Assembly: GCA_018267095.1 (NCBI GenBank)
Contig: JAFDZC010000018.1
Span: 434,001-498,000, forward strand
Reading direction: 5' to 3'
DNA: 64,000 bases
Source of the DNA: Bacteroidota bacterium
GTDB taxonomy: Bacteria; Bacteroidota; Bacteroidia; Flavobacteriales; Flavobacteriaceae
Shown: positions 1 through 64,000 of the stretch, piece by piece
Layout: each line of letters starts with the position of its first letter
Numbering within the stretch: the stretch's first letter is position 1
Notes under the pieces: generated by a model
Told to the model about the DNA's origin: nothing
Seen by the model: only the letters and a program-made list of their open reading frames with translations
Database searches by the model: none
Translations under genes and position numbers: made by a program

Positions 1-485
1 CGGTTGCCAAACTGATGAAAATCCGCAAGGAAACCATTCGCGAGAGTCTATCCAATTTTCAAGGCGTTGAACACCGTTTAGAAAAAGTACTCAAAATTCA
101 AAACGTTCAGTACATCAACGATTCAAAAGCCACCAACGTCAACGCCACCTTTTTTGCTTTGGATAGCATGACCGCTCCAACGGTGTGGATTGTGGGTGGT
201 GTCGACAAAGGAAACGACTATTCAGAATTGATGTCGCTCGTGCACGAAAAAGTTAAAGCCATCATTTGTCTGGGTGTCGACAACAAAAAAATCATCGATG
301 CTTTTGGCAATGTGGTCGATGTCATGGTCGAAGTTGATTCGATGAGCGCTGCCGTGAAAATGGCGCAACGCTTGGCCGAAAAAGGCGACAACGTATTGCT
401 CTCACCGGCTTGTGCGAGTTTTGATTTATTCGAAAATTACGAAGACCGCGGACGTCAGTTCAAGCAAGCGGTTCAGAATTTATAA
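1..485 (+). CDS. murD: UDP-N-acetylmuramoylalanine--D-glutamate ligase, 3' part
   Basis: This is the C-terminal end of MurD, the cytoplasmic ligase that adds D-glutamate to UDP-MurNAc-L-Ala in peptidoglycan precursor synthesis. The reading frame is open from base 3, so the gene begins before the window; about 161 codons are visible. The visible part contains the end of the central ATPase domain and the C-terminal Mur ligase domain. The motif NDSKATN (near bases 117-137) is characteristic of MurD, and the end reads SPACASFDLFENYEDRG, also typical of MurD. It is followed by ftsW, murG, murC, ftsQ, ftsA and ftsZ, the usual dcw order. The methionine at base 15 is internal, not the start. Confidence 0.95.
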   Translation, partial: VAKLMKIRKETIRESLSNFQGVEHRLEKVLKIQNVQYINDSKATNVNATFFALDSMTAPTVWIVGGVDKGNDYSELMSLVHEKVKAIICLGVDNKKIIDAFGNVVDVMVEVDSMSAAVKMAQRLAEKGDNVLLSPACASFDLFENYEDRGRQFKQAVQNL

Positions 486-504
486 ATTTTTTAGAAGCTA
501 AATC

Positions 505-574
505 CTGCTGTACGCTTTTATCTTTCGCGGCGAACCCCGCCGCCAAAGGATAGCCGCTACCATCAGGGCTAGGC
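505..574 (+). repeat. Interspersed hairpin repeat, copy A
   Basis: A 70-base element between murD and ftsW. Its core reads TATCTTTCGCGGCG, AACC, then CCGCCGCCAAAGGATA, so it folds into a stem capped by AACC. Two other copies occur at 9837-9909 (same orientation) and 18940-19012 (opposite orientation). The flanks also match: a TCCGC/TACGC-like box before the stem and a GCTTCTATC/GCTACCATC-like box followed by GGGCTAGGCA after it. It lies inside the dcw operon and would therefore be transcribed. Confidence 0.7.
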
Positions 575-607
575 AACCCACTAACCGACAACTCAGAAAC
601 GTCAATC

Positions 608-1936
608 ATGTTAGAACTCATTAAAAACCTCAAAGGAGACAAAGTCATCTGGACCTTCGTGGCCCTTTTGGCGCTGTTCTCGTTTATGCCGGTTTTTAGT
701 GCGAGTAGCAACTTGGCCTATATGGGTCACGGCACCGGAAACACCTTAGCCTATTTGGTCAAACACTTTGCGCACATTTGCATTGGGTTTATGATTATTT
801 ACTGGATCCACAAAGTGCCGTATCACTATTTCAGAGCCATTTCAATAGTGGCGATGCCGGTGGTTTGGGTGCTTTTGGCCTACACACTCATCAAAGGAAC
901 CGTCATTGCCGGAGCCAACGCCAGTCGCTGGATACAAATTCCCTTTATTGGCATTACCTTTCAAACCTCGACTTTGGCCTTTATTGTGCTCATGGTTTTT
1001 GTGGCGCGTTATTTATCCAAAAAACGCGAAGAACCTATTACGTTCAAAAATTCACTTTGGGAACTCTGGGCGCCGGTATTTGTTACCTTAGGACTCATTC
1101 TTCCGGCCAACTTTTCAACAGCAGCGCTCATGTTTTCGATGGTGCTCATGCTCACTTTTGTGGGTCAATATCCGCTCAAATACATTGGTCTGATTGTAGG
1201 CGCGGGCGTATTGGCTTTAGCCTTTTTTGTTTTGGTCAGCAAAGCTTTTCCCGATGCCAAATTCTTTAACCGTGTCAAAACTTGGGAAAGCCGTTTAGAA
1301 AACTTCACCACAGATAAACCCGACGAAGACGATTATCAAATCGAGAAAGCCAAAATTGCCATTGCATCAGGTGGAATTCAAGGTTTAGGACCGGGCAAAA
1401 GCGTTCAGAAAAACTTTTTGCCGCAATCTTCTTCCGACTTTATTTTTGCCATCATCGTTGAAGAATACGGACTCATCGGCGGACTCACCGTCATGTCGTT
1501 GTATTTGTTGCTTTTCTTCAGATTCATCGTTGCGGCGCACAAAGCCAATACTTTATTCGGAAAACTCGTCGTCGTAGGCCTCGGATTTCCGATAGTCTTT
1601 CAGGCGCTCATCAACATGGCTGTGGCCGTTGAATTGCTGCCGGTTACAGGACAGACTTTACCGCTGATCAGTAGCGGAGGGAGCTCAATTTGGATGACCT
1701 GTATTTCTATAGGCATCATCATCGGGGTCACCAAAAAAGAAGAAGAGATTGCCCAAGAACTTGACGAAAAACAACGCCGCGAAGAAACGCTCAAACGCAT
1801 GATTGATGCACAAATTGAACGCGAAGAAATCGCCGAACGCGCCTTGCGTGAAATCGAACTTTCCCAAACACAAGGACATTCTATTACAGATGAAGCACAT
1901 CCGTTGGATCCCATTTTAAATAAAAACAAATCATAA
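608..1936 (+). CDS. ftsW: Septal peptidoglycan glycosyltransferase FtsW (SEDS family)
   Basis: FtsW is the inner-membrane SEDS glycosyltransferase that polymerises lipid II at the division septum together with its class B PBP. The 442-residue product has about ten hydrophobic segments between residues 15 and 365. It carries the SEDS motifs NASRWI, a DFIFAIIxEE motif containing the catalytic aspartate (D277), and [10 protein letters not shown] near the end of the membrane region. After the last membrane segment there is a long, highly charged tail of about 75 residues rich in E, R and K, likely a helical or coiled segment in the cytoplasm. The gene ends one base before murG. The start ATG is the first methionine in frame after the repeat in the murD-ftsW gap. 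Confidence 0.95.
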
Positions 1937-1937
1937 T

Positions 1938-3041
1938 ATGGCCGGCTTAAAATTCATACTCAGCGGAGGCGGTACCGGAGGCCATATTTATCCGGCTATT
2001 GCCATTGCCAACGAACTCAAAAAGCGTTATCCCGACGCAGAATTTTTGTTTGTGGGCGCTCGCGACAAAATGGAAATGCAAAAAGTTCCGCAGGCCGGTT
2101 ACGCCATCAAAGGTTTGTGGATTGCCGGCTTGCAACGCAGATTGACTTTTGACAACGCGATGTTTCCGTTCAAACTCATCAGCAGTTTGCTCAAATCAAG
2201 AGCAATCATCCAACAATTTAAACCCGATGTGGTGATTGGCACCGGAGGTTTTGCCAGTGGTCCGTTGTTGCAAATGGCCAATGCGGCCGGAATTCCGACG
2301 GTGGTGCAAGAGCAAAATTCGTATCCGGGCATCACCAATAAATTGTTGGGCAAGAAAGCCGCGAGCATTTGTGTGGCTTATGAAAATTTGGAGCGTTTCT
2401 TTCCGGCCGACAAAATCAAATTTACCGGAAACCCGGTGCGTCAGGATTTGGTAGACATAGCCGGAAAAAAAGAAGAAGCGATTGCTTATTTCGGTTTAAA
2501 CCCGAATCAAAAAACTTTACTGGTTTTGGGCGGAAGCCTTGGAGCGCGCAGAGTTAATCAACTCATCGCTGCCGAGCTCGACTTTTTTACACAGCACAAC
2601 ATTCAACTCATTTGGCAGTGTGGAAAGCTGTATTTAGATCAGTATCAATCCAACAACGATAGGGCAGATGTTCAAGTAAAAGCATTTATTGACCGAATGG
2701 ATTTGGCGTATGCCGCTGCTGATTTTGTCCTATCGCGCGCCGGAGCTTCGTCGGTTTCAGAGCTTTGTTTGGTGGGTAAACCGGTGGTTTTTATTCCGTC
2801 GCCCAATGTAGCCGAAGATCATCAGACCAAAAATGCGCGCGCGATTGTTGAGAAAAAAGGCGCCATCCTCATCCGCGAAAGTGAACTTGATGCCGATTTT
2901 GAAAAAGTTTTTACTGATTTGCTCGCCGATGAAGCGCAACAAAAAACCTTAAGTGAAAATATCAAAGCGCTGGCAAAACCCCACGCAACCCAAGATATTG
3001 TCAATGAAATTGTGCGGTTATGTCCGCCTCAAAAAATATAA
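1938..3041 (+). CDS. murG: UDP-GlcNAc:MurNAc-pentapeptide lipid I GlcNAc transferase MurG
   Basis: MurG transfers GlcNAc from UDP-GlcNAc to lipid I, making lipid II on the cytoplasmic face of the membrane. The 367-residue protein has the usual GT-B layout. The N-terminal glycine loop [11 protein letters not shown] (from about residue 10) is diagnostic. The second glycine loop [10 protein letters not shown] lies near residue 198, and the donor-site region [10 protein letters not shown] followed by EDHQTKNA is in the C-terminal half. Length is normal for the family. It starts one base after the ftsW stop and ends six bases before murC, so it is translated as part of the dcw operon. Confidence 0.96.
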
Positions 3042-3047
3042 TTCAAA

Positions 3048-4388
3048 ATGAATCTGAGTCAAATTCAAAACGTTTATTTTATCGGCATCGGTGGCATCGG
3101 TATGAGCGCCTTGGCCCGATATTTTAAAAGCATTGGCAAAAATGTTTCGGGTTATGACAAAACTGAAACTGAACTCACGCGTGAACTCGTTCAAGGCGGT
3201 ATTTCGATTCATTTTGAAGATTCTATTGATTTGATCCCCAACACCTTTTTGCCCGACAATACTCTGATCGTCGTGACTCCGGCGGTTCCAGTGCATCATG
3301 CCGAATGGAACTTTTTTCAGGAGCGCGACTATCAGATTAAAAAAAGAGCCGAAGTGTTGGGCATCATTACCCGTGATACTTTTTGTTTTGCGGTGGCCGG
3401 AACGCATGGAAAAACAACTACTTCGAGTATTCTCGGACATGTTTTGTATCAAAGTGGTTTGGATGTAACTGCTTTTGTGGGCGGAATAGTTGAGAACTAC
3501 GATTCCAATCTGATTGGCTCAGGAAAAACCATTACGGTGGTTGAAGCCGACGAGTTTGATCGTTCTTTTTTGCACCTGCATCCGGACATTGCTTGTGTGA
3601 CATCAACCGATGCGGATCATTTGGATATTTATGGTGATAAAGCCTCAATTGAAGCCTCTTTTACTGAGTTTGCCCATAAAGTCGAAGACAAATCCAAGCT
3701 GTTTGTAGCCGAAGGATTATCGCTGGAAGGCGTTACCGTGGCAGTAAATAAAAATGCACAATTCAAAGCTTTTAATGTACGCATCGAAAACAGCGCTTAT
3801 GTTTTTGATGTGCAAACACCTACGGAAACACTCAGCGGTTTTTCGTTTAGTTTGCCCGGAACGCACAATTTGACCAATGCACTGATGGCTTTGGCGATGG
3901 CGTATACTTATGGCGTTGCTGCCGAAGATATCAAAAAGGCGCTGGTTTCTTTCAAAGGAATTCGCCGTAGATTTTCGTTTCAAATCAAAACAGATGATTT
4001 GGTTTTTATCGACGATTATGCGCATCATCCCACCGAAATTAATGCGGTTCATCAAGCGGTGCGCGAGTTATACCCGAACCAGAAAGTGTTGGCTATTTTT
4101 CAGCCGCATTTGTTTAGCCGAACCCGCGATTTTGTCGATGGTTTTGCCGAAAGTTTATCGGCCTTTGACGGGGTGTTTTTGTTGGATATTTATCCGGCGC
4201 GCGAGTTGCCCATTCAAGGAGTTACCTCCAGTTGGTTGATGTCCAAAATGACCAATCTAAAGGTAAAATTGGTTCAAAAATCCGATTTAATTTCGAGTAT
4301 TAAAAATAGTGAATACCGCGTTATTGTTACCATTGGCGCCGGTGATATTGGAGAATTAGTCAAATCAATTAAAGAATCTTTGCTATGA
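3048..4388 (+). CDS. murC: UDP-N-acetylmuramate--L-alanine ligase
   Basis: MurC adds L-alanine to UDP-MurNAc, the first amino acid step of the peptidoglycan stem peptide, in the cytoplasm. The 446-residue protein has an N-terminal Rossmann-like domain with GIGGIGMSAL (residues 13-22). The ATP-binding P-loop GTHGKTTT starts at residue 118, the Mg/ATP region EADEFDRSFL follows, and the C-terminal domain contains DDYAHHPTE. These are family hallmarks. The stop codon overlaps the ftsQ start by four bases (ATGA), which suggests translational coupling. Confidence 0.96.
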   Translation: MNLSQIQNVYFIGIGGIGMSALARYFKSIGKNVSGYDKTETELTRELVQGGISIHFEDSIDLIPNTFLPDNTLIVVTPAVPVHHAEWNFFQERDYQIKKRAEVLGIITRDTFCFAVAGTHGKTTTSSILGHVLYQSGLDVTAFVGGIVENYDSNLIGSGKTITVVEADEFDRSFLHLHPDIACVTSTDADHLDIYGDKASIEASFTEFAHKVEDKSKLFVAEGLSLEGVTVAVNKNAQFKAFNVRIENSAYVFDVQTPTETLSGFSFSLPGTHNLTNALMALAMAYTYGVAAEDIKKALVSFKGIRRRFSFQIKTDDLVFIDDYAHHPTEINAVHQAVRELYPNQKVLAIFQPHLFSRTRDFVDGFAESLSAFDGVFLLDIYPARELPIQGVTSSWLMSKMTNLKVKLVQKSDLISSIKNSEYRVIVTIGAGDIGELVKSIKESLL

Positions 4389-5107
4389 AAATTTTTAGTT
4401 GGGATAACATTCGACTGATGCTGATGTTCGCTGTGATGGTGTTTTTATTTTCATTTTCATCCATCCGAAATGAACACCGAAAACTCACCCAATCCAAAGT
4501 AGTTTTTGTTCAGGATAAGAACCCATTTATCAGGGCTGAAGTGGTTAATAAATTGTTAATAGAAAATAAAACACAGCCCCAAAGCATTCAAAAAGTTGAT
4601 TTAGATTTGAACAGGTTGGAAAAGTCCGTTGATGCCAACCCGATGATTGAAAAGTCAGAGGTTTTTGTGAGTATTGACGGGGTTTTAAAGGCAGTGGTCA
4701 AACAAAAAACACCTATTGCCAGGCTGTGTAATGAAGGGGAATCATTCTACATTGACTATCAAGGTGGTACAATGCCATTATCAGATGAATTTACAGCCAG
4801 AGTTCCAATTATCTCGGGGGAAATTAACAACATAAAGCAAAGCGAACTCAGCCAAGTGCTGCGAAAAATATACAACGATGACTTTTTGAAAAAAAACATC
4901 ATCGGGATTCAAATTTCGTCGCTCGGAAGCTTGAAGATGACGACTAGGAATTACAATTTCGACATTGAATTTGGACGACCTATTAACATCGAGCGAAAAT
5001 TCAGCAACTACAAAGCTTTTTATCAGAAAGCCGAAAATGACAGTTTGTTGAGTCGTTATAAGAAAATAAATCTGACGTTCACGCAACAAGTAGTGTGCAC
5101 CAAATAA
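4385..5107 (+). CDS. ftsQ: Cell division protein FtsQ/DivIB
   Basis: FtsQ is a bitopic inner-membrane protein of the divisome that links early and late division proteins through its periplasmic domain. The 240-residue product starts with a short cytoplasmic stretch, a single hydrophobic segment (about residues 9-26) and then a soluble domain of the POTRA/FtsQ type. Sequence similarity to proteobacterial FtsQ is weak by eye, so the call rests on topology, size and position between murC and ftsA, where ftsQ always lies in this cluster. It overlaps murC by four bases, and ftsA begins six bases after its stop. Confidence 0.88.
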   Translation: MKIFSWDNIRLMLMFAVMVFLFSFSSIRNEHRKLTQSKVVFVQDKNPFIRAEVVNKLLIENKTQPQSIQKVDLDLNRLEKSVDANPMIEKSEVFVSIDGVLKAVVKQKTPIARLCNEGESFYIDYQGGTMPLSDEFTARVPIISGEINNIKQSELSQVLRKIYNDDFLKKNIIGIQISSLGSLKMTTRNYNFDIEFGRPINIERKFSNYKAFYQKAENDSLLSRYKKINLTFTQQVVCTK

Positions 5108-5113
5108 TAGATT

Positions 5114-6538
5114 ATGGAAAAAGAAAACATTGCAGTAGGTCTTGACATCGGAACTACCAAAATTGTAGCCATGATTGGCAAGAAAAACGAGTACGGAAAA
5201 CTCGAGATTTTAGGGGTTGGAAAATCTAAAAGTCTTGGCGTTGCCCGTGGTGTGGTAAATAATATTACCCAAACCATCCATTCTATTCAGCAAGCTATTC
5301 TTGAGGCCGAAAACAACTCAGGATATCAAATCAAAGATGTGGTGGTGGGTATTGCCGGTCAACACATTCGCAGTATTCAGCATTCAGATTACATCAGCCG
5401 CAGCAATCCTGAAGAGGTCATCAGCGGAAAAGATATTGATTTACTCATCAACCAAGTACACAAATTAGCCATGTTGCCGGGTGAGGAAATTATCCATGTA
5501 TTGCCGCAAGAATTCAAAATTGACGGGCAGTCGGGTATTAAAGAACCGATTGGTATGTACGGTGGTCGTTTAGAGAGCAGCTTTCACGTAGTGGTTGGTC
5601 AGGCGTCATCGATTCGCAATGTGGGTCGTTGTGTGCAAAGTTCAGGCATTGAATTGTCTGGCTTAACTCTTGAGCCACTCGCTTCGGCCGATGCGGTTTT
5701 GAGCCAAGAAGAAAAAGAAGCCGGTGTGGCGCTCATCGATATTGGTGGCGGAACTACTGATTTAGCCATTTTCAAAGATGGCATCATTCGTCATACGGCT
5801 GTGATTCCATTTGGCGGAAATGTAATTACCGACGACATCAAAGAAGGATGCTCCATCATTGAAAAACAAGCTGAATTGCTCAAAGTAAAATTTGGTTCGG
5901 CTTGGCCGGGCGAGAACAAAGACAACGAAATTGTTTCGATTCCGGGATTGCGTGGTCGTGAACCTAAAGAAATATCGCTCAAAAATCTCTCGAAAATCAT
6001 CCACGCTCGTGTGGTTGAAATCATCGAGCAAGTGTTCGCCGAAATCAAAGCTTACGGTCATGAAGATCCGCGCAAAAAACTCATTGCCGGAATTGTACTC
6101 ACTGGTGGTGGTTCAAACCTAAAACACATCAAACAACTCGTTGAATACATTACCGGAATGGATACGCGCATTGGTTATCCGAATGAGCATTTGGCCGGAA
6201 ACTCAGACGAAGAAATTTCGAGCCCATTGTATGCAACAGCGGTTGGTTTGGTGATGAACAGCATCGAGAATCAAACACAAAGCGCCGTTCGCATTGAATC
6301 GCAAACCGTTCCCGAAAAATCAAGCCCGAGAGTAGAGCGCAAGTTTGAACCGTTTGAAATCCCGAAAGCCGTTGAGCCTGAAACTCCGGTTTTTGAAAAG
6401 GTTGAAGAAATTGCACCGGAGGCTGTGGCTGAAGAAGAAGTTTTCATCCGTCCGGAATCAACCGAAATCAAAATGCGTCGCTCGTTTTTTGATCGTTATG
6501 TAGACAAAATCAAAGAATTTTTGGACAACGCAGAATAA
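5114..6538 (+). CDS. ftsA: Cell division protein FtsA
   Basis: FtsA is the actin-like ATPase that tethers FtsZ filaments to the inner membrane and recruits later division proteins. The 474-residue protein has the actin-fold phosphate-1 motif GLDIGTTKI (residues 9-17), a phosphate-2 motif IDIGGGTTDLA near residue 208 and the adenosine motif LTGGGSN near residue 330. The C-terminal 80 residues form a proline- and glutamate-rich linker that ends in an amphipathic stretch (SFFDRYVDKIKEFL), which is the expected membrane-targeting helix. The linker is longer than in Escherichia coli FtsA. The gene sits 45 bases upstream of ftsZ. Confidence 0.96.
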   Translation: MEKENIAVGLDIGTTKIVAMIGKKNEYGKLEILGVGKSKSLGVARGVVNNITQTIHSIQQAILEAENNSGYQIKDVVVGIAGQHIRSIQHSDYISRSNPEEVISGKDIDLLINQVHKLAMLPGEEIIHVLPQEFKIDGQSGIKEPIGMYGGRLESSFHVVVGQASSIRNVGRCVQSSGIELSGLTLEPLASADAVLSQEEKEAGVALIDIGGGTTDLAIFKDGIIRHTAVIPFGGNVITDDIKEGCSIIEKQAELLKVKFGSAWPGENKDNEIVSIPGLRGREPKEISLKNLSKIIHARVVEIIEQVFAEIKAYGHEDPRKKLIAGIVLTGGGSNLKHIKQLVEYITGMDTRIGYPNEHLAGNSDEEISSPLYATAVGLVMNSIENQTQSAVRIESQTVPEKSSPRVERKFEPFEIPKAVEPETPVFEKVEEIAPEAVAEEEVFIRPESTEIKMRRSFFDRYVDKIKEFLDNAE

Positions 6539-6583
6539 GAATTAGCCCAACATAATAAATAAGAATACAAAATACCAAAAAGT

Positions 6584-8527
6584 ATGACAAACAACTCAGA
6601 ATTTGGAATCTCATTCGATTTACCTAAAAATCAATCCAACGTGATTAAAGTAATCGGAGTAGGTGGCGGTGGTAGCAATGCCATCAACCACATGTTCAAG
6701 CAGGGAATCAAAGGAGTAGACTTTATTGTTTGCAACACCGATTCTCAAGCTTTGCAAAACAGCCCGGTTCCCAACAAAATTCAGTTAGGTGTAAACTTAA
6801 CCGAAGGACTCGGAGCTGGAGCCAATCCTGAAGTAGGACAACAATCGGCTATTGAAAGCATTGCCGATATCGAGAAAATGCTCGACACCAATACAAAAAT
6901 GGTATTTATTACAGCCGGAATGGGCGGAGGAACCGGAACTGGGGCCGCACCGGTCATTGCACAGTTGGCTAAAGAAAGAGATATTTTAACCGTTGGAATT
7001 GTGACTGTTCCTTTTCAGTTTGAAGGAAAAGTTCGCTCAGATCAGGCTTTGGCTGGCGTGGAGCGTTTGCGCAAGCAAGTTGATTCACTCATTGTGATTA
7101 ACAATAACAAATTGCGTGAAGTGTACGGAAATTTAGGTTTTAAAGCCGGATTCTCAAAAGCTGATGAAGTTTTGGCTACAGCTTCACGCGGAATTGCCGA
7201 AGTTATTACGCATCACTACACTCAAAATATTGACTTAAAAGACGCCAAAACCGTACTTTCAAACAGCGGAACCGCGATTATGGGTTCGGCAACAGCTTTG
7301 GGTGACAACCGAGCCAAAGACGCCATTGTTGCGGCTTTAGACTCACCTTTACTCAACGACAACAAAATCACCGGAGCCAAAAACGTATTGCTGTTGATTG
7401 TTTCCGGAACCACCGAAATTACCATTGATGAAATCGGAGAAATCAACGACTACATTCAAACCGAGGCCGGATATAATGCCAATATCATTATGGGTGTGGG
7501 CGAAGACGATACTTTGGGCGATGCGATTGCGGTAACTATTATTGCTACGGGTTTTAACGCCGATCAGCAAAGCGGAATCGTGAATGCCGAGCCGAAAAAA
7601 ATCATTCATTCACTCGATGGAGAGCACAAAATTGAGCGCGATTTGACCCAAAAACCGGTCGCTTCATTTCAGTTAGATACTGAAGTGTCTCAACCGCAAG
7701 TGACCGCTGCTGCCGAAGAGAAAATTGTCTTTGAACTCATCGAAGACGAAACCCCTGCCGAGCCGGTATTGAACGAAAACGAACTCATCGCCATGACTGA
7801 GTTCATCAAAAACCTTGATGTAACCTTTGAAATTGTTACACCTGAAAAACCGCTTTCGTTTGAATTGCCCACTTTTGAGGCAAAACCTGCGGTCGATATC
7901 ATCAATGAAATCAAAGTGGTTGATGCCACCGAAGTCAAACAAGAACAAGCCAGTTTTACGTTTGATATGCCGGTAAGCGAACCCGCTGCTGCCATTGACG
8001 AAAACAAAATTGTTTTTGAACTCAGCAACGAAACCAAAGACATCATTGTAAATCAACCTGTACAAGTCGTGCCGATGACCGAGCTCAACGAAACCGGAAT
8101 TGTTCGTTATTCACTCGAAGAATATATGGAAGTTGAGAGTGAATTGCTCAATTCAAAACCAGCAGCTGCCGTGGCAGAAGAACCAATTGCTGAAGAGCTC
8201 AATATCACTATGAAAAAGGTTGAAGAAGTATCTAATTTTTCTCCGGCTTTTGAAGATGTCTCTCCGATGGAAATGTCTATTGAAGAAACTTTGAAACTCA
8301 GAGCAGATGAGCGCAGAAGAAAATTAAAAGAATTCAACTATAAATTCCACAACAATCCATCGCGTATGGATGAGTTCGAGAAAGAACCGGCTTACAAAAG
8401 ATTAGGCATTGACATCACGACCAATCCGGCTCAAAATCAAGCATCGCGTCTTTCATTAGGCACTGACAGCAATGATGATGTACAGTTGCGTTCTAACAAC
8501 TCATTTTTACACGACAACGTAGACTAA
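6584..8527 (+). CDS. ftsZ: Cell division GTPase FtsZ
   Basis: FtsZ is the tubulin-like GTPase that forms the division ring. The GTPase domain occupies about residues 20-330, with GGGGSNAINHM near the start and the tubulin signature GGGTGTG at residues 114-120. Unlike the ~380-residue enteric protein, this one has 647 residues: a linker of roughly 260 residues rich in E, V, P and A (about 335-590) separates the GTPase core from the tail. The tail ends in LRSNNSFLHDNVD, presumably the peptide that binds FtsA. Long linkers are usual in flavobacterial FtsZ. A strong terminator 30 bases downstream closes the dcw transcript. Confidence 0.97.
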   Translation: MTNNSEFGISFDLPKNQSNVIKVIGVGGGGSNAINHMFKQGIKGVDFIVCNTDSQALQNSPVPNKIQLGVNLTEGLGAGANPEVGQQSAIESIADIEKMLDTNTKMVFITAGMGGGTGTGAAPVIAQLAKERDILTVGIVTVPFQFEGKVRSDQALAGVERLRKQVDSLIVINNNKLREVYGNLGFKAGFSKADEVLATASRGIAEVITHHYTQNIDLKDAKTVLSNSGTAIMGSATALGDNRAKDAIVAALDSPLLNDNKITGAKNVLLLIVSGTTEITIDEIGEINDYIQTEAGYNANIIMGVGEDDTLGDAIAVTIIATGFNADQQSGIVNAEPKKIIHSLDGEHKIERDLTQKPVASFQLDTEVSQPQVTAAAEEKIVFELIEDETPAEPVLNENELIAMTEFIKNLDVTFEIVTPEKPLSFELPTFEAKPAVDIINEIKVVDATEVKQEQASFTFDMPVSEPAAAIDENKIVFELSNETKDIIVNQPVQVVPMTELNETGIVRYSLEEYMEVESELLNSKPAAAVAEEPIAEELNITMKKVEEVSNFSPAFEDVSPMEMSIEETLKLRADERRRKLKEFNYKFHNNPSRMDEFEKEPAYKRLGIDITTNPAQNQASRLSLGTDSNDDVQLRSNNSFLHDNVD

Positions 8528-8556
8528 GCTTTAGCGAATTTCATTCAAATCGCTGC

Positions 8557-8599
8557 AGATATCCCGAGTTTTCCATCGAATGCTCGGGATATCTTTTTT
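8557..8599 (+). terminator. Rho-independent terminator after ftsZ
   Basis: The arms AGATATCCCGAG (8557-8568) and CTCGGGATATCT (8583-8594) pair perfectly and are followed by a run of T. It marks the end of the dcw operon. Confidence 0.85.
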
Positions 8600-8666
8600 A
8601 TGGCTCTCTTTTGGTTATCTTGCTTGGGTAAAAAACAAAAATTACTTAATAACTAACAAATTAGCA

Positions 8667-9725
8667 ATGAAAAAAACGACAAAAGCTTTGTTATTGATGG
8701 CGGCCATTTCAATGAGTTCACTCTCTCAGGCGCAATTGGGCGGAATGCTTAAAAAAGCAGCTACCAAAGCAGCAGAAAATGTAGCAACCGGTAAATCCCC
8801 AGCAGCAGGAACAAGTGCAGCTGTTGGCGGTAGTAGTCCAGCTTTAGATTGGAGCCAATATCCTATGACACCTGCCATTACCATGAAATCATTATTAGAC
8901 GGTACAGAAGTGTCTGATAACGGTAATCTGAGAATGAATTTTTACCGAGCTACCTTTATTCCAAACAAAAAAGCTTCAGGCGGGAATGTAGATATGATCT
9001 ACGATAAAAACGTTTTAACCACCAAAGTATACGCTAACGGTCAGTTGATTAAATCACCTACCTACGGAGACGGAAGTTATTTCAATGATGGGAAACAAAA
9101 CACTTATCAAGACAACGGCAACCAGCAATCGGATTTGATGTTAACACAAGAAGGCAAGTATAAAATTGATTTCTTTGCCGGAGGAAAACAGATTTACACC
9201 TTTGATTTTGATGTTCATAAAAAGGCGGACACTGATCCGTATGCTGCCAGCTCAGTGCTTTGGTATTCAACAGGGCCTTGGGAAAAATGGGCATATGTAA
9301 CTCCACAGAGTACCGGAAACTTCATTTTCGGATTTTACTTGATGCACACCGATTTTAAACCAGATCCGAATAATGCCAGAAAAACAACTAAAAGCATCGT
9401 TTGGTACCCAGAACTAATGCAAAACGGAAAAACAATTTCAGTTCCAAACAAGCAAACTGCCATTGTAGAAAAAGGTGAATGGAAAGATTTCTCTTGCTCT
9501 ATGAAACTCGTGGGCGCAAAAGATTTCTTGAAAATAGCTGAACTCAAAGACGGAAGTTACACGATGAAGGTAACCGTTGACGGTGAAGCTGCGCCAAGAA
9601 TGTACGACTTTAAAGTAGCGGGCGGAGCGATTGTTTTGTGCGACAAGCAAGACCGCGCCAAAAACAAAGACCCACAAACTTTGGTTGAAGGCTGGAACAA
9701 TTATTTCTGGTTAGAGAAAAAATAA
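8667..9725 (+). CDS. Secreted protein of unknown function
   Basis: I do not recognise the family. From the ATG at 8667 the product has 353 residues and starts with a clear signal peptide (MKKTTKALLLMAAISMSSLSQA, cleavage probably after residue 22). An alanine- and glycine-rich stretch follows, then a mixed beta-type domain with many aromatic residues. An upstream in-frame ATG at 8580 is rejected because it lies inside the ftsZ terminator and would put the signal peptide 29 residues inside the protein. It is a single-gene unit with terminators on both sides. The export signal suggests a periplasmic or outer-membrane location; no function can be named from the sequence. Confidence 0.75.
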   Translation: MKKTTKALLLMAAISMSSLSQAQLGGMLKKAATKAAENVATGKSPAAGTSAAVGGSSPALDWSQYPMTPAITMKSLLDGTEVSDNGNLRMNFYRATFIPNKKASGGNVDMIYDKNVLTTKVYANGQLIKSPTYGDGSYFNDGKQNTYQDNGNQQSDLMLTQEGKYKIDFFAGGKQIYTFDFDVHKKADTDPYAASSVLWYSTGPWEKWAYVTPQSTGNFIFGFYLMHTDFKPDPNNARKTTKSIVWYPELMQNGKTISVPNKQTAIVEKGEWKDFSCSMKLVGAKDFLKIAELKDGSYTMKVTVDGEAAPRMYDFKVAGGAIVLCDKQDRAKNKDPQTLVEGWNNYFWLEKK

Positions 9726-9746
9726 TCTAAGCAACAAACCTGCTTG

Positions 9747-9786
9747 ATACCCCGAAAGGCTTCTGTTTTTCGGGGTATTTTGTTTT
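9747..9786 (+). terminator. Rho-independent terminator
   Basis: Arms ATACCCCGAAA (9747-9757) and TTTCGGGGTAT (9768-9778) pair fully and are followed by a T-rich stretch. It ends the transcript of the secreted protein upstream. Confidence 0.85.
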
Positions 9787-9793
9787 AAAAGAA

Positions 9794-9824
9794 TTCAAAA
9801 TCTAGAACATTTTTTGTAGTTTTG
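9794..9824 (+). promoter_or_regulatory. Possible promoter of the YqeY-like gene
   Basis: TAGTTTTG at 9817-9824 matches the Bacteroidota -7 box TAnnTTTG. A TTC (9794-9796) lies 20 bases upstream where TTG is expected. Transcription would start near 9830 and carry hairpin repeat copy B in the leader. Confidence 0.4.
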
Positions 9825-9836
9825 TCGGGCTTTTAT

Positions 9837-9909
9837 CCGGCTATCCGCTGCTATCTTTTGCGCCGAACCACGGCTCAAAAGGATATTCGCTTCTATCCGG
9901 AGCAGGGCA
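9837..9909 (+). repeat. Interspersed hairpin repeat, copy B
   Basis: The second copy of the element at 505-574. The core reads TATCTTTTGCGCCG, AACC, ACGGCTCAAAAGGATA. It keeps the AACC loop and the outer TATC/GATA stem while the inner stem bases differ, with pairing mostly preserved. It lies in the presumed leader of the YqeY-like gene. Confidence 0.75.
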
Positions 9910-9937
9910 TCAGAATTCACATAAAAAACTGCATCAG

Positions 9938-10387
9938 ATGAGTTTATCTGCAAACATCATGGAGGAAATCAAAACCGCCATGCGCGCCAAAGATACCGTG
10001 GCGCTCGAAGCTTTACGCGCGATTAAATCGGCTATTTTATTGGCCCAAACCGAAAGTGGTGCCAAAGAGGAATTGTCAGCCGACGAAGAAATTAAATTAT
10101 TACAGCGTTTGGTCAAACAACGCAAAGACAGCGCAACAATCTATACCGAACAAGGCAGAGCTGATTTGGCTGCTCCTGAACTGGCTCAAGTAGCCGTGAT
10201 TGAGAAATTCTTGCCGGCACAATTGTCAGAGGCAGAGATTGAAGCTGCTGTGGCTAAAATCATCTCAGAGAATGGTTTCTCAGGAATGGCGGCTATGGGG
10301 CAAGTCATGGGCATGGCTTCGAAAGAGCTTTCTGGGCAAGCCGATGGCAAAACCATTTCAATGATTGTCAAAAAATTATTGGCTTAA
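9938..10387 (+). CDS. GatB/YqeY domain-containing protein
   Basis: The 149-residue cytoplasmic protein is a stand-alone YqeY-type protein, a helical domain related to the C-terminal tail of the GatB subunit of the tRNA amidotransferase. The opening region ALEALRAIKSAILLAQTE and the segment YTEQGRADLAAPELAQ followed by FLPAQLSEAE match the family pattern. The C-terminal half has the glycine-rich turn and the QADGKTIS motif seen in these proteins. The exact cellular role is not established; a link to tRNA-dependent amidation is only inferred from the shared domain. It is probably monocistronic. Confidence 0.85.
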   Translation: MSLSANIMEEIKTAMRAKDTVALEALRAIKSAILLAQTESGAKEELSADEEIKLLQRLVKQRKDSATIYTEQGRADLAAPELAQVAVIEKFLPAQLSEAEIEAAVAKIISENGFSGMAAMGQVMGMASKELSGQADGKTISMIVKKLLA

Positions 10388-10467
10388 TAAGATTTCAAGA
10401 TAGAAGGATTTTTATATCATATTGTTTAATAAGTCCTACGGTCTTATAATTTCACCATCTATATAAT

Positions 10468-10541
10468 GGCTGCGTAGTTCAACTGGATAGAATATCAGAT
10501 TTCGGCTCTGAGGGTTGGGGGTTCGAATCCCTTCGCGGTCA
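10468..10541 (+). tRNA. tRNA-Arg, anticodon TCG
   Basis: A full cloverleaf can be drawn. The acceptor arms are GGCTGCG and CGCGGTC with A as discriminator, the D stem is GTTC/GAAT, the anticodon stem is TCAGA/TCTGA with loop TTTCGGC, and the T arm is GGGGG-TTCGAAT-CCCTT. Bases 34-36 of the loop read TCG, which reads CGA codons. CCA is not encoded. Several G-U pairs occur but no mismatch breaks the arms. Confidence 0.88.
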
Positions 10542-10561
10542 CGAATAAATACACAAATAAG

Positions 10562-10593
10562 AAAAAACGCCAAGCTCGCTTGAGCGTTTTTTT
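10562..10593 (+). terminator. Terminator after tRNA-Arg
   Basis: AAACGC and AAGC pair with GCTT and GCGTTT around a short loop, followed by seven T. The same hairpin half is re-used as the start of each unit of the 107-base repeat that follows. Confidence 0.75.
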
Positions 10594-10860
10594 GTTTTGT
10601 GTATTTTCAAAGCGGAGCTTTGAGGGAACTGCACAGCAGAATCCCCTCAATTCCAAAATTACTCGATGTTCAGAGGCCAATCTCGCTTGAGCGTTTTTTT
10701 GTTTTGTGTATTTTCAAAGCGGAGCTTTGAGGGAACTGCACAGCAGAATCCCCTCAATTCCAAAATTACTCGATGTTCAGAGGCCAAGCTCGCTTGAGCG
10801 TTTTTTTGTTTTGTGTATTTTCAAAGCGGAGCTTTGAGGGAACTGCACAGCAGAATCCGC
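10575..10860 (+). repeat. 107-bp tandem direct repeat, about 2.7 copies
   Basis: The box CTCGCTTGAGCG followed by a T run begins at 10575, 10682 and 10789, a constant period of 107 bases. The copies are nearly identical (one visible difference is AAGCT versus AATCT just before the box in copy 2). Each contains TTTTCAAAGCGGAGCTTTGAGG, with inverted repeat CAAAGC/GCTTTG. The third copy breaks off after about 72 bases. No coding frame is conserved across it. The remaining 100 bases to the next gene hold only its upstream region. Confidence 0.9.
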
Positions 10861-10961
10861 TTTTTACACAACGAATCACTTCATCAGCTTGACTTTTATC
10901 ATGTTTTTATTGCTTTTGACGAGCTAACTTTAATACAGTTAATCATCAAAATACTTTCATT

Positions 10962-11381
10962 ATGAAACAGCGTGTTCCGGTATCGACCATTATGTCGAAA
11001 AACCTCATTAAACTCAATTTAACGGACGATTTAACCAAAGCCGAGGAATTATTCAAAAAGCATCACATTCGTCATATTCCGGTGGTCAATGGCAATAAAA
11101 TTCTCGGAATGATTAGTTATACAGATTTGCTCCGAATTTCATACGCAGATGCTATTGATGAAGACGAAACCAACGTAGAAGTAACTGTTTACAATATGTT
11201 TTCGCTCGAACAAGTCATGGCAAGAGATTTAGTAACCGTCTCACCTGAAACCAGCATTAAAGAAGTTGCAGAAATTCTGGCCAAACGAGAGTTTCACGCT
11301 TTGCCGGTAGTTGAAGGCGAATTGTTGGTAGGAATTGTCTCAACCACGGATTTGATTAAATACTTGATTGAACAATATTAA
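10962..11381 (+). CDS. CBS domain pair protein
   Basis: The 139-residue protein consists of two CBS domains and nothing else. Domain 1 spans about residues 1-60 (VSTIMSKNLIKLN, then HIRHIPVVNGNKILGMISYTDLL) and domain 2 about 80-139 (VMARDLVTVSPETSIKE, then HALPVVEGELLVGIVSTTDLI). Paired CBS domains form a module that binds adenine nucleotides or S-adenosylmethionine and usually reports energy state to a partner. No catalytic domain is fused and no partner is evident beside it. It is a single-gene unit ending in a clear terminator. Confidence 0.85.
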   Translation: MKQRVPVSTIMSKNLIKLNLTDDLTKAEELFKKHHIRHIPVVNGNKILGMISYTDLLRISYADAIDEDETNVEVTVYNMFSLEQVMARDLVTVSPETSIKEVAEILAKREFHALPVVEGELLVGIVSTTDLIKYLIEQY

Positions 11382-11384
11382 AAG

Positions 11385-11413
11385 AATGCTCCTGATTACG
11401 GGAGCATTTTTTT
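11385..11413 (+). terminator. Rho-independent terminator after the CBS gene
   Basis: AATGCTCC (11385-11392) pairs with GGGAGCATT (11400-11408), followed by a run of T. Confidence 0.85.
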
Positions 11414-11443
11414 ATTATTTTAGTGGCTTAAAATCATTGGTTT

Positions 11444-13186
11444 ATGAAAATAAAATTACTTACGATACTAGTCTTTTTTGTCACTTTGCTCAGCATGAAT
11501 GCTCAAACAAGTTTTTCATACAGTAGCTTTTTGTTTTGCAACGACGACCCAATGGAGGTTCCCACCATCACTGGTCAACAGGGCGGTATTTTTTCTTCTT
11601 CACCTCCAGGAGGTTTGAGCTTAGATGCAGTAACAGGAGCTATTTATCCGATTGCCAGTACTCTGGGCATGTATACAGTTACCTATACTGTGCTCTCAAA
11701 CGGAACTAACCCAACAGAAACCTACTCTGTGGCAGTCGGAATTCAATCACCGCTAGTTCCGACTTTTGATCCAATAGCAACCATTTGTCAAGGTACAACT
11801 CCTCCGGTATTACCAACAACTTCAAACAATGGAATTACAGGAACTTGGTCGCCCTCAACGGTAAGTAATACAGCTACTACTGTCTACACATTTACACCAA
11901 ATTTAGGTCAATGCGCTGTTAATATTACTATGGTTATTCCGGTTTTACCTGCGGCAACTATTCAAATTTCAGCGCCGAGCCCTGCGGTATTTTGTCAAGG
12001 AACTCAGATTGCTATGACTTTGAGTGCCTCGGGTGTAAATGGCCCGCTGATATACAGTATTGACGGTGGTGCTTTATACACAATTACTTTGAATCCATCG
12101 GGTTCTGTGTCTATTATTCTTCCTGATGGATTAGAAGCAGGCTCACACAATATTACAGTAACTGGCAGTGATTATTGTGGTGGAACTGCTGTGGCGACAT
12201 TGGCATTTGACATTCAAACAGCTGTACCGGTTGATTCGCTTCCGGATGTAACCGTTTGTGGTTCATACACTCTTCCGCAAATTAATTTTGGAAATTACTA
12301 TACTAATTTAAATGGTACCGGAACTCAATTGTTCGCGAATGATATATTAACTTCTAGTCAAGTAGTTTATATCTATGCACCAGCTGCTAACGGTATGTGT
12401 AGCGCAGAACATGCTTTTCATATTACCGTAGTCCCGGTTCAAATGCCAGTAATTTATGGGCAAGACAACCATGATTATATTTATGTTGATGGAAATACGG
12501 TGGTGCAACCTTTACTACTTTCAGTTTCTTTAAACGCGAATTATACTTATCAGTGGTATGAATCAGGAGTTGTTATTCCAAATGCCAACCAATCCACTTA
12601 TTTGGTCAATACGCACAAAGAAAGTGGCTTGCATGTTTACCAAGTTAGAGCAACTTATGATTTTGGAGGTTGCGAAAGTTATTCGCAAGATTTTGTAGTT
12701 CACGAAAGCCCTGTTCCGGCTCCTTTAGGAAATCAAGACCAGACCTTTAGTCAGGGACAAACCTTAGCTGATTTGATTGTAAATGGCCAAAACATTCAAT
12801 GGTATGATGGTTTAGGCCGAAATGTAAACGCCAATCCGCTGCCGCTTTCAACGGTTTTGGTTGATGGGGTAACTTATTACGCCAGCCAAACCATCAATGG
12901 GCACGAAAGCCCCGATAGATTGCCTGTTACGGTGCATTTAAATGTCATGGGTAATACCACTTTTGATCGCGCATCGGTTATGATTTTGCCTAATCCGGTT
13001 CAAGACATTTTGTTTGTTCAAAGTAATGAGCCGGTCAATCACATTGAGATTTATAACATAATGGGACAAAAACTCATTGATGCGCATACTTCAAAAGTCA
13101 TGATGCAATCATTGCCCTCAGGAGTTTACATTGTACAAGTAAGTACTAAAGCCGGGCAACAAAGTTTACGCGTTGTAAAAGAATAA
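11444..13186 (+). CDS. Secreted protein with type IX secretion C-terminal sorting domain
   Basis: The 580-residue protein begins with a signal peptide (about residues 1-20, ending SMNAQ). The body is made of beta-rich, threonine- and proline-rich segments resembling immunoglobulin-like adhesin modules, with cysteine pairs near residues 110-150 and 250-300. The last 70-75 residues form a typical type A sorting domain: ILPNPVQDILFVQSNE, then HIEIYNIMGQKL, then LPSGVYIVQVST, ending in KxxxxRVVKE. Such domains direct export through the type IX machinery, whose core genes gldKLMN lie 28 kb downstream in this window. It is probably a surface protein or adhesin. It converges on rpe with one base between the stop codons. 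Confidence 0.9.
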   Translation: MKIKLLTILVFFVTLLSMNAQTSFSYSSFLFCNDDPMEVPTITGQQGGIFSSSPPGGLSLDAVTGAIYPIASTLGMYTVTYTVLSNGTNPTETYSVAVGIQSPLVPTFDPIATICQGTTPPVLPTTSNNGITGTWSPSTVSNTATTVYTFTPNLGQCAVNITMVIPVLPAATIQISAPSPAVFCQGTQIAMTLSASGVNGPLIYSIDGGALYTITLNPSGSVSIILPDGLEAGSHNITVTGSDYCGGTAVATLAFDIQTAVPVDSLPDVTVCGSYTLPQINFGNYYTNLNGTGTQLFANDILTSSQVVYIYAPAANGMCSAEHAFHITVVPVQMPVIYGQDNHDYIYVDGNTVVQPLLLSVSLNANYTYQWYESGVVIPNANQSTYLVNTHKESGLHVYQVRATYDFGGCESYSQDFVVHESPVPAPLGNQDQTFSQGQTLADLIVNGQNIQWYDGLGRNVNANPLPLSTVLVDGVTYYASQTINGHESPDRLPVTVHLNVMGNTTFDRASVMILPNPVQDILFVQSNEPVNHIEIYNIMGQKLIDAHTSKVMMQSLPSGVYIVQVSTKAGQQSLRVVKE

Positions 13187-13187
13187 A

Positions 13188-13847
13188 TTAAATAGCATAT
13201 TCTTTAAGTCGAACAATGGCTTCAGCTGGATTCTCGTCTTTAAAAACGGCATTCCCGGCCACCAATACATCTGCGCCTGCGGCAGATAGCTGTCGGGCGT
13301 TTTTATCAGATACACCACCGTCAATTTCGATTAAAGCTTTGGCGTTTTTTACTTCAATAAGTGATTTTAATTTTTTGATTTTTTGATAAGTATTCTCAAT
13401 AAATGATTGTCCGCCAAAACCGGGATTCACACTCATCAAACAAACCAAATCGACCTCTTGAATAATGTCTTCAAGAACAGAAATCGGTGTGTGCGGATTC
13501 AATGCTACGCCGGCGTTCATTCCTTCAGCTTTGATGGCTTGAATGGTTCTGTGCAAATGAGTACAAGCTTCGTAGTGAACCGTCAAAACATTCGCGCCCA
13601 AAGCGGCAAAAGTTTTAATGTATCTATCCGGATCAACAATCATCAAATGCACATCAACCGTTTTTTGAGCATGACGCGTAATGGCCTCCAAAACCGGCAT
13701 ACCAAATGAAATATTGGGCACAAAAACGCCGTCCATAATATCAATGTGAAACCAATCGGCCTTAGACTGATTAATCATTTCAATATCGCGTTGTAAGTTG
13801 CCAAAATCGGCTGAAAGTACTGAGGGTGCAATAAGTGGTGTTCTCAT
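13188..13847 (-). CDS. rpe: Ribulose-phosphate 3-epimerase
   Basis: Rpe interconverts D-ribulose 5-phosphate and D-xylulose 5-phosphate in the pentose phosphate pathway. The 219-residue TIM-barrel protein has all expected motifs: APSVLSADFGNL near the start, HIDIMDGVFVPNISFG with the catalytic aspartate, DVHLMI, MSVNPGFGGQSFI with the phosphate-binding loop, and EIDGGV near residue 175. Length is normal. A -7 box TACCTTTG lies about 20 bases upstream of the start, suggesting its own promoter. Confidence 0.96.
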   Translation of the reverse strand: MRTPLIAPSVLSADFGNLQRDIEMINQSKADWFHIDIMDGVFVPNISFGMPVLEAITRHAQKTVDVHLMIVDPDRYIKTFAALGANVLTVHYEACTHLHRTIQAIKAEGMNAGVALNPHTPISVLEDIIQEVDLVCLMSVNPGFGGQSFIENTYQKIKKLKSLIEVKNAKALIEIDGGVSDKNARQLSAAGADVLVAGNAVFKDENPAEAIVRLKEYAI

Positions 13848-13866
13848 AGAGTTGTGAAGTTTATCA

Positions 13867-13874
13867 CAAAGGTA
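13867..13874 (-). promoter_or_regulatory. Probable -7 box of rpe
   Basis: The minus strand reads TACCTTTG, a match to TAnnTTTG, 20 bases before the rpe start codon. No good TTG is found at the standard 17-23 base spacing (a TTG lies 25 bases away), so the call is tentative. Confidence 0.4.
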
Positions 13875-13935
13875 AATGATTTGGTTTAACCAGATATGAC
13901 AAAACTCATATTTGAACTTTAATTAAATCTTAGAC

Positions 13936-14054
13936 TTTGCTTCCCTTAAAAAGCAAAACTTCTTACACGAGCCGCAGGCGAACTGAGCGTAGCTAAACCC
14001 GAGAGCAAAGCTCGAACAGACCGGAGGGTTGCTTCCCATAAAAAAGCAAAACTC
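13936..14054. repeat. GC-rich element bounded by two imperfect 26-base direct repeats
   Basis: The 306-base gap between rpe and rpoD holds two near-identical boxes, TTGCTTCCC(T/A)TAAAAA(A)GCAAAACT, at about 13937-13961 and 14029-14053. Each box has a small inverted repeat TTGCTT/AAGCAA. Between them are about 67 bases that are clearly more GC-rich than the flanks and contain short inverted repeats such as GAGC-AAA-GCTC. No open frame is convincing. The right-hand box merges into the rpoD terminator. Confidence 0.55.
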
Positions 14055-14073
14055 CGGTAATCAGCCGGAGTTT
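14041..14073 (-). terminator. Terminator of rpoD
   Basis: On the minus strand AAACTCCGG, loop CTGATTA, CCGGAGTTTT is followed by GCTTTTTT. It lies 80 bases after the rpoD stop. Confidence 0.8.
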
Positions 14074-14153
14074 CAATCATCAATCAAAAAACGAACAGTT
14101 AATCAGACTGTTGTCATCGTGTGTAAAATTCTTTTGTGAACTTTACCCTTGGA

Positions 14154-15017
14154 TTATCCAAGATATGTTTTTAGTATTTTACTTCTAGAGGTGTGTTTTA
14201 ATCTGCGAATCGCTTTTTCTTTAATCTGACGAACGCGTTCACGAGTTAAGTCAAAAGTTTCACCGATTTCTTCAAGAGTCATCGGGTGTTGATCACCCAA
14301 ACCAAAGTACAAACGAACTACATCGGCCTCACGTGGAGTAAGCGTTTCTAATGAACGCTCAATTTCAGTACGCAATGATTCATGAATTAATTCTCTATCC
14401 GGATTCGGAGATTCGCCCGAGCGCAAAACGTCGTACAAGTTTGAATCTTCACCTTCAACAAGCGGCGCATCCATTGATAAGTGACGACCAGAATTTTTCA
14501 TGCTCTCTTTAACGTCATTGACCGTCATATCCAATTCTTTGGCAATTTCTTCTGCCGATGGCGGACGCTCGTTAGATTGCTCGAGTAAAGCATACATTTT
14601 ATTGATTTTGTTGATCGAGCCAATTTTGTTCAGCGGTAAACGAACAATTCTCGATTGTTCAGCCAAAGCTTGAAGAATAGATTGACGAATCCACCAAACG
14701 GCGTACGAAATGAACTTAAAACCACGGGTTTCATCAAAACGTTGAGCCGCTTTAATCAGACCCAGATTTCCTTCGTTAATTAAATCCGGAAGTGTTAATC
14801 CTTGATTTTGATATTGTTTGGCCACCGAAACCACAAAGCGAAGATTGGCTTTGGTTAGTTTTTCGAGGGCTCTTTGATCACCTGCTTTGATTCTTTGTGC
14901 CAATTCTACTTCTTCATCGGCTGTAATCAAATCTACTTTACCAATTTCTTGTAAATACTTGTCAAGCGACGCGGTTTCACGATTGGTTACCTGTTTGGTG
15001 ATTTTGAGTTGTCTCAT
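14154..15017 (-). CDS. rpoD: Primary RNA polymerase sigma factor (RpoD/SigA)
   Basis: This is the housekeeping sigma factor that directs RNA polymerase to promoters. The 287-residue protein is the short Bacteroidota form lacking region 1.1 and the non-conserved insert. Region 1.2 is at the N terminus ([16 protein letters not shown]). Region 2 includes [20 protein letters not shown] and the -10 binding stretch [10 protein letters not shown]. Region 3 follows, and region 4 has the helix-turn-helix [21 protein letters not shown] sequence AAAGGAG lies eight bases upstream of the ATG, a good Shine-Dalgarno match that fixes the start and is unusual in this phylum. Confidence 0.96.
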
Positions 15018-15025
15018 GTTTTATT

Positions 15026-15032
15026 CTCCTTT
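15026..15032 (-). promoter_or_regulatory. Shine-Dalgarno-like ribosome binding site of rpoD
   Basis: The minus strand carries AAAGGAG with eight bases between it and the rpoD ATG. Most other genes in this window have no such sequence, so it stands out. Confidence 0.6.
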
Positions 15033-15111
15033 TTTTAAAAGATTCTCGGCTTGTACGGTATAAGTTCCAAAAAAGTTACAAACAGCCTTAAATTTTTTTA
15101 TTTTGGGCATT

Positions 15112-15165
15112 TCCCTGCGGGTCGGGCTGTGCGCACTCGCTTTTTGGCGGTCATTCTTCTCAATT
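15112..15165 (+). repeat. Possible half copy of a flavobacterial hairpin repeat
   Basis: The stretch GGGCATTTCCCTGCGGGTCG followed by GGCTGTGCGCACTCGCTTTTT resembles the leading half of the element seen at 9837-9909 (TCGGGCT...ATCCGCT...TCTTTT). The hairpin second half is missing. It lies in the gap upstream of rpoD; the rest of that 296-base gap shows no gene. Confidence 0.35.
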
Positions 15166-15263
15166 AAAAAATTATTTTTGAATCAATCAATTGTTTTGCT
15201 TTATGATTGCAACTGGCCAAAAGAGCTCAAACAAAGCTTCCATCCCTAATGCAATTTGCGAAT

Positions 15264-15290
15264 ATAAAAAAACCCGGTATTAAACCGGGT
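15264..15290 (-). terminator. Terminator of the lipoprotein gene
   Basis: On the minus strand ACCCGGT, short AT loop, ACCGGGT is followed by seven T, 24 bases after the stop of the lipoprotein gene. Confidence 0.85.
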
Positions 15291-15313
15291 AATATTTGTA
15301 TAAGTAAGATTAT

Positions 15314-16003
15314 CTATAAGGTTCTGTTGGCAACCCAAGTACCGGATTGACTCAAATTATTTTGCCAAACACCGTTGGCACTGTTGCCAAAAATGCCTCC
15401 TGAAAAATTAGCGTTTTCCATCGAGCCTGAAATCGAAATTCCTTTGCTGCTTCCATGAATGTACCAAATAGAATCTTCAGGAGTTGAATAGGCCAAGCCA
15501 TAAATTGATTCACCACTGGTCATCAGATTAAAAGTTCCGTTGTCTGAATCGCCGTTGTATGAACCCTGAAAACACTTTACTTGGCTATCTGAATACTCTT
15601 TCATCAAAATCATCGAAACTTTGTCATATCCCGGCATCACCAAATCTGTAACTTCAATTTCATCACCATGAGCATTACAGTTAAAGTCAAATTTCATGTT
15701 GCCTTTGGTAAATGTAAGCCCGGAAATATTTTGATTTTGAGCTACCGATTCGCTGGTGGTAAAAGTGTGCTTGGTGCCCTGTATAACTAAAGTAGCATTA
15801 ATGGTTCCGTCATTATGGATGTTTATTTTTGCTACTCCTGAAGGACCGACCAAAATGCCTTTATAGATGCCGTAGTTTGACAGATCATGCGCTACAACTG
15901 CTTCTGGACTAGTAGCCAAAGCAGCTGGTTGTGAGTCAGAATCGTCGCTTTTAGAGCACGAAAAAAGGGTAGAAATAAATAGAAGGGTAAAGAATTTCTT
16001 CAT
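15314..16003 (-). CDS. Lipoprotein of unknown function
   Basis: The 229-residue product starts with a lipoprotein signal (MKKFFTLLFISTLFSCSK) with a lipobox ending at cysteine 16, followed by a serine/aspartate-rich linker typical of outer-membrane or surface lipoproteins in this phylum. The rest looks like an all-beta domain with regular glycine-turns (for example GTKHTFTTSES, SGLTFTKGNMKFDF, YGLAYSTPEDSIWYIHGSSKG). I do not recognise the family. It is monocistronic, with terminators on both sides. Confidence 0.75.
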   Translation of the reverse strand: MKKFFTLLFISTLFSCSKSDDSDSQPAALATSPEAVVAHDLSNYGIYKGILVGPSGVAKINIHNDGTINATLVIQGTKHTFTTSESVAQNQNISGLTFTKGNMKFDFNCNAHGDEIEVTDLVMPGYDKVSMILMKEYSDSQVKCFQGSYNGDSDNGTFNLMTSGESIYGLAYSTPEDSIWYIHGSSKGISISGSMENANFSGGIFGNSANGVWQNNLSQSGTWVANRTL

Positions 16004-16121
16004 ATGTTTGTTTGATTAGGGGTTTGTATTAGTTTGTTGTTGTAAAAATAATTACCAAAAAGTAAGTGACTAAGAAAAATCGATAAAAGCATCACAAACT
16101 CGACCAGAGTTTAACTTTAAC

Positions 16122-16160
16122 AAAAAACCCTCACTTCGTCGATGAAATGAGGGTTTTTTT
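16122..16160. terminator. Terminator of pnp (bidirectional hairpin)
   Basis: AAAAAACCCTCA and TGAGGGTTTTTTT pair around a 14-base loop with A and T runs on both sides, 12 bases beyond the pnp stop. It can act in either direction, but only pnp ends here. Confidence 0.85.
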
Positions 16161-16171
16161 ATCTTCAGAAA

Positions 16172-18376
16172 TTATTCTTTTTTATCTCTTGGCGGTCTGT
16201 TGTGGTCTCTCGGAGGGCGGTTTTCGTCACGCGGAGGACGATTCTCGTCTCTTGGAGGTCTTGGCAATAAGGCCTTTTTAGAAACACGCTCTTTTTTGGT
16301 TTTCGGGTCGATGCCCATATATTTCACGGTAAATACATCGCCCATTTTAACCACATCAGCAACGTTTTCGGTGCGCTCCCAAGCTAGCTCAGAAACGTGC
16401 AATAAAACTTCGTTGCCCGGAGCTTGCGTATATTCAACTACAGCGCCAAAATCTAACATTTTAATCACTTTTACTTCGTAGCTCTCACCAACGGTTGGTT
16501 TAAAAATAATCGAGTCGATTTTGGCCAATACTGCTGCAATTCCATCCGGATCTGTACCCAAGATTTCAACAATACCTTCTTCGTTGACTTCATTGATGAC
16601 AATGGTAGTTCCAGTAGCTTTTTGCAATTCTTGAATCACTTTACCACCCGGACCAATAAGAGCACCGATAAAGTTTCCTGGAATGGTACGCATAATGATT
16701 TTAGGAGCATGTTTTTTCACATCAGCTCTAGGAGCAGGAATGGTTTCAATCAATTTCTCTAAAATATGCATACGGCCGGCACGAGCTTGTTCAAGCGCTT
16801 GCTCCATGATATCGTATCGCAAACCATCAATTTTGATATCCATTTGACAAGCAGTAATGCCATCTTTGGTTCCGGTTACTTTAAAATCCATATCGCCTAA
16901 GTGATCTTCATCACCCAAGATATCTGACAATACTGCGAATTTTTCTCCGTCGGTAATAAGCCCCATGGCAATTCCTGAAACCGGTTTGATCATCTGAACT
17001 CCAGAATCCATCAGCGCCATCGTTCCGGCACAAACGGTTGCCATCGATGATGATCCGTTAGATTCTAATACTTCTGACACAATACGAACGGTGTACGGAC
17101 AATCCGCAGGAATCATGTTTTTCAACGCGCGTTGGGCCAAGTTTCCGTGACCTACCTCACGTCGTGAAGTTCCTCTGAGCGGTTTGGCTTCACCGGTTGA
17201 AAACGGCGGGAAATTATAATGTAAGTAGAATTTTTCTTCTCCTTGCTCAGACGGCAAATCAATTTGGTTGGCCTCGCGTGAAGTTCCCAAAGTTACGGTT
17301 GCCAAAGCTTGCGTTTCTCCGCGGGTAAAAAGCGAAGAACCGTGTACCGATGGCAAATAGTCAACCTCACACCAAATCGGACGAATGTCAGTAGTTTTAC
17401 GACCGTCCAAACGAATTCCTTTTTCAAGGATAACATTGCGAACCGCTTCTTTTTGGGTTTTGTAGTTGTATTTGCTAACCAATTCAGCTAAATCAGCGTT
17501 TTCGGCATATTCTTCTTCAGAATACAAGGCAACTACTTCTTCTTTTACGGCTGCAAATTTTTCACCTCTTTCGCTTTTGGCAGAAGCTTCTTGCGCAATG
17601 GCATAGTATTTATCATAAGCCGCTGCTTTTACTTTTTTATAAACAGCTTCGTCTTCTTTCTCCGGCTCGTAGGTTCTGTATTCTGGTGAACCCACCGCTG
17701 CTCTGAGTTTTTCTTGTGCTTTGATTTGCGCTTTAATTGCTTCGTGTGCAAATTTGATGGCCTCGATCATTTCGGCTTCTGAAATTTCTTTCATTTCGCC
17801 TTCTACCATACAAACTGAATCCGCTGAAGCACCAATCATCATGTCAATGTCGGATAATTCTAATTGTGCTTTGCTCGGATTGATGACGAGTTTTCCGTCT
17901 ACGCGTGCAACACGAACCTCTGAAATTAAATTGTAAAATGGAATGTCTGATACGGCCAACGCAGCTGAAGCAGCTAATCCGGCCAATGCATCGGGCATTA
18001 CATTTTCGTCATGCGACATGAGTTGAATCATGACCTGCGTTTCGGCGTGGTAATCATCCGGGAAAAGCGGACGCAATACGCGGTCAACCAAACGCATGGT
18101 TAAAACTTCGGCGTCACTCGGGCGCGCTTCTCTTTTAAAGAAACCGCCCGGGAAACGTCCTGCTGCGGCAAATTTTTCACGGTAGTCAACCGTCAAGGGT
18201 AAAAAATCAACCCCTGGGTTAGCGGTTCTTGCCGAAACCGCTGTAGCTAATAGCATACAGTCGCCTGAACGGACGACAACCGATCCGTCGGCTTGTTTGG
18301 CTAATTTTCCAGTTTCGATTGAGATGGTTCTTCCATCGCCCAAATCGATGACTTCTGTCGTTGCTTTTGGAATCAT
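16172..18376 (-). CDS. pnp: Polyribonucleotide nucleotidyltransferase (PNPase)
   Basis: PNPase is the phosphorolytic 3'-5' exoribonuclease of mRNA decay. The 734-residue protein has two RNase PH domains (about 1-225 and 310-545) separated by a helical linker. A KH domain contains [20 protein letters not shown]. An S1 RNA-binding domain follows near residue 630 ([20 protein letters not shown]). The catalytic second core has the [20 protein letters not shown] stretch. The C terminus carries four tandem PPRDxNR-type repeats, a disordered basic tail specific to this lineage. It is downstream of rpsO, the classic rpsO-pnp pair, with a hairpin between them. Confidence 0.97.
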
Positions 18377-18466
18377 AAGTTCTAATTCTGTTAATTAAAC
18401 AAAGGGCGTTGTGTTGTTGTAGTTGTTGTACCCAATGAAAAACCAAACTTTTTATGCTTAATAGCT

Positions 18467-18497
18467 AAAAAAAAGAGGCGCGCGGGCACCTCTTTTT
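18467..18497 (-). terminator. Hairpin with T run between rpsO and pnp
   Basis: On the minus strand AAAAAGAGG(TGC) and (GCG)CCTCTTTTTTT pair around a GC-rich loop just after rpsO. It should end or attenuate transcription before pnp, so pnp would depend on read-through or another promoter. Confidence 0.75.
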
Positions 18498-18505
18498 CTG
18501 AATTG

Positions 18506-18775
18506 TTATTTTCTGATATTCAATTCTTTAATAATCTCACGGTATCTCGTAATGTCTGTTTTCTTGAGATAGTCGAGCAATGAGCGTCTTTTACCTACCA
18601 ATTTTACCAATGAGCGCTCGGTGTTGTAATCGTGACGATTTTTTTTCAAGTGCTCCGTAAGGTGGTTGATTCTGAACGTGAACAAGGCGATTTGCCCCTC
18701 GGCAGAACCTGTGTTTTCAGCTTTACCTCCGTGTTTTGCGAAGATTTCAGCTTTTACTTCTTTAGTTAAGTACAT
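18506..18775 (-). CDS. rpsO: 30S ribosomal protein S15
   Basis: S15 is a primary 16S rRNA binding protein of the small subunit platform. From the ATG at 18775 the product has 89 residues, the standard length, starting [12 protein letters not shown]. The diagnostic region with the H-N-S-rich RNA contact ([42 protein letters not shown]) is intact. An upstream ATG at 18823 would add 16 residues that no S15 has and is rejected. A well-matched promoter lies 57 bases upstream. Confidence 0.97.
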
Positions 18776-18831
18776 GCTAATATTATTTAAATGATTATTA
18801 TGTATGAACCGAGATTTTCTCAATTCGTGTG

Positions 18832-18859
18832 CAAATGTAAAAATAAATATTGATTACAA
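18832..18859 (-). promoter_or_regulatory. Promoter of rpsO-pnp
   Basis: On the minus strand TTG (18857-18859), 17 bases, TACATTTG (18832-18839). This is a full match to the Bacteroidota consensus TTG-N17-23-TAnnTTTG. Transcription would start near 18827, about 50 bases before rpsO. Confidence 0.65.
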
Positions 18860-18939
18860 AAGGCTCGCGTGTGAATATTTCTAAAACTTTTTGGCAACAT
18901 TGCTTTTTCTGGACAATTAAGGCAAGATGTGTGAAAAAT

Positions 18940-19012
18940 GCCCTAGCCCGGACAGTAGCGGTATCTTTTTGGGCTGGGGTTCAGCGCAAAAGATATAGCG
19001 AATGGCCGGATC
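18940..19012 (-). repeat. Interspersed hairpin repeat, copy C
   Basis: The third copy of the element, in reverse orientation. On the minus strand the core reads TATCTTTTGCGCTG, AACC, CCAGCCCAAAAAGATA. The AACC loop and TATC/GATA outer stem are retained and the inner bases GCTG pair with CAGC, where copy B has GCCG with CGGC. It lies between rpsO and the GAF gene. Confidence 0.75.
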
Positions 19013-19058
19013 CAAGCTCCAAAAGAGCGAATAGATAAAGTAATAGTTTCTGAAAATT

Positions 19059-19541
19059 TTAAAATAAAGTGGACACTTGCTGGTTGACAAATTCTAAAAA
19101 GCGTTCGTCTTGCTCGGTAAACGCATCAAGCTCGTGCGAATCAATATCGATTTGACCGATGTTTTGGCCATTGACAAAAAGCGGAACCACGATTTCAGAT
19201 TTGACCGTGAAACTACACGCGATGTAATTGTCTTGTAAGGAAACATCAGGCACCACGAAGTTTTGGTTGGAAACTGCCACTTGTCCGCAAATGCCTTTGC
19301 CAAACGGAATCACGGTGTGATCGGTCGGAGCGCCCACATAAGGCCCGAGGATAAGTTCTTCTTTTTGACCGTTGCGAAAATAAAATCCAACCCAATTGTA
19401 ATGAGCAATGTTTTGATTGAGCAATTGACAAATTTCGAATAACTTTTCGTCACGGGTTTTGCCGGTTTGCTGGATGATTTGGGTGATTTCGGGTTGTAAT
19501 TCTGAAAAGGTCATGGGATTTTTTTGTGCAAAAGTATTCAT
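19059..19541 (-). CDS. GAF-domain protein, probable free methionine-(R)-sulfoxide reductase
   Basis: The 160-residue protein is a single GAF domain of the fRMsr (MsrC) type, which reduces free methionine-R-sulfoxide in the cytosol. The family pattern NWVGFYFR, GPYVGAPTDHTVIPFGKGICGQVA, IACSFTVKSEIVVPLF and IGQIDIDS is present. Cysteines are seen in GKGICG and IACS, which fit two of the three redox cysteines of the Escherichia coli enzyme; the intermediate one is absent, as in several two-cysteine members. An alternative start is the ATG nine codons in (MTFSELQPE). The first ATG overlaps the -33 box of divergent xrtF. Confidence 0.82.
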   Translation of the reverse strand: MNTFAQKNPMTFSELQPEITQIIQQTGKTRDEKLFEICQLLNQNIAHYNWVGFYFRNGQKEELILGPYVGAPTDHTVIPFGKGICGQVAVSNQNFVVPDVSLQDNYIACSFTVKSEIVVPLFVNGQNIGQIDIDSHELDAFTEQDERFLEFVNQQVSTLF

Positions 19542-19569
19542 TGCTGCGTGCGGAATTTCTATATTTTTG
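19541..19569 (+). promoter_or_regulatory. Promoter of xrtF
   Basis: TTG (19541-19543), 18 bases, TATTTTTG (19562-19569), a full consensus match. The predicted transcription start near 19575 is downstream of the first possible ATG (19524) of the following gene, so it decides in favour of the TTG start at 19584. Confidence 0.62.
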
Positions 19570-19583
19570 TTAAAAATTACTTC

Positions 19584-20141
19584 TTGAAAAAAGCACTGTG
19601 CTCATACCGTCCGTTTTTTACTTTTTTGTTTCGGTTTTTTGCCACTTATGCAGGCTTGACGCTGTTGTATCGATTGTATTTAATGACTTTTGATCACGAG
19701 CTTACTTTTGAAGTAGACGGAATAACAGAATCGGTAGCACATCAAGTAAAAACGCTTTTGGGTTGGATTGGCTATCAAGCGGTTTTGGAACCACATCCGG
19801 GACAAGCTTCTATTAAAGTAATTTTGGAAGGGCAATATGTTTCGCGCATTGTTGAAGGTTGCAACGCCTTGAGCGTGATGATTTTGTTTACTTCGTTTGT
19901 GATTGCTTTTTCGGGCACATTTTGGCGCACATTGATTTTTATTCTCTCGGGTTGTATCATCATTCATTTGCTCAATGTAACACGCATTGCTCTACTCTCG
20001 GCTGCTTTGTTGCATTTTCCGGACAAAGAACCTTTGTTGCACGGAGTAGTATTTCCGTTGTTTATTTACGGAGTAGTTTTTGGTTTATGGATAACTTGGG
20101 TAAGCTCATATTCAAAATATGCAACTAAGAAATCTCAATAA
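19584..20141 (+). CDS. xrtF: Exosortase F (XrtF-type transpeptidase)
   Basis: Exosortases are multi-pass inner-membrane cysteine proteases that process exported proteins with a C-terminal sorting signal. This one has 185 residues from a TTG start. The active-site region EGCNALSVMILF holds the cysteine, NVTRIALLSAAL the arginine, and LLHGVVFPLFIYG the histidine, in the correct order and between membrane segments. The upstream ATG at 19524 lies before the predicted transcription start and would add a non-hydrophobic cysteine-rich extension. The TTG gives LKKALC..., a normal positively charged N terminus before the first membrane segment. Its partner gene overlaps it by 23 bases, the arrangement known for XrtF systems in Flavobacteria. 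Confidence 0.82.
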   Translation: MKKALCSYRPFFTFLFRFFATYAGLTLLYRLYLMTFDHELTFEVDGITESVAHQVKTLLGWIGYQAVLEPHPGQASIKVILEGQYVSRIVEGCNALSVMILFTSFVIAFSGTFWRTLIFILSGCIIIHLLNVTRIALLSAALLHFPDKEPLLHGVVFPLFIYGVVFGLWITWVSSYSKYATKKSQ

Positions 20142-20568
20142 AACTTTGCGATTCAGCGTGCTTGCTGTTTTGGTTTTGTTGCTCATTGCCATTAGAGCCT
20201 TTGAGCACAGGATTTTTTATGATCCGTTTTTAGATTATTTCAAAAACGACTATCTGAACTTGCCGTTTCCGCCCTATGATGGTTTGGCGTTGTTGGGTTC
20301 GATGTTGCTGCGCTATCTGATTAATTCAGTGATTTCAGTAGCGATTATATATTTGGTTTTTACCGATGCATCCCTGATAAAACTTACCATAGTTTTGTAT
20401 GCTGTTTTGGGACTCTTGTTGCTTTTGGCCTTATTTGGTTTGTTGTGTTTTTCGGATAGCCAGAGCAATTTTGCGCTGTTCTATGTTCGAAGATTGCTGA
20501 TTCAGCCGCTTTTTCTGTTGTTGTTTTTGCCTGCTTTTTATTTTCAGAAGATCAAAGAAGCTTCATAA
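20119..20568 (+). CDS. Exosortase F-associated membrane protein
   Basis: This 149-residue protein has four hydrophobic segments (about residues 12-28, 55-80, 87-108 and 127-142) and contains the pattern RAFEHRIFYDPFLDYFKNDYLNLPFPPYDGL, which recalls the small family always found next to XrtF in Flavobacteria. It starts inside the 3' end of xrtF (23-base overlap in another frame), indicating coupled translation. It presumably acts with XrtF in the inner membrane; no enzymatic motif is seen. It ends convergently with, and six bases inside, the response regulator gene on the other strand. Confidence 0.8.
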   Translation: MQLRNLNKTLRFSVLAVLVLLLIAIRAFEHRIFYDPFLDYFKNDYLNLPFPPYDGLALLGSMLLRYLINSVISVAIIYLVFTDASLIKLTIVLYAVLGLLLLLALFGLLCFSDSQSNFALFYVRRLLIQPLFLLLFLPAFYFQKIKEAS

Positions 20569-21225
20569 AAAAGGTTCGGTGAGTTTGTATTTGTATGAAA
20601 ACAAAACCAAACCGACTTTTGATTTGATTCCGTAGCGATCAAAAAGCCCGGCTCTGTACCCTTCTAATGATTTTACAGAAAGCCCCATTTTATTGGCCAT
20701 TTGATCATAAGTAAACTCTTCGTCATTACAAACTAATTTCAAGAATTCAAGTTCTCGTTCTGACAATTCGACGTTGATTTCGGGTGCATTTCGAGTGTGG
20801 TCGTCAAAATTTTTGACGCGTTTCAAGATATCGGCCACATTGTTATAACCCACTGTCATGATGTTGTTGATGGCGAAATTCAGATCTTGGGCGGTACAGT
20901 TTTTATTTAGAAATCCGCGCGCTCCGGCATTATAGGCTTGACTGATGATTTCTTCGTCAAAATGCTGGGTGAGGAGTAAAACTCGATACTCATCAATTTT
21001 TTTTTCAAGCACTTCCAACACTTGAATACCGTTCATTTGCGGCATCGAATAATCCAAAATGTACATGTCGGGCGCATTATTTAAAGGTAAGGCTGACAAA
21101 AACTCAACACCGCTGTCAAACTCATGTGTAACGATTATATTCCCAAGTTTATGTAAGAGCTCTTTGATGCCTTGGCGAACAATTTTGTGATCATCAATCA
21201 GACCGATGCGAATTAAATTTTCCAT
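20563..21225 (-). CDS. Response regulator, NarL/LuxR type
   Basis: The 220-residue protein from the ATG at 21225 (MENLIRIGLIDDHKIVRQGI) has an N-terminal receiver domain with the acidic pair DD near residue 10, the phospho-acceptor aspartate in MYILDYSMPQ and the lysine in GFLNKN. A LuxR-type helix-turn-helix domain follows (LSERELEFLKLVCNDEEFTYDQMANKMGLSVKS). It is a DNA-binding transcription regulator activated by the kinase directly upstream. An in-frame upstream ATG at 21333 lies within the kinase gene and would add 36 residues before the receiver; it is rejected. Target genes are unknown. Confidence 0.88.
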   Translation of the reverse strand: MENLIRIGLIDDHKIVRQGIKELLHKLGNIIVTHEFDSGVEFLSALPLNNAPDMYILDYSMPQMNGIQVLEVLEKKIDEYRVLLLTQHFDEEIISQAYNAGARGFLNKNCTAQDLNFAINNIMTVGYNNVADILKRVKNFDDHTRNAPEINVELSERELEFLKLVCNDEEFTYDQMANKMGLSVKSLEGYRAGLFDRYGIKSKVGLVLFSYKYKLTEPFL

Positions 21226-21259
21226 ATGATGCAGCTTATGAGTGGTGGTCAAGTCTAAT

Positions 21260-22024
21260 TTATTGGATTTTTTCAGATAGGATAATTTTGGTTCCGCTAT
21301 TGGGCTGGCTTTGAATTTCAAAATGATAATCAATCACCGAAGCTCTTTGCTGGCAATTGATAATGCCAATTCCTTGCGATTGTATTTGAGAAGTGTCAAA
21401 CCCAACTCCGTTATCTTCAATACAAATGGCAAACGGTTTTGGTTGAATTTGAATGCTTATTTGACTTGCCCGTGCATGTTTAAAAGTATTGTTTAAACAC
21501 TCTTGAAAAATCCTGAAAAGCACGATTTGCTCTTCAGCTTTAAAGACTTTTTCAACTGTGGGTTCAATATAATCAATTTTGATGAATTTATTCTTTTTGA
21601 TGCGTTCAACTTCTTGGCTAATGGCTTTGATGAGGCCATTTTGACTGAGCCATTGATTGTTGAGCGAGTGGCTCACTTTGCGCAACGTATCTGATAAATG
21701 GGCCAGTGATTCCGAAACAGGGTTCAAAGCAGCCGATGTGTCGGGCCAATCCAATTTGAAATGTTCGAGCTGAAAATTAATCACGGTGAGTTGCTGACCT
21801 GCATCGTCGTGTAAATCTTGTGAAATATTATTGAGTAAGTGTTCTTGGCTTTCTAGTAAGGCGCTGTTGAGTGTTTTTTGAAAGGTGATTTCCTTTTCAT
21901 AAATCACGGCATTGTATTTTTTGATTTTTTGGATGTAAAGCTTGATGATGACAATGCAAAACAGAATAATCAGACAGATAAATAAAAACCCGATGATGAT
22001 ACCGAAAGCAATATTAGTGTTCAT
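21260..22024 (-). CDS. Sensor histidine kinase, HisKA_3 type
   Basis: The 254-residue kinase begins with a hydrophobic membrane segment (about residues 5-30), then a short coiled region, a dimerisation/phospho-acceptor domain with DLHDDAGQQL (the histidine is the phosphorylation site) and a HATPase domain with the N box CLNNTFKHA, G1 box DNGVGFD and G2 box GIGIINCQQRA. It has almost no extracellular domain, so sensing is likely done by another protein. The multi-membrane protein upstream overlaps it by 11 bases and is the obvious candidate. The response regulator lies 34 bases downstream. Confidence 0.9.
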   Translation of the reverse strand: MNTNIAFGIIIGFLFICLIILFCIVIIKLYIQKIKKYNAVIYEKEITFQKTLNSALLESQEHLLNNISQDLHDDAGQQLTVINFQLEHFKLDWPDTSAALNPVSESLAHLSDTLRKVSHSLNNQWLSQNGLIKAISQEVERIKKNKFIKIDYIEPTVEKVFKAEEQIVLFRIFQECLNNTFKHARASQISIQIQPKPFAICIEDNGVGFDTSQIQSQGIGIINCQQRASVIDYHFEIQSQPNSGTKIILSEKIQ

Positions 22025-22682
22025 GGTGGCGATTGATCAATTTTCTCTCTCTGTAAATATATAAATTGGCTAGCGAATAATAAATAAGATTGACAAAATA
22101 TCCGATGAAAGTGTATAAACTGATATTTTGATAAATAATAGCGTTACTAATTTCTAAATTCCGGAAACCAAACATAAAACTAAAGCCAAAGAAGAAAATT
22201 ACTGGTGTAAAAAGTAATAGATATTCGTTTTGGGTAAAATAGGATAAGTTTTCACGGTTGAGTTGATGATAACTGAAGTACAAAAAAAGACTTATGTAAA
22301 TTAAGGCACCGATTATAAAGGTTAAATGATTCAGGTTTGATTGTTCAATAAAAAATAGATTGGCAAATCCAAAAGTGATAAAACCCGAAAGAATGATTTT
22401 TCTTAAACTCATCAATTCATCAACTTGAGTAATAATTACTAGCCATATTGAAAGATATATAATAAAACTAATAGAATATAAAACTTTCATGTGAATGATT
22501 AAACATTCGAATATGACCGACAAAACTTCGGTAATCAAGCCGACAAATAGAACTGAAAGTAAGAAAAAATGTTGTTTTTTTTCTCTCTTCAAAGAAAAAA
22601 AACCGTGAATAAAAGTTATTAAAATAAATACCCTGATGGGATTTATTCTACATAAAAAATCTGTTATACTTAAATTTTGCAC
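22014..22682 (-). CDS. Multi-pass membrane protein, possible sensor partner of the kinase
   Basis: The 222-residue protein is strongly hydrophobic with about six or seven membrane segments and short polar loops, ending in a basic cytoplasmic tail (YIYRERKLINRHHEH). I do not recognise a named family, though similar seven-helix proteins occur beside kinases in Bacteroidota. It overlaps the histidine kinase by 11 bases, so the two are probably made together. The kinase lacks its own input domain, which suggests that this protein receives the signal. That role is an inference from context. Confidence 0.7.
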   Translation of the reverse strand: MQNLSITDFLCRINPIRVFILITFIHGFFSLKREKKQHFFLLSVLFVGLITEVLSVIFECLIIHMKVLYSISFIIYLSIWLVIITQVDELMSLRKIILSGFITFGFANLFFIEQSNLNHLTFIIGALIYISLFLYFSYHQLNRENLSYFTQNEYLLLFTPVIFFFGFSFMFGFRNLEISNAIIYQNISLYTFIGYFVNLIYYSLANLYIYRERKLINRHHEH

Positions 22683-22712
22683 TTTTTAATTCATGGTTAT
22701 TTTGACAAGAAA

Positions 22713-23324
22713 TTACATTGGTGAACCAGAGTAATCATAATACTTCTCACTTCCATTTCCAAAAATAACTTTAAAAGCAATAGTTGTAATACTGTCAATC
22801 GAAATGTTGACAAAATAAAAACAGCATTTTTGAAGATCTACACCAGGGTTGTCAAATAAAATGCTCTTGAAAAAAGGATATGAATAACAATCTCCTGGGT
22901 AATAGTAATTGTTGACTATTCTGATGCTGAGCTCTTTTGAGTCTATAGACAAGGACATATAAGTTTGATATGAATCAACATTAAAAGCGCCACCTTTATT
23001 TTGAATTTGTGTCAATGACAACGATACACAGTTGTTTTTTAAAATCTCTGCATCGATATCTTGGATTGTCTGTTGACTGGTTATGAGATGCTCGGCCTCA
23101 ATATTATTCATTGACATATCATATTCAATAAAATGAGTGTTTGTTTTGAGCCATGAAGGCGTCGTATTATAGTCTGAGCTCACTAGGTAAATTGTGTAAA
23201 GAGTATATTCAAAACCTGCTGAGGGCTGCTGAATATTGATGATGTAATCTTTGTTTTCAAGTTCCCATTCTGCTTGGTCAATACCGTATTCTGAAAAGTT
23301 TCGGCTGCTGGCATAAATTTCCAT
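22713..23324 (-). CDS. Protein of unknown function
   Basis: A 203-residue protein with no signal peptide, no membrane segment and no motif that I recognise. It is rich in tyrosine, serine and isoleucine, and contains four cysteines, two of them adjacent (QKCCFYF). It lies 30 bases upstream of the membrane protein/kinase/regulator genes on the same strand and may be in their operon. The frame is uninterrupted and the N-terminal methionine is preceded by a typical AT-rich leader. Confidence 0.55.
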   Translation of the reverse strand: MEIYASSRNFSEYGIDQAEWELENKDYIINIQQPSAGFEYTLYTIYLVSSDYNTTPSWLKTNTHFIEYDMSMNNIEAEHLITSQQTIQDIDAEILKNNCVSLSLTQIQNKGGAFNVDSYQTYMSLSIDSKELSIRIVNNYYYPGDCYSYPFFKSILFDNPGVDLQKCCFYFVNISIDSITTIAFKVIFGNGSEKYYDYSGSPM

Positions 23325-23465
23325 AGTTGTTTAGTTTTAATAGGTTATTGCTGCAATTTGGCAAATCCTTTTGACATAGGCATTAGGGGAAACCCTAAAA
23401 AATAGTTCAGAAAAATCTTATTTTCAAATCAATATCACTAACTTTATGCAAATGAGATTTATAAG

Positions 23466-24299
23466 ATGAAAATTCAAAAACATTCAGGTGAATTAGTTGA
23501 GTTCGATGTTCGAAAACTTCAAAATTCGCTCAACAAATCGGGTGCAGACGAATCTGTCATTAGTCATATTATACAACAAATTCAGAATCAGATTTATGAT
23601 GGCATGTCTACAAAGAAAATTTACAAGGCGGCTTTTGCTTTACTCAAAAAAACTTCGAACTCGCATGCTGCCCGATATAATCTCAGACAAGCCATGGAAC
23701 AGTTAGGACCTGCGGGTTTCTTTTTTGAAAAATACATCGCTAGGCTTTTTTCGGCCGAAGGCTATCAAACCCAAACCAACTTGACTTTGGAAGGCAAATG
23801 TGTCACACATGAAATTGATGTCGTGATGAAGCAAAGTGGGCAATTGTCCATGATTGAATGTAAATTCCACGGACAACGAGAATCGGTTACCGATGTCAAA
23901 GTGCCAATGTATATTCTTTCGCGCTTTAACGATGTCAAAAATCAAGAGCATTTATTGTTTGATTCGTTGACCCAAATTCATCATTGCTGGATTGTAACCA
24001 ACAATCGATTTAGCTCAGATGCGCTCAGATTTGGGCATTGCTCGGGGCTTAATTTGCTCAGTTGGGATTATCCCGAAAATCAAAATTTGCGCGATAAAAT
24101 CGATGCCAATCACTTATATCCGGTTACTTGTTTGACTACTCTGACGTTGAATGAAAAAAACCAACTTATGGGTCAAAATGTTATATTGGCACAAGAACTC
24201 ATACAAAAACCGACCGTTTTAGACGACATTCATTTGAGCGCGAACCGAATCAAGAACATACTCAAAGAAGCCCATGAACTTTGCAGACAAAAATTATAG
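23466..24299 (+). CDS. ATP-cone domain fused to a Mrr-like nuclease domain
   Basis: The 277-residue protein joins an N-terminal ATP-cone (about residues 1-85, MKIQKHSGELVEFDVRKLQN, the nucleotide-sensing domain of ribonucleotide reductases) to a restriction-endonuclease-like domain. The nuclease core shows the acidic helix FFEKYIARLF (E88), HEID (D118) and MIECKF (E131, K133), the D...ExK arrangement of the Mrr_cat type. ATP or dATP binding may control the nuclease. It is three bases upstream of the beta-CASP hydrolase gene, so the two are probably co-expressed and may work on the same nucleic acid. Confidence 0.8.
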   Translation: MKIQKHSGELVEFDVRKLQNSLNKSGADESVISHIIQQIQNQIYDGMSTKKIYKAAFALLKKTSNSHAARYNLRQAMEQLGPAGFFFEKYIARLFSAEGYQTQTNLTLEGKCVTHEIDVVMKQSGQLSMIECKFHGQRESVTDVKVPMYILSRFNDVKNQEHLLFDSLTQIHHCWIVTNNRFSSDALRFGHCSGLNLLSWDYPENQNLRDKIDANHLYPVTCLTTLTLNEKNQLMGQNVILAQELIQKPTVLDDIHLSANRIKNILKEAHELCRQKL

Positions 24300-24302
24300 A
24301 TT

Positions 24303-25658
24303 ATGAAAATTCAATTCATCGGAGGGGCCGGCGCGGTCACAGGCTCAAAAACCCTCATCGAAAGCAACGGCATGCGCATCTTGATTGATTGTGGTCAATT
24401 TCAAGGCATCAAACCACTGCGCGAACTCAATTGGGAACCTCTACCTATTTTGCCCTCAAGTATTGATTGTGTTTTGCTCACCCATGGGCATTTAGATCAT
24501 TGCGGATGGTTGCCGCGGCTGGTGCATCAAGGCTTTTCCGGTAAAATTTATTGCACAGCGCCCACTGCAGCCATCGCCAAACTCATTTTGCTGGATAGTG
24601 CCAAAATTCAAGAAGAAGAAGCCGAGCAAGCCAACCAAGAGCATTATTCCAAACACGAAATAGCCGAGCCTTTGTATGATGTGGCGCAAGCGGAAGCGGT
24701 TTTTCCGAAATTCCGAATTGTCAAACCCAATCATCCGGTAGCCTTAGATGCCGAAATATCAGCGGTTTTCACCAATGCAGGTCATATACTCGGCGCTTGT
24801 AGTATTACTCTAGAAATCGAAAATAAAACCTTGGTTTTCTCAGGCGATATTGGCCGCGATGACGATGTGCTTTTGTTTGCGCCCACCAAACCTCAAAAAG
24901 CGGATTATGTTTTTTTAGAAAGTACCTATGGCAATCGTTTACATCCGGATTCAGACGTTTTGGTTGAACTTGAAGCATACATCAACAACACTTTTGACAA
25001 AGGCGGTACTGTGATCATTCCGAGTTTTGCGGTTGAACGTGCCCAAACGGTGATGTATTTGTTGTGGCAACTCAGAAAAGCCAACAGAATTCCTGAGGTT
25101 CCTTTTATCATTGATACACCGATGGGCATTAGCGTTCTGGATATTTTTATGGACAATCGTTCTTGGCATAAACTCAATGAAACCGATTGCCGCGATATGT
25201 GTCAGTTGTTTTCATTTATTTCTGATTATCAAGAGACGATTCAAGCCGTTTTTGACAACCAACCCAAAGTCGTCATTGCCGCCAGCGGAATGCTCACCGG
25301 CGGACGTGTATTAACTTATCTTGAAAGATACATCACCAGAGTTGAAACTACCGTTATCATCATTGGTTATCAAGCCGAAGGAACCCGAGGAAGAAAGTTG
25401 CTTGAAGGTGCCGAAGAAATCAAAATTCGCGGAAAATACTATCCGGTGCAGGCCAATATTCAAGAAGTTCAAGGGCTTTCGGCACATGGCGATCAGGCCG
25501 ATTTGCTCAATTGGTTGTCTGAACTTAAAGCTAAACCGCAAAAGGTATTTCTTGTTCACGGTGAAAATCAAGCAGCCGATGAATTGCGTATCAAAATCCA
25601 AGAAAAGTACAGTTTTGATTGCAGCGTAGCCAGAATGGGACAAGTTTTTGAAACCTGA
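24303..25658 (+). CDS. Metallo-beta-lactamase fold beta-CASP RNA/DNA hydrolase
   Basis: The 451-residue protein is of the CPSF73/YSH1-like group of metal-dependent nucleases. Metal-binding motif 2 is LTHGHLDHCG (H61, H63, D65, H66). Motif 3 is in NAGHILGA and motif 4 in SGDIGRD. The beta-CASP motifs are present: SFAVERAQ, ASGMLTGGR and GLSAHGDQADLLNWL, the last with the histidine that completes the site. The C-terminal part (KVFLVHGE) is the RMMBL region. Together with the ATP-cone nuclease upstream it forms a two-gene unit. RNA processing is the likely role. Confidence 0.88.
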   Translation: MKIQFIGGAGAVTGSKTLIESNGMRILIDCGQFQGIKPLRELNWEPLPILPSSIDCVLLTHGHLDHCGWLPRLVHQGFSGKIYCTAPTAAIAKLILLDSAKIQEEEAEQANQEHYSKHEIAEPLYDVAQAEAVFPKFRIVKPNHPVALDAEISAVFTNAGHILGACSITLEIENKTLVFSGDIGRDDDVLLFAPTKPQKADYVFLESTYGNRLHPDSDVLVELEAYINNTFDKGGTVIIPSFAVERAQTVMYLLWQLRKANRIPEVPFIIDTPMGISVLDIFMDNRSWHKLNETDCRDMCQLFSFISDYQETIQAVFDNQPKVVIAASGMLTGGRVLTYLERYITRVETTVIIIGYQAEGTRGRKLLEGAEEIKIRGKYYPVQANIQEVQGLSAHGDQADLLNWLSELKAKPQKVFLVHGENQAADELRIKIQEKYSFDCSVARMGQVFET

Positions 25659-25672
25659 TTTTTAACATATTA

Positions 25673-25706
25673 TTGAAGCTTTTTCGTAGAACTGTCGTTA
25701 CATTTG
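25673..25706 (+). promoter_or_regulatory. Promoter of the metal-handling operon
   Basis: TTG (25673-25675), 23 bases, TACATTTG (25699-25706). Only four bases separate the -7 box from the ATG at 25711, so the transcript would be leaderless or nearly so. Confidence 0.5.
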
Positions 25707-25710
25707 TGCC

Positions 25711-26118
25711 ATGAAATTTCAAAAATCCATCAGCGTTTGGTTAAGCATTTTGCTCTTGGTTTCCCAATTTGGATTGACCATGAACATGCATTATTGCGGT
25801 GATCAGGTGCGTTCGATTGACTTTTCTACTACTTTTTCAAAACCCCAAAAAGACAAATCGTGTTGCGGCATGAAAGAGGAAAGTTCTTCGTGTTGCAAAA
25901 ACAAAAAAGTGCTGCTGCAGAAAAAAATTGACAGCAATCTTCAAAAGTCTTTTTCATTTTCAATAGTTGACTTTACGGTGCCATCGCAGATTCAAATACC
26001 TATTTTAACGGGTGAATCTGCCTGCATGCAAAATACTTTTATGCAGTATTATTGTGATTCGCATGCGCCACCGCTGTATCAGCTTTATTCTCAATACATT
26101 TTTTACGAGTTGGTTTGA
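25711..26118 (+). CDS. HYC_CC_PP family protein
   Basis: The 135-residue protein has a signal peptide or anchor (about residues 7-24) and then the three signatures that name this family: MHYCG (residues 26-30), two CC pairs (SCCGMKEESSSCCKNKK) and APPLY near the C terminus. Such proteins are found beside TonB-dependent receptors and heavy-metal-associated proteins in Bacteroidota, exactly as here. The cysteine and histidine clusters suggest metal binding, perhaps copper, in the periplasm. The function is inferred and has not been shown. Confidence 0.82.
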   Translation: MKFQKSISVWLSILLLVSQFGLTMNMHYCGDQVRSIDFSTTFSKPQKDKSCCGMKEESSSCCKNKKVLLQKKIDSNLQKSFSFSIVDFTVPSQIQIPILTGESACMQNTFMQYYCDSHAPPLYQLYSQYIFYELV

Positions 26119-26166
26119 TGTCATTCGGCAGGATATTCCTGATAGTTTCACATTAATCGACTTTTT

Positions 26167-28179
26167 ATGTTTCTCAAAAACTTACTGCTTTTGTGGTTGT
26201 GTGTTTTTTCTGTAAACCTTTTTGGGCAAGACACGCTCAAGAACGTTCAGATTGAAGCCTCGCGCAAAAGCCTCAAAAAATCGCTGCATCTCACACAAAA
26301 TACTACCGTGATGAGCAGCAAAGAATTGCTCAAAGCGGCCTGTTGCAATTTGGCTGAAAGCTTTGAGACCAATCCGGCCATCGATGTCAACTTTGCCGAT
26401 GCGCTCACAGGAACCAAACAAATCAAAATGCTCGGGCTCACCAGTCCTTATTTGCTGATTACCCAAGAGAATATTCCTTCGGTGCGCGGCGCTTCACAAG
26501 CTTATGGATTATCGTTCGTGCCCGGAACTTGGGTCGAGAGTATCCAAGTGACCAAAGGTGCCGGCTCGGTCGTGAACGGTTATGAAAGTATTTCGGGTCA
26601 AATCAATACCGAGCTCATCAAACCGCTCAAAGACATTCCGCTTTTGATTAATGTTTATGGCTCGAGTGATGCGCGTTTTGAACTCAATACGCATTTCAAC
26701 CATCAGTTTTCAGAAAAATGGGCGAGTAGTTTGTATGTGCACGGCAATATGCGCCAAGTCAAGAAAGATATGAACGACGATGGTTTTCTGGACAATCCGC
26801 TGAGCAAACAAGTTAATCTTATCAATCGCTGGCAATATGCCAATGCCCAAACCGGCTGGGTGGCTTTTATTACCGGACAATACATGCGCGACAATAAACT
26901 CGCGGGGCAAGTCAATTTTGACCGAACCAAAGATGTGGGTTCAACGCGTTCTTGGGGTTCTGAAATCAATACCGAACGCATCGATTTGGCTACCAAAGTA
27001 GGTTATGTTTTTAAAGATATGCCGTTTCAAAGCATCGGTTTTCAGAATGCTTTTAGCCACCACAACCAGCGTTCTTATTTTGGGCTCAATAATTATAACA
27101 TCCGTCAACGCAGTTATTATTCGAACTTGATTTTTAATTCAATCATCAACAATACGAAGCACAAATTTGCCACCGGCCTTAATTTGACCGCCGATGTGTA
27201 CGATGAATTTTGGCAAACCACCGATTGGAGTCGAACCGACAATTCCGCGGGTGTTTTCTTTGAATATACTTATGACAATGCTGACAATTTGAGTTTTGTT
27301 TTGGGCGGCCGCTTCGACTATCACAACCGATTGGGCGCTTTTGTCACGCCGCGTTTGCATGTCAAGTACATTCCTTGGGAAAAAGCGGCGTTGCGATTAT
27401 CGGCTGGACGCGGTAAAAGAGCCGCCAACATTTTTGCCGAAAACCAAAACTTGATGGCGAGTAATCGTACGTTTTCAATAGCAAATGATCATGGAAAAAT
27501 TTATGGTTTAGATCCGGAAATTGCCTGGAATTACGGTGTGAGCTTTAGTCAAAGTTTCTTTTTGTGGGGCAAAAGTGCCGATGTCAACTTTGATTTTTAC
27601 CGAACCGATTTTGTGAATCAAGCTGTAGTTGATTTGTATCAAAACCCGCAACAAGTATTGATTTACAACTTGTCGGGCGCTTCTTATGCCAACAGCTTTC
27701 AGTTGGATTTTAACCTCGAACTCAAAAAGCATCTCGATTTGCGCACAGCCTATAAATACTATGACATACAAACGGATTATTTATCCGGAAAACAAGCGCG
27801 TCCGCTTCAGGCCAAACATCGCTTTTTTGTCAATTTGGCTTACGCCACACAAATGAACAATAAAGGCCGACAATGGAAGTTTGACGCGACGCTCAATTGG
27901 CTCGGACCACAGCGACTTCCGTATACAGGATCTAATCCGCCGAGTGAGCAATTGCCGGTTCAAGCCAATGGTTTTTCAACGCTCAATGCCCAAATTACCC
28001 GTGTTTTTTCATCCGCTTTTGAAGTTTATGTAGGCGGTGAAAACATGGCGAATTACCAACAAGAGCGAGCTGTTTTAGGTGCACAAAATCCGTTCGGAAA
28101 TTACTTTGACGCTTCGATGATTTATGCGCCGGTGTTCGGTCAGATGTATTATGCCGGACTTCGATACAAAATAAAATAA
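26167..28179 (+). CDS. TonB-dependent outer membrane receptor
   Basis: The 670-residue protein starts with a signal peptide (about residues 1-20, ending LFG). A plug domain follows with LITQENIPSVRGASQAYGLSFV and KGAGSVVNGYESISGQIN, and then a beta-barrel of about 500 residues ending in the aromatic C-terminal strand MYYAGLRYKIK. It lacks the carboxypeptidase-like N-terminal extension of SusC-type receptors, so a small ligand is likely. A cysteine pair (AACCNLAESF) sits in the plug, as in a group of receptors near metal-binding proteins. Flanked by the HYC_CC_PP and HMA genes, it probably imports a metal or metal complex. Confidence 0.88.
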   Translation: MFLKNLLLLWLCVFSVNLFGQDTLKNVQIEASRKSLKKSLHLTQNTTVMSSKELLKAACCNLAESFETNPAIDVNFADALTGTKQIKMLGLTSPYLLITQENIPSVRGASQAYGLSFVPGTWVESIQVTKGAGSVVNGYESISGQINTELIKPLKDIPLLINVYGSSDARFELNTHFNHQFSEKWASSLYVHGNMRQVKKDMNDDGFLDNPLSKQVNLINRWQYANAQTGWVAFITGQYMRDNKLAGQVNFDRTKDVGSTRSWGSEINTERIDLATKVGYVFKDMPFQSIGFQNAFSHHNQRSYFGLNNYNIRQRSYYSNLIFNSIINNTKHKFATGLNLTADVYDEFWQTTDWSRTDNSAGVFFEYTYDNADNLSFVLGGRFDYHNRLGAFVTPRLHVKYIPWEKAALRLSAGRGKRAANIFAENQNLMASNRTFSIANDHGKIYGLDPEIAWNYGVSFSQSFFLWGKSADVNFDFYRTDFVNQAVVDLYQNPQQVLIYNLSGASYANSFQLDFNLELKKHLDLRTAYKYYDIQTDYLSGKQARPLQAKHRFFVNLAYATQMNNKGRQWKFDATLNWLGPQRLPYTGSNPPSEQLPVQANGFSTLNAQITRVFSSAFEVYVGGENMANYQQERAVLGAQNPFGNYFDASMIYAPVFGQMYYAGLRYKIK

Positions 28180-28197
28180 CCTTAAAATGAATTACAT

Positions 28198-28548
28198 ATG
28201 AAAACACTGATGATGATGCTTTGTCTGTTGCTCGCAATGGGAAACCTGCAAGCGCAAACCAAAAACAAAAATGCACGTTATACTATTGATGTCAACGGCA
28301 ATTGTGAAACCTGTAAAAAGCGCATTGAAAAAGCTGCGCTCAGTGTCTCAGGCGTAAAATTAGCTAGTTGGGATGTGGCCACTCATGAACTTTCACTAAT
28401 TATCAACGAAGAAAAAACATCGATTCTTGAAGTCAAAAAAGCCATCGCCAAAGTGGGTCATGATACTGATGAAGTAAAGGCAGAAGATTCTGTGTATGAA
28501 AACTTGCACAGCTGCTGTAAATACGAAAGAAATCCGGCCAAGCGTTAA
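28198..28548 (+). CDS. Exported heavy-metal-associated (HMA) domain protein
   Basis: The 116-residue protein has a signal peptide (residues 1-20) followed by one HMA domain with the metal-binding pair in NCETCK (C36 and C39). The rest of the ferredoxin-like fold is visible (VSGVKLASWDVATHELSL, ILEVKKAIAKVGHDTDEV). A further CC pair lies near the C terminus (LHSCCKY). It is probably a periplasmic copper or similar metal carrier and is the last gene of the operon with the receptor upstream. Confidence 0.85.
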   Translation: MKTLMMMLCLLLAMGNLQAQTKNKNARYTIDVNGNCETCKKRIEKAALSVSGVKLASWDVATHELSLIINEEKTSILEVKKAIAKVGHDTDEVKAEDSVYENLHSCCKYERNPAKR

Positions 28549-28573
28549 GATTGCTTTAAAGTACAGCCATAAA

Positions 28574-28604
28574 TTGTGCGAAACTTAAATTATTCTTACT
28601 TTCA
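28574..28604 (+). promoter_or_regulatory. Possible promoter of the DedA gene
   Basis: TTG (28574-28576), 20 bases, TACTTTCA (28597-28604). The -7 box deviates from TAnnTTTG in its last two bases. Confidence 0.38.
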
Positions 28605-28631
28605 CGAACTCTAAAATTAAAACCCGCAAAA

Positions 28632-29312
28632 ATGAATCAATTTGAATGGACACAATTACTCAATCCTGAATTCTACATCACGTTTGAATTGGCCGGTGTT
28701 CAGTTGGGTTTATTCATTGTTTTGTTTATTGTTTTTGCTGAAACAGGTTTGTTTGCCGGATTCTTTTTGCCTGGCGACAGTTTGCTTTTTCTTTCAGGAA
28801 TTTACAGCCGTGATTTGGTTGAAAACGTGGCCTATATTGGCGGCGATTTTATGAATGTAACGATACTTTCAACACTCGTGGCATTGGCTGGAGTTTTGGG
28901 CAATATGACCGGATATTGGTTTGGCGCCAAAAGCGGATATTATTTGTTTAAGAAAGAAGATACTTTTTGGTTCAAGAAAAAGTACTTGTTTCAATCCAAA
29001 GATTTTTTTGAAAAGTACGGTGGAAAAGCGATTATTTTTGCGCGTTTCTTGCCTATTTTCAGAACATTTGCGCCCATTGTGGCCGGAATTGTCTCGATGG
29101 ACAAAAAGAAATTTATGTTCTTCAATGTACTGAGTTCATTCTTGTGGTCGTTTGTCTTGATTTTCTCAGGACATTACTTATACGGAATGTTCTTGGATTT
29201 CGGCATTGATCTCAAACACCACATTGAATGGATTGTCATTGGAATTATCATCGTTTCTACCTTTCCGGTTTTGTTGAAACTGTTTAAAAAGCCAAAACCC
29301 AAAACAGAATAG
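28632..29312 (+). CDS. DedA family membrane protein
   Basis: The 226-residue protein belongs to the DedA/Tvp38 family of inner-membrane proteins linked to lipid carrier (undecaprenyl phosphate) or phospholipid translocation. The typical pattern FAETGLFAGFFLPGDSLLFLSG is at residues 36-57, followed by GNMTGYWFGAKSG and the GGKAIIFARFLPIFRTFAPIVAG segment with the family arginines. Four or five hydrophobic segments are visible. It is a single-gene unit, ended by a bidirectional hairpin shared with groEL. Confidence 0.9.
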   Translation: MNQFEWTQLLNPEFYITFELAGVQLGLFIVLFIVFAETGLFAGFFLPGDSLLFLSGIYSRDLVENVAYIGGDFMNVTILSTLVALAGVLGNMTGYWFGAKSGYYLFKKEDTFWFKKKYLFQSKDFFEKYGGKAIIFARFLPIFRTFAPIVAGIVSMDKKKFMFFNVLSSFLWSFVLIFSGHYLYGMFLDFGIDLKHHIEWIVIGIIIVSTFPVLLKLFKKPKPKTE

Positions 29313-29320
29313 TAATCAAT

Positions 29321-29355
29321 AAAAAAATCCGAAGTTTTGAGCTTCGGATTTTTTT
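29321..29355. terminator. Bidirectional terminator between dedA-like gene and groEL
   Basis: AAAAAAATCCGAAG and CTTCGGATTTTTTT pair around a short loop and have A and T runs on both sides, so the hairpin can stop both converging transcripts. Confidence 0.88.
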
Positions 29356-29372
29356 ATGTTTAGATGTTGAAA

Positions 29373-31019
<1,647 letters not shown>

Positions 31020-31037
31020 TTAATGATTTTCTGAAGG

Positions 31038-31313
31038 TTAAACAATTGCCAGAATGTCGTCTTCTCTCATGATTAAATAATCTTTACCGTCCAGTTTCAA
31101 TTCGGTACCGGCGTATTTTCCGTACAGAACAGTATCGCCTACTTGAACGGTCATGGTATGGTCTTTTTTGCCATTACCTACCGCTACTACGGTACCTTTT
31201 TGCGGTTTTTCTTTCGCGGTATCGGGAATGATAATCCCAGAAGCAGTTTGGGTTTCTGCGGCAGCGGGCTCAATGAGCACACGGTCTGCAAGAGGTTTGA
31301 TTTTTAATGCCAT
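31038..31313 (-). CDS. groES: Co-chaperonin GroES
   Basis: GroES is the lid of the GroEL chamber. The 91-residue protein starts [17 protein letters not shown], has the mobile-loop region [17 protein letters not shown] that binds GroEL, then [10 protein letters not shown] and the typical end [13 protein letters not shown]. The length is close to the family norm. No CIRCE-type inverted repeat or clear -7 box was seen in the 120 bases upstream. Confidence 0.98.
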
Positions 31314-31399
31314 AAGTGAATATTTTTAATTGTTGTTATAAGGTTTGCCGCGCGGTTGTCAGAAATTGTGCCATGGACTAAAAACTGACATTTTAGCGT

Positions 31400-31432
31400 A
31401 AAAAAAATGCCAGCATGTCAATGCTGGCATTC
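31400..31432 (-). terminator. Terminator after secG
   Basis: On the minus strand AATGCCAGCAT and ATGCTGGCATT pair and are followed by eight T. It separates the secG transcript from groESL. Confidence 0.85.
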
Positions 31433-31449
31433 ATGTCGAATAGTTTCGA

Positions 31450-31827
31450 TTATTTTTGAGCCGGAGCTGCAGGAGCAGGTGTGGCCGGAGTTTCAGTTTT
31501 TGGAGTTTCTTTCGCCGGAGTCGCAGCAGCCGGTGCAGCAGTTTTTGGTGCAGCCGTTTCGGTTTGATCAATAATTTTTGAATCCTGATCGCCGCCAGCA
31601 TTGGTAAAGCTCAAACTTGAAAGCAAAACCAGAGCAATCAATAAGCCTCCTAAAGTCCAAGTACTTTTGTCTAAGAAATCAGTTGTTTTTTGCACACCGC
31701 CAATCATTTGCGATCCTCCAAGGGTTGAAGACAAACCTCCACCTTTCGGGTTTTGCACCATAATCACGATGATGAGTAAAAAACATACGATGGTAATCAA
31801 TACTAAGAAAATAGAAAATGTACTCAT
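31450..31827 (-). CDS. secG: Preprotein translocase subunit SecG
   Basis: SecG is the small membrane subunit of the SecYEG translocon. The 125-residue protein has two membrane segments (about residues 4-24 and 56-75) with the family hallmark QNPKGGGLSSTLGGSQ between them. After the second segment there is a long alanine-, proline- and threonine-rich tail of about 45 residues, absent in enteric SecG but common in Bacteroidota. The gene starts two bases after the upstream TPR gene ends. Confidence 0.93.
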   Translation of the reverse strand: MSTFSIFLVLITIVCFLLIIVIMVQNPKGGGLSSTLGGSQMIGGVQKTTDFLDKSTWTLGGLLIALVLLSSLSFTNAGGDQDSKIIDQTETAAPKTAAPAAATPAKETPKTETPATPAPAAPAQK

Positions 31828-31829
31828 TA

Positions 31830-32798
31830 TTACTTGTTATTTTGTTGTAAATTCTTGATATCTAAAATTCGGTCTGCAAAGAAACTACTTTTTTCTGGAT
31901 ATTTCAAAATTAAAATTTCATAAGCTTGAATTGCCTTTTGATATTTTTTTTGTTCTAAATATACGCGTGCCAAAGTTTCGGTCATTAGTGAACTTGAATC
32001 GGCGTTGCTGGATTCATAAAAAACCGTTGGAATCGGTGCATCGGGCTTGATCTGAGGAATTTTAGGGTTGGCCTCGATGAATTTGTCAATTAGGGCGTTT
32101 TTTTTTTGCTTCTCGAGGTCGATTTCGGAAGCTGGGGTTTCAGGTGCAGTATTTTCGGTTCTTTCAATAGGTTTTAAACTCGAAAGTTGTAACCATTCTT
32201 GAAACGAATGTGTTTCGCTGGTCGTAAAATGTAGCGGTTTGCCCAAATCAAGTTTTTCTTCGCTAACCGGTTCAATTTCTTGATGAACTTCTGCCACAAC
32301 TTCCTCTGGCAACATCTCAGAAATTTCAGCTTCGGCAATTTCTGAAGCCATTTCTTGAATCGGTTCTTTTTCAATTTGAGCCACTTCGGCTTCTTTGATC
32401 GAATCAAGCAATGATTGTTCTACTGAATTCTCTCGAATTTCAAGTTTACTTTCAGTTTCGGGCTCAATTTGGATTTCGTCAACTGCGGTTACAGCCTCGA
32501 TTTGCGGTTCATCAGCCAAAACAACTTGTTCTGTTGTTGAATGATTTGGGTTGATGTTGGTAAAAGTATCCGAAGTAATAAAGTCAAACAAAACGCCGCG
32601 ATCGGTGGTGTGTGCAGCGGCTATTTTAAGCGCATAATTATACTTAAAGCTGTTTTGATTGTACAAACCTTTGAGATACAAGGCACGAGCACTCTGAAAA
32701 TAAGGAAATTCCTGAGCAATTTTCTCCAGAACATCGGTTTGCTTGTCTTGAACAAGTTCCGGATGGTTGATCAGTGATGTAAATTCAGATACATTCAT
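31830..32798 (-). CDS. Tetratricopeptide-repeat protein of unknown function
   Basis: The 322-residue protein has a conserved-looking N-terminal helical region (LEKIAQEFPYFQSARALYLKGLYNQ, residues 25-50), a long acidic, low-complexity middle (about 80-220) and a C-terminal TPR-like helix pair (LARVYLEQKKYQKAIQAYEILILKYPEK). It has no signal peptide, so it is cytoplasmic. It lies between lptE and secG, tightly linked to both, a linkage that points to envelope biogenesis; the biochemical role is unknown. Confidence 0.75.
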   Translation of the reverse strand: MNVSEFTSLINHPELVQDKQTDVLEKIAQEFPYFQSARALYLKGLYNQNSFKYNYALKIAAAHTTDRGVLFDFITSDTFTNINPNHSTTEQVVLADEPQIEAVTAVDEIQIEPETESKLEIRENSVEQSLLDSIKEAEVAQIEKEPIQEMASEIAEAEISEMLPEEVVAEVHQEIEPVSEEKLDLGKPLHFTTSETHSFQEWLQLSSLKPIERTENTAPETPASEIDLEKQKKNALIDKFIEANPKIPQIKPDAPIPTVFYESSNADSSSLMTETLARVYLEQKKYQKAIQAYEILILKYPEKSSFFADRILDIKNLQQNNK

Positions 32799-32857
32799 AA
32801 CTCAGGAAGCAATCTCTGTTTTAAAAGTGGATGGCAAATTACTAAATATTTTCTGAT

Positions 32858-33361
32858 TTACCACTTGGCCAACGACTCGTTGAAGATGTCTTGGGTAATA
32901 CGCTCAAAAATCTCGTCAACCGCTGTGTTGAGTTCTGAGCCTACGAGTTGTTGTGTGCCCGGGAAGTTGTAAAAAAAGCTAAATCGCTTTTCAAACGAAT
33001 CACTCTCTTTATTCTTGTTTGAAAAACGCACATTTACCGTAATGCTGAGTCTGCTTTCGGCTGCGCGCTGATCGGCTGTAGCAGTGGTCGGACTAATGCG
33101 GTAATCAACAATTTCGCCTTCGTAGATTAAATCTCCACCAGTATTAACCAAATTTAAAGTTGTTTGGTTTTGAATCAGGTTTTGTAGTTTTTGGGTAAAA
33201 GTTCTATCAATGCCCGGTTCAACCAAAGCAGCAGAATTCTGAAAATAATTTACCTGAAAAGTTTTCGCATCAATCTTTCCGGCACCGGTAAAGTTATAGA
33301 CCGAGCAGCTGTTAATGCTAAAAGTAATCGTTAAAAGTAAAACGAATTTCAGGTATTTCAT
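32858..33361 (-). CDS. lptE: LptE-family LPS assembly lipoprotein
   Basis: LptE is the outer-membrane lipoprotein that plugs the LptD translocon for lipopolysaccharide. The 167-residue product has a lipoprotein signal with lipobox INSC (cysteine 19) followed by SVYNFTGAGKIDAKTFQVNYF, the typical start of the Bacteroidota LptE-like family. The remaining beta-alpha layout (LVNTGGDLIYEGEIVDYRIS, LSITVNVRFSN) fits. It is followed on the same strand by the TPR gene and secG. Confidence 0.88.
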   Translation of the reverse strand: MKYLKFVLLLTITFSINSCSVYNFTGAGKIDAKTFQVNYFQNSAALVEPGIDRTFTQKLQNLIQNQTTLNLVNTGGDLIYEGEIVDYRISPTTATADQRAAESRLSITVNVRFSNKNKESDSFEKRFSFFYNFPGTQQLVGSELNTAVDEIFERITQDIFNESLAKW

Positions 33362-33402
33362 TATGGTACTAAAAGATTGCGAATGTAATTCATTATTTTG
33401 AA

Positions 33403-34341
33403 TTATGGAATAACATCGCCTTGGTAATAGTAAAGCGCTTTTACATGTGAGGATTCAAAATTGCCGTGATAATATGAGTTCGCTGTAGATTTTTTGGGTA
33501 AATCATAGGCGTTAAACTCAAACACATATTGTTCGGTTTCTTGATCAACTTGAGTGTCTAGGTAAATGACATTATTGGCTGAATGAAACATCGGATCCGC
33601 CATGCGAGTACTCGAATCATAACCATTAGCAGCCAGTGCTCTTAACAAAGGTAACATGGCAGCTTTCAATGGATTTACTTTTTGATCATGTGAATAAAGG
33701 CCATTTGACGGGTCTGTCCAATTACCATTAAATGTCATATTGTGAGCAGAACTATATCCGGCATATATTCCATGTTCGTAATAGCGGTATGGAGTTTCGC
33801 CTGGAAAATATTCTTCGTACGTAAAGTAATCATAAGTAGCCAAGTATTCATCGCTCAAATTTATGGAGTGTTCTATAAGATCATCATAACAGCCAGGGCA
33901 TTCCGGATCATCAGGAGGTGCCGGAGTGGGCGTATAGCTGATGACATATCTGTTTTGGACAGCGTCATAACCAACCGGATATCCATTTATTGAAGTTACA
34001 CGGTGCGAAGAATCATAAGCAAAAGTGCTCGTGTAAATCGTTCCACCATAATTATAGTGCATGATAATTAAATCCTGATTGCCATCATATACAAAGTCTT
34101 TTACGAGGGTTCCATTAGGTTCTGTAATTTTTTTGATTAGCCCATTCGGATAAAAGTAAAAGTGTTTTTCTGCATATTGAATTCCTGGCCAGATGACAAC
34201 TTTGGCAAGTTTTGTCGGGTCAAGAGCTGTAACAGATCTTATAGGTTGCTTAGCAGCCGCATTGTTCTGATCGAATTCATCAGTATCGCTACAAGAAAAG
34301 AAAAGCAATGCAAAAGACAGAATTGCGTATAATTTTTTCAT
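33403..34341 (-). CDS. Lipoprotein of unknown function
   Basis: The 312-residue product has a lipoprotein signal (MKKLYAILSFALLFFSCSD, cysteine 17) and a body with tyrosine-rich beta-strand patterns (FYFYPNGLIKKITEPNG, LVKDFVYDGNQD, STFAYDSSHRVTSINGYP) that recall YD/RHS-like repeats. A proline-rich linker with a CPGC cysteine pair (PAPPDDPECPGCYDD) lies in the middle. I do not recognise a family. It sits between the sigma-54-type activator and lptE, which I would expect to be direct neighbours in Flavobacterium, so it may be a later insertion. Confidence 0.72.
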   Translation of the reverse strand: MKKLYAILSFALLFFSCSDTDEFDQNNAAAKQPIRSVTALDPTKLAKVVIWPGIQYAEKHFYFYPNGLIKKITEPNGTLVKDFVYDGNQDLIIMHYNYGGTIYTSTFAYDSSHRVTSINGYPVGYDAVQNRYVISYTPTPAPPDDPECPGCYDDLIEHSINLSDEYLATYDYFTYEEYFPGETPYRYYEHGIYAGYSSAHNMTFNGNWTDPSNGLYSHDQKVNPLKAAMLPLLRALAANGYDSSTRMADPMFHSANNVIYLDTQVDQETEQYVFEFNAYDLPKKSTANSYYHGNFESSHVKALYYYQGDVIP

Positions 34342-34373
34342 ATCGAATTGTTTAGTTTCGATAAAGGTAAAAA

Positions 34374-35630
34374 TTATAAGTTGAATTGTTTGATTTTTCG
34401 GTATAAAGTTCTCTCAGAAATACCTAATTCGTCAGCAGCAGCTTTGCGTTTGCCTTTGTTTTTTTCAAGCGATTTTTTGATCAGTTCGATTTCTTTTTGT
34501 TCGAGTTTGAGAATTTCTTCTTCTTCAACGGTTTCAGCAAATTGATACGGTTCGTCAGCTTCAGTATATACTGTTGGATTTTGTGTGTGGGTAATCACCG
34601 AAGTATTCGGGCTGTGTTCATACGAAATTTCATTTTCAAAAGACTGATTTCCATAGACTTTTTGAATCAAGTTCGGATTGATGTCTTGTACTTTTCCGCC
34701 GCCATTTTTCATGAGTTCGAGCGTGAGTTTCTTGAGATCGTTCAAATCACTTTTCATGTCAAACAACACCTTGTACAGAATATCGCGCTCGGTGCTGAAG
34801 TCGCTTTCTGACTTACTGTCTTTAATCACCGATGGCAAATGATTGTTTTCAAGCGGCAAATACGATTGAAGAATTGAAGCTGTGATATCGCGTTTGGTTT
34901 CAAGAACCGAAATCTGCTCGGCGATGTTGCGCAATTGGCGAATGTTTCCGTTCCATCGGAATTTTTGTAGCAATTGCACCGCTTGTTCATCTAATTTAAG
35001 CGGCGGCATTTTGTATTTATGGGCAAAGTCGGCGGCAAATTTTCGGAACAACAAATGAATATCGTCTTGGCGTTCGCGCAGCGGCGGAAGCGTGATTTCA
35101 ACGGTGCTCAATCGATAGTATAAATCTTCGCGAAATTTTCCTTTCTGAATGGCATCGAGCATATTGACATTGGTCGCGGCTACAATGCGCACATTGGTTT
35201 TTTGTACTTGTGAAGAACCGACTTTGATGAATTCGCCGTTTTCAAGAACGCGCAACAACCTTACTTGCGTGGTCAGTGGAAGTTCGCCCACTTCATCCAA
35301 AAAAATGGTTCCGCCATTGGCTACTTCAAAATAACCTTCACGCGTGCCGGTAGCGCCGGTAAATGAGCCTTTTTCGTGTCCGAAGAGTTCGCTGTCGATG
35401 GTTCCTTCAGGAATTGCACCGCAGTTGACGGCGATGTATTTTCCGTGTTTTCGGTGCGAAAGGGAATGAATAATCCGCGGAATATTCTCTTTACCCACGC
35501 CACTTTCACCCGACACCAAAACGGTTATATCGGTCGGAGCAACCTGAATGGCTTTTTCAATCGCGCGGTTGAGTTTCGGATCGTTTCCGATGATTTCAAA
35601 TCGCTGTTTGATGGCCTGTACGCTTTCCAT
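34374..35630 (-). CDS. Sigma-54-type AAA+ transcription activator
   Basis: The 418-residue protein begins directly with the AAA+ domain, without a receiver or GAF domain. Walker A is GESGVGKE (residues 41-48), the sigma-54 contact loop GSFTGA is at 88-93, and Walker B is in GGTIFLDEVGEL (109-120). The sensor arginine region FREDLYYRLSTVEI and the lid follow. A linker of about 120 residues leads to a C-terminal Fis-type helix-turn-helix (KRKAAADELGISERTLYRKI). Activity must be controlled by expression or a partner, since no input domain is present. It lies between miaB and the lipoprotein, 24 bases from miaB. Confidence 0.92.
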   Translation of the reverse strand: MESVQAIKQRFEIIGNDPKLNRAIEKAIQVAPTDITVLVSGESGVGKENIPRIIHSLSHRKHGKYIAVNCGAIPEGTIDSELFGHEKGSFTGATGTREGYFEVANGGTIFLDEVGELPLTTQVRLLRVLENGEFIKVGSSQVQKTNVRIVAATNVNMLDAIQKGKFREDLYYRLSTVEITLPPLRERQDDIHLLFRKFAADFAHKYKMPPLKLDEQAVQLLQKFRWNGNIRQLRNIAEQISVLETKRDITASILQSYLPLENNHLPSVIKDSKSESDFSTERDILYKVLFDMKSDLNDLKKLTLELMKNGGGKVQDINPNLIQKVYGNQSFENEISYEHSPNTSVITHTQNPTVYTEADEPYQFAETVEEEEILKLEQKEIELIKKSLEKNKGKRKAAADELGISERTLYRKIKQFNL

Positions 35631-35654
35631 AATAAGTTTAATTGGTTCGAACTT

Positions 35655-37103
35655 TTAGTTCATATCGCTGTAACCAACGGCTTTTCCGATCAAGGTTCCG
35701 CTGGTACAATTGGTAATTTCAACATTGACAAAATCGCCAATTTTATAATGTTCACGCGGAAAAACCACGGTAATACTCTGTGAATTTCGTCCGGATAAAT
35801 CGTTTTCAGAGCGTTTGGATGTTTTCTCGACCAAGACTTCAACGATTTTGCCTACGTAATGACGCGAGCGAATGGCACTGTGTTTTCCTTGTAAATCGAC
35901 AATTTCTTGCAGACGACGCGATTTGTCTTCATCAGGCACATCGTCTTCCATTTTACGAGCGGCGAGTGTGCCCGGCCGTTCAGAATAGGCATACATATAA
36001 CCAAAGTTGTACTGAACATATTCCATGAGGCTCAAAGTGTCTTGGTGGTCTTGTTCAGTTTCGGTTGGGAAGCCTGCAATCATATCTTGGGTAATTTCAA
36101 CATCCGGAATAATTTGTTTGATTTTGTCAATGAGCGACATATACTCTTCACGGGTGTGTTGACGATTCATGAGTTTGAGGATGCGGTTGCTGCCCGATTG
36201 CACCGGAAGGTGAATATGACTGCAAATGTTGCGGTGTTTGGCAATCACATGCAAAACTTCTTCGTGCATGTCTTGCGGATTCGAAGTCGAGAAGCGAATG
36301 CGCATTTTCGGAAAGGCCACCGCAACCATGTCGAGCAGCTGAGCAAAATCTACGGCAGTGGCTTTGGCGAGTTCTGAGGCATTGTCAAAATCTTTTTTGA
36401 GCCCTCCACCATACCACAAATAACTGTCGACGTTTTGTCCCAATAAGGTAACTTCTTTAAAACCTTTTTCAGATAAATCTTTGATTTCTTGCAAAATGCT
36501 CTGTGGTTCGCGGCTTCTTTCACGACCGCGGGTAAACGGAACTACGCAAAACGTACACATATTGTCGCAACCACGTGTGATCGATACAAAAGCAGTTACA
36601 CCGTTGCTCATCAAACGTACCGGGGCAATATCGCCGTAGGTTTCTTCTTTTGAGAGAATCACGTTGATGGCTTCGTTTCCGGCCTCGACTTCTTGAAGCA
36701 AATTCGGTAAATCCTTGTAAGCATCCGGGCCAACCACCAAATCGACAATTTTTTCTTGTTCTAAAAATTGACTTTTCAAACGCTCGGCCATACAGCCCAA
36801 AACGCCCACTTTCATGTTCGGATTTTGTTTGCGCTTGACCGCGTTGTATTTCTCCAGGCGTTTGCGAACGGTTTGTTCGGCCTTGTCGCGAATCGAGCAA
36901 GTGTTGACCAAAACCAAATCGGCCTCTTCTAAACTTTGGGTGGTGTTATAGCCGTTGGTAGCCATAATAGATGCCACTACTTCGCTGTCGGCAAAGTTCA
37001 TAGCGCAACCATAACTTTCGATGAAAAGTTTTTTGGTGTTTTGATTTTTTGGGTCGAGTACGAGGGCTTCGCCTTGTCTGGTTTCGTCAATTGTCTTTTC
37101 CAT
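35655..37103 (-). CDS. miaB: tRNA-2-methylthio-N6-dimethylallyladenosine synthase
   Basis: MiaB is the radical-SAM methylthiotransferase that modifies A37 of tRNAs reading UNN codons. The 482-residue protein has the N-terminal methylthiotransferase domain with three cluster cysteines (SYGCAMN, VNTCSIRDKAEQT, GVLGCMAERL). The radical-SAM motif is CDNMCTFC, followed by VVPFTRGRERSR. The TRAM RNA-binding domain is at the C terminus (about residues 415-480). A consensus promoter lies 27 bases upstream. Confidence 0.96.
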   Translation of the reverse strand: MEKTIDETRQGEALVLDPKNQNTKKLFIESYGCAMNFADSEVVASIMATNGYNTTQSLEEADLVLVNTCSIRDKAEQTVRKRLEKYNAVKRKQNPNMKVGVLGCMAERLKSQFLEQEKIVDLVVGPDAYKDLPNLLQEVEAGNEAINVILSKEETYGDIAPVRLMSNGVTAFVSITRGCDNMCTFCVVPFTRGRERSREPQSILQEIKDLSEKGFKEVTLLGQNVDSYLWYGGGLKKDFDNASELAKATAVDFAQLLDMVAVAFPKMRIRFSTSNPQDMHEEVLHVIAKHRNICSHIHLPVQSGSNRILKLMNRQHTREEYMSLIDKIKQIIPDVEITQDMIAGFPTETEQDHQDTLSLMEYVQYNFGYMYAYSERPGTLAARKMEDDVPDEDKSRRLQEIVDLQGKHSAIRSRHYVGKIVEVLVEKTSKRSENDLSGRNSQSITVVFPREHYKIGDFVNVEITNCTSGTLIGKAVGYSDMN

Positions 37104-37130
37104 GCGTAATATAATCGTTCAAACGGACGG

Positions 37131-37163
37131 CAAAGATAATACAAATTCAAAAAAATATGACAA
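37131..37163 (-). promoter_or_regulatory. Promoter of miaB
   Basis: On the minus strand TTG (37161-37163), 22 bases, TATCTTTG (37131-37138). Both boxes match the Bacteroidota consensus. Transcription would start about 20 bases before miaB. Confidence 0.55.
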
Positions 37164-37326
37164 GATGTCAGCGAAGGATTTCTTGATACAATATATTAAG
37201 GTATGATTTGCATACTTTCTTCTTAAGCAGTCTTTGCTTCAATTGATTGAAAATTCTTTGAAATACAAAAACATCGGTGAAATGTTCAAAATTTCGTTCA
37301 AATACAGCTTATTTAAAAAAAATAGA

Positions 37327-37334
37327 TACTTTTG
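37327..37334 (+). promoter_or_regulatory. Probable -7 box of topA
   Basis: TACTTTTG matches TAnnTTTG, 52 bases before the topA start. No TTG stands at the right distance, so the promoter call is tentative. The rest of the 283-base miaB-topA gap shows nothing else. Confidence 0.4.
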
Positions 37335-37386
37335 CCCCAAATCGCAGTAGCCTATTTTGGCTGTTCTTGCGTGTTAAAACAGGATT

Positions 37387-39885
37387 ATGGCAAAGAATTT
37401 AGTGATTGTTGAGTCGCCTGCTAAGGCAAAAACCATCGAAAAATTTCTGGGGAGTGATTACCAAGTGGAATCGAGTTATGGACACATAGCTGACTTGCCC
37501 TCTAAAGAAATCGGAGTGGATATTCAAAACGGTTTCAAACCCAAATATGAAGTTTCTTCTGATAAAAAAGCGTTGGTTTCTAAGCTCAAAACTTTGTCTA
37601 AAAACGCAGAAATGGTTTGGTTGGCTTCCGATGAGGATCGTGAAGGGGAGGCTATTTCTTGGCACTTAGCCGAAGAACTCAAATTGGACAAAAACAAAAC
37701 CAAACGCATTGTTTTTCATGAAATTACCAAATCAGCCATTCTTAAAGCGATTGAAAATCCGCGTGAGATTAATTACGATTTAGTTAATGCCCAACAAGCG
37801 CGTCGCGTTTTAGATCGTTTGGTAGGTTATGAACTTTCACCGGTTTTGTGGCGCAAAGTCAAAGGCGGACTTTCGGCCGGACGTGTGCAGTCTGTGGCGG
37901 TTCGTTTGATTGTGGAGCGTGAAAGAGAAATTCAAGAGTTTAAAGCCGTTGCGAGTTATTCAGTAACAGCTGAGTTTACCAATGTTTCCGGTAAATCTTT
38001 CAAAGCCAAATTATCCAAGAATTTCAATACCCAAAAAGAAGCCGAAGATTTTCTGAATCAAAGCATTTCATCACAGTACAAGGTTTCGGACATTGAAACC
38101 AAACCGGCCAAAAAATCACCTGCGGCCCCGTTTACGACTTCGACTTTGCAGCAAGAAGCTGCCCGTAAGTTGTATCTTCCGGTGGGCATTACCATGCAAT
38201 TAGCGCAACGTTTGTACGAGGCCGGACTCATTACGTATATGAGAACCGACAGCGTGAACCTTTCGCAAGAAGCGATGAATGCAGCCCAAGCCGAAATTGT
38301 CAAATCATACGGCGAAAAATACGCCAAGCCGCGGTCGTTTGTCACCAAAGCAAAAGGCGCACAAGAAGCACACGAAGCCATTCGACCGACTGATATGTCA
38401 CGTCATACAGTTAATATCGATCGGGATCAGGCGCGTTTGTATGATTTGATTTGGAAAAGAACGTTGGCTTCGCAGATGAGCGATGCTGAACTCGAGCGAA
38501 CAGGTGTTAAGATTCAGGCCAACAACCACAACGAAATCTACGCTGCTTCGGGCGAAGTGTTGCTTTTTGACGGTTTCTTAAAAGTTTACCTCGAAGGAAA
38601 CGACGACGATGAAGAAGAACAAGAAGGCATGTTGCCGGCCATGAAGGTGAACGAATCCTTGCTATGCCCGTCAATTGTGGCTACCGAAAGATATTCTAGA
38701 CCGGCGCCTCGTTATACCGAAGCTTCACTGGTAAAAAAACTGGAAGAATTGGGGATTGGACGTCCATCGACTTATGCCCCGACCATTTCAACCATCATCA
38801 ATAGAAATTATATTGAAAAAGGAAATCTAGAAGGGCAAGAACGTCCGTATATGCAACTGGTTTTAAAATCAGGCGCTGTGACGAGTCAACAGCTCAAAGA
38901 AAATACAGGTTCTGATAAAGGGAAATTGGTTCCGACAGACATCGGAACGATTGTGACGGATTTTCTGGTAAAGAATTTTGGTAACATTCTCGATTATAAT
39001 TTTACCGCCAAGGTCGAGCAGGATTTTGATGAAATTGCCGAAGGAAATACCAATTGGCAAACGATGATGAACGAATTTTACAATACGTTCCATCCGAATG
39101 TTACTGAAGTTGAGGCCAATGCCGAACGTGAAAGCGGCGAACGCATTTTGGGCATTGATCCGCAATCTGGTCGTCAGGTAAGTGTTCGTTTAGGTAAATT
39201 TGGTCCGATGGCACAAATTGGCGAAGCTGATGCTGATGATAAGAAATTTGCTAGTTTAAAATCTGATCAAAATATCAGTACCATCACCTTAGAGGAAGCA
39301 TTGAATTTGTTCTTGCTACCGAAGATTTTGGGTCAATACAAAGGTGAAGAAGTCGAAGTGAGCAATGGTCGATTCGGACCGTATGTAAGATTTGGCAATA
39401 CTTTTATTTCCTTACCCAAAGGTGAAGATCCGCTGGATGTAAACCTTGAGCGCGCTCAAGAATTAATTGATCAGAAGTTGCAAGCCGATGCGCCAATTGC
39501 TACGTATGAAAACATGCCGGTTCAAAAAGGTGTAGGTCGTTTTGGGCCGTTCATCAAATGGAATGGATTGTTTATCAACGTGAGCAAGAAGTATAATTTT
39601 GACCGACTTTCACAAAGCGATATTCAAGAGTTGATTCAGGATAAACTTCAAAAAGATATTGACAAGGTGATTCACCATTGGAAAGATGAAGGGATTTTAG
39701 TCGAAAAAGCGCGGTGGGGTCGCTCGATCATTACCCAAGGAAAAATCAAAATAGAATTGGGCAAAGAAGTAGATGCTTCAAAACTAACGCTTGATCAAGT
39801 CAAGGAACTCATCGAAAAGAAGGTGCCGGCCAAAAAAGTAGCTGCCAAAAAAGCGGCTTCAAAATCAACTACAAAAAAGAAATAA
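37387..39885 (+). CDS. topA: DNA topoisomerase I (type IA)
   Basis: TopA relaxes negatively supercoiled DNA by cutting one strand. The 832-residue protein starts with the Toprim domain (NLVIVESPAKAKTIEKFLG, then SDEDREGEAISWH with the acidic metal ligands). The active-site tyrosine is in LITYMRTDSVNLS. The core motifs QQARRVLDRLVGYELSP and GRPSTYAPTIS are intact. Instead of zinc fingers the C terminus has repeated topo I C-terminal modules (GRFGPYVRFG, GRFGPFIKWNG) and a lysine/alanine-rich tail (KKVAAKKAASKSTTKKK), as in other Bacteroidota. The arginase-fold gene follows after three bases. Confidence 0.97.
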   Translation: MAKNLVIVESPAKAKTIEKFLGSDYQVESSYGHIADLPSKEIGVDIQNGFKPKYEVSSDKKALVSKLKTLSKNAEMVWLASDEDREGEAISWHLAEELKLDKNKTKRIVFHEITKSAILKAIENPREINYDLVNAQQARRVLDRLVGYELSPVLWRKVKGGLSAGRVQSVAVRLIVEREREIQEFKAVASYSVTAEFTNVSGKSFKAKLSKNFNTQKEAEDFLNQSISSQYKVSDIETKPAKKSPAAPFTTSTLQQEAARKLYLPVGITMQLAQRLYEAGLITYMRTDSVNLSQEAMNAAQAEIVKSYGEKYAKPRSFVTKAKGAQEAHEAIRPTDMSRHTVNIDRDQARLYDLIWKRTLASQMSDAELERTGVKIQANNHNEIYAASGEVLLFDGFLKVYLEGNDDDEEEQEGMLPAMKVNESLLCPSIVATERYSRPAPRYTEASLVKKLEELGIGRPSTYAPTISTIINRNYIEKGNLEGQERPYMQLVLKSGAVTSQQLKENTGSDKGKLVPTDIGTIVTDFLVKNFGNILDYNFTAKVEQDFDEIAEGNTNWQTMMNEFYNTFHPNVTEVEANAERESGERILGIDPQSGRQVSVRLGKFGPMAQIGEADADDKKFASLKSDQNISTITLEEALNLFLLPKILGQYKGEEVEVSNGRFGPYVRFGNTFISLPKGEDPLDVNLERAQELIDQKLQADAPIATYENMPVQKGVGRFGPFIKWNGLFINVSKKYNFDRLSQSDIQELIQDKLQKDIDKVIHHWKDEGILVEKARWGRSIITQGKIKIELGKEVDASKLTLDQVKELIEKKVPAKKVAAKKAASKSTTKKK

Positions 39886-39888
39886 TAT

Positions 39889-41034
39889 ATGGAATTTAGT
39901 TTTTTGGAACCTGTTGCAGATGAAATTCAAAACTTAGTTAAAGAATTATCGTCACAGCAACTTGGGCGCAAAATTGTATTTCATACCCAAGATGATTTTC
40001 CGGATTTAGATCAAATCAAATTGGCCATCATTGGAGTAAGTGAAAATCGGGGCGGTTTTGTAGTCGATTTTGAGTTAACTCATTTTAGAAATGAATTTTA
40101 TCGTCTGTATCCGGGGAATTGGGAAGCATCGATTGCCGATTTGGGCGATATTTTGCCCGGAAGCACCAAAAGTGATACATATTTTGCCTTGCAACAAGTG
40201 GTTTCTACTTTGCTCAAAAGGCGTATAATTCCAATCGTTATTGGTGGTACGCAAGATTTAACTTATCCGTTGTATCGTGCCTATGATCAATTGGAACAGA
40301 TGGTTAACTTGGTTTCTATTGACAATCGTTTTGATTTTGGCAAGGAAGAAGAAAGCATTTCAGCCCAATCATATCTGACCAAGATTGTTTTGGATGAACC
40401 CAACAATTTATTCAATTTTTGCAATATTGGATATCAGACTTATTTTAATTCGCAAGAAGAAATTGATTTAATTGAAAAGTTGTTCTTTGATGCTTATCGA
40501 TTGGGTGATATTTCAGGCGATATAACTTTGTCTGAACCTGTTTTTAGAGATGCTGATATTGTATCTCTAGATTTAACTTCGGTAAAATCATCAGACTCGG
40601 GGAATTTTATAAGTTTTATGCCTAATGGATTTACCGGTAAAGAAATCTGTGCTTTGTCTCGTTATTCGGGTTTAAGTGATAAGGTTTCAATGTTTGGTAT
40701 TTTTAATCACCATGGAACAGCTCAAGAAGCTGTTTTATTAGCTCAAATTGTTTGGTATTTTATTGAGGGTTTTCATTATCGGTCAAACGAGTATCCTTTT
40801 GGAAGTAAGGACAACTATGTTAGATACATTGTTCCGTTAGACGAAGACGAATTAGTATTCTTCAGAAGTGATAAAACTGAGCGTTGGTGGATTGAAATCC
40901 CGTATATTTCATCAGGCAATAATAAATTAAAGAAAAGTGCGTTGTTACCATGTTCTTACGAAGAATACTTAAAAGCCTGCAATCACGAAATACCTGAGCG
41001 GTGGTGGAAAGCACAAAGAAAGAACATAATCTAA
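39889..41034 (+). CDS. Arginase/formimidoylglutamase-fold protein, probably not a metal enzyme
   Basis: The 381-residue protein has the ureohydrolase fold pattern: AIIGVSENRGG, a GDILPG segment and IIPIVIGGTQDLTYPLYRAYDQ followed by NLVSIDNRFDFG. In true arginases these last two are GGDH and DAHxD; here the histidine and several aspartate ligands are replaced (GGTQD, SIDNRFD), and the third site (usually DxDxxDP) reads SLDLTSVKSSD. The metal site is therefore probably lost and hydrolysis unlikely. It lies between topA and gldK. This location suggests a conserved non-enzymatic role in flavobacteria, which is an inference. Confidence 0.75.
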   Translation: MEFSFLEPVADEIQNLVKELSSQQLGRKIVFHTQDDFPDLDQIKLAIIGVSENRGGFVVDFELTHFRNEFYRLYPGNWEASIADLGDILPGSTKSDTYFALQQVVSTLLKRRIIPIVIGGTQDLTYPLYRAYDQLEQMVNLVSIDNRFDFGKEEESISAQSYLTKIVLDEPNNLFNFCNIGYQTYFNSQEEIDLIEKLFFDAYRLGDISGDITLSEPVFRDADIVSLDLTSVKSSDSGNFISFMPNGFTGKEICALSRYSGLSDKVSMFGIFNHHGTAQEAVLLAQIVWYFIEGFHYRSNEYPFGSKDNYVRYIVPLDEDELVFFRSDKTERWWIEIPYISSGNNKLKKSALLPCSYEEYLKACNHEIPERWWKAQRKNII

Positions 41035-41108
41035 GTAATAAATTAACTTTAAAGTAATTATCATCAGTTTATCTGTAATTTTTATCCTACAAAAAAATCA
41101 AAAATAAC

Positions 41109-41142
41109 GCATTTTATCGATGTTTTTTGCATTTTATCGATT
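41109..41142 (+). promoter_or_regulatory. Direct repeat CATTTTATCGAT, 20-bp spacing, upstream of gldK
   Basis: The box GCATTTTATCGATnT occurs twice, with TCGAT starting at 41117 and 41137 (20 bases apart). The A-rich stretch CAAAAAAATCAAAAA precedes it. An equivalent pair with the same 20-base spacing lies at 51341-51374 upstream of the leucine-rich-repeat genes. It looks like a pair of protein-binding half-sites on one face of the helix. Confidence 0.5.
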
Positions 41143-41171
41143 AAAAATTTTTTTAATTCAGGCTTTACTTC

Positions 41172-41179
41172 TACTTTTG
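41172..41179 (+). promoter_or_regulatory. Possible -7 box of the gldKLMN operon
   Basis: TACTTTTG matches TAnnTTTG and lies 30 bases after the TCGAT repeat pair. No TTG stands at the expected distance. The leader to gldK would be about 120 bases. Confidence 0.35.
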
Positions 41180-41302
41180 AAAAGTGAATTGATGCATTGG
41201 CTGTAGGCTTAATAAATTTTAATAACATTTAATTGCTTTTTTAAAAAATAATAAATAGGTTTACGGCCTCAAATTATAAACACATTTCATAACCCCAATT
41301 AT

Positions 41303-42733
41303 ATGAAGAAATTCATTTCATTTTCGGTAATTTTAGCTACGTTAATCAGCTGTGGAGGCTCGACTGACAAGGGAGAATTGGTAGGAGTTAAAGGAAGGAA
41401 GTGGCATCCGGAAAAACCATACGGAATGACTCTAGTTCCTGGTGGGTCTTTCATTATGGGGAAATCAGACGATGATTTGGCCAATGTGCAGGATGCGCCC
41501 ACCAAAACGGTGACCGTTCGTTCATTTTATATGGACGAAACTGAAATTACTAATAGTGAGTACCGTGAATTCGTTGAATGGGTTAAAGATTCAACGATTC
41601 GTGTTCGTTTGGCTATTCTGGCTGATGAAGTTGGCGGTGGCGGTGCGGCCGGTGGTGCTAGCGGAAAAAGCGGAAAAGGAGCAGGTAAAGCTTCTGGAAG
41701 TATCGGTGACTTTGCTTTCAACGATGCCGATCCAGCTAAAATGACTCCATATGACAAATACATGTATGAGAACTATTACAGTGTTGGGACGGATGATGAT
41801 CCATATGCTGGGCGAAAACTCAACAGAAAAGTAAAGTTGATTAAAGATACTTCTAAATATCCGGATGAATACTATACTGAAGTTATGGACTCGATGTATT
41901 TGCCTGTTGCTGAGTCGTATAACGGCTTAAGAACTGTAGATGTGAATAAATTGAAATTCCGTTATTCATGGATGGATATTCAAGCGGCTGCAAAAGCCAA
42001 GACTGGTAGAAGAAAGGATTTTATCAAGACTGAACAAACTAAGGTTTATCCAGATACTACAGTATGGATTAAGGATTTTGCATATTCTTACAATGAGCCA
42101 ATGCATAATGATTATTTATGGCACCAAGCTTATTCTGAGTATCCTGTAGTGGGTGTCAACTGGAAACAAGCCAAAGCTTTTTGTGCGTGGAGAACACTTA
42201 AAAAGAATACTTGGATTAAATCTAAGAAAAAAGGAAGAGATTTAACAAATTCTTTCCGTTTGCCAACAGAGGCTGAATGGGAATATTCTGCACGAGGCGG
42301 TTTACAATCAGGTACTTATCCTTGGGGTGGCCCTTACACTAAAAATGACAGAGGTTGTTTCTTGGCAAACTTCAAGCCTAATCGAGGTGATTATGCTGCT
42401 GATCAGTCATTATATACAGTTGAAGCTAAGTCTTTTGAGCCTAATGGTTATAATTTGTACAATATGGCTGGTAATGTAGCAGAGTGGACTGATTCGTCTT
42501 ATGATGCCGGTGCTTATGAATATGTATCCTCAATGAATCCAAATGTTCCTGACACCAAAAATATGCGTAAAGTAGTGCGTGGAGGTTCATGGAAAGATGT
42601 TGCTTATTTCATTCAGGTAAGTACGCGTGACTTCGAATATGCCGACACAGCTAGAAGTTACATCGGCTTCAGAACTGTTCAAGATTACATGGGTACTGTA
42701 ACTACAGGCAATGGTAAGGCACCTAAAAAATAA
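41303..42733 (+). CDS. gldK: Gliding motility/type IX secretion lipoprotein GldK
   Basis: GldK is an outer-membrane lipoprotein that forms the periplasmic ring of the type IX secretion system with GldN. The 476-residue protein has a lipobox LISC (cysteine 15) and the sulfatase-modifying-enzyme-like fold: MTLVPGGSFIMG, DETEITNSEYREFV, FRLPTEAEWEYSARGG, NMAGNVAEWTDSS and VVRGGSWKD. A glycine/alanine/serine/lysine-rich insert lies at about residues 112-133. It is the first gene of gldKLMN. Confidence 0.96.
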   Translation: MKKFISFSVILATLISCGGSTDKGELVGVKGRKWHPEKPYGMTLVPGGSFIMGKSDDDLANVQDAPTKTVTVRSFYMDETEITNSEYREFVEWVKDSTIRVRLAILADEVGGGGAAGGASGKSGKGAGKASGSIGDFAFNDADPAKMTPYDKYMYENYYSVGTDDDPYAGRKLNRKVKLIKDTSKYPDEYYTEVMDSMYLPVAESYNGLRTVDVNKLKFRYSWMDIQAAAKAKTGRRKDFIKTEQTKVYPDTTVWIKDFAYSYNEPMHNDYLWHQAYSEYPVVGVNWKQAKAFCAWRTLKKNTWIKSKKKGRDLTNSFRLPTEAEWEYSARGGLQSGTYPWGGPYTKNDRGCFLANFKPNRGDYAADQSLYTVEAKSFEPNGYNLYNMAGNVAEWTDSSYDAGAYEYVSSMNPNVPDTKNMRKVVRGGSWKDVAYFIQVSTRDFEYADTARSYIGFRTVQDYMGTVTTGNGKAPKK

Positions 42734-42786
42734 AACTATTAACCAATTTTTATATTAATTAACTTAACTAACTAACAATTTTAATT

Positions 42787-43419
42787 ATGGCAATTTTAAG
42801 CAAAAAAGCAATGAATTTCGCTTACGGTATGGGAGCGGCAGTAGTAATCATCGGAGCACTTTTCAAATTGATGCACTGGCCGGGAGCAAGTATCATGCTT
42901 ATCGTAGGTCTTAGTACTGAGGCTTTTATCTTTGGTCTTTCTGCATTTGAAAAACCAGACGAAGAGCTTGACTGGTCATTGGTTTATCCTGAATTAGCAG
43001 GAGGTGAGGCTAGAAAAAAAGATAAAAAAGAAGATCCAAAAGATGCACAAGGTTTGCTTTCACAGAAGCTTGACAATATGTTGAAAGAAGCTAAAATTGA
43101 CGCTGAGCTTATGGCTAGCTTAGGTAATAGCATACGTAATTTTGAAGGCGCAGCTAAAGGTATTTCTCCAACAGTTGATGCCATTGCTTCTACTAAAAAA
43201 TATAGCGAAGAAATGAACACTGCTGCGGCACAAATGGAGTCTTTGAACAGTTTATACAAAATTCAATTAGAAAGCGCTTCTAGAAACGCACAAATTAATA
43301 ACGAAGTAGCCGAGAACAATCTTAAATTGAAAGATCAAATGCAGTCATTGACTTCTAACTTGTCTTCATTGAACAATGTTTACGGAGGTATGCTTTCTGC
43401 AATGAGTAATAGAGGATAA
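42787..43419 (+). CDS. gldL: Type IX secretion motor protein GldL
   Basis: GldL is the inner-membrane stator-like protein that, with GldM, converts proton motive force to motion for gliding and type IX export. The 210-residue protein has two N-terminal membrane segments (about residues 9-27 and 35-53) with GLSTEAFIFG in the second; glutamate 45 probably corresponds to the proton-coupling glutamate of the family. A long cytoplasmic helical, coiled-coil-like part follows from about residue 75. It is 53 bases after gldK and 50 before gldM. Confidence 0.95.
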   Translation: MAILSKKAMNFAYGMGAAVVIIGALFKLMHWPGASIMLIVGLSTEAFIFGLSAFEKPDEELDWSLVYPELAGGEARKKDKKEDPKDAQGLLSQKLDNMLKEAKIDAELMASLGNSIRNFEGAAKGISPTVDAIASTKKYSEEMNTAAAQMESLNSLYKIQLESASRNAQINNEVAENNLKLKDQMQSLTSNLSSLNNVYGGMLSAMSNRG

Positions 43420-43469
43420 TTTTTCTCACATTTTTACTAGTAATAATCAAGAAAATTAATTAAGAAAAA

Positions 43470-45011
43470 ATGGCAGGAGGAAAATTAACCCCTAGACAGA
43501 AGATGATTAACCTGATGTACTTGGTTTTCATCGCAATGTTGGCATTGAACATGTCAAAAGAAGTACTATCAGCGTTTGGATTAATGAATGAAAAATTCGA
43601 AGATGTAAACAAAGGTGCAAAAAAAGCTAATGAAGAAATGCTTGCTGTTTTAGCAGCAAAAGCATCTGAGAATGCTACTTTTAAAGTAGCTTTAGAAGAA
43701 GCTAATCAAGTGAAAGATGCTTCTAAAAAATTCTACGATTACTTAGAGACTGTTAAAACTGATATCACAAAGGATTTTCCGGTTGAGGAAAAAACAGGGA
43801 AGCTTCCTTATGAGGCCATGGATAAATCTAATATCGATGAGAAATGGTTCAAAGGCGATGGATATTCAGCTAAAGGTAAAGAAATTGTTGCTCACTACGA
43901 TGAGTATTTAAAAAGCATGAAATCGATTTTAGGACAAAATGTGAAATTGACACCTATTGTCCGTGAAATTGATGCTAAATTTAATACTGCTGATGTGAAA
44001 GATGGTGAAGGTGTTAAGAAGAAATACCTTGACTACCATTTCAAAGGCTTCCCAGCAATCGCAACTTTAGCTAAAATTGCATTAGCTCAAAACGATATCA
44101 AAAAAGCAGAAGCTGATGTATATAGTATTTTGCTTGGTAAAGCTGCTATTGAAACAATGTCACTCAAAAACTTCCAAGCGATTGTAGCTCTTGACAAAAA
44201 TGTTTATTTCCAAGGTGAGCAAGTAACAGGTAAAGTTGTTATTGGTAAATACGATGAAAATATCAAAGTTGCTGGTTTCAACGGACCTGGTAAAATCGTA
44301 AACGGTCAAGCAGTTATTAATTCAACTGCGGGTAGCATTGGTGAGCAAAATCTTAAAGGAAGTTTTACATTTATGGAAGATGGCAAGCCGGTTAATCTAC
44401 CTTTCGAAGGTAAGTATGTGGTTGTTCCTCGTCCAAATTCAGCGAACATCTCTGCTGACAAAATGAATGTTGTTTACCGTGGTCTGCCTAACCCTATGAC
44501 AATTTCATTTGCAGGTATCTCTGACAACAATGTTACAGCTTCAGCTCCTGGTTTGACAAAAGCTGGACAGAACGGTAAATACAATTTAAATCCTGGTACA
44601 GGTACTGAAGTAACCGTTTCAGTTTCTGGTAAAATGTCGGATGGAAAAACAGTTTCTGATAAAAAGGTATTCCGTATCAAGAACATACCTGGTCCACAAG
44701 GTGCTATTGGTGGTGAAATGGGTAACACTAAAGGAGCTAAATCTCGTTTAGAAGTATCTCAAATTACAGCTAAGTTGCCTGATTTCTTGTATGACCTTAA
44801 TTTCCAAGTAACTCAATTTACATTTAAAGTTCCTGGTCAAGCGGCCATTATTGTTAACGGAGATCGCGTTAATGGTCAATGTAAAGCTGCACTTGCTAGA
44901 GCCGGAAGAGGTGACCAAATTACAATCTATGATATCAAAACTAAGATTGTTGGTGTTGCTTCTAATATCATCCCGCCCAAGTGTTCACCGGTTATTTATG
45001 AAATACAATAA
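43470..45011 (+). CDS. gldM: Type IX secretion motor protein GldM
   Basis: GldM spans the periplasm from the GldL motor to the GldK/GldN ring. The 513-residue protein has one N-terminal membrane segment (MINLMYLVFIAMLALNMSKEVL, about residues 12-33), the conserved MAGGKLTPRQKMINLMYLVF start, a helical first periplasmic domain and three beta-rich domains (about 220-513) with Ig-like patterns. The length is typical. Confidence 0.96.
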   Translation: MAGGKLTPRQKMINLMYLVFIAMLALNMSKEVLSAFGLMNEKFEDVNKGAKKANEEMLAVLAAKASENATFKVALEEANQVKDASKKFYDYLETVKTDITKDFPVEEKTGKLPYEAMDKSNIDEKWFKGDGYSAKGKEIVAHYDEYLKSMKSILGQNVKLTPIVREIDAKFNTADVKDGEGVKKKYLDYHFKGFPAIATLAKIALAQNDIKKAEADVYSILLGKAAIETMSLKNFQAIVALDKNVYFQGEQVTGKVVIGKYDENIKVAGFNGPGKIVNGQAVINSTAGSIGEQNLKGSFTFMEDGKPVNLPFEGKYVVVPRPNSANISADKMNVVYRGLPNPMTISFAGISDNNVTASAPGLTKAGQNGKYNLNPGTGTEVTVSVSGKMSDGKTVSDKKVFRIKNIPGPQGAIGGEMGNTKGAKSRLEVSQITAKLPDFLYDLNFQVTQFTFKVPGQAAIIVNGDRVNGQCKAALARAGRGDQITIYDIKTKIVGVASNIIPPKCSPVIYEIQ

Positions 45012-45062
45012 TCATTTGAGGATATACGTTTAAAAAGCCTCAAATAACCTAAAATAATAAAG

Positions 45063-45974
45063 ATGAAGCTAAGAAATTGTTTATTGGTACTTTTAGCCAT
45101 CACTGCTGGTAAGCTTTCGGCACAATCAAATTTGCTGAATGCTAAAACCCCTAGTGAAATCGGCAAGAAAACACCTGCACAATTGATTTCTGACAATGAC
45201 AAGCCACTGCCATATGGTTATGTACATGACAGAGATGTATTGATGGGTAAGAGTATTTGGGAACTCATCGATCTTGATGAGCGTATTAACTTCCCATTGT
45301 ATTACCCAATTGATACTGCCAATATTGGTAAAGACCGTAGATCACTATTTACTGTTTTGCTCAATGGCATCAAAAGTGGAAAAATTACGGAGGTGTATGC
45401 CGATGATTATTTCAATACCAAGAAGACACTAAAAGATATGCAATCATCTTTTAAATATGTTGATACGACGCAAACTGGTTTGGATGAAATCAACAACTTT
45501 TATGACGACTATAAAGCTGGAAGAAAAGTTCTTGATCCGCAATACATCAACACCAAAGATTTGACCGCTCAAGATATCACAGGATACAAAATCAAAGGAT
45601 ATTGGTATTTTGACAAACGCCAAAGTGAGCTAAAATACAGATTATTGGGTATTTGCCCGGTATCTCCTGAGGCTCGTGATATAGGTGCTGAAAATCCAGA
45701 CGTAATCGAACTTTTCTGGGTTTACTTCCCTGCAATTCGAGACGTTCTCCATGAAGCAAAGGCTTTTAATGACAAGAACTCTGCACAGCCAATCACCTTT
45801 GATCACCTTTTGAACTCACGCAGATTTAACGGTGTGATTTACAAAGAAGAGAACGTATACGGTGACCGTAACATTGCTGATTACGAGAGAGACAATGCGC
45901 AAATGCAGCTTTTAGAATCAGAACGTATCAAAGAAAAGATTCGAAACTTCGAACAAGATATGTGGAACTACTAA
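45063..45974 (+). CDS. gldN: Type IX secretion ring protein GldN
   Basis: GldN is the periplasmic partner of GldK in the outer-membrane-associated ring. The 303-residue product has a signal peptide (about residues 1-20, ending LSAQ), then the family region GYVHDRDVLMGKSIWELIDLDERINFPLYYP and further on IKGYWYFDKRQSELKYRLLGICPV and FWVYFPAIRDVL. It is the last gene of the operon, followed by a terminator. Confidence 0.95.
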   Translation: MKLRNCLLVLLAITAGKLSAQSNLLNAKTPSEIGKKTPAQLISDNDKPLPYGYVHDRDVLMGKSIWELIDLDERINFPLYYPIDTANIGKDRRSLFTVLLNGIKSGKITEVYADDYFNTKKTLKDMQSSFKYVDTTQTGLDEINNFYDDYKAGRKVLDPQYINTKDLTAQDITGYKIKGYWYFDKRQSELKYRLLGICPVSPEARDIGAENPDVIELFWVYFPAIRDVLHEAKAFNDKNSAQPITFDHLLNSRRFNGVIYKEENVYGDRNIADYERDNAQMQLLESERIKEKIRNFEQDMWNY

Positions 45975-45996
45975 TTGGTAGTACATTATAAAAACA

Positions 45997-46031
45997 AAAC
46001 TCCCGTTCATTGAGCGGGAGTTTTTATTTTT
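45997..46031 (+). terminator. Terminator of the gldKLMN operon
   Basis: AAACTCCCG(TTCA) and (TTGAG)CGGGAGTTTTT pair around a short loop and are followed by ATTTTT. Its T tail overlaps the -7 box of the next gene. Confidence 0.85.
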
Positions 46032-46032
46032 G
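46025..46032 (+). promoter_or_regulatory. Probable -7 box of the FAD oxidoreductase gene
   Basis: TATTTTTG matches TAnnTTTG and ends four bases before the chosen ATG at 46037. It sits in the T tail of the preceding terminator. No TTG at 17-23 bases (a TTC is 16 away), so the call is moderate. If right, the mRNA is leaderless. Confidence 0.4.
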
Positions 46033-46036
46033 CACT

Positions 46037-47095
46037 ATGTTTGACTTTCTCATTGTTGGTTCTGGATTGGCTGGTTTATCCTTTGCTGAAATTGCATTGC
46101 AAAACAACTGCAGCATTTATGTCATTGACGATTGCAAGCAAAATGCGTCTTATGTAGCCGGTGGTTTATATAATCCAATCATCTTAAAAAGATTTACAAA
46201 AGCTTGGCAATCTGAAAAGCAGCTTCCATTCGCTGAGCAATTTTATCGATGCTTGGAACAGAAATTCAATACATCTTTTTATCATGATTTACCTGTTCTA
46301 AGAAGGTTTTATTCGATAGAAGAACAAAATAATTGGTTCATAGCAGCAGATAAACGGGAACTTTCTAATTACCTTTCTTCGGACCTCGTTAAAGAAAATT
46401 TTAATGGCCTCTCAGCGCCTTTCGGCTATGGTAAAGTGAACAACACCGGCTACCTTGATGTCGCTGCTCTGATGGATTCTTTTCGAGCTTATTTAAGAAG
46501 TCAAAATCTTTTTAGACAAGAAGCTTTTGACTATACGGAGCTTCAAATCAATAATGATGTGTTGTCTTATTGCGGTATTACTGCTAAACACCTTGTTTTT
46601 GCTGAAGGTTTTGGCATGTTGCAAAATCCATTTTTTTCTGATTTGCCAATGGTCAGCAGCAAAGGCGAATTGCTCTTGATTCATGCTCCAGAATTAAAGC
46701 TCGATTTTATTGTCAATACAGGTATTTTTATTCTTCCGGTCGGGAATGGACATTTTAAAATTGGTGCTACTTACAACTGGCAAGATCAAACAACGAAACC
46801 CACCCAAACAGGGAGAGATGAACTGTTATCACAACTCGATGAAATCATCAATTGCCCCTACGAGGTTATCAATCATTACGCCGGAATTCGCCCTACGGTT
46901 AGCGATCGCAGGCCTTTAGTCGGTACGCATCATTTATACAAAAATGTTCACCTGCTCAATGGGCTGGGTACCCGAGGTGTTTTGTTGGGCCCGTCTATGG
47001 CTCAAGAATTATATGAACAAATTATGCATAATAAACCCGTTCAAGCCGAAGCGAATATCAACCGAATTTATCTCAAGCGCGGAATTACGATTTAG
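46037..47095 (+). CDS. FAD-dependent oxidoreductase (DAO family)
   Basis: From the ATG at 46037 the 352-residue protein starts at once with the FAD-binding Rossmann motif DFLIVGSGLAGLSFA. A DAO-type layout follows: GGLYNPIILKRFTKAW, the substrate domain, and the C-terminal FAD motif HYAGIRPTVSDRRPLVG with LLNGLGTRGVLLGPSMA. The substrate is unknown; amine or D-amino-acid oxidation is typical for the family. The alternative ATG at 46010 lies within the gldN terminator and would precede the dinucleotide motif with nine unrelated residues. Its 3' end overlaps the DUF983 gene by 11 bases. Confidence 0.85.
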   Translation: MFDFLIVGSGLAGLSFAEIALQNNCSIYVIDDCKQNASYVAGGLYNPIILKRFTKAWQSEKQLPFAEQFYRCLEQKFNTSFYHDLPVLRRFYSIEEQNNWFIAADKRELSNYLSSDLVKENFNGLSAPFGYGKVNNTGYLDVAALMDSFRAYLRSQNLFRQEAFDYTELQINNDVLSYCGITAKHLVFAEGFGMLQNPFFSDLPMVSSKGELLLIHAPELKLDFIVNTGIFILPVGNGHFKIGATYNWQDQTTKPTQTGRDELLSQLDEIINCPYEVINHYAGIRPTVSDRRPLVGTHHLYKNVHLLNGLGTRGVLLGPSMAQELYEQIMHNKPVQAEANINRIYLKRGITI

Positions 47096-47471
47096 TTTCC
47101 GGATCGTATGAAACAAACATATTGATATACATATTGCGGGACATCCTTAGTATGGGAGGATATAAAATAATCAAAGTTGCCACAATCGCCACAAAAGAAG
47201 GAATAAGTTTCAAACCGATAAAAACGTGCGCAATAATAAAAGCAGCCACACCTACCGCTACATTCACAGCGTAACTGACATACATGGCACCATAAAAAAA
47301 TGAAGGTTCAATCTGATACACCAATTTGCAGTGACTGCATTCTTCATGCATGGTCAACACCTGATTTAGATGATAGGGGTTTTTCTTAACGTACATGCTT
47401 TCATTTTGGCATCGTGGGCAAGTTCCTGTTAAAATGCTGTTGAGTTTGGTTCCTTTTTTTAACATTTGCAA
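47085..47471 (-). CDS. DUF983 family protein
   Basis: The 128-residue protein carries an N-terminal zinc-ribbon-like pair of CxxC motifs (TCPRCQNES and EECSHCKLVY) followed by two hydrophobic segments (about residues 55-77 and 80-105). This is the DUF983 layout, a membrane protein with a cytoplasmic metal-binding head. The function is unknown. The -7 box TATCTTTG lies 11 bases upstream, so the leader would be only a few bases. Confidence 0.82.
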   Translation of the reverse strand: MQMLKKGTKLNSILTGTCPRCQNESMYVKKNPYHLNQVLTMHEECSHCKLVYQIEPSFFYGAMYVSYAVNVAVGVAAFIIAHVFIGLKLIPSFVAIVATLIILYPPILRMSRNMYINMFVSYDPETKS

Positions 47472-47477
47472 AAATTT

Positions 47478-47505
47478 TTGACAAAGATACCCTAAACTAA
47501 GTTTT
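47478..47505 (+). promoter_or_regulatory. Divergent promoters of the ABC-F and DUF983 genes
   Basis: Plus strand: TTG (47478-47480), 17 bases, TAAGTTTT (47498-47505), one base off consensus. Minus strand: TATCTTTG (47482-47489) for the DUF983 gene. The two overlap, so they may compete. Confidence 0.42.
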
Positions 47506-47530
47506 TACCACAGTAACAATAGTCACAATT

Positions 47531-49444
47531 ATGCTCAACATACACAATTTATCGGTTTCCTTTGGCGGAACGTATTTGTTTGAAGAAATCACCTTTCGTT
47601 TAGGAGCCGGAGACCGAGTAGGATTGGTGGGTAAAAATGGTGCCGGTAAATCGACATTGCTCAAGATTTTAGCCCGTGATATAGCTCCGGATACCGGAAG
47701 CATCGCAACCGAAAAAGAAATCCGCATTGGTTTTTTAAGACAAGACATCGATTTTGAACACGGAAGAACGGTACTAGAAGAAGCCTATCAAGCGTTTACT
47801 GAAATTAAAGCGGTCGAAAAAAAACTAGATCAAATCAATCATCAACTGTCAACTCGGACGGATTACGAAAGCGAATCGTATTCCCAACTCATTGAAGATT
47901 TATCTGATTACACCCATCGCTTTGAACTGCTTGACGGATATAATTATGTGGGCAATACCGAGAAGATATTGCTTGGGTTAGGATTTAAACGCGAAGACTT
48001 CAACAATCTTACCGAGACTTTTTCAGGTGGTTGGCGCATGCGTATTGAACTTGCGAAATTACTTTTACAAAACAACGATGTGCTTTTGCTCGATGAGCCC
48101 ACGAACCACTTGGATATTGAAAGTATCATTTGGCTCGAAAACTTCCTGAAGAATTATCCGGGTGTAGTGGTCATTGTCTCGCACGATAAGATGTTTCTGG
48201 ATAATGTAACCAACCGAACCATTGAAATTTCTTTGGGCAAAGCTTATGATTTCAATAAGCCTTATACTCAATATTTGACTTTGCGCCACGAAATCCGTGA
48301 GAAGCAATTGGCCACGCAAAAAAATCAACAAAAGAAAATAGAAGAAACCGAAAAACTCATCGAGAAATTCAGAGCCAAAGCCAGTAAAGCTTCGATGGCA
48401 CAATCGCTCATCAAAAAACTGGACAAGGTTGAACGCATTGAAGTCGATGAAGATGACAACTCTGTGATGAGTATTTCGTTTCCGGTTTCAAAAACGCCCG
48501 GGAAAGTGGTGGTAGAAGCCGAATCAGTTACCAAAAAATTCGGTGATAAAACCATCTTGAAAGACATTAATTTGCTCGTAGAACGCGGCAGCAAGATTGC
48601 TTTTGTCGGGCAAAACGGACAAGGAAAATCAACGTTCATTAAAGCAATTGTCAACGAATTTGACTATCAAGGCAACATCAAACTCGGTCACAATGTTGAG
48701 TTGGGTTATTTTGCCCAGAACCAAGCCGAACATCTCGATGGCGAAATCACGCTCTTAGAAACCATGGAAAATGCCGCTACGGACACCAATCGTTCCAAAG
48801 TGCGCGATATGCTCGGAGCCTTTTTGTTTCGTGGAGATGATGTAGAAAAGAAAGTCAAAGTACTTTCAGGTGGCGAGCGCAATCGATTGGCTTTGTGCAA
48901 GCTGCTGCTTCAGCCCATCAACGTTCTGATTATGGATGAGCCGACGAATCACCTCGACATTAAATCTAAAAACGTGCTCAAGGCTGCTTTGCAAAAGTTT
49001 GAAGGAACCTTGCTGATTGTTTCGCACGACCGTGATTTCTTGCAAGGAATGTCGAACATTGTTTACGAGTTTAAAGATCAAAAAATCAAGGAGTATTTAG
49101 GCGATATCAATTTCTTTCTTGAGCAACGCAACGCCGAAAACATGCGTGAGTTTGAAAAGAAAGAGGTGGCGGTGGTCAAAGAAATGCCCAAAGTTGAAAA
49201 GAAAACGCTTTCATTTGAAGCGCAAAAAGCTCAGAAAACATTGCAAAATAAACTCTCTAAAATTGAAAGTCAAATTCAACAGCTCGAGAAGCAAATTCAG
49301 CAAGATGATTTAGCCTTAGCTTCACATTACGACAAACATGTTGAAGACGCCAACTTTTTTACGGCTTATGAGCAAAAGAAAAAAGATTTAGATCGTTTGC
49401 TCGAAGATTGGGAGCAAGTGCAGTTAGAACTAGAAAAAGTTTAG
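47531..49444 (+). CDS. ABC-F type ATPase, ribosome-associated
   Basis: The 637-residue protein has two ABC ATPase domains and no membrane segment, the ABC-F layout of translation factors. Domain 1 has Walker A GKNGAGKST, signature FSGGWRMR and LLLDEPTNHLD. Domain 2 has GQNGQGKST, LSGGERNR and IMDEPTNHLD. A charged linker (about 240-310, KKIEETEKLIEKFRAKASKASM) links them, and a C-terminal coiled-coil tail (about 560-637) is present. It probably acts on stalled ribosomes; which ABC-F subfamily it belongs to cannot be settled by eye. Confidence 0.93.
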   Translation: MLNIHNLSVSFGGTYLFEEITFRLGAGDRVGLVGKNGAGKSTLLKILARDIAPDTGSIATEKEIRIGFLRQDIDFEHGRTVLEEAYQAFTEIKAVEKKLDQINHQLSTRTDYESESYSQLIEDLSDYTHRFELLDGYNYVGNTEKILLGLGFKREDFNNLTETFSGGWRMRIELAKLLLQNNDVLLLDEPTNHLDIESIIWLENFLKNYPGVVVIVSHDKMFLDNVTNRTIEISLGKAYDFNKPYTQYLTLRHEIREKQLATQKNQQKKIEETEKLIEKFRAKASKASMAQSLIKKLDKVERIEVDEDDNSVMSISFPVSKTPGKVVVEAESVTKKFGDKTILKDINLLVERGSKIAFVGQNGQGKSTFIKAIVNEFDYQGNIKLGHNVELGYFAQNQAEHLDGEITLLETMENAATDTNRSKVRDMLGAFLFRGDDVEKKVKVLSGGERNRLALCKLLLQPINVLIMDEPTNHLDIKSKNVLKAALQKFEGTLLIVSHDRDFLQGMSNIVYEFKDQKIKEYLGDINFFLEQRNAENMREFEKKEVAVVKEMPKVEKKTLSFEAQKAQKTLQNKLSKIESQIQQLEKQIQQDDLALASHYDKHVEDANFFTAYEQKKKDLDRLLEDWEQVQLELEKV

Positions 49445-49445
49445 T

Positions 49446-50594
49446 TTACTGAAACGGATTTCTCGGATTCCACTCAACTTCAGGCTCAAGATATCCGAAT
49501 AGCGTTGACATACAACGGTTAATCAATGCATTTTTGTGCTCAATAAATCCGTAGGTTTGAATCGGAACCGCGCCAACTGAACTTTTGATTTCCAGCGCAG
49601 TTCTTGAAAAAACTACTTCGCGGTAATCTTTATGAATGGCACAGGCAATCATATCGTATAGCATATTCAGATAGAGCATTTTTTCGCGCTGTACCGTATC
49701 GTCATAACCTAAAAAATAAGTATCAAGTGAATCTCCGTTGACGATCATAGTATTGAATCCAATGAGTTTTTCATCGAGGTAATATCCATAAAATAAAAAG
49801 TCATCGCCAAAGATTTCTTTGAAGGTGCTGAAGTGTTTTTCTGCAAGGAAAAAAGTATTGAACGGAGCGTTTTTGGCCACATGAAAATAAAGCTCGTAAA
49901 TTTTCTTTTCGTTAGCTTTAACCTCGTCCAAACTCATTCTGCGCTTTTCAATACCGTTTTGCTTTTTGCGTGCGCGTTTGTATTGATCACGGTATTTTTT
50001 ATTGAGTGCCGCTAGATAATCTTCTTCAGTTTTCCAATTTTCGCGGACCTCAAAAATCATGTTTGGCTGAGTGCTGAATTTGTAGAAGCCGTTGAAAGTT
50101 TCCGAATCAAAAAGCTCGATTTGTTTAGCATCAAAATCTTTATAAGTCACGATATGCACTTTTTTGCCCAGTTGCGCAAATTCTATTTTTAAAGCCTCAG
50201 CTGCCAAGTAAAGTGTTTTGGTGACTCGCTTTGAATCTGCCTGAGAAGCTAATTTAAAAGCATGTTGACCCGTGAGCATATTATTGCCAATGAACAAAAC
50301 GTGCGAGGCAAAATGGCGAAAAACAAAATTTCTGACGGTGGTTTTTAAACATTGGTCGCGCTCGCCAAAAGATTCCAACAAATTCAAATCAAGGAATTCT
50401 GCGATGGCCACCCCTATGAGTTGATTGTTTTCAAACAATCCAATAAACCGGCATTGCATATTTTTTGGGCAAGAGTGCTCTAATACTGCTATATATTTTC
50501 GGCTTAAAAAAATATTGCCGCGCGCTAAAGCATCCCAAGCATCGGGAAGGTTTTGTGCGCTCGAAAAAATCTCAAAAGTATACGGTGTAATCAA
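49446..50594 (-). CDS. GNAT/FemAB-like acetyltransferase-fold protein
   Basis: The protein belongs to the large acyltransferase-fold group (peptidogalycan-biosynthesis/FemAB-like proteins), with the central motif YDEKLIGFNTMIVNGDSLDTYFLGYDD (shown in part) and TALEIKSSVGAVPIQTYGFIEHK near the C terminus. The long frame opens at an ATG at 50651, but this lies in the terminator of the upstream gene. A TTG at 50594 (followed by ITPYTFEIFSSAQNLP) or 50600 is a better start, giving about 382 residues. The substrate is unknown. It converges on the ABC-F gene with a one-base gap. Confidence 0.68.
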   Translation of the reverse strand: MITPYTFEIFSSAQNLPDAWDALARGNIFLSRKYIAVLEHSCPKNMQCRFIGLFENNQLIGVAIAEFLDLNLLESFGERDQCLKTTVRNFVFRHFASHVLFIGNNMLTGQHAFKLASQADSKRVTKTLYLAAEALKIEFAQLGKKVHIVTYKDFDAKQIELFDSETFNGFYKFSTQPNMIFEVRENWKTEEDYLAALNKKYRDQYKRARKKQNGIEKRRMSLDEVKANEKKIYELYFHVAKNAPFNTFFLAEKHFSTFKEIFGDDFLFYGYYLDEKLIGFNTMIVNGDSLDTYFLGYDDTVQREKMLYLNMLYDMIACAIHKDYREVVFSRTALEIKSSVGAVPIQTYGFIEHKNALINRCMSTLFGYLEPEVEWNPRNPFQ

Positions 50595-50627
50595 AAGCAA
50601 TGATCTGAAGCGATAAAAATAGAGAAT

Positions 50628-50662
50628 AAAAAAATCTCGCCTGAAAAGCACCGACGAGATTT
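50628..50662 (-). terminator. Terminator of the DUF1761 gene
   Basis: On the minus strand AAATCTCG and CGAGATTT pair and are followed by seven T. It separates the DUF1761 gene from the next gene. Confidence 0.78.
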
Positions 50663-50685
50663 AACAATATATTGTCATTTTTAGC

Positions 50686-51174
50686 TTATTGCCAAGCGCA
50701 AATGATTCCGCCCATAATCATGAAGGTAACAGCCCAATATCCGCCTACAATAAGTGAATATTTATAACTTCTTCGCTCGTACAAAGCGTTGGTAGCAATC
50801 ATCGGCAGCGCCAAAAATAATCCGGTCATAAAGCCATGTAAGGCTCCGTGTTTGAATGTTCTGTAGGCCGAACCGTAATCTGCCATAAACTCTGTGAATG
50901 ATGCTTTGGCTGTTTCAGGATGTCCGCCAACCATGCCAAAAGCGCCAAATTGGTGAATGGTCAACATCTGAATAATGAAACTGATTAAGAAAGCGTAAAA
51001 AAACGAAAGTCCAAAAATCATTGCCATGTTGGCGCCTTTTATTTTTTCTTCGGTCGTACCCGATTCTTTCATCCAAGCGTTTCCGAATACTTTTGGATTG
51101 TACCAAATAAAGCCGATTACCATTGACGAAGCAGCGGCAGCTAAAAGCGCTAAAAAGTTAATTTTCATTTCCAT
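50686..51174 (-). CDS. DUF1761 family membrane protein
   Basis: The 162-residue protein has four hydrophobic segments (about residues 6-24, 48-70, 106-125 and 135-158). The N-terminal pattern AAAASSMVIGFIWYNPKVFGNAWM is typical of DUF1761 proteins, small integral membrane proteins of unknown role. It is monocistronic with a terminator directly after it. Confidence 0.82.
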   Translation of the reverse strand: MEMKINFLALLAAAASSMVIGFIWYNPKVFGNAWMKESGTTEEKIKGANMAMIFGLSFFYAFLISFIIQMLTIHQFGAFGMVGGHPETAKASFTEFMADYGSAYRTFKHGALHGFMTGLFLALPMIATNALYERRSYKYSLIVGGYWAVTFMIMGGIICAWQ

Positions 51175-51340
51175 AATATGGTTTTTAATTGGTTAGTGTA
51201 TCAAATGTAGTTTTTTTCAAATAGATTTTATAGCGCTTTTTGCTTTTCAGCACATTTTCAACGAGATAAAAATGCTCATTCTAAAGATTATTTGTAGTTA
51301 TTATTGTAAGAAAAAATCATCAAAAAAATCAAAAAAGATG

Positions 51341-51388
51341 TATTTCATCGATTTTTTTTGCAGATTGTCGATTGCGTATGTAGTTTTA
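51341..51388 (+). promoter_or_regulatory. TCGAT direct repeat pair and promoter of the LRR genes
   Basis: ATTTCATCGATT and GATTGTCGATT place TCGAT at 51348 and 51368, again 20 bases apart, preceded by CAAAAAAATCAAAAA as upstream of gldK. TTG (51358-51360), 20 bases, TAGTTTTA (51381-51388) forms a near-consensus promoter, so the second half-site lies between the two promoter boxes. Confidence 0.5.
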
Positions 51389-51419
51389 CATCGTCAAAAA
51401 AACATAAACCAAATCTGTC

Positions 51420-52271
51420 ATGAAAAAACTATCTACTTTAATCTTGTCACTTGTTGCTAGTGCTTCAATGATGGCAAATATCTCAGATGCAGAGAAAGAA
51501 GCTTTAGTTAAATTGAACAAAGCCACCAACGGAACTCAATGGACTAATAAATGGGATTTAAAAGCACCAGCAGAATCTTGGTTTGGTGTTAAGATTGTCA
51601 ATGATAAAGTGGTTGCCATTAATTTGCAAAACAATCACTTATCAGGAACGCTTCCTGCAGAGCTCGGAAACCTTGTGAATCTACAAAGTCTTAATTTGTT
51701 TAAAAATGATATTTCTGGGGTTATTCCGGCCACTATAGGAAACTTAAAACAACTAAGAACGCTCAATCTGGCATTTAATAAAATAGAAGGTAAAATTCCG
51801 GCTTCATTGTGCGAAGTTTCTGGTTTGGTTACCTTAGAATTGCACATGAACAGAATTTCGGGCGAAATTCCGACTAACATAGGGAATCTTCAACATTTAA
51901 GAACATTTTCAATGTACAACAATGAGTTGATTGGTAATATTCCTAATTCGTTGTACAACATCAAATCTCTAAAATCATTATTGCTGAGCAGTAACAAGCT
52001 CTCAGGAACTTTGGGAAGAGAAGTTGCCAACTTATCATCTTTAGAAAGTTTGAGTCTTTTTGAAAACAACATGCAAGGTCAAGTTCCATTTGATTTGGAA
52101 AAATTGAGCAATCTCAAAGAAATGAACATTTCTTACAACATGTTCAGTGGATTGGTTTCAAAAAATCTGGCACAACTCGATACACTCAATATGACCATGA
52201 TCAACGATAAAGGCTTGGCAGTGAATCTACAAGTAGCCGACAAATCTTCAGCTTTGGCCAACGAAGACTAA
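51420..52271 (+). CDS. Secreted leucine-rich-repeat protein, first of two paralogues
   Basis: The 283-residue protein has a signal peptide (about residues 1-20), an N-terminal cap of the plant LRR type (EKEALVKLNKATNGTQWTNKWD) and about seven leucine-rich repeats of 24 residues (for example LVNLQSLNLFKNDISGVIPA, LKQLRTLNLAFNKIEGKIP). It ends without a type IX sorting domain or membrane anchor, so it may be periplasmic. The repeats resemble plant receptor and polygalacturonase-inhibitor LRRs. The second copy is 63 bases downstream. Confidence 0.85.
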   Translation: MKKLSTLILSLVASASMMANISDAEKEALVKLNKATNGTQWTNKWDLKAPAESWFGVKIVNDKVVAINLQNNHLSGTLPAELGNLVNLQSLNLFKNDISGVIPATIGNLKQLRTLNLAFNKIEGKIPASLCEVSGLVTLELHMNRISGEIPTNIGNLQHLRTFSMYNNELIGNIPNSLYNIKSLKSLLLSSNKLSGTLGREVANLSSLESLSLFENNMQGQVPFDLEKLSNLKEMNISYNMFSGLVSKNLAQLDTLNMTMINDKGLAVNLQVADKSSALANED

Positions 52272-52334
52272 ACAAACACCCTTTTTTCCCAAAATACTAC
52301 TACTACCCTTTAAACAAACAAAATCTCCCTAAAG

Positions 52335-53186
52335 ATGAAAAGAATTACTACAGCGCTGCTGATGCTGATGGTTACCTTACCTATGCTCGCAGGAATTTCA
52401 ATGGCCGAAAAAGATGCCTTGGTAAAGCTCTACATTTCAACCAACGGCACCCAATGGAAAAACAAATGGGATCTCAATGCTCCGGTAAACAAATGGTTTG
52501 GAGTTAAAGTGAGCGGTGATAAAGTCATTGCGCTTGACTTGACCAACAACAACCTCACCGGACAACTTCCTGAAGAAATTGGAAATTTGGTCAACCTTCA
52601 AAAACTTAAATTGACTAAAAACCGAATTTGGGGCGCTATTCCAACAAGTATCGGCAATTTAAAAGAATTGAGAATATTGAATCTTTCTTTCAACTTGATG
52701 TCGGGTTCTCTACCAGTAGCTATAGGAAGCATGACAAATCTTCAATCGATTGAATTGTTCATGAATCAGTTTACAGGAAATTTACCGGCTGAATTAGGAA
52801 ATCTCAAACAACTCAAAAAGCTGTCACTGTACAACAACGAATTTGAGGGCGCTTTACCAGTTGCTTTGTTCGAGTTGACTTCTCTGAAAGTTCTTTTACT
52901 GAACAGCAATAAATTCTCAGGCAAACTTGATAAGAAAGTGGCCAATTTAACCAAACTTGAAGTATTTAGTTTGTTTGATAACAATCTGCAAGGACAAGTT
53001 CCTTTTACACTTGAAAAGTTAGGGCGTTTAAAAGAAATGAACATCTCATACAACGCGTTTTCAGGTCCGGTTTCTAAAAACCTTTCTGATTTGGATGCAC
53101 TCAACATGACCATGATCAATCAAGAAGGACTGGCAGTAAACTTGCCGGTGGCCGATAAAAACTCGGCACTCACCAACGAAGAATAA
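52335..53186 (+). CDS. Secreted leucine-rich-repeat protein, second paralogue
   Basis: Also 283 residues, with the same layout: signal peptide (about 1-19), cap (EKDALVKLYISTNGTQWKNKWD), about seven plant-type LRRs and the same C-terminal motif ALNMTMINQEGLAVNLPVADK. It is similar to the first copy along its whole length with many substitutions, so the duplication is not recent. It ends with a strong terminator 71 bases downstream, and the two genes form one operon. Confidence 0.85.
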   Translation: MKRITTALLMLMVTLPMLAGISMAEKDALVKLYISTNGTQWKNKWDLNAPVNKWFGVKVSGDKVIALDLTNNNLTGQLPEEIGNLVNLQKLKLTKNRIWGAIPTSIGNLKELRILNLSFNLMSGSLPVAIGSMTNLQSIELFMNQFTGNLPAELGNLKQLKKLSLYNNEFEGALPVALFELTSLKVLLLNSNKFSGKLDKKVANLTKLEVFSLFDNNLQGQVPFTLEKLGRLKEMNISYNAFSGPVSKNLSDLDALNMTMINQEGLAVNLPVADKNSALTNEE

Positions 53187-53256
53187 TAAATAGAAATAAA
53201 TAGTTTTTTTCATAATTAATAGTTAATCATTGTTTTAAATTAAATTGAATGGGTTG

Positions 53257-53290
53257 AAAAGCCGCCTGGGTTAGGCGGCTTTTCGTTTTT
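53257..53290 (+). terminator. Terminator of the LRR operon
   Basis: AAAAGCCGCC and GGCGGCTTTT pair fully around TGGGTTA and are followed by CGTTTTT. Confidence 0.9.
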
Positions 53291-53336
53291 ATGTACTTCT
53301 GAAAAATCAATGTTTTGATTATTTTTTTAAAAAACC

Positions 53337-53366
53337 TTGCGTTTATCAATATTCGTCGTATATTTG
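53337..53366 (+). promoter_or_regulatory. Promoter of tRNA-fMet
   Basis: TTG (53337-53339), 19 bases, TATATTTG (53359-53366), 13 bases before the tRNA. This is an excellent match to the Bacteroidota consensus. Confidence 0.7.
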
Positions 53367-53378
53367 CCCTCGAAACAG

Positions 53379-53451
53379 CGCGGGATAGAGCAGTAGGCAG
53401 CTCGTCGGGCTCATAACCCGAAGGTCACAGGTTCGAGTCCTGTTCCCGCTA
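53379..53451 (+). tRNA. Initiator tRNA-fMet, anticodon CAT
   Basis: The cloverleaf is complete: acceptor CGCGGGA with TCCCGCT, D stem GAGC/GCTC, anticodon stem TCGGG/CCCGA with loop CTCATAA, T arm ACAGG-TTCGAGT-CCTGT. Three features mark it as the initiator: the first acceptor base pair is a mismatch (C1 with T72), the anticodon stem ends in three G-C pairs, and the D stem has A11-T24. CCA is not encoded (CTA follows). A tyrosine recombinase gene lies directly downstream, so the 3' end of this tRNA is the likely attachment site of the island. Confidence 0.93.
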
Positions 53452-53473
53452 CTAAGTTAAAGTCTTAAAAACC

Positions 53474-53503
53474 AAACGGATTGTGTACGCAATCCGTTTT
53501 TTT
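53474..53503 (+). terminator. Terminator of tRNA-fMet
   Basis: AAACGGATTG and CAATCCGTTT pair around TGTACG-type loop bases, followed by seven T. Confidence 0.8.
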
Positions 53504-53532
53504 ATGGCTGCAATTTCGCTACTTTTACAAAA

Positions 53533-53552
53533 CGTACACGGTATCGTACACG
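53533..53552 (+). promoter_or_regulatory. Tandem CGTACACG boxes before the recombinase gene
   Basis: CGTACACG occurs at 53533-53540 and 53545-53552 (12-base period), nine bases before the ATG at 53561. The reverse complement GTGTACG occurs once in the terminator loop at 53483-53489. They could be recombinase arm sites or an operator that represses the gene. Confidence 0.4.
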
Positions 53553-53560
53553 TTTTTAAT

Positions 53561-54844
53561 ATGAAATTGAATTTTTCTGAACCCAAAATTTTTACCGGAG
53601 GCGTTGCTATTTCTGATTGGTCAAAACTATCAGATCAGCAAAAACAAGAAGCACTTGAAAAAGATTGGTATTTGTATTATTCCTATCGCAATCCCAAAAC
53701 AGGGAAATTAGAAAGACAACCCAACATCAAGGCCGGAGCCAATCGTTTTAAAACCAAAACAGAACGATTGTCTATTCTAAAAACACTGCAACGAAATTTA
53801 TTGTTTTTGTTAGAACAAGGTTTTAGCCCGTATGCGGATAATTCAGCTTTGGAAGGGAAGTTATTGCGTAATACTTCTGCTGATAATAATAAAGAAACGG
53901 TCATTCCAATAACAATTAGTCCGATTGATCCAACCATTATTAATAAATCTTTAATAACCATTTCTGAGGCTTTTCAATTGGCATTAAAGATTAAAAAGAA
54001 TGTTTTAAGTGCTACATCATACCCTAATTTCTCTAGTAATGTAAAGCGGTTTGAGATTTGGCTCAATGAAAACGGTTTTGAAAACAAAACTATAGATGCC
54101 ATTTCCAAAAAAACAGTTATTAAGTATTTGAATGTTGTTCTAGAGAATACTAGCCCAAGAACTCGCAACAATACCCGAATTGAATTGAGTTCGCTTTTTC
54201 AAACTCTAGAGGACAACGATGTTATTGTTGAGAACTTTGTCAGAAAGATCAATGTGCTTAAAGCAAAACCAGAACGAAATAAAACCTACAGCACAGCATT
54301 ACAAGAGGAAATATACAATTACATGGCTTTAAATGATCCGCTTTTGTTGTTGTTTGTAAAGTTTATTTCATACAACTATTTGCGCCCTATTGAAGTTTGT
54401 CGCTTGAAAGTGGGTGATGTTGATTTGAAAGACCAACGATTGTTTGTTCGTGCTAAAAATGCTCCCGTTAAAATCAAAATCATACCGCAAATCTTAATTA
54501 AAGACTTACCTGATTTGTCAAAATTGAATCCTAACGATTATTTGTTTACACCAACCGTTATTGGAGGAGAGTGGAACACCTCAGAAAACGATAAACGCGA
54601 TTATTTTTCTAAACGCTTTAAAAAAGTAAAAGACCACTTTAAACTCGGGACAGACTATGGTTTGTATAGTTTTAGACATACGTTTATCACTAAATTGTAT
54701 AATGAGTTTGCTAAAGTCATGACACCATTTGAAGCCAAAAGTAAATTAATGCTCATTACTGGTCACAATACAATGGATGCCTTAGAGAAATATTTGAGAG
54801 ATATTGATGCAGTTTTACCGGAGGATTATTCGGGGTATTTGTGA
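53561..54844 (+). CDS. Tyrosine recombinase (site-specific integrase)
   Basis: The protein of 427 residues (from ATG 53561) is a phage/ICE-type tyrosine recombinase. It has an N-terminal arm-binding region, a SAM-like core-binding domain (about 130-220) and a catalytic domain. The catalytic residues are visible: arginine in LRPIEVCRL, the lysine region RLFVRAKNAPVKIKI, the HxxR motif written as YSFRHTFITKL, histidine in ITGHNTMDALEKY and the nucleophilic tyrosine in that same motif. Longer starts (GTG 53483, ATG 53504) lie in the tRNA terminator. It presumably integrates the island into tRNA-fMet. Confidence 0.9.
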   Translation: MKLNFSEPKIFTGGVAISDWSKLSDQQKQEALEKDWYLYYSYRNPKTGKLERQPNIKAGANRFKTKTERLSILKTLQRNLLFLLEQGFSPYADNSALEGKLLRNTSADNNKETVIPITISPIDPTIINKSLITISEAFQLALKIKKNVLSATSYPNFSSNVKRFEIWLNENGFENKTIDAISKKTVIKYLNVVLENTSPRTRNNTRIELSSLFQTLEDNDVIVENFVRKINVLKAKPERNKTYSTALQEEIYNYMALNDPLLLLFVKFISYNYLRPIEVCRLKVGDVDLKDQRLFVRAKNAPVKIKIIPQILIKDLPDLSKLNPNDYLFTPTVIGGEWNTSENDKRDYFSKRFKKVKDHFKLGTDYGLYSFRHTFITKLYNEFAKVMTPFEAKSKLMLITGHNTMDALEKYLRDIDAVLPEDYSGYL

Positions 54845-54966
54845 GAAAAATAAATTTCATGAGAATTTATTTTCTGTTACGGATATAAGAGGAATTTTAT
54901 TATATTAGCAATAATTCAAATCCCACCAGCTTTAATTTTTACTCATAATCTGTTTCAAAGGGACGG

Positions 54967-55737
54967 ATGATTTTCTTATTGTTTATGATAATAAAAAAGC
55001 TTCTTAGAAAGATTTTAATTGCGGATTTGCCTGAAGAGAGCCTTGGTCATAATGTTCTCTGTCATCAGTGGCAAAACGCAGCTGACATATGGAATAATCA
55101 AAATAATGGAAAATCTGACTCAATTGGTGTTGAAAGAATACTCAAATTAGTACTTATATTATCTCAGTTTTTTTTTCTAGGAATATACTTTAGAGCAATT
55201 TTCGGAAAATATGGTAAACTCCACAAACATCTAGGAGTTGAACTGCATGTCGTTCTAAAATTAATTTCATCAATCACTATACTATATTTTGGTATTTACA
55301 ATTCAACTACGTCAATTTATGGAGTCCATATAATTAAGTTTTGGTGTTATTGGATGATATTTGAAACTCTATTTTACACAGGCAACTTAGTTTTCAGTGA
55401 GGAAGTTTTTGCTAAACCATATTCTAATAAAAGGAACCTAATTTTAATAGTTATTGACTACATAACTTTAAACCTTGATTTTGCCAACCTTTATTTAATA
55501 AAAAGAGCTATTCATCAAAGTTTACATCGTGACACCATTGAAATTGTATCTAACGCCTATGATGCAGTTTATTTTAGCTTTATTAGTTCATTAACTATCG
55601 GATACGGTGATATTACTCCAACTCATGAAGGTAGGAGTTTAGTGGTATTTCAAAGTATAACAATGTTGGTTTTTGGAGTACTTTTTTTAAACTTTTATTT
55701 GTCTAGAGCTAATGATAGCATCGGTAGCAGGAAATGA
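54967..55737 (+). CDS. Predicted potassium channel protein
   Basis: The 256-residue protein has four or five membrane segments (about residues 58-78, 95-110, 120-143, 158-178 and 225-245) and a pore loop just before the last one. The pore contains the selectivity filter TIGYGD (210-215) in SFISSLTIGYGDITPT, a standard K+ channel filter with T-I in place of T-V. There is no cytoplasmic RCK or cyclic-nucleotide domain, since the protein ends soon after the last helix. An alternative start is the ATG at 54985. It stands 33 bases before the SIR2 gene as the first gene of the operon. In a defence context, an ion channel often acts as the membrane-disrupting effector; here that is inference. Confidence 0.85.
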   Translation: MIFLLFMIIKKLLRKILIADLPEESLGHNVLCHQWQNAADIWNNQNNGKSDSIGVERILKLVLILSQFFFLGIYFRAIFGKYGKLHKHLGVELHVVLKLISSITILYFGIYNSTTSIYGVHIIKFWCYWMIFETLFYTGNLVFSEEVFAKPYSNKRNLILIVIDYITLNLDFANLYLIKRAIHQSLHRDTIEIVSNAYDAVYFSFISSLTIGYGDITPTHEGRSLVVFQSITMLVFGVLFLNFYLSRANDSIGSRK

Positions 55738-55770
55738 ATAGTAAGAAAATTAACAATAAAAGATAATCAA

Positions 55771-57069
55771 ATGAAAGTACTTCATGACCCGTCAGAATAT
55801 ATAAGAGGAATTCAACAAATACTTATCTCTGATAAAAAGAGAATTGGGTTTCTATTTGGTGCTGGAAGTTCACTTTCGAGAAAAAGCGAAAAGTCACTTA
55901 CAGTGCCCGCAATTGGTCAAATGACTACTGATATTGTAAAAACAGCGGGAGAATTAGAAGGAAAGTATAAAACCGCACTTGAAGAGATAAGGATAGAAAT
56001 AGGTGAGCAAAATTTCAATATAGAAACAATTTTATCTAACCTTGAACAAAAAGCAAGTTTTATAGGCGGTGGAACATTAAACACTTTGCAAAAGGAAGAT
56101 TTCGAAAATCTCATAGTCGAGATTAAAAAGAATGTTAGAAAAATGGTTAGCGTCCACAAAATTGAAGAAACAAAAATCGCAACTAAAGATATTGTAAGTG
56201 AGTTGGTTCAGACTGATTTTGCTAACTGGATAGGTCAAGCGGAAAGAAAATATCCGATTGAAATATTTACTACAAATTATGACTTCCTTTTTGAACTTGG
56301 TTTAGAACACAAAGAAATTCCATACTATGATGGATTTTGTGGCAGTCTTAGACCTTTTTTCAATCCTGAATCTGTCGAAGATTTTGAGTTTTTGGCAAAG
56401 CAAACAAAGCTTTGGAAGATACACGGTTCTTTAGGTTGGCATTTTGACAAAGACACAGAGAAGATATTAAGAGTAAACCCTGATGATGATGATATTTTAA
56501 TCTATCCATCCTCATTAAAATATAAAGATTCAAAAAAACAGCCGTATGAAAGTTTACTTGATAGGTTATCAAATTTTTTAAAAAAAGACGATTCAATCCT
56601 TATTACCTGCGGTTATTCTTGGGGAGACGAGCATATTAATTCAAGAATTATTTCAGCTTTAAAAACCAATACAACATCCCACGTCATTGGATTGATTTAC
56701 GACAAATACAAAAATAAGGATGAGAAATTCGAGTATTCACTAACCCCTGAGAGCAAACTTTCTGAACTGGCAAAAAGCAATTCAAAAATTTCAATTTATG
56801 GAGGGAGAAACGCCATCATAGGATGCAATTATGGTGAATGGTGTTTAAGAACTGAACCGAGTAAAGAAGATACTGTAAATGTGGTCTTATATTTTGATGA
56901 AGATGGTCCAACAGATTCAGAGGAATTGAATAAAGAATTTAAAGGAACAGAAAAATGGACTGGAAATGGAGAGTTTATTTTGCCAGATTTTAGCAAACTC
57001 GTTAAGTTTTTGAATGCTATGATTAGCGACAATGAAATCAAAAAAATTGGAGCAAATGTCAAAAAATAA
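55771..57069 (+). CDS. SIR2-family NADase-like defence protein
   Basis: The 432-residue protein has a SIR2-like Rossmann domain with FLFGAGSSLS (residues 27-36), TTNYDFLFE (N169 of the NAD site) and KIHGSLGW (H218). The C-terminal half (GYSWGDEHINSRIISAL) is typical of the SIR2_2 group found in anti-phage systems (ThsA, Dsr, SIR2-HerA). In these the asparagine and histidine cleave NAD+ on phage infection and stop cell growth. Both are present here, so NADase activity is likely. The stop overlaps the HerA start by 14 bases, which indicates coupled synthesis as in known SIR2-HerA pairs. Confidence 0.88.
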   Translation: MKVLHDPSEYIRGIQQILISDKKRIGFLFGAGSSLSRKSEKSLTVPAIGQMTTDIVKTAGELEGKYKTALEEIRIEIGEQNFNIETILSNLEQKASFIGGGTLNTLQKEDFENLIVEIKKNVRKMVSVHKIEETKIATKDIVSELVQTDFANWIGQAERKYPIEIFTTNYDFLFELGLEHKEIPYYDGFCGSLRPFFNPESVEDFEFLAKQTKLWKIHGSLGWHFDKDTEKILRVNPDDDDILIYPSSLKYKDSKKQPYESLLDRLSNFLKKDDSILITCGYSWGDEHINSRIISALKTNTTSHVIGLIYDKYKNKDEKFEYSLTPESKLSELAKSNSKISIYGGRNAIIGCNYGEWCLRTEPSKEDTVNVVLYFDEDGPTDSEELNKEFKGTEKWTGNGEFILPDFSKLVKFLNAMISDNEIKKIGANVKK

Positions 57070-58843
57070 AATTACAGAAATAGGGGAAATTGATAGTATT
57101 AGCGGGAACAATATTTCCGTCAAGCTTTTTGATAATATTAAGTCAAATATGCCTGTTATTGACGGTGTTGTCTATAGAGTTGGTCAGATTGGTTCTTTCG
57201 TAAGAATTCCTTTGGGATATGCTAATTTATATGGCATTGTAACTCAAATTGGTTCGGGGGCGATACCTGATAGTTTAAAAGAAATCTATTACAAAGATTA
57301 TGATTCTTTTAAAAATACGAGTTGGATAAATATTGTTCTAGCAGGTGAACAAGTTGGTAAGAGATTCGAAAGAGGTATAACCCAATATCCAACAACTGGC
57401 GACAAAGTTCATTTAGTTACAATAAACGATTTAAACATTATTTACGGTGGGTATGAAGATTCCAATTCAATTACCGTTGGAAATATAAGCGTCTCTGAAA
57501 GTCTTGATGCAAAAATTGATCTAGATAAACTCATCTCAAGACATTGTGCTATAGTAGGTTCCACAGGTAGTGGTAAATCCAATTCAGTTTCAGTCTTACT
57601 TGAGTCAATCGCAAAAAGAAATTTTCCAAGTTCAAGAATATTAGTAATTGACCCACACGGCGAGTACAATGATGCTCTTTCAAAACATTCCAGAGTTATT
57701 GAAACCAATTCAAAAGAAGTTGAAAATAAACTATATATACCTTTTTGGGCATTACCTTTCAATGAATTAATGAAAATGTTTTCGGGGACTATTTCAGATG
57801 CCAATAGGGAATATATTAGAGAAAAAGTTGTAGAAGCTAAAATTGCTAGTGCAAATGAAAACAAATTAGATGTTCCGAAAGAAAGCATTACAGCTGATTC
57901 CCCAATTCCTTTTAGTATCAAACAGCTTTGGTTTGAGCTAGATGATTTCGAAAGACAAACATATCTTGAAAGAGCTAAACCTGAAACTATTACTGAAAAA
58001 ATACAAATTGGTGATGCCGATAAATTGAAATCAAATTTGTATCAACCTGCAAGTGCTGGTGGTGGTAGTCCTTTTTTAAATAATCAAGCAAAAGGCATTT
58101 TGGGTTTTTTAGATAGTGTAAGAAATCGACTTAATGATTCGAGTTATAATTTTCTATTCAATCCAGGAGATTTTACACCAAATCTACGAGGGAAAATACA
58201 ATCAGATATTGATAGTTTGTTTATCGATTGGTTAGGAAACCCATTACCCATTACCATTTTAGATTTATCAGGAATTCCGAGTGAGATAATGTCTTCAATT
58301 TCAGGAACACTTTTAAAAATAATCTATGATGGTTTATTTTGGGGAGTTAATACTAAAGTTGGAGGGAAAAACCAACCCTTGTTAATTGTTCTCGAGGAAG
58401 CGCATAGTTACTTAAAGGCAGGAGAAGACTCAATATCTTCAAGAACTGTTCAAATGATTGCAAAAGAAGGAAGAAAATACGGTGTTGGATTGTTACTTGT
58501 AACTCAAAGACCTTCTGAATTAGATGAGACCGTTCTTAGTCAATGTGGGACAATGATAGCTTTGAGGATGAACAATTCTAAAGACAGAGGGCATATAAGG
58601 TCTGCCGTACAAGACGAATTGCAAAGTATGGTTGATTTACTTCCAAGCTTGAGAACAGGGGAAGCATTAATTTCAGGAGAAGCAGTAAAAATACCTTCAA
58701 GAGTTAAATTCTTTAAAATATCTAATGCTCCAAAAAGCTCTGATCCAAAAGCTTCGGAAAAATGGCTTCAAACAATTGAGAATACTGAAACCGAATACAA
58801 AAGCCTTTTAAAATCTTGGCGAAATAAAAATTATAAATTATGA
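57056..58843 (+). CDS. HerA-family hexameric ATPase
   Basis: The 595-residue protein from ATG 57056 has an N-terminal HAS-barrel-like region (about 1-150), then a P-loop ATPase with Walker A GSTGSGKS (168-175), an IDPHGEY motif and Walker B LIVLEEAHSYL (E447, E448), followed by LLVTQRPSELDETVLSQC and the C-terminal arginine region. This is the HerA/DUF87 family of hexameric translocases. In SIR2-HerA systems a HerA hexamer assembles with SIR2 and is needed for defence. The frame also has an ATG at 57032, inside the SIR2 gene; 57056 has a GGAG sequence at the right distance and is preferred. The KTSC gene overlaps its stop by four bases. Confidence 0.92.
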   Translation: MSKNKITEIGEIDSISGNNISVKLFDNIKSNMPVIDGVVYRVGQIGSFVRIPLGYANLYGIVTQIGSGAIPDSLKEIYYKDYDSFKNTSWINIVLAGEQVGKRFERGITQYPTTGDKVHLVTINDLNIIYGGYEDSNSITVGNISVSESLDAKIDLDKLISRHCAIVGSTGSGKSNSVSVLLESIAKRNFPSSRILVIDPHGEYNDALSKHSRVIETNSKEVENKLYIPFWALPFNELMKMFSGTISDANREYIREKVVEAKIASANENKLDVPKESITADSPIPFSIKQLWFELDDFERQTYLERAKPETITEKIQIGDADKLKSNLYQPASAGGGSPFLNNQAKGILGFLDSVRNRLNDSSYNFLFNPGDFTPNLRGKIQSDIDSLFIDWLGNPLPITILDLSGIPSEIMSSISGTLLKIIYDGLFWGVNTKVGGKNQPLLIVLEEAHSYLKAGEDSISSRTVQMIAKEGRKYGVGLLLVTQRPSELDETVLSQCGTMIALRMNNSKDRGHIRSAVQDELQSMVDLLPSLRTGEALISGEAVKIPSRVKFFKISNAPKSSDPKASEKWLQTIENTETEYKSLLKSWRNKNYKL

Positions 58844-59061
58844 GTGTACCAGAAATGATTCCAGTAAGTTCTTCCAATATTGAAAGTATTGGTTATGACG
58901 AGCAAAACGAACAAGTTTATGTAAGATTCCTTAATGGAAGTCTTTATGTTTATAAAGGTGTTCCTTTGCGCGAATTTGAAGATTTACTAAATGCTCCTTC
59001 ATTAGGGTCGTATCTTCATAGAAACTATAAAAATGTTTATCCCTATGAAAGAATCGGGTAA
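58840..59061 (+). CDS. KTSC domain small protein
   Basis: The 73-residue protein is a single KTSC domain, a small domain first seen at the C terminus of lysyl-tRNA synthetases. The pattern SSNIESIGYDEQNEQVYVRF, then NGSLYVYKGVPLREFEDLLNA and GSYLHRNYKNVYPYE is well preserved. KTSC domains occur alone or fused in mobile elements and are thought to bind nucleic acid. The gene starts within the HerA stop (ATGA, four-base overlap) and its 3' end overlaps the next gene, so it is an integral part of the operon, not a stray frame. Its role in the system is unknown. Confidence 0.82.
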   Translation: MSVPEMIPVSSSNIESIGYDEQNEQVYVRFLNGSLYVYKGVPLREFEDLLNAPSLGSYLHRNYKNVYPYERIG

Positions 59062-60091
59062 AGATTTAATAAAAATCAACCAACAACTCAAACGAGTCGA
59101 AATCAAAGAATTCGAAATCGAAAATCAAATCGTTTTTAATTATTTTGACAATCTTCCTGCAAACGAAAGAGATGATAAATTGCTTAAAGCTATTTATATA
59201 GGCGTGTTGGCGCTCATGGAAGATCGGATTTCAGCTTTTCTTGCCAAAACGAATAATGAGTTAGGAACAGAATTAGAAAGTCTGAAGATGATTTTCGAAA
59301 TGAAAAAAGAATTGTTCTACAAATCCACCATAAAAGGAAGTTTGGCAGAAGAAGATATTGCTGAGTATCTAAACAATTTTTTTATCGAAAAACGTATAAA
59401 AGACAGGGCGTTTCTTACCGGAAACACATCTGGAAATTTACCAAGAAATAAAACAGGTGATATCATTTGCGAAGTCAATAGTTTACCTGATTTAAGGATT
59501 GCAATTGAATGTAAGTTTGATAAAAGCATCCGTTTAGGGGATATCGAAACGAAAGAAATATTTACCCGTAAAACCGATACAGCATGGAGTCAACTTTTGG
59601 AAGCGCAAGCTAACCGCGACGCAAAGGTCAGCTTAATTGTTTTTGATATTTCATTAGTTGACAATTCAATTTTGAAAGTATTTGATAATGTAGGTTATAT
59701 TCACGGAGTCGGTTTTGTAGCGATTATTGACTCTCAAAAAGGGAATTATTCTAATCTTGCGATTGCCTATATGTTAGCTCGGGATATTGCTGTGAACGCA
59801 AAAGTTATTGATATTGACAAAGACGTTTTGGCTATGATGGTTAACAGGATTATTAAAGACATCAATGAGATTCTTTCTATAAAGACATTAGTAACTCAAA
59901 ACATCGACAACAATAAAGCAATACTGAAACAGCTAGAAAAATCAGTTCTTTTAATGGAATTCAATCAAGAATATTTGAAACGCTTTTTAAGTCAAGGAAC
60001 TTTAACCAAAAAAGATTTAATGGATTTTTATATGGGTGAGGATATCAAAGACAGGTTTAAGGTTATTGAAAAAGACATAGACCAGCTATAA
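59045..60091 (+). CDS. Predicted PD-(D/E)XK nuclease
   Basis: The product has 348 residues from ATG 59045 (an alternative ATG at 59033 adds four). An N-terminal helical, coiled-coil-like region leads to a nuclease-like core. Counted from 59033, an acidic helix GSLAEEDIAEYL (E106, E107), then TGDI (D143), then IAIECKFD (E159, K161) follow the order of the PD-(D/E)XK superfamily, and TAWSQLLEAQANRDAKVSLIVF continues that fold. A second helical region forms the C terminus. I do not recognise a named family. The gene overlaps KTSC and is followed by the helicase after 28 bases. DNA cleavage is predicted, not shown. Confidence 0.72.
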   Translation: MKESGKDLIKINQQLKRVEIKEFEIENQIVFNYFDNLPANERDDKLLKAIYIGVLALMEDRISAFLAKTNNELGTELESLKMIFEMKKELFYKSTIKGSLAEEDIAEYLNNFFIEKRIKDRAFLTGNTSGNLPRNKTGDIICEVNSLPDLRIAIECKFDKSIRLGDIETKEIFTRKTDTAWSQLLEAQANRDAKVSLIVFDISLVDNSILKVFDNVGYIHGVGFVAIIDSQKGNYSNLAIAYMLARDIAVNAKVIDIDKDVLAMMVNRIIKDINEILSIKTLVTQNIDNNKAILKQLEKSVLLMEFNQEYLKRFLSQGTLTKKDLMDFYMGEDIKDRFKVIEKDIDQL

Positions 60092-60119
60092 CTGTTTTTT
60101 AATACAATTTTAACGAATA

Positions 60120-63100
60120 ATGGAATTAACAGGTAAACTTTTAACAGAACTTCAAAGAAGGTTAAAAATAGGTAACCGCAGAGGAGTTCATTTGAATGCA
60201 ATTCCGGCAAATTCTCGCTATAAGTTTGATTTGAATAGACTTGCTAGTATTGATAAAAACTTACCCAATAGTTTCTTAGATGCTTTACTTACCGAACTAC
60301 CGTTAAAGTTTAGAATTAGTTGGAAAGACAATGTTCCTGATTTGAATTCGCTTTTTGAGGAGGATCAATCTCAACTTGTTAAAATAACGAAGGCATTTGA
60401 AAACCTTATTAACCAAACGGAAGTGATAGAGTCAGAAAAAGGAATAAATACTTTCGGGTTTGGTTTTCCCATTTTGGTTAGAAGAGACAAAGCAGATAAC
60501 AAATTAACTGTAGCTCCGATATTAATCTGGTCTTTGAGGATAAAAAGAACTAAAGAGTTTAATACTTGGGAAATATTAAGAAACGAAGAGGATCCTATTT
60601 ATGTGAATGAGGTTTTAATTAATCATTTACAAAGTGATATCGGCATTGAGATAGAACAAATCCCTCAAGAAATGTTGGATGATGGTTTAATCAGCAAAGA
60701 GGAACTTATTGAAATTTGTTCAAAATTAATTAGAGCCGTCAACACTATTTCCCCAGAAGACATAGAAGACACTTTAAAGAAAAAGTTAGTTAATATCGTT
60801 TCAATAGGAGATAAAGCACACTATGAAAAGTTACCATTGAATCCTTCAAATTCATTTATTGATTTTGGAGGGTTGTTTTCAATATATGAAGTTCAAAAGC
60901 AAAATATAATCAACGATTATAACAACCTCATGGAACTCGAGAGTATGCGAATCAATCTTGAGGATATGAATGAGCATCATTTTCAGTCTATATCTTCGAT
61001 TGAAACCGATCCAACACAACAAAGTATTCTTCATTCGTTGGAATCAACAAGAAATATTTTGATTCAAGGCCCTCCGGGAACTGGCAAGAGTCAAACACTT
61101 ACCGCCGTTTTAATCAATGCCCTAGAAAATAATAAAAAAACAATCGTTGTTTGTGAAAAGAGAACCGCTTTGGAAGTGTTGCACAACGCCTTAATTGAAA
61201 AGGGATTAAACTATCATTGTGTTTTAATTCGAGATATTATAAAAGACAGGAAAACGGTTGTAGATTCAGTAAGGGATAGAGTCGATAACTCAGAATATAA
61301 GCGATATCGGTACAATTATTCCAAAGAGTCTTTAGACAATATAATAAATAAAGCCAAAAATCTAATACAGAGTATCAATAAGAAGCATCAAAAAATCGGG
61401 GAGGAAATCTTTGGCGATAAAAATTGGACAAAAATTGTTGGAAAGTTATTGAAAGAGCAAAAGAATTTCAATAACGAAGTTAACTTGAACATTGACAAAA
61501 ATAGGTTTGAGTACAACACTCAAGAGTTAAATACGTTGCTTGATTTATTACAAAGGGGGCAGTTCCTTTATGAAAGTTATTTGCCGATATCTTCAAGGTC
61601 GTTCTTAAATTCTTCAAAGTTTATGAGCGATAACCCTTATTTGATTGAGCAGAAAATCAACGAAGATTTTGATTTTTATTCATTTCAACTTAGCGAAGTT
61701 AAAAAACTTCATGAGCAAGTCTCTTCGGAATTTTATGAAAATAGAAAGTCAGCGTTTGGACGGCAACTCGATAGAGTTAACAATATTATTGATTCAATTA
61801 GTATTGTATTTCAAAAAAATGAGCAGAATGAAGATTTAATTAATGAATCAAGAATCAACAGTTTTTTCTACAAGATAACTTCATTGTTTTCAGGCATCAA
61901 AAAGGAAACGATATCTGATTACAAAAAGTTGCAGTTTTTATTTTCACAGTTAGAAAATGAAATGCAGCTTTCAAAAGATTTACCTTCAATACGTTTTGAT
62001 GGCAATTTACTTACGAAGAAAAAAGAATTTAGTGACTGTATTAACAATATTGAAATAACAAAATCGCAATTTGAAATCACAATTCAAAATGAGTTCAAGA
62101 AAATAGATCTACTACAATCAGATTTAAACGAATTTGACTTAAAAAGTTTACCCCGTTTGAAAGAGAAGCTATTTGCTCTAGAAGACAAAATCAAGAATGA
62201 CAATTGGGTAAATGAGAAAATTGAACTTAGTGAATTTGACAACTTCTTGAATAACGTTACAGATTTAATTCATCATAAAAAAGAGTATTTCAATACCGAT
62301 TATGATTTATTTACTATTGAATTTAAATGGTTTCAATTTTATAATTCTCTATCTGAGATTAACAAATCAATTGTTGACGAATTAAAGTCTAAATCCAATT
62401 GGAGTAAAACTTTTATGGTTTTTTACCTTAACTCAATGCTTGTTAATTCGGCTAGTTTGGATTTACCCACCAATGATGAAGAACATAAAGAGCTTGACTT
62501 AGCTTTGAATTCAATTGAGAGCGAACAATTCAAATTCATCAGAGAGTTTTGGTTTTCAAAACAAATCGATTTGACACGAGAATTCGAACAAAGGAATACT
62601 AACCTTTCAGTTGAAAATCTCTATAATAAAAGAAGTAGCAACAGATTTAAAAGGCTTTCTCTGAGACAAATTGTTCAGTATGATGCTGACTTATTTACCA
62701 ATTTCTTTCCGATTATTTTGACCTCTCCTGACGTAGCAAGTAATCTTTTTAAAGGGATGAATGGGTATTTTGATATTGTGATGTTTGACGAGGCGAGCCA
62801 GCTTAGACTTGAAGATAACTTGCCAGCAATCTTGAAAGGCAAACAAATCGTCATTGCAGGTGACGAACATCAAATGCCTCCATCCAGTTATTTTAGTAAG
62901 ATGTTTGATGGTTCTATCGAAGATGAAGAAGATATTGAAGAAGAAGAAATTGTTGTAGACAGAGACAATATGTTGCTTTCTTGTGAATCATTACTTGATT
63001 TTGCATCGGAACTTAACTTTCAAAAAAAACATTTAGATTTTCACTATCGTTCGCGACATCCTTTTTTGATCGACTTTTCAAACTTTGCTTTTTACAATCA

Positions 63101-64000
63101 GAGACTGAAACCATTACCAAATAATTTTGATTACACTCCAATAAAGTACATCCAAGTGAATGGGACTTTTTCAGAACATACTAATGATGCAGAAGCTGAA
63201 ATGGTCTTGTCGATAATAGACAAAAATATCAACAGATTGCCGAATGGGAAATATCCGTCTCTGGGCATTGCAACTTTTAACATAGCACAACGGAATCTCA
63301 TAAAGAGTAAAATCATTGAAAGACAAAAGTTTTCAAAATTTGAAGCATTCAATAGCAAAATTCAAGAGCTAGAAGAAAACGGAATGTTCATTAAGAATCT
63401 AGAAAACATTCAAGGGGATGAGCGCGATGTTATTATATTATCAACAACCTATGGTGTGAGTAAAGACAGAAAATTTGCGCAAAGATTTGGTCCAATAAAC
63501 CACTCAAAGGGATATAAGTTGTTGAATGTTATTATAACCAGAGCAAAATATAAAGTGTATTGTTGCACCTCTATTCCTGAACAGGTATTTTTGAATTACA
63601 AAGATTATTTGATTACTGAAGGTTCAAATAATAAGAGAGCAGTGATGTATGCTTATCTTGCCTATTGTAAAGCAGTAAGTGAGTCGAATAGTGACTTAAG
63701 ACTTTCTGTTCTTACTACTTTGGCCGAAAATACTACTAAAAGTACTGGTTTTGATGTATATCGGGGAGGCGATTTGGAATCACCTTTTGAGGAAGAAGTA
63801 TATCAGAGTTTAGCTGATCATTTTGGTACGGAAAAATTGATAATGCAGCTTCCTTACGCTGGATTTCGAATAGATATCGTTTATGATCCAAAATTAGTTG
63901 GTGTACCCAAAATTGCTATCGAATGTGATGGTGCAAAATATCATTCAAGTAATGAAGCCTATTTATACGATATGCACAGGCAAAAAATCCTTGAGAAACA
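60120..64000 (+). CDS. Very large SF1 helicase with C-terminal restriction-endonuclease-like domain, cut by window end
   Basis: The reading frame is open for at least 1293 codons from ATG 60120 and runs past base 64000. Walker A is GPPGTGKS (residues 317-324), the next helicase motif is IVVCEKRTALEVLHNAL, and the Walker B motif is MFDEASQ (D890, E891). Later SF1 motifs follow: IAGDEHQMPPS, DFHYRSRHP, NIQGDERDVIILS and VIITRAKYKVYCC. A long coiled-coil-rich insert of about 450 residues separates motifs I and II. The C-terminal domain shows SPFEEEVYQSL (1221 on), FRIDIVY and AIECDGAKYH (E1268, D1270), the pattern of the Vsr/MTES_1575-type nuclease. The layout matches helicase-nuclease fusions of defence islands. 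Confidence 0.9.
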   Translation, partial: MELTGKLLTELQRRLKIGNRRGVHLNAIPANSRYKFDLNRLASIDKNLPNSFLDALLTELPLKFRISWKDNVPDLNSLFEEDQSQLVKITKAFENLINQTEVIESEKGINTFGFGFPILVRRDKADNKLTVAPILIWSLRIKRTKEFNTWEILRNEEDPIYVNEVLINHLQSDIGIEIEQIPQEMLDDGLISKEELIEICSKLIRAVNTISPEDIEDTLKKKLVNIVSIGDKAHYEKLPLNPSNSFIDFGGLFSIYEVQKQNIINDYNNLMELESMRINLEDMNEHHFQSISSIETDPTQQSILHSLESTRNILIQGPPGTGKSQTLTAVLINALENNKKTIVVCEKRTALEVLHNALIEKGLNYHCVLIRDIIKDRKTVVDSVRDRVDNSEYKRYRYNYSKESLDNIINKAKNLIQSINKKHQKIGEEIFGDKNWTKIVGKLLKEQKNFNNEVNLNIDKNRFEYNTQELNTLLDLLQRGQFLYESYLPISSRSFLNSSKFMSDNPYLIEQKINEDFDFYSFQLSEVKKLHEQVSSEFYENRKSAFGRQLDRVNNIIDSISIVFQKNEQNEDLINESRINSFFYKITSLFSGIKKETISDYKKLQFLFSQLENEMQLSKDLPSIRFDGNLLTKKKEFSDCINNIEITKSQFEITIQNEFKKIDLLQSDLNEFDLKSLPRLKEKLFALEDKIKNDNWVNEKIELSEFDNFLNNVTDLIHHKKEYFNTDYDLFTIEFKWFQFYNSLSEINKSIVDELKSKSNWSKTFMVFYLNSMLVNSASLDLPTNDEEHKELDLALNSIESEQFKFIREFWFSKQIDLTREFEQRNTNLSVENLYNKRSSNRFKRLSLRQIVQYDADLFTNFFPIILTSPDVASNLFKGMNGYFDIVMFDEASQLRLEDNLPAILKGKQIVIAGDEHQMPPSSYFSKMFDGSIEDEEDIEEEEIVVDRDNMLLSCESLLDFASELNFQKKHLDFHYRSRHPFLIDFSNFAFYNQRLKPLPNNFDYTPIKYIQVNGTFSEHTNDAEAEMVLSIIDKNINRLPNGKYPSLGIATFNIAQRNLIKSKIIERQKFSKFEAFNSKIQELEENGMFIKNLENIQGDERDVIILSTTYGVSKDRKFAQRFGPINHSKGYKLLNVIITRAKYKVYCCTSIPEQVFLNYKDYLITEGSNNKRAVMYAYLAYCKAVSESNSDLRLSVLTTLAENTTKSTGFDVYRGGDLESPFEEEVYQSLADHFGTEKLIMQLPYAGFRIDIVYDPKLVGVPKIAIECDGAKYHSSNEAYLYDMHRQKILEK

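Follow-up and report, generated by a model that had tools for sequence, protein, structure and literature searches.

The window (the whole stretch of 64,000 nucleotides that was analysed, contig positions 434001-498000) holds the left end of an island of about 22.7 kb, inserted at a tRNA-Met gene and bounded by a 147-bp attachment repeat that takes in the 3' half of this tRNA (Table 1). The island next to a tRNA and an integrase that a sequence-only reading of this DNA had proposed is thus confirmed, the tRNA being the sole match of the Rfam scan. Because the first part of the integrase ORF is the attachment repeat, translation of the integrase probably starts at the ATG near 53561. The island genes on the other strand resemble YD-repeat proteins, as judged by eye from their translations.

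The six co-directional ORFs described earlier behind the integrase are all present on the forward strand with the spacing then given, some of their start sites being ambiguous: a gap of 33 nucleotides separates the channel gene from SIR2 and one of 28 separates the predicted nuclease (NUC) from the helicase gene, HerA and KTSC overlap by 4, SIR2 and HerA overlap by 14 if HerA starts at 57056 (an alternative ATG lies at 57032), and KTSC and NUC overlap by 17 if NUC starts at 59045 (alternative ATG at 59033). These six do not make up the whole array, which continues past the right end of the window and is cut by it: the full helicase has 1457 aa (L002:8121-12494; L and G numbers are our own handles for loci and genomes) and is followed 2 bases later by a BRCT protein and then by a 164-aa protein, all on the same strand, with a terminator-like hairpin 3' of the latter, the eighth gene of the array. 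No match to the consensus Bacteroidota promoter motif was seen in the channel-SIR2 or NUC-helicase intervals, so that co-transcription of the core genes with their neighbours is possible.

Table 1. Features of the island within the window, with the evidence for each
Feature	Position	Strand	Evidence or remark
tRNA-Met	53379..53452	+	island integration site; ARAGORN, Rfam
left attachment repeat	53410..53556	+	146/147 identical to contig 510006-510152, outside the window
tyrosine integrase	53483..54844	+	Pfam Phage_integrase 6e-8
K+-channel-like protein	54967..55737	+	Pfam Ion_trans_2 2e-11
SIR2 NADase-type protein, core gene 1	55771..57069	+	PADLOC PDLC04093; Pfam SIR2_2 5e-13; PDB 8w9l
HerA ATPase, core gene 2	57032 (or 57056)..58843	+	PADLOC PDLC04105; Pfam DUF87/HerA 3e-38
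KTSC domain protein, core gene 3	58840..59061	+	Pfam KTSC 3e-22
NUC, predicted PD-(D/E)XK nuclease, core gene 4	59033 (or 59045)..60091	+	motif, AlphaFold model
inferred recombination breakpoint relative to L036	59161..59196	+	changepoint 59186
helicase-nuclease, first part, probably separate cargo	60120..63998	+	continues beyond the window

Two sets of loci were compared. NUC loci were found in genome contigs with peptides of this NUC itself and the best 80 of 104 were kept, so that the partner shares given below are not unbiased; 69 of the 80 have at least 1.5 kb after NUC and 11 have less. Genes in the loci were called by a longest-ORF script of our own, which misses some small or overlapping genes. 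SIR2 gave 41 matches (own included), 20 of which were fetched with their flanks, 16 of these having at least 5.7 kb beyond HerA and four under 1.4 kb. Among the 20 SIR2-anchored loci, 19 have both SIR2 and HerA, 5 have KTSC and 2 have NUC. At the level of DNA, the window aligns with a Crocinitomicaceae locus (L036) at 91.8% only over 55783-60091, leaving the channel and the helicase outside. A Bacteroidales locus (L067) and a Muricauda locus (L069) share 92.9% over 4.5 kb comprising the same four genes, and their alignment reaches only about 50 bp before and about 120 bp after them. The Paracoccus plasmid pPZ02 carries SIR2-DUF87-KTSC-NUC after an IS91 transposase, among unrelated genes. From this shared DNA and gene order we conclude that the unit is SIR2-HerA-KTSC-NUC. 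The conserved part therefore has four genes, neither the two nor the six between which the gene-order check put forward earlier was meant to decide: KTSC and the nuclease do belong with SIR2-HerA, as had been claimed, and the channel and the helicase probably do not. Nor is SIR2-HerA the sole conserved part, for in unrelated genomes the pair is accompanied by KTSC and NUC.

The channel, whose TIGYGD filter was read by eye in the translation, has relatives in 7 of 296 genomes including its own, and the fetched DNA around the six others, in one case a 3.5-kb contig, contains no core genes. The helicase has DUF4011, AAA_11/AAA_12 and REase_MTES_1575 domains (the last at 1e-24) and a C-terminal GreA/GreB match just below the cut-off. 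At E 1e-80 it has relatives in at least 5 of the 296 genomes, own included, with two candidates scored per genome; those of the four other genomes have different surroundings, in one case R-M-like genes on one side and further genes on the other. For the BRCT protein, the neighbourhoods of 9 of its 11 other matches were fetched. It is very improbable that the six genes (or eight) form one dedicated multi-layer defence system with the channel as effector and the helicase as sensor. The tight co-directional spacing, the missing internal promoter motif and the hairpin after the eighth gene would suit such a system, and one channel relative (genome G550, locus L156) adjoins a P-loop ATPase, so that such channels can travel with defence-like genes; but gene order largely refutes it, as none of the 20 SIR2-anchored loci has channel, helicase or BRCT, and among the best 80 of 104 NUC loci the channel is found in none, a helicase adjacent to NUC in none (the partial helicase match in L062 is on the opposite strand and over 9 kb from NUC) and the BRCT gene in one (L108). 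The helicase relatives in other contexts and the L036 homology, which spans only SIR2 start to NUC stop, argue in the same direction. Channel, helicase-nuclease and BRCT protein are thus probably unrelated cargo in the tRNA island.

The earlier proposal of a defence function around a SIR2-HerA core is well supported by the PADLOC and PDB matches. SIR2 matches PDLC04093 at 1.4e-121 and PDB 8w9l at 2e-52, and HerA matches PDLC04105 at 1.8e-157 and PDB 8wiv at 8e-152, most of the length being related and the two genes being adjacent and overlapping. In alignments of 34 and 35 rows for SIR2 and HerA, N169 and H218 of SIR2 and G176, T178-S183 and E455-E456 of HerA are conserved in at least 95%. We take N169 and H218 to be the active-site Asn and His of the NADase, and G176 with T178-S183 and E455-E456 to be the Walker A and B motifs respectively. 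The KTSC protein matches PDB 7x8c, 4rgi and residues 633-696 of HerA 8wiv, the C-terminus of this solved HerA being by sequence a KTSC domain itself. Each of the 30 SIR2-HerA loci among the best 80 of 104 NUC loci has KTSC, as a separate called gene in 26, fused to the C-terminus of HerA in 2 (L053 and L071) and overlooked by the ORF caller in 2. As it co-diverges with HerA (see below) and can be fused to it, we count KTSC within the module; it is a nucleic-acid or regulatory domain by its presumed role, which in this locus takes the position of a separate small protein. Judged from these comparisons, SIR2, HerA and KTSC are inherited together as a single module, which is of the SIR2-HerA kind.

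NUC is predicted to be a PD-(D/E)XK DNase. Residues E106, D143, E159 and K161 do not vary across an 81-row alignment, in which these columns are filled in 75 rows or more, and the E...D...E-x-K motif stands in the expected order with respect to the strands of the AlphaFold model (125-128, 144-147 and 155-161), a model of middling quality (pLDDT 72.8, pTM 0.46). The 50 Foldseek matches listed are mostly restriction endonucleases, many of them EcoRV, none with E < 0.001. At the limits applied, NUC could be assigned to no Pfam, NCBIfam or PADLOC family, a PDB profile search gave no match up to E 10, and the comparison with PHROG gave a RusA-like resolvase at 5e-5. Relatives are rare: none in 50,697 phage records, one in viral contigs, behind SIR2-HerA (in a scan with two peptide patterns only), one in 72,556 plasmids, one in 296 genomes of the order, namely the window's own, and three in an even sample of 395 genomes of the phylum, own included, all three adjoining SIR2-HerA. 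SIR2 at E 1e-10 is found in 39 of the same 395 genomes. In close pairs dN is far below dS for SIR2, HerA, KTSC and NUC.

The gene in front of NUC varies. Among the best 80 of 104 loci there are eight partner kinds, with SIR2-HerA in 30 loci, an OLD-like ATPase in 17, an AAA_13/PDC-S06 ATPase in 13, an SMC-like protein with a membrane protein in 6, PDC-S46 in 3, an LmuB-like SMC in 2 and a UG39 reverse transcriptase in 2, so that 43 of the 80 have a labelled partner other than SIR2-HerA; the family names were tested on one or two members per kind. Seven of the 80 are unlabelled and left out of the label counts: L037 with a broken SIR2/HerA, L051 and L063 with other KTSC proteins, L074 with none, L085 truncated, L096 with an AbiA-like reverse transcriptase and L114 at a contig end. 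In L062, L070 and L072 a SIR2-HerA-KTSC set stands further upstream and the locus is counted under the nearer partner. In 66 of the 78 loci that have an upstream neighbour, NUC follows it at a distance of -11 to 15 nt. Two small proteins found in these loci deserve mention: C4 looks by eye like a KTSC relative and was rejected as such (hhalign probability 5.7), and C6, with no Pfam match, is nevertheless 95% to C20, a WYL protein. All five labelled alphaproteobacterial loci have SIR2-HerA; the exchange observed is therefore confined to Bacteroidota and a small number of other phyla. Within this range NUC appears as the constant last gene behind interchangeable defence modules, the exchange itself being demonstrated by the sequences compared.

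R-M cluster genes occur in 17 of the best 80 of 104 loci, and in six of these 17 hsdS and hsdR flank NUC and its partner. NUC could accordingly be read as a restriction enzyme sensitive to modification and carried along with R-M loci, the modules being ordinary neighbours in R-M-linked slots, and the restriction-endonuclease-like fold matches would agree with this. We hold this reading to be decidedly unlikely, given that the other 63 loci are without those R-M clusters in the DNA examined, as is the Paracoccus plasmid locus (outside the 80), which has no annotated R-M gene in 25 kb of an incomplete gene table.

A tree of NUC was built by a quick method from 81 proteins, with 15 of its 78 inner branches starred. 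The partner label needs 34 changes on this tree, against a shuffled mean of 38.6 and a possible minimum of 6; all partner labels together are thus slightly clustered, a value as low arising in 7 of 200 shuffles. Taken alone, the SIR2-HerA label is clustered (16 changes versus 23.9 when shuffled, 0 of 500 as low), and the OLD, AAA13 and other labels taken singly show no clustering. Counting the starred branches by themselves, the SIR2-HerA label must change at least 4 times and the OLD and AAA13 labels at least 7 times each. Host class needs 12 changes versus 25.3 (63 rows) and host order 9 versus 19.8 (54 rows). Over 53 rows, NUC distance goes with host order (difference 0.066, p 0.001) more than with partner (0.012, p 0.024), the partner effect within an order being small. 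In the 26 loci with the exact gene order, the rank correlation of distances is 0.81 for SIR2-HerA, 0.76 for KTSC-HerA and 0.80 for KTSC-SIR2, and 0.23, 0.16 and 0.35 for NUC with HerA, SIR2 and KTSC respectively.

These figures bear on the idea that NUC binds to the hexamer of HerA, as DUF4297 or NurA does, and breaks down the DNA which HerA pumps. HerA-nuclease complexes are established according to parts of PMC12198126 and PMC11291478, 30 of the best 80 of 104 loci have NUC next to HerA-KTSC, and the tree of NUC groups the SIR2-HerA loci. We nevertheless find docking quite unlikely, because NUC hardly diverges in step with HerA when SIR2 does (0.23 versus 0.81) and because similar NUC proteins also follow OLD, ABC/SMC and reverse-transcriptase genes, where HerA is not the gene immediately before them. 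That NUC is largely decoupled from any one partner argues against tight docking and favours an autonomous DNase that would work in series or in parallel.

Several pairs of loci point to where the exchange takes place. L077 and L078 align over about 6.5 kb before the module and over more than 4 kb from NUC on, and the SIR2-HerA-KTSC segment between does not align; L036 and L042 behave alike, with 5.2 kb before and 1.3 kb from NUC. In both pairs homology resumes at NUC codons 1-10. Among 2312 pairs with aligned NUC, which are not independent of one another, the modules are unalignable in 2060; 67 of these 2060 also align over at least 400 bp upstream, 57 of the 67 having different partner kinds, and 23 of the 67 also align over at least 300 bp beyond NUC. 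Compared with L036, the window is a chimera too: identity drops from 96% to 76% near NUC codon 51, dS is 0.11 for SIR2, 0.18 for HerA, 0.26 for KTSC and 1.94 for NUC, and the changepoint has a 2dlnL of 298.6 compared with at most 22.2 in 500 shuffles.

In several such pairs the exchange boundary falls on the beginning of NUC or close to it, which would also suit a NUC with no part in defence, be it a mobility or homing-type nuclease whose cutting promotes exchange of the upstream module or a mere recombination anchor. The weak matches to restriction-endonuclease folds are compatible with this, as is the fact that NUC is open where its partner is broken or absent (L037, L085, L074). This reading is rather unlikely in our judgement: NUC follows host order and does not roam freely, it is tightly coupled to the gene before it in the 66 of 78 loci noted above, and both the low dN relative to dS and the lack of any match in the phage records count against it.

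We consider it probable, on balance, that 55771-60091 is a four-gene anti-phage cassette, in which a NADase module and an autonomous DNase share an exchangeable slot, accompanied by unrelated cargo. By homology to the solved complexes, SIR2 and the HerA hexamer would assemble, and infection would activate the complex, whereupon NAD+ would be hydrolysed and the infected cell would stop supporting the phage. NUC would be the constant downstream gene of the slot, independent of any one particular partner, in front of which SIR2-HerA-KTSC, OLD-like ATPases, ABC/SMC-type ATPases and reverse transcriptases could be swapped for one another through recombination at the beginning of NUC or close to it. 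That NUC is linked to defence modules suggests a role in defence: most likely, it would add a second layer by cutting DNA in the infected cell, whether to produce ends for the modules to detect or as a parallel effector. A further reading, possible rather than probable in our opinion, would make of NUC a platform, one autonomous DNase serving exchangeable abortive-infection partners of the SIR2-HerA, OLD, ABC/SMC and reverse-transcriptase kinds, with adaptors of KTSC/WYL type and recombination at the NUC start, the partners sensing the ends or fragments made by NUC.

Anti-phage systems are usually defined by a fixed set of genes; at these loci an uncharacterised gene is the fixed one and the named system the replaceable one, a pattern that holds chiefly across Bacteroidota. 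If NUC works with each of its partners, which common signal or substrate serves NADase, OLD, SMC and reverse-transcriptase modules alike? SIR2-HerA is already known, and the constant-nuclease arrangement was not found described in the literature searched, that is, CC-licensed literature on KTSC, Sir2-HerA and module exchange; the HerA passages of PMC12839542 do not mention the NUC arrangement, and the text of PMC10853773 contains no sirtuin or SIR2.

Among the cargo, the helicase is comparable to Hhe, PDC-S37 and ProA, with which it shares DUF4011, SF1-type helicase parts and MTES_1575 with strong profile matches. It differs from them in scoring below the NCBIfam cut-offs (355.8 bits for Hhe, NF042953, whose curated cut-off is 2000), in its weak GreA/GreB-like C-terminal match and in the position of its gene outside the core.

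The closest known system is SIR2-HerA, for which PDB 8wld, 8woc, 8wod and 8wof contain both the 8w9l SIR2 and the 8wiv HerA. In the parts of PMC12198126 that concern it, a SIR2 dodecamer sits on the HerA hexamer, HerA opens the NAD+ pocket of SIR2, and nuclease and ATPase activities are reported. The locus described here has relatives of both proteins with key residues retained, and KTSC, which is C-terminal in the 8wiv HerA, is a separate gene; moreover, a fourth gene, NUC, is added, which 18 of the 20 SIR2-anchored loci do not have. A plain two-gene SIR2-HerA is ruled out, as KTSC and NUC move with the pair (L036, L067/L069, Paracoccus plasmid), and the cassette is therefore a variant of the SIR2-HerA system. 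With HerA-DUF4297, in which DUF4297 docks tightly on HerA according to the relevant part of PMC11291478, and with HerA-NurA, it has in common a HerA and a nuclease, but NUC has no match among the families of the three databases searched and is not tied to HerA; a HerA-specific nuclease of the DUF4297/NurA sort was rejected in view of the 43 other labelled partners among the best 80 of 104 loci and of the scant co-divergence. Finally, one sentence of PMC9503650, given there as an unpublished observation, describes HerA with a KTSC protein and an endoDNase in lieu of a sirtuin, and that passage argues from the mutual exclusivity of sirtuin and endoDNase, a remark on which our result bears. HerA, KTSC and an endonuclease gene stand together in both arrangements and the nuclease may be the same, the passage not identifying it; unlike what it describes, sirtuin and NUC co-occur in the window and in 30 of the best 80 of 104 loci, which, provided that the two nucleases are the same, goes against the exclusivity in the case of NUC.

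Genes of restriction-modification clusters are present at 17 of the 80 loci that hold the predicted PD-(D/E)XK nuclease (NUC), the last gene of the SIR2-HerA-KTSC-NUC cassette, these being the best 80 of 104 NUC relatives. In six of these loci (L073, L075, L088, L090, L092 and L106), a type I restriction-modification locus encloses NUC and its partner, the module that precedes it, between hsdS and hsdR, gene names that were assigned by eye. Reverse transcriptases were found immediately upstream of NUC, an AbiA-like enzyme in L096 and a UG39 enzyme in both L075 and L106.

In locus L037, KTSC and NUC are intact as ORFs, whereas SIR2 and HerA are split into several ORFs. The KTSC domain also occurs in fusions, with a PIN-like domain in L063 and at the C-terminus of a cluster of HATPase_c_4-containing proteins in six loci (L037, L040, L044, L046, L051 and L086). 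Two further clusters of the NUC loci, C6 and C20, are small WYL-like proteins of about 80-105 aa that, before non-SIR2 partners, replace KTSC or occur alongside it.

The helicase-nuclease of L002, the DNA reading on past the window, has a GreA/GreB-like C-terminal match after MTES_1575 (2e-5, just below the Pfam cut-off). A 69% relative is encoded in genome G307, where it is not accompanied by the core genes SIR2, HerA, KTSC and NUC, and a 64% relative of the BRCT protein lies about 1 kb downstream of NUC in L108.

Coordinates of the accessory features
Feature	Coordinates	Remarks
Leucine-rich-repeat proteins (two)	window 51420-52271, 52335-53186	tandem paralogues shortly upstream of the tRNA; read by eye
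Helicase-nuclease	L002:8121-12494	
BRCT-domain protein	L002:12497-13387	domain C-terminal
AbiA-like reverse transcriptase	L096:7942-9999	
PIN-like/KTSC protein	L063:938-1909	
Channel relative (genome G550)	L156:707-1462	

The relative of the window's K+-channel-like protein in L156 adjoins a gene that, judged by eye, encodes a P-loop ATPase, and channels of this kind may therefore be defence effectors in other settings.
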